A DNA stretch of 46,590 nt from Shinella pollutisoli. Its GTDB lineage: Bacteria > Pseudomonadota > Alphaproteobacteria > Rhizobiales > Rhizobiaceae. The stretch lies in assembly GCF_024609765.1 (NCBI RefSeq), contig NZ_JANFDG010000036.1, positions 1-46,590 of the forward strand, read 5' to 3'. Below, in pieces: positions 1-46,590 of this stretch (position 1 is the first letter of the stretch; each line of letters opens with the position of its first letter). Made by a program: the position numbers and the translations under genes. Under the pieces are notes generated by a model. The model was given only the letters and a program-made list of their open reading frames with translations, had not been told where the DNA came from and did no database searches.

Positions 1-478
1 GTAGTGGCATTTTTCGGGATGCCCAATCGAGCTTGGTCAATGTGCGAGGAAAACACCGCTTACATTTGGCAGGGACAGGACCGTTCCTCACTGGACAGCG
101 CTGTATCTGAAAGAGCAGCATCGGGTCTCGGCGACCCAGCAGTCGAGGGGTAGGCAACCCTTCGTACGTACTACACTCTGAAACGCTGAGATTCTTATTA
201 GCAGAACCGAAGGCGGACGATCTTCTTCCGACTTCCTTTTGTAGCCACTAGCCAATAAAGTATTTTGCAGTCAGGTGGAATCACCTGACGCTGCACAAAC
301 GCGGCAAAAACAAACAGATAGAGCGGTGGCGTGAATGCGCGTGAGTGCATCCCGCTCTAACAGCGGAAACGATTCCCCCTACGCGCCTTCATGTCGGTCG
401 TTCGAGCCGCATTACACCTGCCCGATTGCGAACATTGACAATTCACCTCACTTAACGGCATCGACCAGAACTGGCCGA
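1..478. other. Left-edge stretch without a supported gene
   Basis: No convincing coding region is visible. Short open frames run in from the left edge (one stays open to about 153, another to about 181), but neither shows a recognisable motif, so a truncated gene end cannot be excluded. The only clear structure is a hairpin at 267-294, described separately. The stretch lies downstream of the minus-strand SIR2-HerA-KTSC operon. Confidence 0.4.
267..294. other. Strong hairpin / inverted repeat downstream of the SIR2-HerA-KTSC operon
   Basis: TCAGGTG (271-277) and CACCTGA (282-288) form a perfect stem around the loop GAAT. GCAG (267-270) and CTGC (291-294) extend the stem past a two-base bulge. 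On the minus strand it lies about 185 bases after the KTSC stop. There is no clear U-run on either side, so it is not a standard rho-independent terminator. It could end the operon transcript, stabilise its 3' end, or bind a protein. Confidence 0.45.
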
Positions 479-691
479 TCAGATCGGGTTGCACGGATAA
501 GCGTTCCTGATCTCAGCATTGAAGAACTGCCCAATAGAGGAGGCGTCCAATAGTCGATCGTACATGAACTGGGGGACGTTGTAGTATTCATAGACCTTTC
601 CGGTGGCAACGAACTCAACCTCAAGAATCTCCGAACCAGGATCATAGCCAACCGAAGCCAAACTCGACGAATTTACTGACTGTCGTTCCAT
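479..691 (-). CDS. KTSC domain protein, third gene of a SIR2-HerA operon
   Basis: A 70-residue protein that is almost entirely one KTSC domain, a small fold named after the C-terminal domain of some lysyl-tRNA synthetases and of unknown function. Visible family signatures are the opening SVNSSSLASVGYD, the central LEVEFVATGKVYEYYNVP and the closing FNAEIRNAYPC. The start at 691 is supported by an AAGGAGG ribosome-binding site located inside the last codons of the upstream herA gene. The herA stop ends at 692, so the genes abut with no gap and are probably translationally coupled. No signal peptide or membrane segment is seen, so it should be cytoplasmic. Its placement suggests a role in, or control of, the SIR2-HerA defence complex, which is inference. 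It could also be a passenger gene. Confidence 0.8.
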   Translation of the reverse strand: MERQSVNSSSLASVGYDPGSEILEVEFVATGKVYEYYNVPQFMYDRLLDASSIGQFFNAEIRNAYPCNPI

Positions 692-2476
692 TCATTCCTC
701 CTTCCATCTTGGGTTTTGGGATCGCCACGCAGCCGTAACGTTCACGTAATTCTCGTTACTGCGTTCCTTACTCCAGTTTTGGGCAACGTGCGGATCCTCG
801 CTGGTGGGGCGCTTGCCTTCCTCGGGAAGTGTAATCCTGCACCGCACAGGCAGCTTGGCAGCCTCGCCGGTGATCACAGCCTCGCCCGTACGAAGTACAG
901 GCAAGCTATCCACGATTCCGCTCAGACTGTCAGGTAGGGCCGCCTGAACCTTGCTGCGATCCGACGAGTTGGAGAGGCGGAGCGAAAAGAAAGTCCCGCA
1001 CTGGGAGAGAATGGTTTCGTCGATCTCGGATGGGCGCTGGCTCACGATCATTGCGCCGAGGCCGAACTTGCGGCCCTCTTTTACGATGCGCTGAACGGCA
1101 TCTCGTGCAAGGTTGGCATCGTCCCGACCCAGATACCGATGTGCCTCCTCCATAACCACAAGCAGAGGGCGCGCCCGCCCGCCTTCGGGCATCTCGCGGC
1201 TCCAGAAGAGGGCCTCGTAAATGATGTTTAGGATGCCTCCAATGAGTCGCATTAGGATCGAACTCGGCACGCCCGACAGATCTAACACCGTAATCGGTCG
1301 ATCGTGTCCAAGCCAGCTCTCGAGCAGTTGCGGCAGGTCGCTCTGCGTAACCCCATCGAGGCTCGGTTCCCAAGGTCCAGGATGGAGCATGAAGTCATAC
1401 TGTCGATCCAGTAGTCGTGACCGGAGCTGTTCGAGCTGTCGCCGGATCGACAGCACGTTCGTCTTGTTTGCGAACGGCGACGTATTACCTTGGCCAGGCA
1501 GTGGATAAGTAGGCGCCGTTAGTGTTTCAGCATCGCCCGGAGCGGTCTGAGCCGAATTCTGCTGAGTGTTCTCCACCCACGTCTTGATTTCCGGGTCGAT
1601 CAGATGGAGCCAAAGCGATTTCAGGCTGAACGGCAGAGGGCTGCCGGCGGTCAGCGAGTTAGCATCGACACCGGGATAGTTCATCTGAGCTAAGACTGCA
1701 GTTTTCTCTCTGAGAATGCGGTCCTGAATCGCCGTTAGCGCCTTCTCCTCGGTCTTCCCGAGAAGGAACGTCAACAGGTCGTCCAGATCGAGTGCCCAAT
1801 AAGGAACGTAAAGGCGCTCCTCATTCTCGAGTGGGTTCACGCGAAAGACTTTGGCGACCTCACCAAGCGCGCGGCCGTACTCACCATGGATGTCCATCAG
1901 GAGCACCCGTGCATTTGGAAAGCTGGAGTGGTCACCCTGACCAACCGAAAGGGAACGCAGCAGGCTTGTGACCGTCGTCGACTTGCCAGCGCCCGTCGAT
2001 CCCAACACCGCAGAGTGGCGCGTCACGAGCTTGTCCAGATCGATACGGACGGGGATGCTTTCGGCTCCCGACAGTCTACCGATGGTCACCTGACCCGTGT
2101 CAGCGGTCCCGTAGATGCGGGCGAGATCCTCCTCGACGACGAGATGCACCTGGTCGTTAATCGCGGGATATTGGCTAATCCCGCGTTCGAAGGTCGCTTC
2201 TAAAACCTCGCCGACGAGTTGCACCTTGATCCAGCGGTCCCCTCTCGCCCCGCTGTCGACCAGTGTCTCAGGCGTGGCAGTAGCACCGACGTCGGAGATG
2301 ATACCGTACAGGTCGTGATAGCCCTGCGGGATGCGGACGAAGCTGCCGACCTGGCCAATGCGGTAACTGCGACCGCCAATGATAGCAATACCCGAGGCGG
2401 TTCCTTCGAACTGTCGCACGTTGATCGTCGCGCCCGCGACAGCTCCGACGTGACCGAGAAGGGTTGGTGCGCTCAT
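692..2476 (-). CDS. herA: HerA-family ATPase/translocase of a SIR2-HerA defence system
   Basis: A 594-residue HerA/FtsK-superfamily ATPase. An N-terminal HAS-barrel-like region occupies roughly residues 1-140. The Walker A motif GSTGAGKST is at 159-167, LLMDIHGEYG follows, and Walker B is LLVVMEEAHRYL, with SQRPSEID after it as is usual in HerA. An open frame extends 73 codons further upstream, but that stretch lies inside the SIR2 gene. The start chosen here (2476) overlaps the SIR2 stop as TAATG, a classic coupling arrangement. In characterised SIR2-HerA (Nezha) systems HerA forms a hexamer that assembles with SIR2 subunits, and the complex depletes NAD+ and may degrade nucleic acid on phage infection. 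The order SIR2 then HerA matches those systems. No damage to key motifs is seen. Confidence 0.88.
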   Translation of the reverse strand: MSAPTLLGHVGAVAGATINVRQFEGTASGIAIIGGRSYRIGQVGSFVRIPQGYHDLYGIISDVGATATPETLVDSGARGDRWIKVQLVGEVLEATFERGISQYPAINDQVHLVVEEDLARIYGTADTGQVTIGRLSGAESIPVRIDLDKLVTRHSAVLGSTGAGKSTTVTSLLRSLSVGQGDHSSFPNARVLLMDIHGEYGRALGEVAKVFRVNPLENEERLYVPYWALDLDDLLTFLLGKTEEKALTAIQDRILREKTAVLAQMNYPGVDANSLTAGSPLPFSLKSLWLHLIDPEIKTWVENTQQNSAQTAPGDAETLTAPTYPLPGQGNTSPFANKTNVLSIRRQLEQLRSRLLDRQYDFMLHPGPWEPSLDGVTQSDLPQLLESWLGHDRPITVLDLSGVPSSILMRLIGGILNIIYEALFWSREMPEGGRARPLLVVMEEAHRYLGRDDANLARDAVQRIVKEGRKFGLGAMIVSQRPSEIDETILSQCGTFFSLRLSNSSDRSKVQAALPDSLSGIVDSLPVLRTGEAVITGEAAKLPVRCRITLPEEGKRPTSEDPHVAQNWSKERSNENYVNVTAAWRSQNPRWKEE

Positions 2477-3696
2477 TACGCCACCGTGGAGGCGGATGCG
2501 GCCGCCGCGGCCGCCGCAGCGGATGCGCAAGGTGTCACGAAGACCTGCGTTGAACGCGACGCGGAGAAGAACCGAGCGAATGCCTCTATTGCCCCGAGCG
2601 TAAACTCGTGCTGGCCGCCTCCTTGGGGTTCCGACCAGTACGAGGACCGGATTGGTCCCCAGTCCTTTGAAGGAAGCTCCGAAGGCACACGCCAAGAACC
2701 CTCCGAACCATTCACCAGCGCGGCGTCACGTGCGTAGACGCTGAAGTTAGGTAGTCGGCGACCGAGCTCTCTAGCGCAAATCTCGTCACCGAGCTTCTGG
2801 AACTGGAACGCGAACACGCTAGCGGATGGGTTCGCCGCGAGTCCCTCATCGATACGCGCTGAGATATGAGCGTCAGCGAACGAAAACCCGATCGAGATCA
2901 GTAGCGTGTCCGGCGTAGCGAGGAAGGCGCGCAACCTGTCGAGGAGTGCTGCGTAAGGAGCCTTTTGAGTCTGTTCGTACTTGAGGTGCTCGGGGAATAC
3001 GAGGTGCCGGGCGTTATCCTTGCCGGAACGGATCACCTCGTCTTTGACGTTAGAACACCACCCCAGCGATCCGTGCAGCTTCCAGAGGCGTGTCCACCTT
3101 GCCGGTAGGTCGTTGTTGGAGACAGTGACAGGGTCGAAGAATGGCTCACGGCCACCCGTAAAGCCGTCGAAGTACGGCGCCCGCACGCGCTCAAGAGCTT
3201 CCTCAAGCAGCAGATCGTAGTTCGTCGTGAAAATCTCTATGGGATGATCACGACCGGCACCCGTGATCCAGGTTACGATGTCGCTGTAGGCCGAGCCGCT
3301 CTCGGGCAAAGTTACGGCGACGACCTTCCCGATCTCCTCGCATACGCGCTCGCCAAACTTCGCATATCCGGGTCCGTCCAAGTCATGGATCTTGGCCGGC
3401 CCTATTACCTTCGCGAGCGACCTAATCCTGGATAGGAGCGTCTCGATGTCATCCTTGGGCGCGAGTTCCTTCTTCAGCTCTGCGATCTGCTTCCCATATT
3501 CTGTCTCGAGTATATCGAGGACAAGTTTGGTCAAACCGGCGACCGCCGGGATCAGGGGGTAGGTGCCGTCTGCCTTCTTCATTCCTGCCGATGCGCCGGC
3601 GCCAAGCAGTAACCCGATCCTCTTTCGGCCCCCGGCTATAATCGTACGGAGGGCAGTCATGTATTGATCAGGATTGTGTACGATCTCGCTCGGCAT
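2476..3696 (-). CDS. SIR2-domain NADase, effector of a SIR2-HerA anti-phage system
   Basis: A 406-residue SIR2-like protein. The nucleotide-binding loop GAGASAG is at 32-38, TTNYD at 157-161, KLHGS with the candidate catalytic His at 206-210, and SIGFSFAD at 268-275. These are the hallmarks of bacterial defence SIR2 domains, which hydrolyse NAD+ rather than deacetylate proteins. The C-terminus ends in an unusual run of alanines after residue 391. An upstream GTG (3786) would add 30 residues, but 3696 is preceded by GGGGA at proper spacing while 3786 has no ribosome-binding site; 3696 is therefore preferred, with moderate certainty. The stop overlaps the herA start by one base. Its likely role is abortive infection by NAD+ depletion when HerA senses invading DNA, by analogy with characterised systems. 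Confidence 0.85.
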   Translation of the reverse strand: MPSEIVHNPDQYMTALRTIIAGGRKRIGLLLGAGASAGMKKADGTYPLIPAVAGLTKLVLDILETEYGKQIAELKKELAPKDDIETLLSRIRSLAKVIGPAKIHDLDGPGYAKFGERVCEEIGKVVAVTLPESGSAYSDIVTWITGAGRDHPIEIFTTNYDLLLEEALERVRAPYFDGFTGGREPFFDPVTVSNNDLPARWTRLWKLHGSLGWCSNVKDEVIRSGKDNARHLVFPEHLKYEQTQKAPYAALLDRLRAFLATPDTLLISIGFSFADAHISARIDEGLAANPSASVFAFQFQKLGDEICARELGRRLPNFSVYARDAALVNGSEGSWRVPSELPSKDWGPIRSSYWSEPQGGGQHEFTLGAIEAFARFFSASRSTQVFVTPCASAAAAAAAASASTVA

Positions 3697-4257
3697 AGTT
3701 TCCCCAATGATGGCTATGGCACCTTCTTGATCTAAACGATAAATTGATTCTCGCCTAAATTGCACCATGCCATGCTGAGTCAACACAATTTACGTAGATT
3801 GAGGCTAACCAGCACTTTCGGATACGTAGACGCGGAGAGAGGCAACTCGCGCGAAGGCAAGCGCTCCGAGTGATTGGAACGTCCGCTCACACAATAAGGC
3901 CCTAGAAGCAGCCGGTCCGAAAGCGGCCTCGAGGCAGTCATTACAGCAGGGACCTTGCACGCTAAATGACTCCAATATTAGAGGAGAGCCTGGTCCGGGG
4001 GGCTGGTTCCTACGGTAGGCTACGAAGCCATATTGATAGCGAGCCTTGCCTATCAAACTCTTGCCCTCTCCTAGTATACGGCACGTTACAATTTTGCATC
4101 TATCGAGCAGGGATCGGTTGTGTTCCCAAGGGGCACTTTCAGGCAAGCTGAATTATAAACTTGACTTTTTGTCTCGACATTTGCATCGGATATCGAATGA
4201 GCGATCCAGGTTGGACGATGGCCTAGCGCCGGAGCCCCAAAGCCCGTGGTGCCGGCA
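3697..4257. other. Divergent intergenic region between the defence operon and fecI
   Basis: About 560 bases without a supported gene. Short frames on both strands (for example near 3805-4146) have no ribosome-binding site or recognisable content. The region must hold the promoter for the minus-strand SIR2 operon and for the plus-strand sigma-factor gene. TTGACT on the minus strand (3784-3779) could be a -35 element, but its -10 is poor. A T-tract motif at 4166-4178 is repeated upstream of the TonB receptor and is listed separately. Confidence 0.5.
4166..4178 (+). promoter_or_regulatory. Candidate ECF-sigma promoter element upstream of the fecI-like gene
   Basis: TTTTTGTCTCGAC here matches 11 of 13 bases with TTTTTGCCTCTAC at 5906-5918. 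Each copy lies about 80-110 bases before a start codon of the same FecI/FecR/receptor system. A shared T-rich -35-like element would allow the sigma factor to act on both its own gene and the receptor gene. The downstream -10 regions do not align at equal spacing, so the call is tentative. Confidence 0.25.
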
Positions 4258-4746
4258 ATGTCGAGCAGATCAGAAGAAATCGAAGCCTTATACAACTCGG
4301 AAAGACTGCGCCTTGAGCGTATGGTTGTCGGCAAGGTGGGTGCCAGCAACGCCGCAGATGTTGTGCAGGATGTGTTTGCGGCAGTATGGTCGAGAGCGAA
4401 AGAGCATGTGAAGCTCTCCCCTTCCTATCTCTCACAGGCAGCTAAATTCACGGCGATCAGTCGTTTTCGCTCGGAACGCCGGCGGGTGGTATTCTTTGCC
4501 GGCATAACCGAAGAACAGTATTCGGCTCCAGTCGCCATGCCGGATCAGATCGTTTCCGCCCGCGAGGATCTAAAGCGATTGGAGGAGACGGTGATAGCCT
4601 TGCCTACACGGACACGGCAAATATTTCTCCTCAATCGAATGCATGGTTGCACCTATGAGGAGATCGCCGCTGGCCTCGATATCTCCTACAGTACCGTTGA
4701 GCGGGAAATGGCCAAGGCAATCATGGCCTGCAAGGGCGCAAGATAG
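4258..4746 (+). CDS. fecI: FecI-like ECF sigma factor
   Basis: A 162-residue extracytoplasmic-function sigma factor of the iron-siderophore (FecI) class. Region 2 shows AADVVQDVFAAVWSR, and region 4 near the C-terminus contains YEEIAAGLDISYSTVEREMAKAI, a helix-turn-helix for the -35 element. ATG at 4258 is used; GTG at 4246 would add four residues and has GGAG eleven bases upstream, so either is possible. The next genes are a FecR-type regulator and a TonB receptor with an N-terminal signalling domain, the standard cell-surface signalling trio. The sigma factor is expected to be released by FecR when the ferric siderophore binds the receptor and then to transcribe the receptor operon. Confidence 0.85.
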   Translation: MSSRSEEIEALYNSERLRLERMVVGKVGASNAADVVQDVFAAVWSRAKEHVKLSPSYLSQAAKFTAISRFRSERRRVVFFAGITEEQYSAPVAMPDQIVSAREDLKRLEETVIALPTRTRQIFLLNRMHGCTYEEIAAGLDISYSTVEREMAKAIMACKGAR

Positions 4747-4854
4747 TCTCCAACGGCTTCTGAAGGTAAATCCTGGATTCAGGCGATATCTTTTATGAAG
4801 CGGCAAGGCGATGCTTTTGCCGATCACCAATCATTGCTGGAAGTGAAAGAGTCC

Positions 4855-5856
4855 ATGGACAACGATGAGGCTGCTGAACCCCGCGACAAGGCGCTTATCG
4901 AGAAGGAAGCCGTCGCATGGTTCACGCGGATGAACGGTAAGCCGACGAAAGCTGAAAGGCGTGATTTCGCAAACTGGATGTCCATGTCGCCGGATCATGC
5001 GCAGGCGTATAACGAGGTCGGTTCGCTGTGGAGCGATCTTGGTGCGGTCGCGGACAAGGTTTCGGACAAGACAGGGGACGACCTGACGGAGCCACTCAAA
5101 AAAATCACCCATTTTCGTCGGGAAAAGAGGAGGGCCAAAACCGGGCCAATCATTGCAAGCTGTCTCGCCGTTCTTGTCGCCGGAACCTGGATCTGGCTGG
5201 AGCATCCCCATTTTCTACAGAATATGGGCGCGGATTTCAGCACCGCGAAGGCCGAAAGACGCAGTGTGACCCTTGCCGACGGCTCCACGGTACTGATGGA
5301 TGCAGATAGCGCGATCGATGCCGACCTCTCAGCCGACGTACGGCGGGTTCGTCTTCTGCGGGGAGGCGCATATTTCACGGTCAGCCCATCCGGCATTCCG
5401 TTTATCGTCGAAGCGGAAAATGGCGAGGCGCGAGTACTCGGCACCCAATTTGACGTGGTTCTGGCGGAGAACAGCAATGTCACCGTGACCTTGTCCCGCG
5501 GCAGTCTGGAGGTTTCTTCCGCCAGTGATGGGAAAAAGGTCGTTTTGAAGCCGGGAGAAAGTGTCGAATACAATAAGGCCGGTCTAAGCGCGGTGAAGAC
5601 CGTGGACATTGCAGAAAGCATGGCCTGGCATGACGGGCGGTTGATATTCAACAATGCCCGCCTTGCCGATATTCTGGCACAGATCGGGCGCTATCGGGAC
5701 GGCAGGATCGTCCTGCTCGGAACGGCAGTGGGAGAAAAGCGCGTCAGCGGCAACATTTCTCTCGAAAATACGGAAACCGCACTTGCGGCGATGAAGTCCT
5801 CCATCGGCTTTCGCATGACCAAGCTCGGGGGAAAGGTGGTGTTGATCGGGCCATGA
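4855..5856 (+). CDS. fecR: FecR-family anti-sigma/sigma regulator
   Basis: About 333 residues. The N-terminal cytoplasmic part (with EKEAVAWFTRMNGKPTKAERRDFANWM) is the DUF4880/anti-sigma region. One membrane-spanning segment lies at about residues 98-115, and the periplasmic FecR domain follows with RSVTLADGSTVLMDADS and RVLGTQFDV. The C-terminus has the secretin/TonB-like short domain that contacts the receptor's signalling domain. ATG at 4795 would add 20 residues but lacks a ribosome-binding site; 4855 follows GAAAGAG and is preferred. It sits 108 bases after fecI. It is expected to transmit the ligand-bound signal from the outer-membrane receptor to FecI. Confidence 0.85.
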   Translation: MDNDEAAEPRDKALIEKEAVAWFTRMNGKPTKAERRDFANWMSMSPDHAQAYNEVGSLWSDLGAVADKVSDKTGDDLTEPLKKITHFRREKRRAKTGPIIASCLAVLVAGTWIWLEHPHFLQNMGADFSTAKAERRSVTLADGSTVLMDADSAIDADLSADVRRVRLLRGGAYFTVSPSGIPFIVEAENGEARVLGTQFDVVLAENSNVTVTLSRGSLEVSSASDGKKVVLKPGESVEYNKAGLSAVKTVDIAESMAWHDGRLIFNNARLADILAQIGRYRDGRIVLLGTAVGEKRVSGNISLENTETALAAMKSSIGFRMTKLGGKVVLIGP

Positions 5857-5905
5857 CGGGTACTTCCGTGCCCATTCCGAAAATATTTTAGAGGTCGCGG
5901 CAATT

Positions 5906-5918
5906 TTTTTGCCTCTAC
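5906..5918 (+). promoter_or_regulatory. Candidate FecI-dependent promoter element for the receptor operon
   Basis: TTTTTGCCTCTAC lies in the 172-base gap between fecR and the TonB receptor gene and is nearly identical to 4166-4178 upstream of fecI. A T-tract followed by a GC-rich stretch (CCTGAGGGTACGACC) resembles promoters used by iron-responsive ECF sigma factors in other bacteria. GGCAA and TTGCC (5899-5903, 5909-5913) also make a small hairpin here. This is inference from position and similarity only. Confidence 0.3.
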
Positions 5919-6028
5919 CCTGAGGGTACGACCACCTCTCCGGCGATATCGAATATGAGAGGTCAGGGAAGAACGTATTCAAAGCACGACCCGCTCTCGT
6001 TGTTTCGATTTGTGGAGAAGGGTGGCGC

Positions 6029-8518
6029 ATGATGGGCAAGGCAAAGAGCAGCAGAATGATTGTTCTGTTGGCGACGACCATATTGACGGCGGTCGGCGGA
6101 AACGGGGTTGCCCATCGGGTGGCATTCGCACAGACCGCACAGGTCTATCGGTTCAACATCCCCGCCAAGCCCATTCGTCAGGCGATGAACGATATCGTCA
6201 GTGTCAGCGGTATCGATGTTGTCTTTTCCGAGACATCTGCTGCCTCTGCCGTTGGCAAGCCGGTCAGCGGAACACTGACCCCGTCGCAAGCAGTCGCCGC
6301 CTTGCTGTCAGGAACGGGTCTTTCCTACAGGTTCACCAGCAGCAATACCGTCACCATATTCGATGCAAGGCGTATTAGTGCTGACGGTGGCGTTGCTGAC
6401 GATGGCTCAACGATGCTCCAAGAGATTGTTATCCAGGGCCAAGGCAATCCCAACTCCACAATCGGAAATCTGCCGGAAGAATATGCCGGCGGTCAGGTGG
6501 CCACGGGTGGGCAGGTTGGAATGCTCGGCAATCGGGATACGATGAACACGCCGTTCAGCCAAACGAGCTATACAAACAGAAAGATTCAAGACCAGCAGGC
6601 GCAGACCGTTCAGGACGTGCTCTCCAACGATCCGTCCATACTAACCAATACCCAAACAGCAGGGAACAACGACGAAATAACTACGATCCGCGGCTTCATC
6701 GACACCGGGGTAAACGGCTCAAAGAGCCTGAACGGCTTGGTTGGCATGGCGCCTCTGCATTCGCCGGATACGGACTATCTTGAGCGGGTCGAGGTGCTCA
6801 GGGGGCCGGGCGCTTTGCTGAACGGTATGTCTGCGTCAGGTTTGGGAGGCATCGGAGGTTCCGTCAATCTTTTCACCAAACAGGCCAGCGACGAGCCACT
6901 AACACAGATCACCACACGCTACGATTCCCGCTCGCAGATCGGCGCACATATCGATGTCGGTCGCCGCTTCGGTGCGGAGAAGCAGTTCGGCGTTCGCTTC
7001 AATGGCGCATTCCGCAAGGGCGATACTCCCCTGGATACACAGTCGACGGAGATCGGATCGGCCGCGCTCAATCTGGACTACCGTGGCGAGCGCGTACGGA
7101 TAAGCGCAGACTTCGTGCATCAATCCAACGAGGCTAGTCCGGCAAACTCGCAACTGATCAACATTGCTCGTGTTGCGGGCCTTGGCGTCGTACCAAGGGC
7201 TCCGGATGGAGACACCAACTTCATGCCGCCTTGGAGTGAGCACAAGGTCAAAACCACATTGGGCATGATCCGGGGCGAAGTCGACATCACCGAAAATGTA
7301 ACCGCCTATGCGGCGATCGGAATGCAAAGAAACGACTACTACCTCTTTTCGCCGAACGTCCCGCAGCTACTCGATATGGATGGTCAGTACAGCCAGTCGG
7401 GCCACACGCAAGCTGAGTATATCCGAGACGTGTTGTCTATGCAGGGCGGAGTGAGGGCCACGTTCAATACGGGCCTGGTCGATCATGCTCTGAGCCTCAA
7501 CGTGTCGCAGGCTGGGATGGAGTGGAAACGTGCGTTGTTCACGGCGCCCTATGCTTGCACCACGAGCATTTACGATCCTGTTTTCTGCCCGGCTCCGGCC
7601 TTCCGTGACCTGGGTGAAACGGTGAGGTCCAGCAAAACAAGGATGTCCAGCATCGCCATCGCCGACACTATGTCGATGTTTGACGATCGGCTGCAATTTA
7701 CAGCAGGACTCCGCTACCAGGATGTAAAATCCGATGTTTTCAATAGGATCACTGGTGAGCTAACCACCAGCTATGAAAACGATGCTTGGACGCCAGCCTT
7801 CGGGCTGGTCGTCAAACCTTGGGAGAATGCTTCACTCTACGCCAACTATATGCAGGACTTGCAGGTTGGTGAGGTTGTTCAACCTCCATATGTCAACGCC
7901 GGGGAGGTGTTTCCGCCGTTTGTCAGCGAGCAGTATGAGGCGGGCGTTAAGGTCGACTGGGGCAACGTCATAACGACGCTCTCAGCATTCCAAATCACGC
8001 GGGCCAACTACTATGGTTATGTTGACGCATCTGGAGCGCTGGTTAGAGCCCTTGACGGTGAGCAACGGAACCGCGGCATCGAACTGAATGCCTACGGCGA
8101 GATTTCGCCGGGCGTACGTCTCCTTGGCGGTCTGACCCTTCTCGATGCTCGCCAGACAAGAACTGCTAATGGCACCAATGACGGAAAAAGAGCAAATGGC
8201 GCACCAGCCTTCCGCGCGGTCGTTGGTGCAGAATGGGACACTCCATTCATGGAAGGACTCACGCTGACCGGCCGTGTCACCTACACCGGCGAGCAGGTTG
8301 TCAATAACGACAACGAGAATCTGAAAATTCCGGATTGGGCGATCGTCGATATTGGCGCACGCTACACGTTCAATTCCCCTTGGAACGACCAGCCGATCAC
8401 TGTCCGCGCCAGCATAGATAACGTGTTCGACAAGAATTACTGGTCGACAGCACAATCCAACAGCCTCTATCTCGGTGCGCCACGGACATTCCGGCTGTCG
8501 ACGACATTCAAGTTCTGA
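6029..8518 (+). CDS. TonB-dependent ferric-siderophore receptor with N-terminal signalling domain
   Basis: An 829-residue outer-membrane receptor of the FhuA/FpvA-like siderophore family. It has a signal peptide ending near AFAQ (about residue 35) and an STN signalling domain at about 40-112 (YRFNIPAKPIRQAMNDIVSVSG). The plug domain follows (for example TVQDVLSNDPSI, TIRGF, VEVLRGPGALLNG), then the barrel, which ends in a terminal phenylalanine (STTFKF) as usual for outer-membrane assembly. The start has a GGAG/AAGGGTGG ribosome-binding site. The STN domain shows that it both imports and signals to the upstream FecR/FecI pair. The stop overlaps the start of the next gene (TGATG), so the ABC transporter is co-translated. 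The exact ligand is unknown. Confidence 0.9.
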   Translation: MMGKAKSSRMIVLLATTILTAVGGNGVAHRVAFAQTAQVYRFNIPAKPIRQAMNDIVSVSGIDVVFSETSAASAVGKPVSGTLTPSQAVAALLSGTGLSYRFTSSNTVTIFDARRISADGGVADDGSTMLQEIVIQGQGNPNSTIGNLPEEYAGGQVATGGQVGMLGNRDTMNTPFSQTSYTNRKIQDQQAQTVQDVLSNDPSILTNTQTAGNNDEITTIRGFIDTGVNGSKSLNGLVGMAPLHSPDTDYLERVEVLRGPGALLNGMSASGLGGIGGSVNLFTKQASDEPLTQITTRYDSRSQIGAHIDVGRRFGAEKQFGVRFNGAFRKGDTPLDTQSTEIGSAALNLDYRGERVRISADFVHQSNEASPANSQLINIARVAGLGVVPRAPDGDTNFMPPWSEHKVKTTLGMIRGEVDITENVTAYAAIGMQRNDYYLFSPNVPQLLDMDGQYSQSGHTQAEYIRDVLSMQGGVRATFNTGLVDHALSLNVSQAGMEWKRALFTAPYACTTSIYDPVFCPAPAFRDLGETVRSSKTRMSSIAIADTMSMFDDRLQFTAGLRYQDVKSDVFNRITGELTTSYENDAWTPAFGLVVKPWENASLYANYMQDLQVGEVVQPPYVNAGEVFPPFVSEQYEAGVKVDWGNVITTLSAFQITRANYYGYVDASGALVRALDGEQRNRGIELNAYGEISPGVRLLGGLTLLDARQTRTANGTNDGKRANGAPAFRAVVGAEWDTPFMEGLTLTGRVTYTGEQVVNNDNENLKIPDWAIVDIGARYTFNSPWNDQPITVRASIDNVFDKNYWSTAQSNSLYLGAPRTFRLSTTFKF

Positions 8519-10329
8519 TGCGGGGAGAGATTGCGAAGCGCTGGCCGCATATGAGCGGCCAGCATACGAAGGATATTTTTCGCGTCACCGATGTGGCCAT
8601 GGCCGGCTGGCGTATCGGTGCGCTCTATTTTCGGTCGGGAGAACGCTTAACCGCGTGCTGGCTGTTGGCCGGTGTGATCGGGTCGAATTTGGCCGGGGTC
8701 GGATTGACCGTGGTTTCAAGCTACTGGAATGCCGCTTTCTTCAATGCGCTTGGCGTTAAAGACTGGAACGCCTTCATTTTTCAGGGTGTGGTCATATTTG
8801 GCGTAATTACGTTTGCGTTTCTCGCCCACTCAGTTGTCCAACTGACCATCACCAAGTGGCTCGTGATTCAATGGCGACAATGGTTGACGGCACGTTATCT
8901 CGATAGGTGGCTATCGACTGGCGCACTCTACCCGATGCAATTCGAATTGGATGCACCAGACAACCCCGACCAACGTATCGCTGACGATGTGCGTCTTTTC
9001 ATTGAATACACATTAGAGTTGTCCATGGGTCTGTTGACCGCGTTACTTTCGCTAGCGTCCTTCACCTATATCTTAGCGACAATCCCAAGCGGCGCGCACT
9101 ACGAAATGCTGGGCCTGACGGTGCCTTTGCCGGCTCTGCTGGTCGGAGCCGCCTTTCTCTATGCCATCATTTATACATGGGCCGCCCATCTGATTGGGCG
9201 CCCGTTGGTCAGCCTTGGCGCTGACCAGCAGAGGGCGGAGGCGAACTTTCGTTTCAGCCTCGCACGCCTGCGCGAAAACGCTGAGGAAGTTGTGCTCGGA
9301 GGCGGCGCAGCGACAGCCGAGCGGGCTGATCTCGACCGGCGTTTTGAGCGTGTGATCGGAAACTGGTATGCACTCTTAGCGCGCGAACGCCTGCTTACGT
9401 TCGTACAAGAAATCTTTAATCGTGGTGGAGGCGTGCTTCCGCATCTCCTGGTCGCTCCGGTCTATTTCGCTGGCGGCATCCAACTGGGCGGCTTGACACA
9501 GGCTGCCGGAGCTTTCGGCCGCGTCCGAACTGATGTTTCCTTTCTCGCCCGCAGCTACACGAAGCTCGCCTATCTTGGGTCGGTGATTGGACGGCTACAC
9601 GGTTTCGAGACTGCGTTGGAATCAGTCTATGATGAAGTTGGCCGTGTCCAGCATGCAAAGCATGCGGATGTTGACATGATGCTAGACGCCCGCAACGTCA
9701 CGCTGCGACTACCGACTGGCCAAGTGATTGCCAATTTCCCTGCATTTCGTCTCGATCGTGGCGAGCGGGTGCTTCTGACCGGAGCTTCTGGGCTCGGCAA
9801 GACCACGTTCGTCCGTGCACTTGCGGGAATCTGGCCTTTCGCCGAAAGCACCATAAGCCTTCGAGAAGGCGCGAGCCTCATGGTCGTGCCACAGCGGAGC
9901 TACCTTCCTCTTGGTACATTCCGTGAAGCGCTGACCTGGCCCGATGTATCCGGTTTGATATCTGACGCAAGCATCCGTGAGGCGCTCACGGCGGTTGGAC
10001 TGTCGGCACTGTCCAATCGGCTTGACGAGGAAATCGAGGAAGCCAACGGATTCTCCGGCGGCGAGCGCCAGCGCATTGCCTTCGCGCGGGCCTTGATACA
10101 GCGACCGGATATTCTGTTGCTAGACGAATCCACCTCCGCTCTCGACGAACCATCAGAGCGCGAAATTTACCGCTTGATTGCGGAACGCCTGCCGCAAACG
10201 GCGGTGCTTACCGTTGGGCATCGCGCTTCCCTCGCGGCACTTCACACGCGGACGCTTGAACTTATCCCGTCCGAAAGCGGGGCCTTCCTGGCCGACCTGC
10301 ACGCTGATGAAAAGGAAACAGCAAGATGA
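8518..10329 (+). CDS. Exporter-fold ABC transporter (YddA/SbmA-related), probable siderophore permease
   Basis: A 603-residue fused permease-ATPase. The membrane half (about 40-340) belongs to the ABC_membrane_2/SbmA-BacA-related type, seen in DNPDQRIADDVR at 148-159. The ATPase half has Walker A GASGLGKTT (422-430), Q-loop PQRSYLP (458-464), signature FSGGERQ (512-518), Walker B ILLLDE (532-537) and the switch His at 568. The start overlaps the receptor stop by one base, and its own stop overlaps the next gene as ATGA. This family has an exporter fold, yet members such as mycobacterial Rv1819c take up hydrophilic compounds. No periplasmic binding protein or FecCD-type permease is encoded nearby, so this protein is the likely inner-membrane step for the siderophore. 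Export of a siderophore or peptide remains an alternative. Confidence 0.85.
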   Translation: MRGEIAKRWPHMSGQHTKDIFRVTDVAMAGWRIGALYFRSGERLTACWLLAGVIGSNLAGVGLTVVSSYWNAAFFNALGVKDWNAFIFQGVVIFGVITFAFLAHSVVQLTITKWLVIQWRQWLTARYLDRWLSTGALYPMQFELDAPDNPDQRIADDVRLFIEYTLELSMGLLTALLSLASFTYILATIPSGAHYEMLGLTVPLPALLVGAAFLYAIIYTWAAHLIGRPLVSLGADQQRAEANFRFSLARLRENAEEVVLGGGAATAERADLDRRFERVIGNWYALLARERLLTFVQEIFNRGGGVLPHLLVAPVYFAGGIQLGGLTQAAGAFGRVRTDVSFLARSYTKLAYLGSVIGRLHGFETALESVYDEVGRVQHAKHADVDMMLDARNVTLRLPTGQVIANFPAFRLDRGERVLLTGASGLGKTTFVRALAGIWPFAESTISLREGASLMVVPQRSYLPLGTFREALTWPDVSGLISDASIREALTAVGLSALSNRLDEEIEEANGFSGGERQRIAFARALIQRPDILLLDESTSALDEPSEREIYRLIAERLPQTAVLTVGHRASLAALHTRTLELIPSESGAFLADLHADEKETAR

Positions 10330-11432
10330 ACTTCAGGGCTCATGCCACCGCTCATTTTCCCTGCGCGGAAGCCGCGCGTGACGCCATCTTTGAGGATTTC
10401 ACAAAGCGCTTCGCGGAGGTAGAAGATGGGGCTACGGTTTCTCGCGACGGCGCAGCGGTGTCGCTAGCGGTTCCGGAAGGTGATCGATCGTTTCGCGCCA
10501 TATTCACGGCCACCGGCGACGATTTCGGTCTGGACGCAACGGCGAAAAATCTGGACCGGCTTATCGGTATTAAATCCTTCATGGCATCGCAGCTCCTGAA
10601 ATACGCGGAGCCGCACAGCCCTTCCATCATCTGGCAGGGAGACGCCAGCGAATTGACTACCCATCCGGGTTTCCGGCTCATGCGGGTGGTATCGACGCGC
10701 AACGTCACGCCGCATATGAAGCGGTTAACCTTAATCGGGGAAGACCTTGACCGTTTCGCCACCCTGGACGGATTGCATGTAGGGCTCGTGATCCCTCGGA
10801 AGCAGGACACAGCTGCTCTATCCCTGTCCATTACCTTGAGTCCGGACGGCAGGTTGATTCTGCCGCAAGGAGATGATGCTCCAGATACGCGGACCTATAC
10901 GATCCGCTCGGTCGATACCGCGGCCGGAACGTTGGACATCGACTTTGTCGTTCACGACGACGCGGGACCGGGATCGGCCTTCGCGGAACGGGCGAAACCA
11001 GGCGACGTCGTCGGTCTTCTCGGCCCCGCCGGCGCAGCAGCGCCGTTGGACCGCGACTGGTATCTGCTGGCTGGGGATGAGACGGCAATCCCGGCGATAG
11101 CGCGCATCCTCGAAGCCCTGCCCGAGCGCGCGCGTGGCGTCGCCTTCATCGAAGTTGCAGACGCTGCCGAGGAGCAGCCGATCGCAACCAGATCGGGCAT
11201 CGAAGTCCGCTGGCTACATCGCAATGGCGCGTGCCCCGGTGCGACCAACCTGCTGGTCGATGCCGTGCGCGGAACGCACTTCCCAGCCGAAGGCGCTTCT
11301 TTGTTCGCTTGGGCTGCGTGCGAAATCGACGCCTTCAAGGAAATGCGTGCATATCTGCGCAAGGAACGCGGTCTGAAAAAGGGAGAGAGCCTCGTCGCCT
11401 GCTATTGGCGCAAGGGCGTAGCGGAAGCATGA
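10326..11432 (+). CDS. Siderophore-interacting FAD reductase with N-terminal DUF2218 domain
   Basis: A 368-residue protein. Residues 1 to about 95 look like DUF2218, often fused to or found with siderophore-interacting proteins. The SIP/FAD-binding 9 part follows: RTYTIRS (189-195) is the flavin-binding motif, LLAGDETAIPAI (247-258) begins the NAD(P)H-binding half, and the C-terminal WAACE...MRAYLRKERG is the SIP signature. Such proteins reduce Fe(III)-siderophores in the cytosol to free iron. The ATG overlaps the stop of the ABC gene by four bases, indicating tight coupling of import and reduction. The layout recalls mycobacterial IrtAB, where a SIP-like reductase domain is fused to an exporter-fold ABC importer. 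No missing motif is seen. Confidence 0.9.
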   Translation: MNFRAHATAHFPCAEAARDAIFEDFTKRFAEVEDGATVSRDGAAVSLAVPEGDRSFRAIFTATGDDFGLDATAKNLDRLIGIKSFMASQLLKYAEPHSPSIIWQGDASELTTHPGFRLMRVVSTRNVTPHMKRLTLIGEDLDRFATLDGLHVGLVIPRKQDTAALSLSITLSPDGRLILPQGDDAPDTRTYTIRSVDTAAGTLDIDFVVHDDAGPGSAFAERAKPGDVVGLLGPAGAAAPLDRDWYLLAGDETAIPAIARILEALPERARGVAFIEVADAAEEQPIATRSGIEVRWLHRNGACPGATNLLVDAVRGTHFPAEGASLFAWAACEIDAFKEMRAYLRKERGLKKGESLVACYWRKGVAEA

Positions 11433-11513
11433 GCTACCCCGTGATGGAAATAGTGGCGTTGACTGGGAGCGGTGAGCCGGAACCCAAAGAGGAAGCCCGA
11501 AAGGCAATGTTTG

Positions 11514-12869
11514 ATGACCGTCAAGATTTGTAACTCGTTGCCGAGTGTCCAATTCCCTACCGATTCAGAGGTTCGTCGTATCCTCGTGCAACGAATCGAC
11601 GAACAGAAGCAGGCCGTTGGCATCGTTGTCGGCATGGTTTCACCGAAAGGTCGTAGAGTTGTCAGCCACGGCTCTCTTGGAGTAATGGACCCCCGCCCGG
11701 TCAATGGTGAAACGGTGTTCGAGATCGGGTCAGTCACAAAGACCTTTACGGCCCTTCTCCTCGCCGAGATGTCCATCCGCGGCGAAATCGGACTCGACGA
11801 TCCGGTCGCGCATTATCTCCCAAAAGGAGTGACGGTTCCGGAACGGGCCGACAAGGCAATTACGCTGGCCGATCTCGCGACGCACTTTTCCGGCCTGCCG
11901 CGATTACCGGATAATATGCCTTTCGGTGACCGCAGCAATCCATACGCCGACTACACTCTCGATCTACTCTACGACTTCCTGTCGAACCACCAACCAAGGC
12001 GGGACACTGGAGCAAGTTGGGAGTATTCCAACCTCGGCTACGGGCTGTTGGGCCATGTCCTCGCGCTCCGCGCCGGCTGCGACTACGAAACTTTGGTCCG
12101 TGACCGTATCCTTGTGCCGCTGGGTATGACGAACACCGCCGTCACCCTCTCGACCGACATGCGGTCGAGGCTCGCCATCGGCCACAGCGCGTCGTTGGAA
12201 GCCGTTCCGAACTGGGATCTGCCGACACTAGCCGGTGCGGGAGCGCTACGCTCCACCGTCAACGACATGCTCACTTATCTTGAGATGGCGTTGGGTATCC
12301 TCGATACGCCACTCCGTGATGCGCTGAACGGGCAACTTGCCACGCGACGACCAATCGGAACGGACGACAATAGCATGGCGCTCGGATGGCCTATCGCAAG
12401 GAACGGCGACACCGAGTTTGTCCGCCATGGTGGCGGAACTGGCGGCTATCGGTCCTTCGTGGGGTTTGTCCCGCAATCGCGGATCGGCGTCGTCGTCCTC
12501 TCCAATACATCCGCAGATCTCGGGGTCGACGACATCGCGATGCATCTGCTCAATCCGGAGGTGCCGCTTGCAATACCGCCGAAGCAGCGCGTGGCGATCG
12601 AAGTCGATCCGAATCTTTATCATCGATACGTGGGCCGGTATCGATTGGCGGACGATTTCATCCTGAATGTGAGCCAGGAAGACAGCCGCCTCTTTGTACA
12701 GGCGAGTGGTCAAGACCGGGTGGAGCTTTTCCCGGAAAGCAAGCGGGAATTCTTTTGTAAAAACGTGAATGCCCAAATCAGCTTTGAAGAATCTGGCCAG
12801 AGCCATGCAGAACGCCTCACGCTGCATCAGGGCGGTCGCGATAGGACAGCATTCCGTCTCGACACCTAA
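11514..12869 (+). CDS. Serine hydrolase of the class C beta-lactamase/DD-peptidase family
   Basis: A 451-residue protein with all three active-site elements: SVTK at 73-76 (nucleophilic Ser and Lys), YSN at 171-173 and HGG at 305-307. The C-terminal ~110 residues form an extra lipocalin-like or DUF3471-type domain. GTG at 11472 would add 14 residues; ATG at 11514 after AAAGG is chosen. No signal peptide is visible, so a cytoplasmic hydrolase is likely, which argues against a classic periplasmic beta-lactamase. It begins 81 bases after the SIP gene and may belong to the same transcript; hydrolysis of a peptide or ester siderophore after uptake is an attractive but unproven role. Confidence 0.8.
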   Translation: MTVKICNSLPSVQFPTDSEVRRILVQRIDEQKQAVGIVVGMVSPKGRRVVSHGSLGVMDPRPVNGETVFEIGSVTKTFTALLLAEMSIRGEIGLDDPVAHYLPKGVTVPERADKAITLADLATHFSGLPRLPDNMPFGDRSNPYADYTLDLLYDFLSNHQPRRDTGASWEYSNLGYGLLGHVLALRAGCDYETLVRDRILVPLGMTNTAVTLSTDMRSRLAIGHSASLEAVPNWDLPTLAGAGALRSTVNDMLTYLEMALGILDTPLRDALNGQLATRRPIGTDDNSMALGWPIARNGDTEFVRHGGGTGGYRSFVGFVPQSRIGVVVLSNTSADLGVDDIAMHLLNPEVPLAIPPKQRVAIEVDPNLYHRYVGRYRLADDFILNVSQEDSRLFVQASGQDRVELFPESKREFFCKNVNAQISFEESGQSHAERLTLHQGGRDRTAFRLDT

Positions 12870-12942
12870 TAATTGTGGCTGGAGCCGACGTCTAAACCCA
12901 ACAGTGGTGGGCGCCGTCAAGCCTGAGAGGAGGAGTTCAGTC

Positions 12943-13506
12943 ATGCGCCTGACCCGACAATCCGAGATCGCCCTTGAAATCCTCGCCGCCTGCGCGCGCA
13001 GCGGGGCGACCTCGACCAATACAGCGCGCGCTGCCGAATCCGGAGGAGCGAGCAAGGACGCCGCCGCCCAGATCGTCAATTTGCTTGCTCGATCCGGCTT
13101 CATCAAAGCGATGCGGGGACGAAACGGTGGCATCAAACTCGCTGTCCCCGCCCGTGAGATCCTCCTTGGCGACGTCCTGCGGGCGACCCAGCCCGATCTG
13201 GGTCTGCACGCCGACGAGCGCAACAGGGATCGGCTGGAAACAGTGGGCCTGATGTTCAACGCCATCCTTGGCGCGGCCGAAGCGACGTTCCTCACCTTCC
13301 TCGACCGCTTCTCGGTGGCCGATCTTGTCGGCCAGTCCGCACACCAGCGGCTCAATTGCCTGGATTGCGAGCTGCTGAACCCGGCCCGTCGCAAACCCGG
13401 TCGGCAGCATTCCGTGCCGCCTCACGATGACGCCAGAACCGGCCTTCTCTCCGTGCAGCGCACGAAACCCGAAAGAGACCACCGCCATGCTGATATCTCT
13501 TCCTGA
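12943..13506 (+). CDS. Rrf2-family transcriptional regulator (RirA-related, altered cysteines)
   Basis: A 187-residue Rrf2-type winged-helix regulator that opens MRLTRQSEIALEILAAC and carries the family hallmark MRGRNGGIKLA. AGGAGG precedes the start. Rhizobial RirA, the iron-responsive Rrf2 protein, binds an Fe-S cluster through central cysteines; here the corresponding stretch (LHADERNRDRLETVG) has none. A CLDC pair occurs later (in NCLDCELL), and the C-terminal ~40 residues are a basic, low-complexity tail. It may therefore bind a different cluster type, or none. Its end overlaps the next gene by 20 bases. Iron or redox control of the neighbouring island genes is possible, but no binding site was identified. 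Confidence 0.75.
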   Translation: MRLTRQSEIALEILAACARSGATSTNTARAAESGGASKDAAAQIVNLLARSGFIKAMRGRNGGIKLAVPAREILLGDVLRATQPDLGLHADERNRDRLETVGLMFNAILGAAEATFLTFLDRFSVADLVGQSAHQRLNCLDCELLNPARRKPGRQHSVPPHDDARTGLLSVQRTKPERDHRHADISS

Positions 13507-14086
13507 AACCACTCGCTCCACCTTCGCGACCCTCGCCGCATTCGCCTGCCTGTCCATCGCGACAGTCGCATCGGCGCAGGATGCGGAACAGCCCGCCTCC
13601 AAGGGTAGCCGGGCGTCGAGCACGAGCGTATCCCTGCCGAACGGCGCCACGTCGATCAACGAGACCTATGGCGACTGGATCGTCAATTGCGCCATCGCCG
13701 ATAACCGCAAAACCTGCGTGTTCAGCCAGGACCAGGGCAACGCCCAGACCGGCCAGCGGCTGTTCGGCATTGAACTTCAGGCGGCTACACCTGCAGGACA
13801 GACGGATGGTGTGCTGCTGCTGCCCTTCGGTCTCAAGCTCGATGACGGGATCAAGCTGAAGATCGATGAACAGGCGCTTGGTCAGGGTGCTCGCTTCTCG
13901 ACCTGCGTGCCGGCCGGCTGCGTCGTCCCGGTCTCGTTCCCGAAGGCCGCCACCGACGCTTTGCGCAAGGGCGAAAAGCTGATCGTCAGCGCCACCCGCA
14001 ACGACACGGGCGAACCTTCCACCTTCAACGTCTCGCTCAATGGCTTCACCAGCGCCATGAACCGGGCGGCGGAACTCGCACGATAG
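13487..14086 (+). CDS. IalB-family secreted protein (invasion-associated locus B)
   Basis: A 199-residue protein. It has a cleavable signal peptide (MLISLPETTRSTFATLAAFA, ending near VASAQ) and then the IalB domain with NETYGDWIVNC, KTCVFSQ and STCVPAGCVVP. The paired cysteines suggest periplasmic disulfides. The longer frame from 13427 adds residues before the signal peptide and is not used; 13487 follows GAAAGAGA. The gene overlaps the Rrf2 coding end by 20 bases, so the two are probably co-transcribed and the regulator may control it. IalB was named in Bartonella for erythrocyte invasion, but the family is widespread in free-living rhizobia with no defined function. Confidence 0.85.
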   Translation: MLISLPETTRSTFATLAAFACLSIATVASAQDAEQPASKGSRASSTSVSLPNGATSINETYGDWIVNCAIADNRKTCVFSQDQGNAQTGQRLFGIELQAATPAGQTDGVLLLPFGLKLDDGIKLKIDEQALGQGARFSTCVPAGCVVPVSFPKAATDALRKGEKLIVSATRNDTGEPSTFNVSLNGFTSAMNRAAELAR

Positions 14087-14242
14087 GAGGCTGGGGCAGG
14101 AAAACAATCGCACTTCCATCTCGGCCGAGCACGCGCTCGCGAATTAAGGGCTTTGCCCCGCACGAGAATACCGTTCCCGACGCGACACCAGTCGTTCCGG
14201 CAATCTGGCGAAGGAATATCCATCAACGATCGGAGGCACCAG

Positions 14243-15169
14243 ATGAGACTGCGGCATTTGAGATACTTCATCACCGTTGCGGAAGAGCTGAGCTTCAGCC
14301 GCGCCTCGGCAAGGCTCCACGTCGAACCGTCGCCATTGTCGCGCGCAATTCGGGACATGGAGGAAGACCTCGGGATCTCCCTGCTCCATCGGTCCAGAGG
14401 CAAGCTCCGGCTCACCTGGGCGGGGGAAGTCTTCTGCAAGGACGCCCGCCGCCTGCTCGCACTCTTCGACGACGCTAGGAACTACGCGAAGCGGACGGCC
14501 GCAGGCGGTCGCCGCATCCGGATCGGGATCGCCGACAGCCTCGCCCAGCCGCGTTTGACGAGGCTTCTGGCGATGTGCCGTGAACAGGAACCGCTGACGA
14601 GCATCGGCATCACCGAGATGATGGCCGGTGAACTGCTTGGCGGCCTCAATCGCGATTTGATCGACGTCGGCATCACGGTGGATGGCGAAGAGGTCGAGGG
14701 CATTGTCAGGGAACCCGTCTGGTCCGAGCGCCTGGTGGTCGTCCTGCCCCGGCAGCATCCGTTGCTGTCTTACGACAAGCTTCCGCTGGAGGAAGTGCTG
14801 CGGCACCCATTGATTGTCTGCCATCCGGAAAAGTGCGCCGGCGGCTACAAGCTGTTCCGGCAGATGCTGAAGGAAAGCGGCCAGACGCTTCCGACCGTCG
14901 CCGAATACATCTCCGGCCATGAGCCGATGATGCTGCTTGTCGCGGCCGGATACGGGCTCGGTTTCGGCCTGGAATCGCAGGCGGCGCTGTATGCCCACCA
15001 CGATATCGTCATCCGGCCCCTTACCGAGGAGGTATTGAGCGCCTCGACCTATATCGTGACGAACGACCTTCCCCACTCGCCGGAGCTGCAACGCTTCATC
15101 GAACGGGCAAGGCAGATCGGCGGAAAGCCCCGGCCGAAGGATGATGGTGCAGCCAAGCCGGCCGGCTGA
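14243..15169 (+). CDS. LysR-family transcriptional regulator
   Basis: A 308-residue LysR regulator: the N-terminal winged helix opens with MRLRHLRYFITVAEELSFSR and continues with SPLSRAIRDMEEDLG, followed by a periplasmic-binding-fold effector domain (RIGIADSLAQPRLTRLL and further). GGAGG precedes ATG 14243; the longer frame from 14153 lacks such a site and the family normally starts at the helix. No divergently transcribed partner is adjacent: upstream is the ialB gene on the same strand and downstream a long non-coding stretch. Its target is therefore not evident. Confidence 0.85.
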   Translation: MRLRHLRYFITVAEELSFSRASARLHVEPSPLSRAIRDMEEDLGISLLHRSRGKLRLTWAGEVFCKDARRLLALFDDARNYAKRTAAGGRRIRIGIADSLAQPRLTRLLAMCREQEPLTSIGITEMMAGELLGGLNRDLIDVGITVDGEEVEGIVREPVWSERLVVVLPRQHPLLSYDKLPLEEVLRHPLIVCHPEKCAGGYKLFRQMLKESGQTLPTVAEYISGHEPMMLLVAAGYGLGFGLESQAALYAHHDIVIRPLTEEVLSASTYIVTNDLPHSPELQRFIERARQIGGKPRPKDDGAAKPAG

Positions 15170-15325
15170 TCGGGATACGTGATGATTGCCGCAACCGGAT
15201 TTGCCTCCGCACCGTCACTGGGGTTCCGCAGTGACGATGCGGGGAACTGCCGCAAAGACAAGGCGCGAAGCCTGGTCCAATTAATTGATGGGCTCATGAT
15301 GATGGGTGTGGTAATTTGATCCTGC

Positions 15326-15494
15326 ACTGACCTTCCGGCGGGTATGAACACCGGAGACCGGCGCAGCAAGCGGTCGTGCCTGCGGGCATATCTCTGCTGC
15401 AAGGCCGTAGCCAACCGGCCATTGCCAGACGCGCTCCGGCTCCCTCGCGCGTGTCGTCCCTGCCAACAGGGTGGAGCCTGATCCTGTCGCAGCC
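15326..15494 (+). repeat. Leader repeat copy A
   Basis: This segment aligns by eye with 17244-17403 at roughly 80% identity with small gaps. Shared blocks include ACTGACCTTC, ACCGGCGCAGCA, CGGTCGTGCC, GCAAGGCCGTA, ACGCGCTCCG and CAGGGTGGAGCC. Each copy lies some 480-620 bases before a gene of the mobile element (integrase here, replication-like gene for copy B), in the same orientation. Confidence 0.7.
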
Positions 15495-15520
15495 GCTATC
15501 GGCCGCATCGTCCCGGGGAC

Positions 15521-15543
15521 CCTGCTGCAAAAGCAGGATTTTT
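15521..15543 (+). terminator. Rho-independent terminator-like hairpin inside leader A
   Basis: CCTGCT (15521-15526) and AGCAGG (15532-15537) pair around GCAAA, followed by ATTTTT. Located inside the leader, it could end transcripts that start upstream of the integrase, i.e. act as an attenuator, or end read-through from the LysR gene. Confidence 0.5.
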
Positions 15544-15770
15544 CGCCGCGCGTCTTATCGGTGCTGCGGCAACCGTCATCGTCGGCCGTCTCCGACTATC
15601 GCCGGACTGCGGCAGCAATCTTCCCCTGCTCATCTGCGACAGCGTTCTTTCGCTGCTGCGTCGTCTCCACCAGCTTCGCGCCTGCTGCGGCAATTCTCTC
15701 GTCGCTGCCCTTTGGCGTGCCGCCTGCGGCAGCCGTCATCGTCCATCCACATCTCAAAGGAGATTCTCCA

Positions 15771-15830
15771 ATGCACCAGAACGGCATCTTCTCGCGCCTC
15801 TCGTCATGCTGCGGCAGCACACCAACGTAG
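15771..15830 (+). CDS. Possible 19-residue leader peptide
   Basis: ATG at 15771 is preceded by a strong AAAGGAG ribosome-binding site at good spacing and opens a 19-codon frame (MHQNGIFSRLSSCCGSTPT) ended by TAG. It lies between leader repeat A and the integrase gene. Such a strong site before so short a frame suggests real translation, perhaps as a regulatory leader peptide. In the second leader a frame at 17676 also encodes an LSSC-containing peptide, but without a good ribosome-binding site. Function unknown. Confidence 0.35.
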   Translation: MHQNGIFSRLSSCCGSTPT

Positions 15831-16117
15831 CATCCGCCATGACGTGCGGCTTTTTCCGACCCTCGCGTCTCGATCATCCCAGCGCGGCCTTATCCCGCGC
15901 CCCTTCCGTCTGGCCTTCCCACAGGAAGGAGGATGGACGCCTCATTCGAGGCAACAGGTGATCGAGCGCACCCGGCCCCTCGGCCCTTCGGGGCATCCCG
16001 CTTCATGCGGTGATGGCATGAACACTGACCCAACGCATCCGCTCGGAAACTGGAGAGAGACCACCGCAGATCCCCGCCCGCCGGGGTTCGATGACGATTT
16101 CGTTCGGAGGATGAAGC

Positions 16118-16980
16118 ATGGACGATTTGACCTATGAGCTGAAGCAGCTCTGCCGCCGCAACAAGGATGGCGGAGCCATGACCCAGGCGCAGCGGATGGG
16201 GTCGCTGGCGGCCATCGCCCGACAGTTGAAGCAGGCGGGCTTCCGCAACATGCACACCTCGTCGCTGAAGGGGAAACACGTCGATGCGCTGCTGGAGCGC
16301 TGGGAGGGTGGGAACCTTTCGGCCGGCACGATCAAGAACCGGCTGTCGCATCTGCGCTGGTGGGCCGAGAAGGTCGGCAAGGCAGGCGTCATACCCGCCG
16401 ACAACGCAAGGCTCGGCATTGAGCAGCGCCAGTTCGTCACCGGAAACAACAAGGCGACCGATCTAGGCGACCGTCTGGAGCGCGTCACCGATCCGCATGT
16501 CCGCATGAGCCTTCGCTTGCAGCAGGCGTTCGGCCTGCGGCGGGAAGAGGCGATCAAGCTCCAGCCCGCTTACGCCGACCGGGGCGATCATATCGCGCTG
16601 AAGGGTTCATGGACCAAGGGCGGGCGGGAACGGATGGTTCCGATCACCACGGCGGAACAGCGCTCCATTCTCACTGAGGCCCATGCCCTGCCGGCTCCGG
16701 CTCGCTGATCCCGACGCACAGGAGCTACATCCAGCAGCGCCATGTCTATGACGGCCAGTGCAAGGCCGCTGGCCTTAGCAACATGCATGGGCTGCGCCAT
16801 GCCTATGCGCAATCCCGCTACGAGGCACTGACCGGCTGGAAACCACCAGCCGCAGGCGGTCCCGGCAAAGACGCGCTGACGCCGGAGCAGCGCCTTGTCG
16901 ATACCGAAGCCCGCCAGCAGATCAGCCGCGAGTTGGGACACGAGCGCATCCAGATCACCGCCGTCTATCTCGGACGGTGA
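16118..16980 (+). pseudogene. Frameshifted tyrosine-recombinase integrase
   Basis: A phage-type integrase (Integrase_1/SAM-like N-terminal family) broken by a one-base deletion near 16689. The first part, to the TGA at 16708, gives the N-terminal arm, the first catalytic Arg in LRREEAIKL and the Lys in WTKGGRER. The second part, in the next frame, gives HGLRHAYAQSRYE (His-Arg pair), LGHERIQITAVYLGR and the tyrosine. Inserting one G after CCCTG restores a continuous reading frame through a GSGSLIPTHRSYIQ segment. The start has GGAGG. Intact length would be about 287 residues. Either a true inactivating mutation or a sequencing error. Confidence 0.8.
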
Positions 16981-17243
16981 TGCATCCGTCATGCACGAAA
17001 CCCGTGCAGCGATGCCGTGTGTCCGGAGCCGGTGAAGCTGCCCGGCCGCCACCAAGATCGCACCCGCGCCGATTCGCACTTTCGGCGTCCGACGCGCAAA
17101 AATCCGGTGCGCAAAAAAGGTGAGTTCGCCGCAGCACAAACCATTTTGGCCCTGACCATATCGCTCTGGAAGGCGCTGGATTCGGCACGGTCCATCGCGT
17201 TTCGTGATGAAGGCAGAGCGACGGTTTGCTATGATGATTGGGT

Positions 17244-17403
17244 ACTGACCTTCGGGCGGATTTTTTTGACCGGCGCAGCAGACGGTCGTGCCCGCAGGCG
17301 CATATCCTGCCGCAAGGCCGTATCCAGCCGGCCATCCCGGACGCGCTCCGCTCCCCTCGAGCGTGTCGCCCTGCCACAGGGTGGAGCCATACTTGTCCCA
17401 GCC
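17244..17403 (+). repeat. Leader repeat copy B
   Basis: Related copy of 15326-15494, in direct orientation 1.9 kb downstream and 480 bases before the winged-helix replication-like gene. The best-conserved stretches are CCGGCGCAGCA, CGGTCGTGCC, GCAAGGCCGTA and CAGGGTGGAGCC. Differences are scattered substitutions and small indels, so the duplication is not recent. Confidence 0.7.
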
Positions 17404-17677
17404 GGACCTTCGTCACAGCGGATGCCGGCATCTTGTTCATAGCCCCGGCATCTACCTCGGGGCATCGTTCTTCCATCGGCTTCCGGTTTTCGCCGGAACG
17501 CCGCCGTCTGTTGTCGTGCCTGCGGTAACGCGAGCGCGCTCACGGCACGGCGGCGGCATCGCCATTCTCGTCCCTGCGGCAGCGGCTGTCACGCCGCACG
17601 CACCCTGTTCATCGGCTTGGAAAAGCTCGCCCGCTCCATTGCGGGACGCAAGTTCGCTGAAACAGCGGTGAGCGTAT

Positions 17678-17714
17678 GGAAAACCTCTCCTCGTGCCGAC
17701 GAGGGGAGGTTTCC
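17678..17714 (+). other. Long, nearly perfect hairpin upstream of the replication-like gene
   Basis: Left arm 17678-17694 and right arm 17699-17714 pair over about 16 base pairs with one bulged A, one G-T pair and a GCCG loop. No T-run follows, so it is not a standard terminator. It lies 168 bases before the start of the replication-like protein. A possible replication or transfer structure, or an mRNA leader fold. Confidence 0.5.
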
Positions 17715-17881
17715 GGTCAGTCGACAACGCAGGCTTTCGGGTAGCTCGATTTCACTTCCGAAACAGCTGAGCGTTCACGAGCCTGCAAGAGCTGCCTCTT
17801 GTGGGACGGGCGAAGCGCTGTCTCGACCATGCCTCGCCCACTGCCCGGCCGCGCCCACCCTAACGGGAAGGGTGGAACCCC

Positions 17882-18613
17882 ATGTTCGAACAGATCGGGA
17901 CGGTGCTCGGAAGAGTGCTGGACGGGCAACGCTCGCGCGTGCCCGTCAGAGGAAACAGTTACCAGCGCGGCTATTGCGAAGCCACGTTCTGGAGACGGAC
18001 GAACTGGCAGGAGGTCCAGCGCATCCTGCTTGCGGCAAAGCGCTACGAGCGGATCGAGCGGCGGCCGGGTCGGCGCAACGGGCCGCTCGGTTCTGTTGCG
18101 ATCGAGGTTCTGGAATATCTCGTCAATGTCGTGGATTACAAAACCGGCCGTCTGGAGCCGTCGATTGATACGATGATGCGCCGGCTAAAGAGATCGCGCG
18201 ACGCCATCGTGCGGGCGCTTGCGAACCTGCGCCGGCATGGCTTCCTCGCCTGGATCAGGCGCTACGAGCCGACGGGCAACAAGGGACACGGCCCGCAGGT
18301 CCGGCAGGTGAGCAATGCTTATCGTCTGCTCCTCCCGGAGCGCGCCAGACGGCATCTTGAGCACTTCGGCGTCTCTTCGCCAATTCCCGAAGACTGCGAA
18401 CACACCCATGAGGTTCGCACGGCCGAGCTGGAGCGGTACCGGAAATCGCTCCCATGCGAAGAACGGGCCTCGTTTGGGATCGAGGACGATCGTTTGGCAC
18501 GGGCGCTTGCGCGGCTTAGCAGGGGAATCGATCGGAAGAAACGGAACGACCAGCGCGAGTCCGCCGGGCGGGATGAATCCCGAACTGATTCTATAAAACC
18601 TGCACCGGATTAG
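17882..18613 (+). CDS. Winged-helix replication-initiator-like protein
   Basis: A 243-residue, strongly basic protein with a central winged helix at roughly residues 68-145 (GSVAIEVLEYLVNVVDY, IDTMMRRLKRSRDAIVRALANLRRHGFL, then a wing with KGHGPQVRQVSNAYRLLLP). This resembles the HTH_36-type domain of plasmid and phage replication proteins (RepA/replisome organiser). The start has GGAAGGGTGG upstream. It lies between the broken and the intact integrase; iteron-like repeats follow its stop within 210 bases. Replication initiation of the excised element is the most plausible role, but a transcriptional regulator cannot be excluded. Confidence 0.55.
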   Translation: MFEQIGTVLGRVLDGQRSRVPVRGNSYQRGYCEATFWRRTNWQEVQRILLAAKRYERIERRPGRRNGPLGSVAIEVLEYLVNVVDYKTGRLEPSIDTMMRRLKRSRDAIVRALANLRRHGFLAWIRRYEPTGNKGHGPQVRQVSNAYRLLLPERARRHLEHFGVSSPIPEDCEHTHEVRTAELERYRKSLPCEERASFGIEDDRLARALARLSRGIDRKKRNDQRESAGRDESRTDSIKPAPD

Positions 18614-18770
18614 CCGGCAAACGCTGCCCCAGCCTCAAGCGCGGCCGGAAGTGGCTCCGGTTCGTGCAAGAGACAGCCATCGCAGTATCCATCCAATCTG
18701 AAACTGCAGCGTTTACGCCTGTGGTAGCCGGCAAAAGATGTTGCTGGACTGGGCCATGGTGAGAAACGGC

Positions 18771-18857
18771 AAGGAATGGGTTTAAAGGGATGGCTCAAGG
18801 GAATGGGGTGTAAGGGAAATGGCCCTATCTCGAAAAGGCGGGCAAAAGGCAAAAGGA
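18771..18857. repeat. Iteron-like short direct repeats
   Basis: Four imperfect copies of AAGGNATGG-type words at 18771, 18785, 18797 and 18812 (12-15 bases apart: AAGGAATGG, AAGGGATGG, AAGGGAATGG, AAGGGAAATGG) are followed by three AAAAGGC/A words at 18833, 18844 and 18851. AGGCGG and CCGCCT flank the last group and could pair. The array sits between the convergent rep-like and integrase genes, where a replication origin or integrase arm sites could lie. Confidence 0.4.
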
Positions 18858-18897
18858 ACCGCCTCTGGAATGCTCCTCCTGTGAAGGATCATTGGAG

Positions 18898-20157
18898 CTA
18901 TCGCCGCTTCGTTCTTCGCTTGTCTTCAAGAGGGATGTTTTTTGCGCCCTCCCGAAGCTGATCGAGATAGTCCGCCCACCATTGCATCATTGCAACGCGC
19001 TCATCCCAATATTGTCCGCGCGCATATGCACGGCGAACGGCGCTTCCCTCCATGTGCGCGAGCTGGCGCTCGATAGCATCGACCGACCATTTGCCGCTTT
19101 CGTTTGCAAGGGTGGCAAATGCGGCGCGGAAACCATGGCTGGTCATCTGGTCCTGGCCGAAGCCCAGCCGACGCAGGGCAAGCGTTGTGGTGTTCTCCGA
19201 AATCGGGATTTTGGATGACGTGGTGGATGGGAAAATGAGCGAGGATTCGCCCCGATCTGTCAGCGGGTGCAATTCCTTGAGAATCGCGATCGCCTGATCT
19301 GGCAGGGGTGTAGCGTGTATCCGCCGCATTTTCATGCGCCCTGACGGAACGGTCCATGTCCTCTTCTCAAAATCGATCTCGTCCCACCGTGCCGCCCGGA
19401 CTTCGCCGGGCCGAAGGGCAAGAAGCGCCATAAGCTTCAGCGCGGCGATCGTGGTCGGCTGGCCGCTTTCCCACGAATAGATAGCGCGCATCAGTGTGCC
19501 GAGCGGTTCCGGCTTCACGATTGCGGCACGATGTTGAACATTAGGGGCCGTCAGCGCTCCTCTGAGATCAGCCGTCGCATCCCGTTCCGCCCAGCCGTTG
19601 GCGACGGCAAACCGCAGGACGCGGCCAATCGTCGAGCGCATGCGTCGGGCGGTTTCATGGTTGCCCTTGGCTTCGACAGGGCGAAGCACCGCCAAAACAT
19701 CCTTCGGTGCGATCTCGTGCACCGGCTTGTCCGCCAAGCCCTTCGCAAGGTCGATCAGCAGCCAGCGGGCCTTGCTCATCGTGATGGCCGCTCGCCCTTC
19801 CTTCTCCGCCTTGGTGAGATATTTTTCTGCGACAGCGGCAAAGGTGTTCTCCGCAGCCTCTTTGGCAGCCTTTACGGCGACCTTGCGCTCTTTCTTTTCC
19901 TCGCCCGGATCGATGCCGGCCTCAAGCAGCCCTTTCGCCCTGCGGCGTGCTTCCCGCGCGTCGGCAAGCAGCGTTGCCGGATATGAACCGAGAGCGAGCT
20001 GCTTCTGGCGACCTCCGAAACGATAAGCCAGCCGCCACAGCCGACTGCCGTTCGGATTTACGAGCAGGAACAGGCCGCCGCCGTCCGTCAGCTTGAATTG
20101 CTTGTCGCGCGGCTTGATGGATCGGATCGCCGTATCGCTGAGTCTGTCCGTCGTCAT
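18898..20157 (-). CDS. P4-type tyrosine-recombinase integrase (DUF4102 family)
   Basis: A 419-residue site-specific integrase. The N-terminal DUF4102 domain is typical of island integrases (LTDGGGLFLLVNPNGSRLWRL, ALGSYPATLLADARE). A core-binding region spans about 105-200, and the catalytic domain contains ALRPGEVRAARW (Arg), SHGFRAAFATLANE (His-Arg), LAHMEG and a tyrosine in YARGQYWDER. It appears intact. It is transcribed away from the tRNA-Leu, whose 3' end lies 163 bases upstream of the start, as usual for tRNA-integrating islands. It should catalyse integration and excision of the element occupying the left part of the window. Confidence 0.92.
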   Translation of the reverse strand: MTTDRLSDTAIRSIKPRDKQFKLTDGGGLFLLVNPNGSRLWRLAYRFGGRQKQLALGSYPATLLADAREARRRAKGLLEAGIDPGEEKKERKVAVKAAKEAAENTFAAVAEKYLTKAEKEGRAAITMSKARWLLIDLAKGLADKPVHEIAPKDVLAVLRPVEAKGNHETARRMRSTIGRVLRFAVANGWAERDATADLRGALTAPNVQHRAAIVKPEPLGTLMRAIYSWESGQPTTIAALKLMALLALRPGEVRAARWDEIDFEKRTWTVPSGRMKMRRIHATPLPDQAIAILKELHPLTDRGESSLIFPSTTSSKIPISENTTTLALRRLGFGQDQMTSHGFRAAFATLANESGKWSVDAIERQLAHMEGSAVRRAYARGQYWDERVAMMQWWADYLDQLREGAKNIPLEDKRRTKRR

Positions 20158-20238
20158 GTGCTGGTGCCTGTTGGTACCGTTATGCCGATGCCAACAATCA
20201 TACCAACAAATTTTGCAGATGCCAACGGACGCCAGAAA

Positions 20239-20304
20239 ACGTCCTTGGACGTATGCCGGTGAAATTCCTTGAGAATTTCGGATTTCTCAGACGTCCTTGG
20301 ACGT
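20239..20304. promoter_or_regulatory. Paired palindromic sites between integrase and tRNA (arm-type/operator sites)
   Basis: The 14-base word ACGTCCTTGGACGT occurs twice, at 20239-20252 and 20291-20304. Each is a palindrome (ACGTCC-TT-GGACGT) and the two are exactly 52 bases apart, close to five helical turns. Between them GAAATTC and GAATTTC (20261-20279) form another inverted repeat. This is the island-end region expected to bind the integrase, an excisionase or a repressor of the integrase promoter. Confidence 0.6.
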
Positions 20305-20319
20305 TGAAAAACTAGGAAA

Positions 20320-20404
20320 TGGTGCCCAGAAGAGGACTCGAACCTCCACGCCTCGCGGCACAGGTACCTGAAACCTGCGCGTCTACCAATTCCGCCATCT
20401 GGGC
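20320..20404 (-). tRNA. tRNA-Leu (anticodon CAG), integration site
   Basis: An 85-base leucine tRNA with encoded CCA. The acceptor stem GCCCAGA/TCTGGGC closes properly. The D-arm is GGCGGAATTGGTAGACGC. The anticodon stem-loop is CAGGT-TTCAGGT-ACCTG with CAG in the loop. A short variable arm follows, and the T-arm is GAGG-TTCGAGT-CCTC. The 3' end faces the integrase gene, so the island has integrated at the tRNA 3' end and left the gene whole. The duplicated 3' end expected at the far island border was not found in the window. Confidence 0.95.
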
Positions 20405-20414
20405 GACGGAGACG

Positions 20415-20443
20415 CATGTACGGGGAGTGCCTGCCGGTGTCAA
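20415..20443 (-). promoter_or_regulatory. Sigma-70 promoter of tRNA-Leu
   Basis: On the minus strand a perfect -35 TTGACA (20443-20438) is followed after 17 bases by TACATG as -10 (20420-20415), 10 bases before the tRNA 5' end. The -35 overlaps a small hairpin (TGCCTG/CAGGCA, 20427-20450). Confidence 0.6.
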
Positions 20444-20485
20444 CAGGCATTTTGAAGTTTCTGCAACGGTTTGCCGTTTCCCCGT

Positions 20486-21913
20486 TCAGCGGCCTTCGGT
20501 CCAGTCGCGGATGCGCGCGAGGCCGGCCGAAAGCAGGGCGACGGCGGCGGCCTCGTCCGCCGCCTCGACGTAGCAGCGCATTTCCGGCGCGTTGCCCGAA
20601 GGGCGGAAATGGATGACGGCGCCGTCCTCGAGCGTCACGCGCAGGCCGTCCACGTCGCTCGCCGCGGCCGGCACGCCGAGGGGCGCGAGGAAGGCGGCGA
20701 GCGGCCCCGCGCCGGAGCGCAGCTCCGCCATCAGCGCGGCGCTCGTCTCGACCGGAAAATTCTCCAGCCGGTCGCTCGCCGCCGCCGGCAGCGCGAAGCC
20801 CGCCGCGACCTCGGAGAGGGGTCGGCGCTGCGCCGCGCGCAGCGCCATGACGGCCAGCACCGGCAGCAGGCTGTCGCGGGTCGGCAGCGGCGCGAGCGCG
20901 CGGCCGTTGACGGCAAAGGGGGTCGCCGTCAGCGTGCCGCCGTTCGCCTCGAAGCCGGCGACGGCCGTCCCGCCGGCGGCGACGGCCTCGTCCATGGCGG
21001 CGATCACGAAGGGCGAGCCGACGCGCGTGCGCAGTACCCGGGCGCCGGAGGCCGCCTCGATGCCGGAATTGGAGGTGACCGGCGTCGCAATCGTCCGCGC
21101 ACCGAGGAAACGGCAGGCGACGAGGCCGAGGAGGTCGCCGCGCAGCGGCGTCCCGGTCTCGTCGGCGACGAGCGGCCGGTCGCCGTCGCCGTCGGCGGAG
21201 ACGAGTGCGTCGAGCCGGTGTTCCGCCGCCCAGCCGGCGAGCAGCGCGACGGTTGCGGCGGAGACGGCCTCGGTGTCGACCGGGATGAACTGTTCCGAGC
21301 GGCCGAGCACGACGACGTCCGCGCCGTAACCGGCGAGGACGGAGACGAAGAGGTCGCGCGCCACCGTCGAATGCTGGTAGACGCCGATCCTGAGGCCCGC
21401 GAGGCTTGCCGCCCGCAGCAGCGCCTCGTTGCGCCCGGCATAGAGCGCGAGGGCCTCGGCGCCGCGGTCCTCGGCCGCAGCCCGCGCCGCCTCGGGCATG
21501 CCGCCCGCGCGGATCGCCGCCGCGGCGGCGGTGATCGCCGCCTCGTCCGCCTTGTCGATCTCGCCGTCCGGCCGGTAGAACTTGATGCCGTTGCGGTCGG
21601 CGGGGATGTGCGAGCCGGTGACCATCAGGCTCGCATGGCCGCGGGCAAGGCCGTAGAGGGCGAGCGCCGGCGTCGGCAGCGCGCCGCAGTCGAGGGGGAC
21701 GAGGCCTTCATCGCCCAAGGCGGCGAGGGCGATCGCCGCGATCGCCGGGCTCGAGGCGCGGAAATCGCGGCCGACCAGCACCTTGTCGCCCGGCCGCGCC
21801 CGGCCCGTGGCGAGGAGGTGGCGGGCGAAGGCGCGCGCGTAGAGGGCCGTCGCCGGTCCTTCGAGATCGACGGCGAGGCCGCGCAGGCCGCTGGTGCCGA
21901 ACTTGAGGCTCAT
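20486..21913 (-). CDS. Phosphohexomutase (phosphomannomutase/phosphoglucomutase family)
   Basis: A 475-residue alpha-D-phosphohexomutase. It contains KFGTSGLRGL at the N-terminus, the catalytic phosphoserine loop TGSHIPADRNGIK, the metal-binding DGDGDRP, a sugar-binding loop GFEANGG in place of the more usual GEMSG-like motif, and the phosphate-binding RPSGNAPEMR near the end. It interconverts hexose 6- and 1-phosphates for sugar nucleotides. Two nearby ATGs exist; GGAGG abuts the first, so the second (21913) is used. It is the first core gene beyond the tRNA and is transcribed toward it. Substrate preference is not certain. Confidence 0.85.
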   Translation of the reverse strand: MSLKFGTSGLRGLAVDLEGPATALYARAFARHLLATGRARPGDKVLVGRDFRASSPAIAAIALAALGDEGLVPLDCGALPTPALALYGLARGHASLMVTGSHIPADRNGIKFYRPDGEIDKADEAAITAAAAAIRAGGMPEAARAAAEDRGAEALALYAGRNEALLRAASLAGLRIGVYQHSTVARDLFVSVLAGYGADVVVLGRSEQFIPVDTEAVSAATVALLAGWAAEHRLDALVSADGDGDRPLVADETGTPLRGDLLGLVACRFLGARTIATPVTSNSGIEAASGARVLRTRVGSPFVIAAMDEAVAAGGTAVAGFEANGGTLTATPFAVNGRALAPLPTRDSLLPVLAVMALRAAQRRPLSEVAAGFALPAAASDRLENFPVETSAALMAELRSGAGPLAAFLAPLGVPAAASDVDGLRVTLEDGAVIHFRPSGNAPEMRCYVEAADEAAAVALLSAGLARIRDWTEGR

Positions 21914-22036
21914 CCGCATCCTCCGGGCTTGCCCCGCGCGCGGCGGGGGAGATCATGAATAAAACAAAATGCCTGTACGTAATGCAAACCAGGGACGCAA
22001 CGGGGAGATGAACCCGCAGCAACAGTGAGGATCACC

Positions 22037-22414
22037 ATGTCCAGGATTCGAAATGTCGTTTTCGGCTGTGCAATGACCATTGCCTCCGCAATTGCGCCCA
22101 TGGGTGCGGCAGGCGCCGTTCCGCTCGCGGTTCCGGACCTGAAGGTCGATACGAAGAGCGACGTGACCAAGGCGCAGAGCTTCTGCTTCGGTTACGGCTG
22201 CGACTGGGAACGGCCGCGCTACTACCGCCCGCGCCACTATTACGGCCATCGCCGCTACTACCGCCCGCGCTACGAGCGGCCGCGCTACTACGGCGGCGGG
22301 CGCAACGCCCATGTGCGCTGGTGCCTGAACCGCTACCGCACCTACGATCCCTACACCAACCGCTACCATGCCGGCGGCGGGGTCTACCGCATCTGCTACT
22401 CGCCCTATCGCTGA
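22037..22414 (+). CDS. BA14K-family small secreted protein
   Basis: A 125-residue protein with a signal peptide (ending near GAAGA), then a Tyr/Arg-rich stretch (repeated RPRYY/RPRHYY) and a C-terminal BA14K-like domain with HVRWCLNRYRTYDPYTNRY and a closing ICYSPYR. BA14K is named after a Brucella abortus immunoreactive protein with lectin-like properties. ATG 22037 follows GAGG; GTG 22025 is less likely. Probably periplasmic or outer-surface. Confidence 0.85.
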   Translation: MSRIRNVVFGCAMTIASAIAPMGAAGAVPLAVPDLKVDTKSDVTKAQSFCFGYGCDWERPRYYRPRHYYGHRRYYRPRYERPRYYGGGRNAHVRWCLNRYRTYDPYTNRYHAGGGVYRICYSPYR

Positions 22415-22436
22415 GTCGGGCAGGACGGCAAGACGG

Positions 22437-22462
22437 AACGGCGGGCCATCGGCCCGCCGTTT
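22437..22462. terminator. Bidirectional terminator between BA14K and SelW genes
   Basis: AACGGCGGGCC (22437-22447) and GGCCCGCCGTT (22451-22461) are perfect 11-base arms around ATC, ending in TTT on the plus strand and AA on the other. It lies exactly between two convergent genes. Confidence 0.7.
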
Positions 22463-22466
22463 CGCT

Positions 22467-22766
22467 TCAGGGGGCCTCGCCGCCCGCCCGGTCGGTGTGG
22501 CCGAGGTCGCGGCCGGGCTCGATGACGTCGCGCACGCGCTGCTTCACTTCCTTCGGGCCGGGGAAGCCGCCGTCGCGCTTGCGCTCCCAGACGAGCACGT
22601 CGCCGACGCGGATCTCGAAATTGCCGCCGGTGCCGGGAACGAGCGCCACCTCGCCGAGCGTGTCGGAGAAGGTCGAAAGCAGTTCCTGCGCCATCCAGCC
22701 GGCGCGCAGCAGCCAGTTGCATTGCGTGCAGTAGAGGATCGAGACGCGCGGCTTTTCTGTCGTCAT
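22467..22766 (-). CDS. SelT/SelW/SelH-family (Rdx) protein
   Basis: A 99-residue protein with the thioredoxin-like Rdx signature: CTQC (CxxC) near residue 13, a G-T-G-G-NFEI turn in the middle and FPGPKEVKQRVRD near the C-terminus. Members are small redox proteins; this one uses cysteine instead of selenocysteine. The start has only a weak ribosome-binding site. Exact function in bacteria is not known. Confidence 0.85.
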   Translation of the reverse strand: MTTEKPRVSILYCTQCNWLLRAGWMAQELLSTFSDTLGEVALVPGTGGNFEIRVGDVLVWERKRDGGFPGPKEVKQRVRDVIEPGRDLGHTDRAGGEAP

Positions 22767-22862
22767 GGGCTTCGTTCCGGTGTCGTCGGGACCCTTATCC
22801 TACAGCAAGCGCCCGCGTTTGAAACCGTCGCACCGGCCGCGACGGCCGCTCACGATAATGTC

Positions 22863-22880
22863 AACTTGTCCGGTCAAGTT
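22863..22880. promoter_or_regulatory. Inverted-repeat operator candidate upstream of doxX
   Basis: AACTTG (22863-22868) and CAAGTT (22875-22880) are perfect arms around TCCGGT, itself nearly symmetric. It lies in the 192-base gap between the divergent SelW and DoxX genes. Its 18-base symmetry suits a dimeric repressor, but no regulator gene is adjacent. Confidence 0.4.
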
Positions 22881-22958
22881 TTTACCGGCCCCATCTTGCG
22901 TGCGGCCCGGTCCTGTAAAATACGATGCTGCATCGCAATATGCTCAAGGACTGAAATC

Positions 22959-23408
22959 ATGACCGACCTTGCTTCCGGCCGCTCCCGCCTCATCGTGCCC
23001 CGCCTCGGCGGCCTCTACGACAGGCTCGGCGAGAGCGCCGAGACGCTGCTGCGCGTGGTCGCCGGCCTGCTGCTCGTGACCCACGGCTACGGCAAGATCC
23101 TCAACCCGTTCGGCGCCAGCGGCATGGTGGAAAGCCTCGGCTTCTATCCCGGCGCGTTCTGGTCGCCGCTGCTCGCCGTCACGGAGTTCTTCGGCGGCAT
23201 CCTGATCGCCATCGGCCTCCTCACCCGTCCCGCCGCCTTCGCGGCGACGATCGTGCTGCTCGTCACCGTCTATTTCCACTGGATCGTCCAGGACCAGGGC
23301 CTCGGCGGCGCGGAGAAGTCGATCCTGTGGGCGGCGATCACCTTCTATTTCGTCATCCGCGGCGCCAACAGCCAGTCGGTCGACGCCAGGCTCGGCCGCC
23401 AGTTCTAG
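22959..23408 (+). CDS. DoxX-family membrane protein
   Basis: A 149-residue integral membrane protein with about four hydrophobic segments. It shows the DoxX pattern: TLLRVVAGLLLVTHGYGKI with the family's H-G-x-x-K element, then FFGGILIAIGLLTRPAAFAA. Start chosen at ATG 22959 after AAGGA; a longer in-frame extension lies in non-coding sequence. DoxX proteins are linked to redox and sulfur metabolism in some bacteria, but the role here is open. Confidence 0.85.
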   Translation: MTDLASGRSRLIVPRLGGLYDRLGESAETLLRVVAGLLLVTHGYGKILNPFGASGMVESLGFYPGAFWSPLLAVTEFFGGILIAIGLLTRPAAFAATIVLLVTVYFHWIVQDQGLGGAEKSILWAAITFYFVIRGANSQSVDARLGRQF

Positions 23409-23466
23409 CCGGTCCGATGCCTTCCCGTAATTCCGGACGCAAAACCGCTTCGCACTTGTGCTGGAA

Positions 23467-24513
23467 TTACTCCACGACATCCCAGTGGAGCGGGAACATC
23501 GGGTCGAACACCGTCACCGTTCCCGCGCCCGTCTCCCGCTTCGCCGGGAAGGCGACCGGTTCCGCGCGGCGCACCAGGCGGATCGTCTCCGCGTTGACCG
23601 GCAGGCCGTACCAGGCCGGGCCGTTCAGCGAGGCGAAGGCCTCCAGCCGGTCGAGCGCGCCCTCCTGCTCGAAGACATGGGCGAGGCAGCTCATCGTGTT
23701 GATCGAGGTGTAGATGCCGGCGCAGCCGCAGGCGCATTCCTTCATCGGGTCGACATGCGGGGCCGAATCCGTGCCGAGGAAGAAGCGGGCGTCGCCGGAG
23801 GTCGCCGCGGCCCGCAGCGCCAGGCGGTGCTCCTCGCGCTTGGCGACCGGCAGGCAGTAGTAGTGCGGGCGGATGCCGCCGACGAGGATGGCGTTGCGGT
23901 TGATGATCAGGTGGTGCGTGGTGATGGTGCCGGCGAGGTTCTCCTTCGCCGCCCTGATGTAGTCGATGCCGTTCCTCGTCGTCACGTGCTCCATGGTGAC
24001 GCGCAGCTCCGGAAGGCGGGCGCGCAGCGGCTCGAGCACGGTGTCGATGAAGACGGCCTCGCGGTCGAAGATGTCGACCTCGGGCGTCGTCACCTCGCCG
24101 TGCACGCAGAGCGTCAGCCCGATCTCCGCCATGCGCTCCAGCACCGGCATCGCCTTCGCCATGTCGCGCACGCCGCCGTGGGAATTGGTCGTCGCCCCCG
24201 CCGGATAGAGCTTCACGGCGCGGATGAGGCCGCTTTCGTAGCCCGCCTGCACGTCGTCGGGGTCGGTGTGCTCGGTGAGGTAGAGCGTCATCAGCGGCTC
24301 GAAGCGGTCGCCCTCGGGAAGGGCCGCGAGGATGCGGTCGCGATAGGCGGCGGCCTCCGCCGTGGTGACGACCGGCGGCACGAGGTTCGGCATGACGATG
24401 GCGCGGGCGAAATGGCGGCTCGTGTCGGCGATCACGCCCTCCAGCATCGCCCCGTCGCGCAGGTGCAGGTGCCAGTCGTCCGGGCGGCGGATCGTCAGTT
24501 CGGTGGTGCTCAT
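23467..24513 (-). CDS. pyrC: Dihydroorotase (PyrC, E. coli type)
   Basis: A 348-residue zinc amidohydrolase that cyclises carbamoyl-aspartate to dihydroorotate in pyrimidine synthesis. Metal ligands are visible: DDWHLHLRD near the N-terminus, the carboxylated lysine in [25 protein letters not shown] and the aspartate in FLGTDSAPH. Length and motif order match class II PyrC. It lies 56 bases downstream of frcK on the same strand and might be partly co-transcribed with the fructose operon, but the pathways are unrelated. Confidence 0.95.
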
Positions 24514-24569
24514 GAGGTCGTCTCCCGCTTCGTCGCGGACGCGATACCATCCGCGGCCGGCAAGGACAA

Positions 24570-25199
24570 TCAGAAGCTCTCGATGCGGAGATCCGCGGCG
24601 CGCGTGTTCTCGACGATGCGCCGGCCGTTCGGCAGGTCGTTGCCGTGGAGCTTCCAGCGGATCTCCTCCTCGGAAAGCCCGTAGAAGACCCAGCGCCGGC
24701 GCAGCCGCTCCTCCAGGACGTCATAGGACGGACCGACGAAGATGGTGAAGTCGAAGCGGCCGGCAAGCCGGTCCCAAGGGGCCTCGTCGAGCAGCAGGTA
24801 GTTGCCCTCGGCGAGGATGAAGCGGGTATCAGGCGGTACGGCGCGGGCGGCGGCGATGGCGATCTCGCGCGAACGGTCGAAGACGGGCACCAGCACCTCC
24901 TCCTTGCCGGCCCGGATCGCCTCGACCACGTCGATGAAGCCGCGGGCGTCGAAGGTTTCCGGGGCGCCCTTGCGGGGAAGCAGGCCGCGCGCTTCGAGGA
25001 TGCCGTTGTCCATGTGGAAGCCGTCCATCGGCAGCACCTCGGCGCTCTCGCCGCGGGCGAGAAGCGCGTCGCGCAGCGCGTCGGCGAGCGTCGACTTGCC
25101 CGCGCCCGGCGGGCCGGCGATGGCGACGAGGAAGCGGCGCGCATCGCCGGCCCGCCGCAGGGTCTCCCCGACGATGGCGTCGAGCGCCGTGGCCGTCAT
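24570..25199 (-). CDS. frcK: FrcK, kinase-like protein of the fructose transport operon
   Basis: A 209-residue P-loop kinase of the uridine-kinase/pantothenate-kinase-like family: GPPGAGKST Walker A near residue 30, DGFHMDN, and [12 protein letters not shown] downstream. In Sinorhizobium meliloti the frcBCA genes are followed by frcK, a kinase-like gene whose loss impairs fructose transport mildly. The ATG overlaps the frcA stop by four bases. A much longer frame exists upstream but lies within frcA. Phosphorylation of fructose or a nucleoside is plausible; the substrate is unproven. Confidence 0.85.
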
Positions 25200-25975
25200 G
25201 CGGCGATCGCCTCCTGCGGGACCTTGGCCCCCGTCATGAAGGCCACCGCGTCCGACATCGTGTAGTCCTTCGGGTCGATGACGGTGAGGCGCCGGCCGAG
25301 GCGGTGGATGTGGATGCGGTCGGCCACCTCGAAGACGTGCGGCATGTTGTGCGAGATGAGCACGATCGGGATGCCGCGGCGGCGCACGTCGAGGATGAGC
25401 TCCAGCACGCGCCGGCTCTCCTTGACGCCGAGGGCCGCCGTCGGCTCGTCGAGGATGATGACCTTGGAGCCGAAGGCGGCGGCGCGCGCCACCGCCACCC
25501 CCTGGCGCTGGCCGCCCGAGAGCGTCTCCACCGCCTGGTTGATGTTCTGGATCGTCATCAGGCCGAGCTCGGAGAGCTTGTCGCGGGAGAATTTTTCCAT
25601 CGCCGTGCGGTCGAGCTTGCGGAACCATTGCCCCATGATGCCGGGCTTCCGGAGCTCCCGGCCGAGGAACATGTTGTCGGCGATGGAGAGCGCCGGCGAC
25701 AGCGCGAGGTTCTGGTAGACGGTCTCGATGCCGGCCTTGCGCGCCTCGATCGGCGAGCGGAAGGTGACGGGCCTGCCCTCGAGGCGGATCTCGCCCTCGT
25801 CCGGCGTGATGGCGCCGGAGATCGCCTTGATCATCGAGGACTTGCCCGCGCCGTTGTCGCCGATCACGGCGAGGATCTCGCCCGGATAGAGGTCGAAGTC
25901 GGCATGGTCGAGGGCGGTGACGCGGCCGTAGCGCTTGACGAGGCCGCGCGCGGTGAGAATGGGTTCCTGTGCCAT
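25196..25975 (-). CDS. frcA: FrcA, fructose ABC transporter ATP-binding protein
   Basis: A 259-residue single-domain sugar ABC ATPase: Walker A GDNGAGKSS, signature LSGGQRQGVAVARA, Walker B VIILDEPTAALG and the switch histidine in LISHNM. Unlike the double-domain RbsA type it has only one ATPase domain, as known for FrcA of S. meliloti. The start overlaps the frcC stop (TGATG) and the end overlaps frcK, showing an operon with tight coupling. Confidence 0.92.
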   Translation of the reverse strand: MAQEPILTARGLVKRYGRVTALDHADFDLYPGEILAVIGDNGAGKSSMIKAISGAITPDEGEIRLEGRPVTFRSPIEARKAGIETVYQNLALSPALSIADNMFLGRELRKPGIMGQWFRKLDRTAMEKFSRDKLSELGLMTIQNINQAVETLSGGQRQGVAVARAAAFGSKVIILDEPTAALGVKESRRVLELILDVRRRGIPIVLISHNMPHVFEVADRIHIHRLGRRLTVIDPKDYTMSDAVAFMTGAKVPQEAIAA

Positions 25976-27075
25976 CAGCCTGCTACCTTTCTGATCCACT
26001 GGTCGATCGCGACGGCCGTGATGATAAGGACGCCGATCAGGAGATAGGTCCATTGCGGGTCGGTGCCGATGAGGCGCAGGCCGAGCGAGAAGACGCCGAC
26101 GATGAGGGCTCCGAACAGCATGCCGAGGATGGAGCCGCGCCCGCCGAACAGCGACAGGCCGCCGATCACCACGGCGGTGATCGATTCGATGTTGGCGAAC
26201 TGGCCGGCGGTCGGCGAGACCGAGCCGATGCGGCCGATCAGCGCCCAGCCGGCGAGCGCGCAGATGAGGCCCGACAGCGTGTAGACGGAGACGAGCATGT
26301 AGCGGACGTTGACGCCCGCGAGCTCCGCCGCGTCCGGGTCGTCGCCGACCGCGTAGACGTGGCGTCCCCAGGCGGTGCGGTTCAGCACGTACCAGAGCAC
26401 CGCCACGAGCAGCACCATGGCGATGACGCCGTAGGTGAAGACCGCGCCGCCGATGCGGATGCTGCTGCCGAAGAACTGCAGGAGCGGCGCGTCGCGGGCG
26501 ATGTCCTGCGAGCGGATCGTCTCGTTGGCCGAATAGAGGAAGTTGGAGGCGAGGATGATCTGCCACATGCCGAGCGTGACGATGAAGGGCGGCAGCTTCA
26601 TGCGGGCGACCAGCAGGCCGTTGACGTAGCCGCAGAGCGCGCCCACGGCAAGCCCGCAGAGGACCGACAGCGCCGGCGGCAGGCCGTAGCGGAAGGTGAA
26701 CTGGCCCATGACCACCGAGGAGAGCACCATGATGGCGCCGACCGACAGGTCGATGCCGGCCGTCAGGATCACCAGCGTCTGGGCGGCGCCGACGATGCCG
26801 ACGATCGCCACCTGCTGGAGGATCAGCGTCATCGTGAAGGCGGAGAAGAACTTTCCGCCGAGCACCACGCCGAAGATGGCGAGCGACAGCACGAGCACGA
26901 TCAGCGGCACCGCCGAGGGACTGCCGTGCAGGAAATGCTGGAACTTCTGCAATGCCGTCTTGTCGTGCGTGTCGAAGGACGCGACCTGCGTCGAACTGCC
27001 CGACAGCACCTTCTCGAATTCCTGCGAGGGCTGCGAGGGTTGCGAACCCTGCGAGGCCGTCGTTGTCTCACTCAT
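25975..27075 (-). CDS. frcC: FrcC, fructose ABC transporter permease
   Basis: A 366-residue membrane permease of the ribose/fructose CUT2 class. A hydrophilic N-terminus rich in Ser-Gln-Pro is followed by about 8-10 membrane segments and the family motif LVILTAGIDLSVGAIMVLSS. GGAGG precedes ATG 27075. It lies after frcB across a gap with a strong hairpin and before frcA with a one-base overlap. Confidence 0.92.
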   Translation of the reverse strand: MSETTTASQGSQPSQPSQEFEKVLSGSSTQVASFDTHDKTALQKFQHFLHGSPSAVPLIVLVLSLAIFGVVLGGKFFSAFTMTLILQQVAIVGIVGAAQTLVILTAGIDLSVGAIMVLSSVVMGQFTFRYGLPPALSVLCGLAVGALCGYVNGLLVARMKLPPFIVTLGMWQIILASNFLYSANETIRSQDIARDAPLLQFFGSSIRIGGAVFTYGVIAMVLLVAVLWYVLNRTAWGRHVYAVGDDPDAAELAGVNVRYMLVSVYTLSGLICALAGWALIGRIGSVSPTAGQFANIESITAVVIGGLSLFGGRGSILGMLFGALIVGVFSLGLRLIGTDPQWTYLLIGVLIITAVAIDQWIRKVAG

Positions 27076-27230
27076 GATCCTGTTCCTCCCTCCCGCGGCG
27101 CGCACCGGGCACCGCGGCTCTCCCTGGCGGGCATGATACGCCACCGCCGCCTGCGGGGAAGCAAAAATGCCCGCATCCTGTCGCGATCGTCGAAATGGGC
27201 GCGTTGCGGGCGCCGTCCCGCCTTGCGGAT

Positions 27231-27257
27231 GGCCGGCCCGTTCCCGACGGGCCGGCC
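27231..27257 (-). other. GC-rich hairpin between frcB and frcC
   Basis: GGCCGGCCCG (27231-27240) and CGGGCCGGCC (27248-27257) are perfect 10-base arms around TTCCCGA. It begins 11 bases after the frcB stop and lacks a T-run. Such hairpins after binding-protein genes usually stabilise the upstream mRNA so the periplasmic protein is made in excess over the permease. Confidence 0.6.
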
Positions 27258-27267
27258 GGCTAGGGCA

Positions 27268-28293
27268 TCAGCCCCAGCACTTGGCCTTGCCGTCGGCCGT
27301 GCTGATCGACTCGACGCCTTCGGCCGGCTTGTCGGTGACGAGCGCCACGCCGGTGTCGAAGAAATCCTTGCCTTCGGTCGCCTTCGGCTTCTCGCCGGTG
27401 TCGGCGAACGTCTTGATCGCCTCGACGCCGAGGGCCGCCATCAGCAGCGGATACTGCTGGGAGGTCGCGCCGATCACGCCGTCGATGACGTTCTGCACGC
27501 CCGGGCAACCGCCGTCGACCGAGACGATCAGCACGTCGCCTTCCTTGCCGACCGCCTTCAGCGCCTCGTAGGCGCCGGCCGCGGCCGGTTCGTTGATCGT
27601 GTGGACGACGTTGATCGACGGGTCCTTCTGCAGGAGGTTCTCCATGGCGGTGCGGCCGCCTTCCTCGTTGCCGTTGGTGATGTCGTGGCCGACGATGCGC
27701 GGGTCGTCCTCGTCGCCGATGCGGCCGATGTCCTTCACGTCGATGCCGAAGCCCTTCATGAAGCCCTGGTTGCGCAGGACGTCGACCGATGGCTGGGAGG
27801 GCGTGAGGTTGAGGAAGGCGATCCTCGCGTCCTTGGCGGCGTCGCCGAGCGTGGCGGCCGCCCACTTGCCGATCAGCTCGCCGGCGAGCAGGTTGTCGGT
27901 GGCGAACGTCATGTCGGCGGCGTCGAGCGGCTCGAGCGGCGTGTCCAGCGCGATGACGAGCAGGCCGGCGTCGCGCGCCTTCTGCACCGACGGCACGATG
28001 CCGGCCGTGTCGGAGGCGGCGATCAGGATGCCCTTCGCGCCGTCGGCGATGCAGGTCTCGATCGCCGCGACCTGGCTTTCGGAATCGCCGTCGATCTTGC
28101 CGGCGTAGGATTTCAGCGAGACGCCGAGCTCGGCCGCCTTTGCCTCCGCGCCTTCCTTCATCTTGACGAAGAAGGGATTGGTGTCGGTCTTGGTGATCAG
28201 GCAGGCGGAAACGTCGGCGGCGGCGGCCGGCGACGAGAAGGCGACGCCGAGCGCAAGCGCGGCGAGAGCGGCGGAAACAACGGTTTTCTTCAT
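27268..28293 (-). CDS. frcB: FrcB, periplasmic fructose-binding protein
   Basis: A 341-residue substrate-binding protein of the ribose/fructose family. It has a signal peptide ([20 protein letters not shown], cleaved near AAAA-DV), then the two-lobed PBP fold ([60 protein letters not shown]). The N-P-F-F-V-K-M element is typical of FrcB-like proteins. GGAGG precedes the start. It is the first gene of the frcBCAK operon and is expected to be induced by fructose through the divergent ROK regulator. Confidence 0.93.
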
Positions 28294-28417
28294 GGAATCC
28301 TCCCAAGGACTGAACGGGACGCGCCCCTCTCCGTGGAGCCGTCCGGTCGCGCGCCGTACCGGTCTCCTCCGGGGCCGGTCGCGCTTCCGGCCTTGAGGAG
28401 ACCACCAAACGGCGACC

Positions 28418-28446
28418 CTGTCAATAAATAAATCGAATTGAATTAT
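28418..28446 (-). promoter_or_regulatory. frcB promoter -35 and ROK-type operator candidate
   Basis: TTGACA on the minus strand (28423-28418) could be the frcB -35, though the matching -10 (TCTCCT) is weak. Next to it, 28426-28446 (AATAAATCGAATTGAATTATT) is an AT-rich partial palindrome with AATAA/TTATT ends, resembling NagC/Mlc-type ROK repressor operators. The stretch stands out as AT-rich within GC-rich DNA and lies between frcB and frcR. Confidence 0.45.
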
Positions 28447-28590
28447 TAATCGGATGTGGCATGCTCGTGGAAAAGCAGGACCATCTTCCCGCACCGCGCC
28501 TTTGGCGTGGACGGACGCGGGGAGGGTCGATAAGAGGACCGGGCCGGAGCCGTGCGGGTGGGACGGCAGGCCGGTTCCGGGGAGGACGTC

Positions 28591-29820
28591 ATGGGAGAAA
28601 ACGCGGAGGCGGCGCCCGCCGTGCCGGCCGAAATCCTCGATCCGAGCGGCGGGGCCAACCAGACGCGCGTGCGCGCCTACAACGAGCGGCTCGTCATGAC
28701 GCTGGTGCGCCGGCACGGCGGCCTGTCGAAGGCCGAGATCGCGCGGCGCAGCGGCCTCTCCGCCCAGACCGTCACCGTCATCATCCGCGAGCTGGAGGCC
28801 GAGGGGCTGATCCTGCGCGGCGCGCCGCTGCGCGGGCGCGTCGGCCAGCCCTCGACGCCGATGCACCTCAACCCCGACGCCGTCCTCTCGCTCGGCCTGA
28901 AGATCGGCCGGCGCAGCGCCGAGCTCGTGCTGATGGATTTCGTCGGCACCATCCGCCGCCAGGCGCGCGCGACCTTCGCCTATCCCATGCCGGGGCCGCT
29001 CCTCGCCTTCGTCGAGACGGGGCTCGCCGAGATCGAGGCGACGCTTTCGCCGGCCGAGCGCGCCCGCATCGCCGGCTTCGGCGTGGCGGCACCCTTCGAC
29101 CTGTGGAGCTGGGCGCCGGAGGTGGGCGCGCCGCAGGCCGAGATGGACCTGTGGCGCGACGTCGACCTGCAGGCGGAGATCGCCCGGCGCGTGCCCTGGC
29201 CGGTCGTGCTGCAGAACGACGCGACGAGCGCCTGCGCGGCCGAGCTGGTCTTCGGCCTCGGGCCGCAATATCCCGATTTCCTCTACGTCTTCATCGGCTC
29301 CTTCGTCGGCGGCGGCGTGGTGCTCAATTCGGCGCTGTTCACCGGGCGGACGGGCACGGCCGGCGCGATCGGCTCGCTGCCCGTGCAGGGACGCGACGGC
29401 AGGACGGTGCAGCTCCTCAAGATCGCCTCGATCTTCCGGCTGGAGAACCTGCTGCGCGCCGACGGCATCGATCCGAAGCCGCTCTGGTACTCGCCGGACG
29501 ACTGGGTCGATTTCGGCCGGCCGCTCGACCTGTGGATCGAGGACACGGCGGCGGCGCTCGCCCAGGCCGTCGTCGCCGCGGCCTCGCTCATCGACTTTGC
29601 CGCCGCCATCGTCGACGGCGGCTTTCCCGGCTGGGTGCGCGAGCGCATCGTCGCCGCCACGCGCGCGGCCGTCGACCGGCTCGACCTGCAGGGCGTGCTG
29701 CTGCCGGAGATCCTCGAGGGCGCGGTCGGCAGCCGCGCCCGCTCCATCGGCGGCGCCAGCCTGCCGCTCTTCTCCCGCTACCTGCTCGACCAGAATGTCC
29801 TCTTCAAGGAACGCGACTGA
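28591..29820 (+). CDS. frcR: FrcR, ROK-family transcriptional regulator
   Basis: A 409-residue ROK repressor: an N-terminal winged helix ([30 protein letters not shown]) followed by the sugar-kinase-like ROK domain ([22 protein letters not shown]). In classic ROK proteins the motif G-x-x-G-E-I-G-H carries ligand and zinc residues; here it reads GTAGAIGSL, and the zinc-binding cysteines are absent. So it is a non-catalytic regulator with an altered effector site. ATG 28591 follows GGGGAGG. It is divergent from frcB and presumably represses the operon. Its stop overlaps the next gene. Confidence 0.88.
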
Positions 29821-30248
29821 TGCTGAAAGGAATAGACCCGATCCTCGGCCCCGAGCTGCTTTCGACGCTGCGCGCCATGGGCCACGGCGACGAGATCGCC
29901 CTCGTCGACGGCAACTATCCGGGGCTGGAGCACGGCCGAAGGCTCGTACGGCTCGACGGCCTGCCGCTCGTGCCGGTGCTGAACGCCGTGCTGTCGGTGC
30001 TGCCGGTCGACGATTTCGTCGAGGCGGCGATCTTCCGCGCGACGGTGCGCGGCGACCTCGAGGCGCTCGACCCGGTGCACCGGGAGATCGTCGCCTGCTG
30101 CGGCCGGCACGAGCCGGAGCGCGCCGTCGTGCCGCTCGGCCCCGCCGATTTCTACGCGCGCGTGCGCGCCGCCCACACGGTCGTCCAGACGAGCGAGCCG
30201 CGCCTCTACGGCAACGTCATCCTGCGCAAGGGCGTCGTCCGCCCCTGA
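29820..30248 (+). CDS. RbsD/FucU-family sugar mutarotase
   Basis: A 142-residue protein of the RbsD/FucU family, which interconverts sugar anomers. The characteristic [15 protein letters not shown] with the catalytic histidine lies near residue 20, and the C-terminal [11 protein letters not shown] matches the family. Its ATG overlaps the frcR stop by one base, so regulator and mutarotase are co-translated. It likely supports use of the sugar taken up by the frc transporter. Confidence 0.9.
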
Positions 30249-30347
30249 CCTGTTCCGCGGGAAACAGCGCGAAGCCGGCCGATATGGGACAGTCGGGTCA
30301 CTGGACGAGAGAGGCTCGTCCCTCAAGAGAGACCTGGAGAGACCCCC

Positions 30348-30524
30348 ATGCGCAAGATCGTCGTTTCCGCCGCCGTCGCCGTCGTCGCCGCCGTTTCCTT
30401 CGCCGCGCCCTCGCAGGCCGGCTACTACAGCTACGGCTACCAGCAGCACTGCTTCGTCAAGAAGGTGAAATCCTACGACCACTACGGCAACCTCGTCGTC
30501 AGGAAGGTCCGCGTCTGCCGCTGA
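30348..30524 (+). CDS. Small secreted Tyr/Lys-rich protein (58 residues)
   Basis: A 58-codon gene with a clear signal peptide (MRKIVVSAAVAVVAAVSFAA, cleaved near SQA-G), then a short mature part with YYSYGY, two cysteines (QHCF, RVCR) and many Lys/Arg. The ribosome-binding site is weak (CCTGGAGAG further upstream). Codon usage suits the GC-rich neighbours. It resembles small periplasmic proteins of rhizobia; function unknown. Confidence 0.65.
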   Translation: MRKIVVSAAVAVVAAVSFAAPSQAGYYSYGYQQHCFVKKVKSYDHYGNLVVRKVRVCR

Positions 30525-30646
30525 TCCCTTCCCCTTCGCCGATCCTCCCCGCCTCGGCCCGGTTCCACGCGAACCGGGCCTCTTTGTCCTTGAAAGCGGC
30601 CGCGCGCCGTGATTGTGTCGCGACATTTCGGCAAGGGGAGTATCGC

Positions 30647-31348
30647 ATGCGGGTCCTGGTGGTGGAAAACGACAAGGTGACGGCGCTCGGCCAGATCGGC
30701 GTCGCGCTGGAAGAGGCGGGGGCCAGCATCGACGTCTGCCGTCCCCATGCCGGCGACCCGCTGCCCGCCGACGAGAGCGGCCACGACGCGCTCGTCGTCA
30801 TGGGCGGGCCGCAGAACGCGCGCGACGACGCCCGCCATCCCTACCTGCCGGCGCTCGCCCGGCTGATGGAGCGCTTCACCGAACGGGATCGCTCGGTGCT
30901 CGGCGTCTGTCTCGGCAGCCAGCTGCTTGCCCGTGCCCACGGGGCGGAGAACCTGATCGGCGCGGCGCCGGAATTCGGCTGGCGCGGCGTGACGCTGACG
31001 GAGGCGGGCCGCGGCGACCCGGTGCTCTCGGCGGCGGCCGAGGCCTTCTCCGTCTTCCAGTGGCACAGCGATACCTTCACGCTGCCCGACGGCGCCGTCA
31101 GGCTCGCGGCCAACGGCGCGGCCGAGAACCAGGCCTTCCGCATCGGCCGCGCCGCCTACGGCACGCAGTTCCATTTCGAGGCGAGCCGGCCGGTGGTCGA
31201 CATGTGGGCGGAGACCTTTCCCGAGCTGATCGAGACGATCCAGCCAGGCTGGCTCGCCGAGCGCGAGGCGCTCGCCGCCGCGCACGGGCCGGAGGCCGAC
31301 GCGACGGGGCTCGCCATCGCCCGGGCCTGGATCGCCACGATCGCCTAA
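30647..31348 (+). CDS. Class-I glutamine amidotransferase-like protein
   Basis: A 233-residue stand-alone GATase-1 domain. The nucleophile elbow GVCLGSQ carries the catalytic cysteine, and the His-x-Glu pair is in TQFHFEAS, so the triad is complete. FQWHSDTF is typical of the GMP synthase-like subgroup. AAGGGGAG precedes the ATG. Its stop overlaps the convergent MocR gene by four bases. Substrate unknown; a gamma-glutamyl hydrolase-type role is possible. Confidence 0.85.
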   Translation: MRVLVVENDKVTALGQIGVALEEAGASIDVCRPHAGDPLPADESGHDALVVMGGPQNARDDARHPYLPALARLMERFTERDRSVLGVCLGSQLLARAHGAENLIGAAPEFGWRGVTLTEAGRGDPVLSAAAEAFSVFQWHSDTFTLPDGAVRLAANGAAENQAFRIGRAAYGTQFHFEASRPVVDMWAETFPELIETIQPGWLAEREALAAAHGPEADATGLAIARAWIATIA

Positions 31349-32778
31349 CGGCGCGCGACACCCGCGGCGAAGCGGGCGGCGGCCGCCTGCAGCACCTCGG
31401 GCGCGAAGCCGGAGAAGCCGACGACGAGCCCCTGCCGCGGCCCTTCCGTGACGGCCATCGCCGAGAGCGCCCGCGCGCCGAGCCCGACCTCGCGGGCGAG
31501 CGCCGCCGCGGCCGTATCCGCCAGATCCGCCGGCAGGCCGACGACGAGGTGCAGGCCCTGGTCCGGCACCGTCACGGCAAGCTCCCGGCTTGCCGACAGC
31601 CCCGCCACCAGCGCGTCGCGCGCCGCCTGCATGCGCCGCCGCGCCCGGCGCAGGTGCGCGGCGAAGTGGCCCTCGTCGAGAAGATCGGCGAGCGCCGCCT
31701 CGGCGAGCGTCGGCGGGCTGCGGTCGGTGCGGGCGCGCAGCGCCGTGACGGCGGCGAGCAGCGGGTCGGGCAGCACCGCGTAGCCGAGGCGCAGCCCGGG
31801 GAAGAGGACCTTCGAGAAGGTGCCGAGATAGACGACGCGGCCGCCGTCGTCCATGCCCTGCATGGCGGCGAGCGGCGGGCCGGCATAGCGGAACTCGCTG
31901 TCGTAATCGTCCTCGACGATGAAGCCGCCCGTCGCCCGCGCCCAGTCGAGCAGCGCCAGCCGCCGGCGCATGCTCATCGTCACGCCGAGCGGGAACTGGT
32001 GCGAGGGCGTGACGTAGACGGCGCGGGCATCCGGCGGGGCCCCGCCGATATCCGCGCCCTCGGCGTCGACGGCAAGGCCCGAGAGCCGCAGGCCGGCGCC
32101 GGCGAAGGCGGCGCGCGCGCTCGGGTAGCACGGGTCCTCGACCAGCACCGGGTCGCCGGGGGCGAGGGCCGCGCGGATGAAGAGGTCGAGCCCCTGCTGG
32201 GTGCCGGTGGTGACGACGATCGAGCGCGCCTCGCAGCGCACGCCGCGCGCCTGGCGGAGATAGGCGGCGATCGCCTCGCGCAGCCGGAGCCCGCCCCGCG
32301 GGTCGCCGTAGTGGAAATGCTCCGGGCCGGGCCGGGCGAGGTGGCGGGCGACGAGCCGGCGGAAGAGGGCGAGCGTGCGCCCGTCGGCGACCGCGACGCC
32401 GAGCGTGCCGGGCAGCGGCATCGCCGGCGCCTGCGGCTCGGCGGCATCCGCCGCGGCGGCGGGCCTCACCTGCGGCACCCGGTCGGCGACGAAGGTGCCG
32501 GCCCCGGGGCGGGCGACGGCGTAGCCCTCGGCGACGAGGATCTCGAAGGCGGCGACCACGCTGCCGCGCGAGGTCTTCAGCCGCGCGGCGAGATCGCGCG
32601 TCGGCGGCAGCTTGCTGCCGGGCGGCACGTCGCCCGCCTCGATCAGCCGGCGCAGCTCCCGGTAGAGCGCCGGCGTGCGCCGGCCGGCCGCGGGCAGCAC
32701 GGGGACGAGCGCCGACCAGTCCGACGGATTGGTCCGGGTTTTCCGGACAGAATTGGTGCTTTTCCGGTCCAATGCCAT
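31345..32778 (-). CDS. MocR-family (GntR HTH + aminotransferase) transcriptional regulator
   Basis: A 477-residue protein. The N-terminal GntR-type winged helix is seen in LYRELRRLIEAGDVPPGSKLPPTRDLAARL and SRGSVVAAFEIL. The C-terminal fold-type I aminotransferase-like domain has the PLP-binding lysine in YLGTFSKVLFPGLRLGY and VEDDYDSEFRY. Such PdxR/GabR-type proteins sense PLP or PLP adducts and control an adjacent, usually divergent, gene. Here the divergent flavin-binding gene starts only 40 bases away, and repeated ATTGG boxes overlap the first codons of this gene. Start at 32778 is the only in-frame ATG with sensible context. Confidence 0.9.
   Translation of the reverse strand: MALDRKSTNSVRKTRTNPSDWSALVPVLPAAGRRTPALYRELRRLIEAGDVPPGSKLPPTRDLAARLKTSRGSVVAAFEILVAEGYAVARPGAGTFVADRVPQVRPAAAADAAEPQAPAMPLPGTLGVAVADGRTLALFRRLVARHLARPGPEHFHYGDPRGGLRLREAIAAYLRQARGVRCEARSIVVTTGTQQGLDLFIRAALAPGDPVLVEDPCYPSARAAFAGAGLRLSGLAVDAEGADIGGAPPDARAVYVTPSHQFPLGVTMSMRRRLALLDWARATGGFIVEDDYDSEFRYAGPPLAAMQGMDDGGRVVYLGTFSKVLFPGLRLGYAVLPDPLLAAVTALRARTDRSPPTLAEAALADLLDEGHFAAHLRRARRRMQAARDALVAGLSASRELAVTVPDQGLHLVVGLPADLADTAAAALAREVGLGARALSAMAVTEGPRQGLVVGFSGFAPEVLQAAAARFAAGVARR
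32728..32773. promoter_or_regulatory. Repeated ATTGG boxes, probable MocR operator
   Basis: ATTGGTCCGG (32728-32737), ATTGGTGC (32752-32759) and the inverted CCGGTCCAAT (32764-32773) give two direct repeats 24 bases apart plus one inverted copy. Direct and inverted short boxes are typical MocR binding sites. They lie inside the start of the regulator gene and just upstream of the divergent target. Confidence 0.5.
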
Positions 32779-32817
32779 GGCGCACCATGGCGCTCCATTT
32801 TCCGAAAGGCAAGCAGC

Positions 32818-33534
32818 ATGAGCACGGACACCGCCACCTATCCCGTCACGCCCCGCAACCGGGTGAAGCGCCTGCACGAGCGCGGCAGCTACGACCGCGC
32901 GGCGGTGCACGCCGTGCTCGACGCCGCCATGCTCTGTCACGTCGCCTATGTCATCGACGGCCAGCCCTATGCGACGCCGACGCTGTTCTGGCGCAAGGGC
33001 GAGACGCTCTACTGGCACGGCTCCTCGGCAAGCCGCATGCTGCGCCACCTGAAGGCGGGCGTGCCGGCCTGCCTCACCGTCGCCCATCTCGACGGGCTGG
33101 TGCTCGCCCGCTCCGGCTTCAACCATTCGGCCAACTACCGCTCCGCCATGTGCTTCGGCACGGCGCGGCTCGTCGAGGACGCCGGCGAGAAGGCGGAGGC
33201 GATGGCCGACGTGGTCGACCGCTTCTATCCGGGCCGCAGCGCGCTGGTGCGGCCGATCACGGCGCAGGAGGCGAAGGCGACGACGATCATCGCCATGACC
33301 ATCGAGGAGGCCGCCGCCAAGGTGCGCGCCAAGGGCGTGGGCGACGACGAGGCGGATTTCGCCCTGCCGATCTGGGCCGGCGTCATCCCGGTGACGACCG
33401 TCATCGGCGCCGTCGAGCCCTGTTCCCGGCTGGTGCCCGGCGTGGAGAGGCCGGAGACGCTGTCGATCTTTCCCGAGGGCGGGCGGCTGGACGATGCGCT
33501 CCTCGCCGGGCAGCGGGCCTACGAGAAGACCTGA
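32818..33534 (+). CDS. Flavin-nucleotide-binding protein (pyridoxamine 5'-phosphate oxidase-like)
   Basis: A 238-residue PNPOx-like/split-barrel protein of the NimA-related 'flavin nucleotide-binding' family: RVKRLHERGSYDRAAVHAVL, MLCHVAYVIDGQPYATPTLFWR, then LYWHGSSASRML. It is divergent from the MocR regulator with only 39 bases between the starts, so it is the probable regulated gene. A role in vitamin B6 or flavin chemistry is suggested by the family and by the PLP-sensing regulator, but not shown. Confidence 0.85.
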   Translation: MSTDTATYPVTPRNRVKRLHERGSYDRAAVHAVLDAAMLCHVAYVIDGQPYATPTLFWRKGETLYWHGSSASRMLRHLKAGVPACLTVAHLDGLVLARSGFNHSANYRSAMCFGTARLVEDAGEKAEAMADVVDRFYPGRSALVRPITAQEAKATTIIAMTIEEAAAKVRAKGVGDDEADFALPIWAGVIPVTTVIGAVEPCSRLVPGVERPETLSIFPEGGRLDDALLAGQRAYEKT

Positions 33535-34127
33535 GCGATCCTTTGAACGCGCCGGCGTCCACGCGCAGCTTCCTGCCGTGGGTTCGGGGGGATCTTCGGA
33601 CGGGGCGCTGACGCTGCCTCATCTGAATTCTATAAGCATGGCACCGTTCAGCGCCCCGTTCGGCGGTTTGTGCCCGCGACTCCGGTCCCTCTGCGATGGA
33701 CGGGGTTTGTGGGAACGGTTGCGCGGCCCTCCGCAGAGGGCGTCATGCACGCTCTCAGGCCTACGGTGCCGCAGCCACGACTGCCGGTCGGCACCGTCTT
33801 CCACCTGCGCCGTGCGGGCCGGGCCGGACAAAGGCCCTCGGACGCCGCACGGGCCGTCCCGCCACCCTGTGTGCCGCACAGGCACGCCCGGCGCGCCGTT
33901 CGGGGATGAAGCCGCGGGGCCGGTCCGACATCCCCGCCGCTTCCCCCGTGTCGCCGGAGGGAGACCATTTTCCGCGGACCCGGACCGGGGGGCTCTGCGT
34001 CCCTTCCCCACGGCCCGCGCCGACCCCGCCTCGCCGCAACGCCTTGCGGTGTATCCGCGGCGGGATGGTTGGATTGTAGGCACAGATCCGGGGGGCGGGG
34101 AAAATCGCGGCGGAAATCCGCCGCCGC
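33535..34127. other. GC-rich intergenic region with inverted repeats
   Basis: About 590 bases with no supported gene. Open frames on both strands (such as 33494-34195 plus) have compositional bias only and no ribosome-binding site. ACGGGGCGCTGA (33600-33611) and TCAGCGCCCCGT (33648-33659) are perfect 12-base inverted arms 36 bases apart, perhaps a transcript end for the upstream gene. A terminator for the downstream ada gene ends the region. Confidence 0.5.
34101..34124 (-). terminator. Rho-independent terminator of the ada gene
   Basis: On the minus strand GCGGCGG and CCGCCGC pair perfectly around ATTT and are followed by GATTTT. The hairpin begins three bases after the ada stop. Confidence 0.75.
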
Positions 34128-35000
34128 TCAGGCCCGGCCCGCCTCCCAGCCGAGCATCGCGCGCTTGCGCGTCAGCCCCCAGTGATAGCCCGTGAGCGCG
34201 CCGCTCTTGCCGAGCGCGCGGTGGCAGGGCACGACGAAGGAGATGGGATTGCGGCCGACGGCGGCGCCGACGGCGCGCGAGGCGGCGGGCTGGCCGAGCC
34301 CCTCGGCGATGGCGGAATAGGTGACGGCGCGGCCCATCGGGATGCGGAGCAGCGCCTCCCAGACCCGGACCTGGAAATCCGAGCCGATCAGCACCACGCG
34401 CAGCGGCTCCTCCGGCCGCCAGCGGGCGGGATCGAAGATGCGCGCCGCATAGGCCGCCGTCGCCGCCCGATCCTCCACATAGGTCGCGTTCGGCCAGCGC
34501 GCCGACATGTCCTCGAAGGCGTCGCGCCCGTCCGGCGCGTCGGTGAAGGCAAGGCCGGCGAGCCCGCGGTCGGTAACCATCACCAGCGCGCCGCCGAAGG
34601 GCGAGGGATGCAGGCCGTAGCGGATCGTCAGGCCCTCGCCGCGCGCCTTCCATTCGCCGGGCGACATCGCCTCGTGCGTGACGAAGAGGTCGTGCAGCCG
34701 GCCGGGCCCGGACAGGCCGAGCTCGAGGCTCGTCTCCAGGAGCGGCAGGGCCTCCTGACGGAGCAGGCGCTTGGCGTGGTCGAGGGTCACCGCCTGCAGG
34801 AAGGCCTTCGGCGAAAGCCCGGCCCAGCGGGTGAAGGTCTTCTGCAATTGCGCCGGCGTGCGGCCGAGCCGGGCGGCGAGCGCCTCCAGCCCCGGCTGGT
34901 CGCGATAGTCCTCGGTGATCATCTCGATGATCCGGCGCACGGTCTCGTAGTCGTCGCCGTCCGGCGTGACGTCGGTCTCAAGTGTCGCGGCAATGTTCAT
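34128..35000 (-). CDS. ada: Ada-type regulator / O6-methylguanine-DNA methyltransferase
   Basis: A 290-residue protein: an AraC-type helix-turn-helix region (about 20-110: LEALAARLGRTPAQLQKTFTRWAGLSPKAFLQ, split into halves by alpha-helical repeats) followed by the methyltransferase domain with the acceptor cysteine in VVPCHRALG. The N-terminal zinc domain of full-length Ada, with its regulatory Cys38, is absent, so it may repair alkylated DNA without classic methylation-switched activation. GGAGAAG precedes ATG 35000; an upstream ATG is ignored. Confidence 0.88.
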   Translation of the reverse strand: MNIAATLETDVTPDGDDYETVRRIIEMITEDYRDQPGLEALAARLGRTPAQLQKTFTRWAGLSPKAFLQAVTLDHAKRLLRQEALPLLETSLELGLSGPGRLHDLFVTHEAMSPGEWKARGEGLTIRYGLHPSPFGGALVMVTDRGLAGLAFTDAPDGRDAFEDMSARWPNATYVEDRAATAAYAARIFDPARWRPEEPLRVVLIGSDFQVRVWEALLRIPMGRAVTYSAIAEGLGQPAASRAVGAAVGRNPISFVVPCHRALGKSGALTGYHWGLTRKRAMLGWEAGRA

Positions 35001-35061
35001 CGTTCTTCTCCTTTGCCGCAAGCAAAGCACGCCCGCGGCAGGGCCGCCACCCGATTCACGA

Positions 35062-35541
35062 TCAGTAGCCGCGCTTCACCCGGGCGAGCGCGCCGGAGAA
35101 GGCGGTGGCGAAGCGCTCGCGGTCGTCGAGCGGCAGGAAGGTGCCGACGTCGGTGCGGCGGCCCTGCCCCGCGACATGCATCGCGGTGATGCCGATCTTC
35201 GGCTTGCGCGCGACGTTGAAGCGCGCCCAGAACGGATTGAAGGCATAGTCCGTCTCGCGGCCCGACGGGCTGATCTTGCGGATCAGGATATTGGTGCGCG
35301 AGAGCGAGACGATCTCGCGCGCCCTGGCCGCGCGGTTGTTGAGCCAGAAGGCGCCGTAGAGCGCGGCGAAGTCGAGGCCGAAGAACAGCACGATCGGCCA
35401 GGCGCCGGAGATCAGGAACACCGCCATGTGGGCGACGCTCAGGGCACCGGCGATCAGGAAGAAGACGCGGTGGCCGTTGCGGCCGAGCGAGCGATGCGGA
35501 TGGAGCTCCGCCGAGAACAGCGGCAGCTCGTTCATCGTCAT
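35062..35541 (-). CDS. DUF2244 membrane protein
   Basis: About 159 residues with two hydrophobic membrane segments (VFFLIAGALSVAHMAVFLIS and a following FFGLDFAALYGAFWL), then a soluble C-terminal part with DRERFATAFSGALA near the end. This is the DUF2244 family, of unknown function. Upstream ATGs at 35562/35559 are possible; AAGG suits the ATG at 35541. It is divergent from nth with only 43 bases (or 22 if the longer start is used) between starts, so the two promoters must overlap the coding regions. Confidence 0.8.
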   Translation of the reverse strand: MTMNELPLFSAELHPHRSLGRNGHRVFFLIAGALSVAHMAVFLISGAWPIVLFFGLDFAALYGAFWLNNRAARAREIVSLSRTNILIRKISPSGRETDYAFNPFWARFNVARKPKIGITAMHVAGQGRRTDVGTFLPLDDRERFATAFSGALARVKRGY

Positions 35542-35584
35542 GTCGGCGTTGCCTTGCATCATGGCCGCCGACTATAGAAGCAAG

Positions 35585-36328
35585 ATGGAAAACGCGAAAC
35601 TGAAAAAGCGCAAATCCGCGCCGAGACGCCCGAAAAGCCTCTATTCGCAGGAGGAGCTCCGCGAGATCTTCCGCCGCTTCTGCGTGCAGCGGCCGGAGCC
35701 GAAGGGCGAGCTGGAGCACATCAACCCGTTCACGCTGCTGGTGGCCGTGGCGCTCTCCGCGCAGGCGACGGACGCCGGCGTCAACAAGGCGACGCGGGCG
35801 CTCTTCAAGGTGGCCGACACGCCGGAGAAGATGCTGGAGCTCGGCGAGGAACGGCTGCGCGACTACATCAAGACCATCGGCCTCTACCGCAACAAGGCGA
35901 AGAACGTCATCGCGCTCAGCCGCATGCTGGTGGAGAATTTCGGCGGGGAGGTGCCGCGCACGCGCGACGCGCTGGTGACGCTTCCCGGCGTCGGCCGCAA
36001 GACGGCGAACGTGGTGCTCTCCATGGCCTTCGGCCAGGCGACGCTCGCCGTCGACACGCATATCTTCCGCATCGCCAACAGGATTCGCCTGGCGCCCGGG
36101 AAGACGCCCGACGAGGTCGAGGAAAAGCTGATCCGCATCATCCCGGACGAGTACCTCTACCACGCCCATCACTGGCTGATCCTGCACGGGCGCTACGTCT
36201 GCAAGGCGCGCCGGCCGGAATGCGAGCACTGTATCATCGCCGACCTGTGCAAATCGCCGGAGAAGACCTGCGACATCCCCGCACCGCTCGTCGAGCTGCC
36301 GCCGCAGGTCATCGGCGCTACGGCCTGA
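35585..36328 (+). CDS. nth: Endonuclease III (Nth)
   Basis: A 247-residue base-excision-repair glycosylase/AP lyase. The helix-hairpin-helix LPGVGRKTANVVL provides the catalytic lysine, and the aspartate is in VDTHIFR. The iron-sulfur motif C-x6-C-x2-C-x5-C is present (CKARRPECEHCIIADLC). The N-terminal tail is basic. The end overlaps the convergent TetR gene by 11 bases. Confidence 0.95.
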   Translation: MENAKLKKRKSAPRRPKSLYSQEELREIFRRFCVQRPEPKGELEHINPFTLLVAVALSAQATDAGVNKATRALFKVADTPEKMLELGEERLRDYIKTIGLYRNKAKNVIALSRMLVENFGGEVPRTRDALVTLPGVGRKTANVVLSMAFGQATLAVDTHIFRIANRIRLAPGKTPDEVEEKLIRIIPDEYLYHAHHWLILHGRYVCKARRPECEHCIIADLCKSPEKTCDIPAPLVELPPQVIGATA

Positions 36329-36893
36329 CGAGGCCGTCGAGGAGGGCGGCGATGGCGGCCTCGTAGGCCGCGCGGTCCGCGCCCGCCTCTATGGCGAGCG
36401 CCGCGCGGTCGAAGGCGGCCGAGAGCAGGGCCGCGAGCGCGTCGAGCCGCCCGCTCTCCGCCCGCCCGCCGAGCAGGGCCGCAAGGCCCGCCCGCAACGC
36501 GCCCTCCGCATGGTCCCGGTCGATCGCGCCGAGCGCCTCGACGCCGAGAACCGCCGGCGCCTCGAGGAGCAGCAGGCGGGTGCGGCCGGGCACGGCCATG
36601 GCGTCGAAATAGGCGGCCGCACCGAGCAGCAGCGCCGCGCGCGGCGAGGCCGCCGGCGCCGCCCTTGCCTCGATATCCGCGGCGACGGCCGCCGCCTCCC
36701 CTTCCAGCACGGCGCGGAACAGCGCCTTCTTGTCCTCGAAATGGTGATAGAGCGCGCCGCGCGTGACGCCGGCCGCCGCGACGATGTCCGGCGTCGCCGT
36801 CTCCGCATAGCCCCTCTCCACGAAGAGCCGCCGTGCGGCGTCGATCAGCGCAAGGCGCGTCGCCTGCGTGCGTTCCCGGTTGCTGCGCGCCAT
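36318..36893 (-). CDS. TetR-family transcriptional regulator
   Basis: A 191-residue TetR regulator with the HTH at about 15-60 ([44 protein letters not shown] without a break in the motif). It is divergent from the VOC gene. Two palindromic sites in the 85-base gap (36905-36925 and about 36936-36952) are clear TetR operators, so it most likely represses itself and the VOC gene. Ligand unknown. Confidence 0.9.
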
Positions 36894-36904
36894 TTCTCTC
36901 CTTT

Positions 36905-36952
36905 ACATACATTCAGTATGTATGTTAATGAGCGGATACATGCAGATTGTAT
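36905..36952. promoter_or_regulatory. Two TetR operators between the regulator and VOC genes
   Basis: ACATACAT and ATGTATGT (36905-36912, 36918-36925) are perfect 8-base arms around TCAGT. A second, weaker site has ATACA (36936-36940) and TGTAT (36948-36952) around seven bases. Such ACATAC/GTATGT palindromes are typical of TetR repressors. Confidence 0.75.
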
Positions 36953-36978
36953 GTCAACCGAGACCGAAGGAGAAGAGC

Positions 36979-37404
36979 ATGCGCACGACCGGCTACTATC
37001 CCGTGATCATGACCGGCGACGTCGCCGGCACCGCGGCCTTCTACCGGACCCATTTCCGCTTCGAGCCACTTTTCGCCGCCGACTGGTACGTGCACCTGCA
37101 ATCGGCCGAGGACGGGAAGGCGACGCTCGCGATCCTCGACGGCGGCCACGAGACGATCCCCGCGGCCGCGCGGGGCCGGGTCGGCGGGCTGATCCTCAAT
37201 TTCGAGGTGGAGGACGTCGACGCGGTCTACCGGGAGCTGCGCGCCGCCGGCCTGCCCCTGCTGCTCGACATCCGCGACGAGGATTTCGGCCAGCGCCATT
37301 TCATCACGGCCGACCCGAACGGCGTGCTGATCGACGTGATCACGCCGATCGCCCCCTCGCCCGAATTCGCGGCCCTCTACGACGCGGCCGCCCTACCCGG
37401 CTGA
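36979..37404 (+). CDS. VOC (glyoxalase/bleomycin-resistance-like) family protein
   Basis: A 141-residue single VOC fold: [18 protein letters not shown] at the first beta-alpha unit and [18 protein letters not shown] at the last. AAGGAG precedes the start. Divergent from and probably controlled by the TetR regulator. Its end overlaps the convergent membrane-protein gene by 12 bases. Substrate unknown. Confidence 0.85.
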
Positions 37405-38112
37405 GAAGGCCGGGTCGCGGCGCGACAGCGCCTTGTGCAGATGCACCATCAGCCCGGCGGCGAAGAGCGGCGTCAAGAGGTTGACGACGGGCACGGCGAG
37501 GAAAGCGGCGATCAGCAGGCCGGCGATGAGCACCGTCGAGGCGTGCTTGGCGCGGAACAGCCGCGCCTCGGCCGGCGGGCGGTGGCGCATCGCCGCGAAC
37601 TCGAAGAACTCGCGGCCGAGCAGGTAGCCGTTGACCAGGAAGAAGGCGACGAGGTTGACGCCCGGCACGAGGAGCAGCGCCAGCGCCACGAGGTTGCCGA
37701 GGACGACGATGCCGAGGAACTTGAGCGAGCCGAGGATCGCCGCGCCGAGCGGCAGGGCGGTGCCCGGCGGCTCGGCCGGATAGTCGCGCGTCTCGATCAC
37801 CTCCGCCACGTCGTCGAGGAAGAAGCCGGCGATGATCGCCGTCACCGGGGCGAGCAGGAGCGCCAGCACGAGCGCGAGCCCGATGCTCGCCGCCATGCCG
37901 AAGACGACGGCGAGGAGGCCCGCCCAGTCCGGCATCCCGGCCGGCACCAGCCCTTCGAGGAAGGGCAGCGCGAAGGCGACGAAGCTCTCGCGCAGCGCGA
38001 ACCACAGCACCACCAGCGCCAGCAGCGTGAGGCCGATCACCTTCCAGAACACGCCGCGCGTCTCGGGCGCGAAGAGGTTTGCGAGCGAAAGCCGTGCGGC
38101 GTCGAGGATCAT
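37393..38112 (-). CDS. EI24/CysZ-like membrane protein
   Basis: A 239-residue membrane protein with about 5-6 hydrophobic segments and the EI24-domain signature [16 protein letters not shown], followed by [33 protein letters not shown]. coli CysZ of this family helps sulfate uptake; a sulfate role here is only by homology. The longer upstream frame runs through a palindromic repeat and is not used. Confidence 0.85.
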
Positions 38113-38160
38113 GCGGGGGCGCTCCCTGTCGGTGACGGGACGATCGCCTCGGCGGCCCTG

Positions 38161-38218
38161 CCCCTCATCCGGCCTGCCGGCCGCCGTCTCCCCGCAGGCG
38201 GGAAGAGGGGGTGAGGGG
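38161..38218. repeat. Rhizobial palindromic intergenic repeat (RIME-like), copy 1
   Basis: CCCCTCATCCGGCCTGCCGG followed by a second stem (TCTCCCCGC/GCGGGAAGA). The same core occurs at 46414 and, inverted, near 44685. It lies upstream of the EI24 gene, in the gap before the chemoreceptor. Confidence 0.7.
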
Positions 38219-38372
38219 CGGGCCGGACGCGCGACCGCCCTGTGCGGATGGCCGGCATGTAGGGTGCCGCCGGGCGGGCGGCAAGACGGCGCCATTAAGC
38301 CGCCGTTAAACGAGGCGGCCTAGACTCCGCGCCACGCGCGAAACGTATCGCCAGAGGAAGTCAGGAACCGTC

Positions 38373-40394
38373 ATGCGTAATTTCCGGATCAGCAGGCTCC
38401 TGCCTGCGCTCTTCGTCCTGATGGTGGTGCTGGGCGGGCTGCAGGGGGCGGTCGCCTTCCGCTCGCTCTCGGCCATGACCGGCCATATCGAGCGGATCGG
38501 CGCCGAGCGCATGCCGCAAATGAGCGCCATCCTGCAGCTCAGCCACGCCTTCTCCGAGCTGCACGCCACCTATTCCGAGCACCTGCTGTCGATGGACCCC
38601 GACGAGATCGGCCGCATCGAGGCGCGCATCAAGGCACGCGCCGACGCCTTCTCCGGCATGATCGACGCCTACGGCGCGGCGAACGGCGGCGATGCGGCGA
38701 CGGTGGCCGAGGTCGACGGCATCAGGGCGACGCTTGCGACCTATGCCGCGGACTCGGAAAAGCTCATCCAGTTCTCGGCGATCGCCGCCAAGGGGCCGGC
38801 GCTGGAGGTCTACAAGGGACCGATGCAGGCAAGCGCCGACGCCATCGCCGCCTCGCTCAACGACCTCGTCGCCCGCAACCAGAAGGTCACGGAGGAGACG
38901 ATCGGCACCGCGCGGGCGGAGGAGGGCTTCGCCTTCGCGCTGACCTGGGCCTCGCTCGCCGTCTCGACGGGCCTGGCGCTCGCCGCGATCGTCCTCGTCA
39001 ACCGCCGCGTGGTGAGGCCGATCGACGCGCTCGCCGGGGCGATGAAGCGGCTTGCCGGCGGCGACACGGCCGTGACGATCCCGCATGCCGAGCGGAAGGA
39101 CGAGATCGGCGAGATGGCCGCCACCGTCGCCGTCTTCCGCGACAACGCGGCCGAGCGCCAGCGGCTGGAGCGCCAGGGCGAGGACGACCGCCGCCGCGCC
39201 GAGGGCGAGCGCCAGGCCCGCGAGGCCGAGCGCACCCGCGACAGCGGCCGCGTGCAGGAGGCCGTCTCCCACCTCGGCGAGGCGCTCGGCAGGCTCGCGG
39301 CCGGCGACATGACCTGCCGCATCGACAAGCCGTTCGACGGCGACCTCGACCGGCTGCGCGAGGACTTCAACGCCTCCGTCCAGCACCTTGCCGACGCGCT
39401 GCGCGAGGTCGGCGAGAACGCGCGCGCCATCGACGCCGGCGCCAGCCAGATCCGCGCCGCCGCCGACGACCTGTCGCGCCGCACCGAGCAGCAGGCGGCC
39501 TCCGTCGAGGAGACGGCCGCGGCCCTGGAGGAGATCACCACGACGGTGCGCGATTCGACGAAGCGCGCGGAGGAGGCCGGCGTGCTCGTCACCCGCACGC
39601 GCGACGGCGCGGAGAAATCCGGCGCGGTCGTCGAGCGCGCCGTCACCGCCATGCAGGCGATCGAGAAGTCCTCGCAGGAGATCACCAGCATCATCGGCGT
39701 CATCGACGACATCGCCTTCCAGACCAACCTCCTGGCGCTCAACGCCGGCGTCGAGGCGGCGCGCGCCGGCGAGGCGGGCAAGGGCTTCGCGGTCGTGGCG
39801 CAGGAGGTGCGCGAGCTCGCCCAGCGTTCGGCCAAGGCGGCGCGCGAGATCAAGGCGCTGATCACCACCTCCGGCGAGCAGGTCAAGAGCGGCGTGTCGC
39901 TCGTCGGCGAGACCGGCCGGGCGCTTCGCACCATCGTCGTCGAGGTGCAGGAGATCAACGGCCACGTCCAGGCGATCGTCGAGGCCGCGCGCGAGCAGTC
40001 GAGCGGCCTCACGGAGATCAACACGGCCGTCAACCAGATGGACCAGGGCACGCAGCAGAACGCCGCCATGGTCGAGGAGACGACCGCCGCGAGCCACGGG
40101 CTCGCCTCCGAGGTGCAGGCGCTGAACGCGCTGATCGCCCGCTTCAACGTCGGCGCCGGCACCGGCCAGACCCGCGCCGCGCACGCGCCGCCGCATCTCC
40201 ACGTCGTCGCCACGCCGCCGGCGGCCCCCGCCGCGAGGCCGGCGCGGAAATCCCCCGGCCAGTGGACCGTCAAGTCCGCCACCGCGGCCTCGCGTCCCGT
40301 CACCTCGCCGGCGCTGGCGCTCGGCGAAAAGCTCGCCGGCGCGCTCGGCGTGCGCCAGGACAAGGGTAATGACGGCGACTGGGAGGAGTTCTGA
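38373..40394 (+). CDS. Methyl-accepting chemotaxis protein with C-terminal tether
   Basis: A 673-residue chemoreceptor. The first membrane segment is at about 7-28, a periplasmic helical ligand domain follows, and the second segment is at about 186-209. Two HAMP-like modules follow ([21 protein letters not shown] and [15 protein letters not shown]). The signalling domain has the conserved tip [20 protein letters not shown] and [15 protein letters not shown]. The C-terminus ends in DWEEF, matching the pentapeptide that recruits CheR/CheB (consensus NWETF). AGGAA precedes the ATG. Ligand unknown. Confidence 0.92.
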
Positions 40395-40418
40395 GACGGT
40401 TTTTCGCATCCGCCTCTA

Positions 40419-40575
40419 CACCCCCCTCTGCCCTGCCGGGCATCTCCCCCTCAAGGGGGGAGATCGGCAAGAAGCAGAAACCTTGCTCAAACAGCGACGT
40501 CGGAGATAGGCGAAATGGCGCCCCATCCAATCTCCCCCCTTGAGGGGGAGATGCCCGGCAGGCCAGAGGGGGGTG
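40419..40575. repeat. 157-base inverted-repeat element between convergent genes
   Basis: Arms 40419-40464 and 40530-40575 are near-perfect inverted copies of about 46 bases: CACCCCCCTCTG, GCCGGGCATCTCC, CCTCAAGGGGGGAGAT and their complements. The inside is unrelated unique sequence. It fits between the stops of the chemoreceptor (+) and epmB (-), so it may serve as a two-way terminator, and has the form of a miniature palindromic element (MITE or rhizobial mosaic repeat). Confidence 0.75.
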
Positions 40576-40585
40576 CGGCTACCGC

Positions 40586-41635
40586 CTACTTCGGCGGATA
40601 GATATGCGTCCCACCCCGGAAATCGCGCACGCGGAAACGGCCGTCGCCCGCTTCCTCGACGGCCGCGGAATCCGCGCGGACCTTGCCGTGGCCGCCGGGG
40701 ATGTCGAGGATGTAGGCGGGCTGGCAGAGGCCGGAGACGCGGCCGCGCAAGGCCGCCACCAGCGCCCGGCCCTCGGCAAGCGTCAGGCGGAAATGCGCCG
40801 TTCCGGGCGCGAGGTCCGGATGGTGCAGGTAATAGGGCTTCACCCGGTTCTCGACGAAGGTGCGCATCAGCGCGGCGAGCACGCCCGCGTCGTCGTTGAC
40901 GCCCTTCAGCAGTACCGTCTGGCTGACGAGCGCGAAGCCGGCATCGGCGAGGCAGGCGATCGCCGCGCGCGCCGCATCGGTGAACTCGCGCGGATGGTTG
41001 GCGTGGAGCGCCACGTAGACGGTCTTGCCCGAGGCCTTCAGCGCCGCGGTCAGATCCGCATCCACGCGCTCCGGATCGACCACCGGCACGCGGGTGTGGA
41101 CGCGGACGACCTTGACATGGGCGATCGCCGCGAGCCGCTCGAGGATCTCGCGCAGGCGGCGGGGCGACAGCACCAGCGGATCGCCGCCGGTCAGGATCAC
41201 CTCCCAGATCTCCGGCCGCTCGGCGACATAGGCGACGGCCGCGTCCAGCGCCTCGGAGGAAAGCGTGCCGAGACCCTCCGGCCCGACCATCTCACGGCGG
41301 AAGCAGAAGCGGCAATAGACCGGGCAGACATGCACGGCCTTGAGCAGCACCCGGTCCGGATAGCGATGGACGATGCCCTCCACGGGACTGTGCGCGAGGT
41401 CGCCGATCGGGTCGGCCCGCTCCTCCGGCAGCGTCACGAGCTCCGCCGCGTCGGGCAGGAACTGCCGGGCGACGGGATCCTCCGCGTCCGCCGGATCGAT
41501 CAGCGCGGCGATCGCCGGCGTCACCGCGACCGCATAGCGCCCGGCGACCGCCGCGGCATCCGCACGGCGCGCCTCGGGAACGAGGCCCGCGGCCACGAGC
41601 TCGTCCGCCGTCCTGAGGCTTTTTTCCGCCGTCAC
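40586..41635 (-). CDS. epmB: EpmB, lysine 2,3-aminomutase-like EF-P modification enzyme
   Basis: A 349-residue radical-SAM enzyme with C-x3-C-x2-C in CPVYCRFCFR and the KamA-type motifs ILTGGDPLVLSPRRL and KPYYLHHPDLAPGT. It converts alpha-lysine to beta-lysine for EF-P. The start is a GTG at 41635 that overlaps the epmA stop (GTGA), so both are co-translated. With epmA and divergent efp this makes the whole pathway. Confidence 0.92.
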   Translation of the reverse strand: MTAEKSLRTADELVAAGLVPEARRADAAAVAGRYAVAVTPAIAALIDPADAEDPVARQFLPDAAELVTLPEERADPIGDLAHSPVEGIVHRYPDRVLLKAVHVCPVYCRFCFRREMVGPEGLGTLSSEALDAAVAYVAERPEIWEVILTGGDPLVLSPRRLREILERLAAIAHVKVVRVHTRVPVVDPERVDADLTAALKASGKTVYVALHANHPREFTDAARAAIACLADAGFALVSQTVLLKGVNDDAGVLAALMRTFVENRVKPYYLHHPDLAPGTAHFRLTLAEGRALVAALRGRVSGLCQPAYILDIPGGHGKVRADSAAVEEAGDGRFRVRDFRGGTHIYPPK

Positions 41636-42696
41636 GGCGCCGTCTCCGCCACGGGCGCCCAGAGCACCTGCTCGATGCGGCCCGCTCCCGTCGCCAGCAT
41701 CGCCAGCCGGTCGAAGCCGAGCGCGATGCCGCTCGCCTCCGGCATGACCGCGAGCGCCGCGAGGAAGTCCTCGTCGAGCGGATAGGTCTCGCCGTAGATA
41801 CGCGCCTTCTCCGCCATCTCCAGCGCGAAACGGCGGCGCTGCTCGGCCGGGTCGGTGAGCTCGCCGAAGGCATTGGCGAGCTCGACGCCGCAGGCATAGA
41901 GCTCGAAGCGCTCGGCGACGCGCCGGTCGTGCGGCGCGGGACGGGCGAGTGCCGCCTCCGCCACCGGATATTCGCAGAGGATCGTCGCCCGGCCGAAGCC
42001 GAGCGCCGGCTCGACCTTCTCCACCAGAACCCGGCTGAAGAGATCGGCCCAGGTGTCGTCCGCCGCCACGCGCAGTCCCGCCTGCGCGAGGGCGGCGGCG
42101 AGCCGCCCGCGGTCCGTCGCCCCGTCCGCGTCGACGGAGGCGAGAAGGTCGATGCCGGCGAAGCGGGCGAAGGCATCCGCCACCGTCAGCCGCTCGGGCT
42201 CCAGCGCCGGATCGCAGACGGCGCCGCGATAGGTCAGCACGGAGGCGCCCGCCGCCTCCGCCGCAAGCCGCAGCATCGCCGCGCAATCCGCCATCAGCGC
42301 CGTGTAGGGCTCGCCCGCGCGGTACCATTCGAGCATGGTGAACTCCGGATGGTGCAGGGGCCCGCGCTCGCGGTTGCGGTAGACATGGGCGAAGCAGGCG
42401 ATGCGGGTTTCACCGGCGGCCAGCAGCTTCTTGCAGGCGAATTCCGGCGAGGTGTGCAGGTAGAGCGGCGTCTCCTCGCCCGAATGGCCGACGGCGGCGG
42501 TCGCGAAGGCATGCAGGTGCGCCTCGTTGCCGGGCGAGACCTGCAGCGTCGCCGTGTCCACCTCGACGAAATCGCGCGCGGAAAGCCAGGCCCTCAGCGC
42601 CGCCTGGACGCGGTTGCGCGCCAGGAGAAACGGCCGGCGGTCGGCATGGACGTCGGGCGTCCACCAGGGCGAGGGTCGGGGGGCAGGTCGGTTCAT
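41632..42696 (-). CDS. epmA: EpmA, EF-P--beta-lysine ligase
   Basis: A 354-residue class-II lysyl-tRNA-synthetase paralogue lacking the anticodon-binding domain. Class II motifs are seen in [32 protein letters not shown] (motif 2) and [12 protein letters not shown] (motif 3). It attaches beta-lysine to Lys34 of EF-P. ATG 42696 is chosen; a longer frame lies in non-coding sequence. It is divergent from efp with a 176-base gap. Confidence 0.92.
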
Positions 42697-42872
42697 CTCT
42701 AAAAGGTTTCTTCGGCCGTTCCGGCGGACGGACTGGCGTTTTGCCGGAATATAGGGTAGTTGCGCCCCGAAAACGCATTTTTGGCGTCCGGGGGGAAACC
42801 CGTCGGGGTCGTCCTCTACGACGCGGCAGGCCCGGTTACAACCCAGTTTCAGGCCAGTTACAGGGAACACCT

Positions 42873-43442
42873 ATGGTAAAGATCATCGCCTCTTCCGTCC
42901 GCAAGGGCAATGTGCTCGACGTCGACGGCAAGCTCTATGTCGTGCTGACGGCGCAGAACTTCCACCCCGGCAAGGGCACGCCGGTCACGCAGATCGACAT
43001 GCGCCGCATCTCCGACGGCACGAAGGTCTCCGAGCGCTACCGCACGACCGAGCAGGTCGAGCGCGCCTTCGTCGAGGACCGCGAGCACAACTTCCTCTAC
43101 GAGGACGGCGACGGCTTCCACTTCATGAACCCGGAGACCTACGACCAGCTCACCATGTCGGCGGAGGACATCGGCGACCTCAAGGCCTATCTCCAGGAAG
43201 GCATGACGGTGGTGCTCTCGGTGCACGAGGGCGTGGCCATCGCCATCGACCTGCCGCGCCACGTGACGCTGGAGATCGTCGAGACCGAGCCGGTCGTCAA
43301 GGGCCAGACGGCGTCGTCCTCCTACAAGCCGGCGATCCTCTCGAACGGCATCCGCACCATGGTGCCGCCGCACGTCTCCGCCGGCACCCGCGTCGTCATC
43401 GCGACGGAAGACGGCTCCTACGTCGAGCGCGCCAAGGACTGA
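42873..43442 (+). CDS. efp: Elongation factor P
   Basis: A 189-residue EF-P. The modified loop carries FHPGKGTP with Lys34, the residue that EpmA/EpmB lysylate. The three-domain length is standard, and the C-terminal signature [17 protein letters not shown] is present. It relieves ribosome stalling at proline-rich stretches. A terminator follows the stop. Confidence 0.97.
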
Positions 43443-43461
43443 TCCCGCCTCCGGACGCACG

Positions 43462-43499
43462 GGCCGCCCCGCCGGAAACGGCCGGGCGGCCTTTTTCTT
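43462..43499 (+). terminator. Rho-independent terminator of efp
   Basis: GGCCGCCC (43462-43469) and GGGCGGCC (43484-43491) pair, with a further CCGG/CCGG inside, followed by TTTTTCTT. It begins about 20 bases after the efp stop. Confidence 0.85.
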
Positions 43500-43576
43500 G
43501 CCTCCCTTCCTTCCATCTGCGGCAAAATCCGTTATGACCGGTTTCCGGCTCTCATGACTGGGGACGGGACATCCGC

Positions 43577-44569
43577 ATGACCACATTCGACGTGCTGACG
43601 GTCGGCAACGCCATCGTCGACATCATCGCGCGCTGCGACGACGCCTTCATCACCGACAACGGCATCATCAAGGGGGCGATGAACCTCATCGACGCCGAGC
43701 GGGCCGAGCTGCTCTACGAGCGCATGGGCCCGGCGCTCGAAGCCTCCGGCGGCAGCGCCGGCAACACGGCGGCAGGGGTTGCGAGCTTCGGCGCGCGCGC
43801 CGCCTATTTCGGCAAGGTCGCCGACGACCAGCTCGGCGAGATCTTTTCCCACGACATCCGCGCCCAGGGCGTGCATTTCGAGACGCGGCCGCTCGCCGGC
43901 CCGCCGCCAACGGCCCGCTCGATGATCTTCGTGACGCCGGACGGCGAGCGCTCGATGAACACCTATCTCGGCGCCTGCGTCGAGCTTGGGCCCGAGGACG
44001 TCGAGCCCGACGTGGTGGCCGCCGCCAGGGTCACCTATTTCGAGGGCTATCTCTGGGACCCGCCGCGCGCCAAGGACGCGATCCGCGAATGCGCGCGCAT
44101 CGCGCATGCCAACGGCCGCGAGACGGCGATCACGCTCTCCGACAGCTTCTGCGTCGCCCGCTACCGCGGCGAGTTCCTCGAGCTGATGCGCTCCGGCACG
44201 GTCGACATCGTCTTCGCCAACCGGGCGGAGGCGCTGTCGCTCTACGAGACGGAGGATTTCGAGGAGGCGCTCGCGCGCATCGCGCAGGACTGCCGGCTCG
44301 CCGTGGTGACGATGAGCGAGAAGGGCTCGGTCGTCCTCCACCAGGGCGAGCGCACGAAGGTGGAGGCGCTGGAGATTCCGCGCGTCGTCGACACGACCGG
44401 GGCGGGCGACCTCTATGCGTCGGGCTTCCTCCACGGCTACACCGCGGGACGCTCGCTTGCCGATTGCGGCCGGCTCGGCAGCCTCGCCGCCGGCCTCGTC
44501 ATCCAGCAGGTCGGCCCGCGCCCGATGCTGTCGCTCGCCGACGAGGCGAGGAAGGCGGGGCTTCTGTAA
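43577..44569 (+). CDS. Adenosine kinase-like PfkB-family kinase
   Basis: A 330-residue ribokinase-superfamily kinase. The first signature GGSAGNTAAGVASFG and the catalytic C-terminal motif DTTGAGDLYASGFLHG are present. Rhizobial members at this length are annotated as adenosine kinase. Adenosine salvage is likely; another nucleoside or sugar is possible. The upstream gap of 134 bases holds the efp terminator. Confidence 0.85.
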   Translation: MTTFDVLTVGNAIVDIIARCDDAFITDNGIIKGAMNLIDAERAELLYERMGPALEASGGSAGNTAAGVASFGARAAYFGKVADDQLGEIFSHDIRAQGVHFETRPLAGPPPTARSMIFVTPDGERSMNTYLGACVELGPEDVEPDVVAAARVTYFEGYLWDPPRAKDAIRECARIAHANGRETAITLSDSFCVARYRGEFLELMRSGTVDIVFANRAEALSLYETEDFEEALARIAQDCRLAVVTMSEKGSVVLHQGERTKVEALEIPRVVDTTGAGDLYASGFLHGYTAGRSLADCGRLGSLAAGLVIQQVGPRPMLSLADEARKAGLL

Positions 44570-44578
44570 AGCGGCAAG

Positions 44579-44698
44579 CCCCCTCATCGGCTTGCCGGCA
44601 CCTCCTCCCCGACGGGGAGAAGGGGGAAGAACGAGACGTCGCGACATATTCCTTCTCTCGCTGGGGAGAAGGTGGCCCGAAGGGCCGGATGAGGGGGG
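44579..44698. repeat. RIME-like palindromic repeat, copy 2
   Basis: CCCCTCAT-type sequence and a CCCCGACGGGG stem at the left, and GGGGAGAAGGTGG...GGCCGGATGAGGGG at the right, are imperfect inverted copies of one another and of the repeats at 38161 and 46413. It separates convergent genes. Confidence 0.7.
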
Positions 44699-44703
44699 TT
44701 CCC

Positions 44704-45231
44704 TTACTTGAACGCCTCGCCCGGATAGGCACCCCAGATCTCGTTCTGCGAGACCCAGCCGGAGACGCCCTCCACCTCGGCGCGGCACCAGTCGCCGTTG
44801 CATTCGCCGACCTTGACGACGACGCCCGGCTGGAGCTTCGCGACGACGGTGCTGTTCGCCAGCGCCTCGCGGCGCATGTTGACGAAGACGTCGTCGCCCT
44901 TGCCGCGCATCCACGGCGCGGTGACGGCGGTGCGGTCGCCGGACAGCAGCGCCTGGTTCACCCAGCCCTCGGTGCCGTCGGCGTCGCGCACCCGGCGCCA
45001 GTTGTCGTATTCCTGGATGATCTCCACCGGCACGCCGGACTTGAGATAGCGCCAGGCGACCGCATAGTCGACGCTCGGGCCGATGCGGAGGTTGACGCTC
45101 TTGGCCTTGAGGCTGACGAAGCGGGGCAGCGGCAGGCCGCTCGGCCCCTTGGCGGCCTGCGCATGGGCGAGCCCGGTTCCCATGACGAGGACGAGGCCCG
45201 CGAGGCCGAGACGGAGGACGGAATGGGACAT
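44704..45231 (-). CDS. Secreted SH3-domain protein
   Basis: A 175-residue protein: signal peptide (MSHSVLRLGLAGLVLVMGTG, cleaved near AHA-Q) and then two bacterial SH3-like repeats, seen in SVNLRIGPSVDYAVAW...DNWRRVRDADGTEGWV and NMRREALANSTVVAKLQPG...CNGDWCRAEVEGVSGWV. Such proteins bind peptidoglycan or other periplasmic partners. A longer start at 45288 is not favoured, because it would precede the signal peptide. Confidence 0.85.
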   Translation of the reverse strand: MSHSVLRLGLAGLVLVMGTGLAHAQAAKGPSGLPLPRFVSLKAKSVNLRIGPSVDYAVAWRYLKSGVPVEIIQEYDNWRRVRDADGTEGWVNQALLSGDRTAVTAPWMRGKGDDVFVNMRREALANSTVVAKLQPGVVVKVGECNGDWCRAEVEGVSGWVSQNEIWGAYPGEAFK

Positions 45232-45400
45232 GGCAATATCCGTTAACGCAGGGCGGGCATGGACTGCCGTACCGGCCGCAGGCATCACGGATCGCGAGGG
45301 CGGATTGTCTTCGCGACCGGGTCTGGTAGAAAATGCCCCTGATGAAGCAATCCTTGCCCAACTTGGTTAAGGACCCGTCAACAGGACGCCGGAACATCCC

Positions 45401-46405
45401 ATGACACAGAAGAAAAAGCCGAAGGTCTACATCACCCGCCGCCTGCCCGACGTGGTCGAGACCCGGATGCGCGAGCTGTTCGACGCCGAGCTCAACATCG
45501 ACGACACGCCGCGCACCCAGCCGGAGCTGGTCGCCGCGGTGAGGACGGCGGACGTCATCGTGCCGACGCTGACCGACCGGATCGACGCCGCGCTGATCGA
45601 GCAGGCGGGGCCGCAACTGAAGCTGATCGCCTGCTTCTCCAACGGCGTCGACAACATCGACGTCGAGGCGGCGGCGAAGCGCGGCATCACCGTCACCAAC
45701 ACGCCGAACGTCTTGACCGAGGACACCGCCGACATGACCATGGCGCTGATCCTCGCCGTGCCGCGCCGGCTCGCCGAGGGCGCGCGCATCATCACCGACC
45801 GCAAGGGCGAGTGGGCCGGCTGGTCGCCGACCTGGATGCTCGGGCGGCGCATCTGGGGCAAGCGGCTCGGCATCGTCGGCATGGGCCGCATCGGCACCGC
45901 CGTCGCCCGCCGCGCCAAGGCCTTCGGCCTCTCCATCCACTACCACAACCGCAACCGCGTGCGCCCCGACACCGAGGACGCGCTGGAGGCGACCTACTGG
46001 GACAGCCTCGACCAGATGCTCGCCCGCGTCGACATCGTCTCCGTCAACTGCCCCTCGACGCCGGCGACCTACCATCTGCTCTCGGCCCGGCGGCTGGAGC
46101 TGATGCAGCCGACGAGCTACATCGTCAACACCGCGCGCGGCGGCATCATCGACGAGGCGGCGCTGATCAAGTGCCTGAAGGAGGGCCGCATCGCCGGCGC
46201 CGGCCTCGACGTCTTCGAGCACGAGCCGGCCGTCAACCCGAAGCTCGTCAAGCTCGCCTCCGAGGGCAAGGTCGTGCTGCTGCCGCACATGAGCTCGGCG
46301 ACGCTGGAGGGCCGCATCGACATGGGCGAGAAGGTGGTTATCAACATCCGCACCTTCTTCGACGGCCACCGCCCGCCGGACCGGGTGCTGCCGGGGCGGG
46401 TCTAG
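45401..46405 (+). CDS. D-isomer 2-hydroxyacid dehydrogenase (D-glycerate dehydrogenase type)
   Basis: A 334-residue NAD(P)-dependent dehydrogenase: nucleotide-binding GMGRIG, catalytic Arg in NTARGGIIDE, Glu in FEHEPAVN and His in LLPHMSSAT. Full length and intact. Closest known type is glyoxylate/hydroxypyruvate reductase or D-glycerate dehydrogenase (GyaR). No strong ribosome-binding site is seen upstream. Confidence 0.9.
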   Translation: MTQKKKPKVYITRRLPDVVETRMRELFDAELNIDDTPRTQPELVAAVRTADVIVPTLTDRIDAALIEQAGPQLKLIACFSNGVDNIDVEAAAKRGITVTNTPNVLTEDTADMTMALILAVPRRLAEGARIITDRKGEWAGWSPTWMLGRRIWGKRLGIVGMGRIGTAVARRAKAFGLSIHYHNRNRVRPDTEDALEATYWDSLDQMLARVDIVSVNCPSTPATYHLLSARRLELMQPTSYIVNTARGGIIDEAALIKCLKEGRIAGAGLDVFEHEPAVNPKLVKLASEGKVVLLPHMSSATLEGRIDMGEKVVINIRTFFDGHRPPDRVLPGRV

Positions 46406-46412
46406 CGCCGCC

Positions 46413-46536
46413 AGCCCCTCATCCGGCCTGCCGGCCACCTTCTCCCCGTAAACGGGGCGAAGGAATATGCCGCACCGGTTTCCTCGATCAATCACGTTCC
46501 GTCGGGCAAGTCCCCTCTCCCCGTTTACGGGGAGAG
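46413..46536. repeat. RIME-like palindromic repeat, copy 3
   Basis: CCCCTCATCCGGCCTGCCGG matches copy 1. It is followed by hairpin [30 protein letters not shown] arms (46439-46464) and a second hairpin CTCCCCGTTTACGGGGAG (about 46516-46533). It follows the dehydrogenase stop and may terminate it. Beyond it to the window end nothing is recognised. Confidence 0.7.
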
Positions 46537-46590
46537 CGACTGTCTTAGCCGTCAAGCGTTTTGCCATGGTTTTCCGTCTCGGATGATTGC

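Follow-up and report, generated by a model that had tools for sequence, protein, structure and literature searches.

The 46,590-nucleotide stretch of Shinella pollutisoli DNA analyzed here (the window) carries a three-gene operon, sir2-herA-ktsc, at the left end of its contig. The coordinates of these genes and of the features around them are given in Table 1.

Table 1. The three-gene operon and associated features of the window.
Feature	Position	Strand	Description
sir2	3696..2476	minus	SIR2-family NADase-like effector, 406 aa
herA	2476..692	minus	HerA/FtsK-type ATPase, 594 aa
ktsc	691..479	minus	Stand-alone KTSC protein, 70 aa
Shared DNA block	418..3917		87-90% identical to seven relatives (blastn); ends close to the three genes
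Tyrosine integrase	18898..20157	minus	Arm-DNA-bind_3, Phage_int_M and Phage_integrase; adjoins tRNA-Leu 3' end
tRNA-Leu (CAG)	20320..20404	minus	Probable island attachment site

The operon pairs a SIR2 effector that retains the conserved catalytic Asn and His with an adjoining HerA ATPase gene, as SIR2-HerA (Nezha-like) systems do. The GAGAS, TTNYD (N159) and KLHGS (H208) motifs of the SIR2 protein are all intact, and N159 and H208 are invariant across a six-sequence SIR2 alignment. Their equation with N168/H227, the active-site pair described for Vibrio cholerae SIR2 (PMC11559045), is by motif alone. SIR2 matches Pfam SIR2_2 (E 7e-17) and the PADLOC SIR2 model PDLC04094 (E 2e-191); HerA matches DUF87 (E 1.4e-34) and the PADLOC HerA model PDLC04105 (E 3.5e-162). 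Both proteins are related to named NCBIfam equivalogs, yet fall outside them: SIR2 reaches 61.8 of the 500 bits set for NF042942 (SIR2_antiphage) and HerA 246.5 of the 850 bits set for NF042944 (HerA_antiphage_2). The two genes overlap in the sequence TAATG, with the herA ATG on the sir2 stop. Coordinates and coupling agree with an earlier sequence-only reading, which had described SIR2 and HerA genes with intact motifs joined by TAATG.

That reading had also placed a KTSC gene against the herA stop with its ribosome-binding site inside herA, and this is what we see. The herA TGA is followed by the ktsc ATG with zero gap, and the Shine-Dalgarno (SD) sequence AGGAGG sits within the final herA codons. 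The ktsc product scores 80.2 bits against PF13619, above the gathering cut-off of 25, and has the KTSC fold; its AlphaFold2 model has a pLDDT of 95.9. It has no match in PADLOC-DB 2.0.0 or NCBIfam at E 0.1, and ktsc is the single KTSC gene in the 79 contigs of the source genome. A promoter scan of positions 1-4300 found no sigma-70-like site, and the one terminator-like site lies within herA on the opposite strand.

The operon is probably carried on an integrated island that spans window positions 1-20320, since the stretch of 59% GC ends at an integrase beside tRNA-Leu and the DNA beyond has 70% (0.590 on 1-20320 versus 0.704 on 20321-46590). A search of the window for a second attachment site found no exact repeat of the tRNA 3' end; the left end of the window is the contig end. 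The island also encodes an iron uptake cluster (4246-11432) with an ECF sigma factor, FecR, a TonB-dependent receptor, an ABC transporter and a siderophore-interacting protein.

The DNA block shared with seven relatives (L065, L066, L098, L235 and L240-L242) varies in its ends, from 390 to 460 on the left and from 3791 to 3931 on the right. These relatives represent about three kinds of surroundings, as L066, L098 and L235 partly share flanks, and so do L240-L242. Because the shared DNA ends near the three genes in these differing surroundings, it looks as if sir2, herA and ktsc had moved as one unit. No terminal repeats of note were found at the block ends. In an Agrobacterium pusense plasmid (pB, L235 4301-14983), herA is interrupted by about 9 kb of inserted DNA that carries phosphonate genes and an IS481 transposase. 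The genes adjoining ktsc differ among loci. A protein family of about 345 aa (343-347 aa, 58-76% identical) is encoded directly after ktsc in L017 (4706-5743), L051, L117 and L238; its L017 member matches nothing in Pfam. The family may represent an optional fourth gene.

To survey relatives, one genome per species (GTDB) was scanned with the six-sequence SIR2 alignment, and SIR2, HerA and KTSC profiles were run across the best 80 of at least 509 confirmed loci. KTSC is present in 74 of these best 80. It is a separate gene directly after herA in 62, starting between -14 and +29 nt from the herA stop, and is fused to the HerA C-terminus in 12. The remaining six are contig-end cuts or broken genes: herA is truncated by a contig end or close to one in L068, L078 and L143, L142 retains a remnant of sir2 and lacks HerA, herA is broken in L097, and in L112 the beginning of KTSC breaks off at the contig end. 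Counted as carriers are L126, despite a shortened KTSC (57 aa; from the same genome as L142), and L088, L090 and L093, despite broken genes. The carriers among these 80 loci include alpha-, beta- and gammaproteobacteria, Solidesulfovibrio, Labilithrix, Pelagicoccus and an Opitutales genome. The suggestion that the locus is a three-gene unit of the defence type with KTSC as its third component is supported.

Plasmids and viral contigs carry the same association. The nine best SIR2 matches and the nine best KTSC matches on plasmids fall in the same nine records. A search with fused HerA as query (E 1e-60 or better) returned 33 plasmid records, and by annotation or position KTSC lies beside HerA in all 30 that were examined (every record but H127, H128 and H130). 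HerA matches that stopped short of KTSC could have come from close kin of the carriers that lack it; six such regions were checked and all six contain KTSC, which mildly strengthens the link to HerA. One conjugative Escherichia coli plasmid is the sole carrier, by megablast similarity, among 5426 complete E. coli genomes, and carriers on Aeromonas, Citrobacter, Enterobacter and Klebsiella plasmids show 38-41% identity. A haloarchaeal plasmid of Natrinema zhouii (35% identity) extends the module into Archaea. Its sir2-herA-ktsc operon (L253, 2791-5977) is followed by pieces annotated as ADP-ribosylglycohydrolase. In viral contigs, KTSC accompanies 10 of 12 SIR2 matches; of the other two, one runs off its contig and the other is a distant SIR2 that lacks HerA.

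KTSC is not specific to HerA, since most KTSC-bearing genomes have KTSC proteins without it. Among 398 genomes of the phylum we counted 69 KTSC places in 51 genomes. HerA was near KTSC at 8 of the 64 places examined, and SIR2 was also present at all eight. This count may miss a distant HerA, because some of the stretches are of limited length or begin at a contig end (L205, L215, L227). Set against 69 places in 398 genomes, the presence of KTSC in 74 of the best 80 related loci is far beyond chance.

In a wider draw the picture changes. We examined 24 other SIR2-HerA loci, drawn from relatives and class members regardless of KTSC; the class sample comprised 14 fetched genomes of 21 with a match, the window's genome aside. 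KTSC occurs in five (L015, L016, L017, L051 and L052) and is missing from 19. It is therefore not general for SIR2-HerA systems and is a feature of one branch. The search of homologous loci that the sequence-only reading had called for thus gives two answers. Its refuting case, that nearly all other loci should lack KTSC, largely holds system-wide and is strongly reversed within the clade. One genome of the window's genus (G017) has two SIR2-HerA systems, L015 and L018, one with KTSC and one without.

A quick tree was built from 119 HerA cores, among them 14 fused sequences from 120 homologues. It leaves out L068, L078, L142, L143, L088, L090, L093 and L235, as well as L016, which is from the same genome as L079; L097 and L112 were not counted. 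One branch, with support of 97, separates the 19 KTSC-less loci from the carriers. A single origin of the carriers is thus likely, though not secure, and their deep order is unsure, because this is a quick tree with long branches, flagged among the 19 KTSC-less loci and for the carriers L239 and L052. On the carrier side the tree requires at least 10 switches between split and fused states, and starred branches force six of these. All of the deepest carriers (L239, L052, L236, L238, L017 and L051) have a separate ktsc, so the HerA-KTSC fusion is probably the derived state. Its repeated occurrence identifies HerA as the likely partner of KTSC (a Rosetta-stone signal).

The closest solved relatives of the window proteins belong to one complex. 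The nearest solved SIR2 is that of PDB 8wld (E 1.6e-73) and the best solved relative of HerA is 8wiv_A (E 4.5e-175). The HerA chains of 8wiv, 8wld and 8wof end in a KTSC domain (residues 628-696), which is ordered in the 8wld SIR2/HerA complex. The set comprises 8wld, 8woc, 8wod and 8wof, with the same HerA in 8wiv, 8wj3 and 8wk0 and the same SIR2 in 8w9l, 8w9x and 8yqf; we take these to be the Paenibacillus structures of Liao et al. (2024, NAR). All three domains of the window operon have homologs in this complex. Where that complex has KTSC as part of HerA, the window encodes it in a separate, coupled gene. Since the HerA tree intermixes split and fused forms, the separate ktsc marks a variant of the 8wld clade rather than another system.

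KTSC at the HerA C-terminus is thus already known from a solved complex. The view that a coupled KTSC gene is not a described component of SIR2-HerA systems is weakened by the 8wiv, 8wld and 8wof chains. In addition, Krishnan et al. (2022) mention, as an unpublished observation, HerA-KTSC couples in which an endoDNase replaces the sirtuin (PMC9503650). Those couples share HerA and a KTSC gene with the window and differ in having a nuclease instead of its sirtuin. None of the eight HerA-linked places found among the 64 of 69 KTSC places examined in the 398 genomes is of the endoDNase type.

Better-studied relatives are more distant. The E. coli Nezha or SIR2-HerA system (8j4u, 8sub, 8uae) and V. 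cholerae Nezha likewise combine a SIR2 effector with a HerA ATPase and have the same motifs. The E. coli proteins are distant from those of the window (HerA E 1.3e-30, SIR2 E 2.1e-12), and KTSC found no match in their solved HerA chain (8j4u). Nezha systems are described as depleting NAD+ (PMC11559045), and by analogy the same would be expected of the window system. DUF4297-HerA (8xau, 8ziq, 9c1m) also has a HerA, and its hexamer activates the effector. There, a C-terminal hook is reported to clamp neighboring HerA subunits (PMC11291478). In contrast to the window system, the effector is a nuclease and the hook is a HerA tail, not a KTSC domain.

Sequence directly shows the operon, its family memberships, a near-constant link within the clade, repeated fusion and a KTSC domain that is ordered in the solved complex. 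On this evidence ktsc most likely contributes a genuine functional component to the SIR2-HerA machine. KTSC is very probably a physical subunit of HerA. We favor the reading that the window operon is a Nezha-like system of the 8wld clade in which HerA depends on a KTSC clamp at its C-terminus, here encoded by a gene of its own. HerA of this clade would work with a C-terminal KTSC module. In the window, the third gene, which is translationally coupled, encodes this module as a 70-aa protein that would act in trans and most likely dock on every HerA subunit at its C-terminal end; in the fusions, a short linker keeps KTSC near that end. Once docked, it may clamp adjacent HerA subunits and so favor the hexamer, a role that by analogy is the probable one. 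The hexamer would bind and activate the SIR2 ring, in line with published work on V. cholerae (PMC11559045) and other Nezha systems in which HerA assembles with the SIR2 ring and is required for its NADase activity. Active SIR2 would then destroy NAD+ and stop the infected cell (abortive infection), and we infer such NADase activity and phage defence for the window copy. The AlphaFold model of a fused HerA (L094) was dropped as a guide to the docking site. It is of low confidence at about 501-570 and 600-620, the stretch joining core and KTSC, and its alignment to the solved chains ended near residue 549, so it gives the site no support.

The main rival to the clamp is a sensor. KTSC could be a subunit that senses nucleic acid or acts as a gate: sitting on the C-terminal face of the HerA channel, it would touch phage DNA or RNA and thereby license SIR2. 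In related systems HerA translocates DNA, and the KTSC-HerA fusion fits this role equally well. KTSC has been called an RNA-binding domain in print (PMC7824862), as well as a DNA-binding domain (PMC9503650). We nevertheless consider the sensor role unlikely.

An antitoxin-like inhibitor that keeps the SIR2 NADase off until infection was among the roles first proposed, beside activator and sensor, and a small third gene at the operon end, directly after herA, has the look of one. However, the fusion partner is HerA in all 12 fused loci, the state has changed at least 10 times (the six forced changes included), and the KTSC-less SIR2-HerA systems (19 of 24 wider loci) need no such inhibitor. Repeated fusion to HerA favors a structural or activating subunit, and we regard inhibition as improbable. 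That KTSC genes are found elsewhere without HerA would suit a passenger that contributes nothing to the system, but the presence of KTSC in 74 of the best 80 of at least 509 clade loci, the repeated fusion and DNA blocks shared together with the three genes make such a passenger very hard to credit.

On a bolder reading, fused genes may yield both HerA-KTSC and free KTSC by way of a retained internal start. Of 108 fused protein clusters, 106 retain a Met at KTSC position 1, as do all 13 fused loci. The SD duplex before this Met reaches -6 kcal/mol or better in 11 of the 13 fused loci, several of them close kin, versus 10 of 135 other Met codons (7.4%). Synonymous shuffles, which keep the amino-acid sequence, match the SD strength of those 11 loci in 8.5-48% of draws and so partly explain its retention, and the fused genes of L094 and L095 have no SD before the KTSC Met. 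A structural need could account for the Met, and the SD could be a fossil. In view of the shuffles, the two SD-less loci and the close kin, we set the internal start aside as a result and keep it as a lead. A speculative extension, which we think doubtful, is that KTSC is a dosage-controlled assembly factor whose free form is required even where it is fused, with the two products filling the six HerA positions mixedly.

SIR2-HerA defence thus comes as a two-part or a three-part system depending on the clade. Two-gene definitions would omit ktsc (KTSC matches no PADLOC-DB 2.0.0 model), and cloning sir2 and herA alone from the 8wld clade may yield a dead or misbehaving system. Split operons allow the C-terminal module of HerA to be probed through loss of ktsc, which is harder in fused proteins.

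KTSC also occurs in other settings. In three haloarchaeal plasmids a ThiF gene adjoins KTSC. In one of them, the Halorubrum plasmid pCBA1229 (L237, 4001-4213), the KTSC gene shares 4 nt with a ThiF-family (E1-like) gene, an E2/UBC gene lies upstream, and KTSC is possibly the third gene of another conflict operon. We speculate, with its place after the ThiF/E2 pair as a hint, that KTSC could be a reusable clamp for conflict machines. Small KTSC-like stretches are found in 26 phage records, for example Caulobacter phage Seuss and Providencia phage PSTNGR2lys, and the proteins they encode could be decoys against KTSC-dependent HerA.
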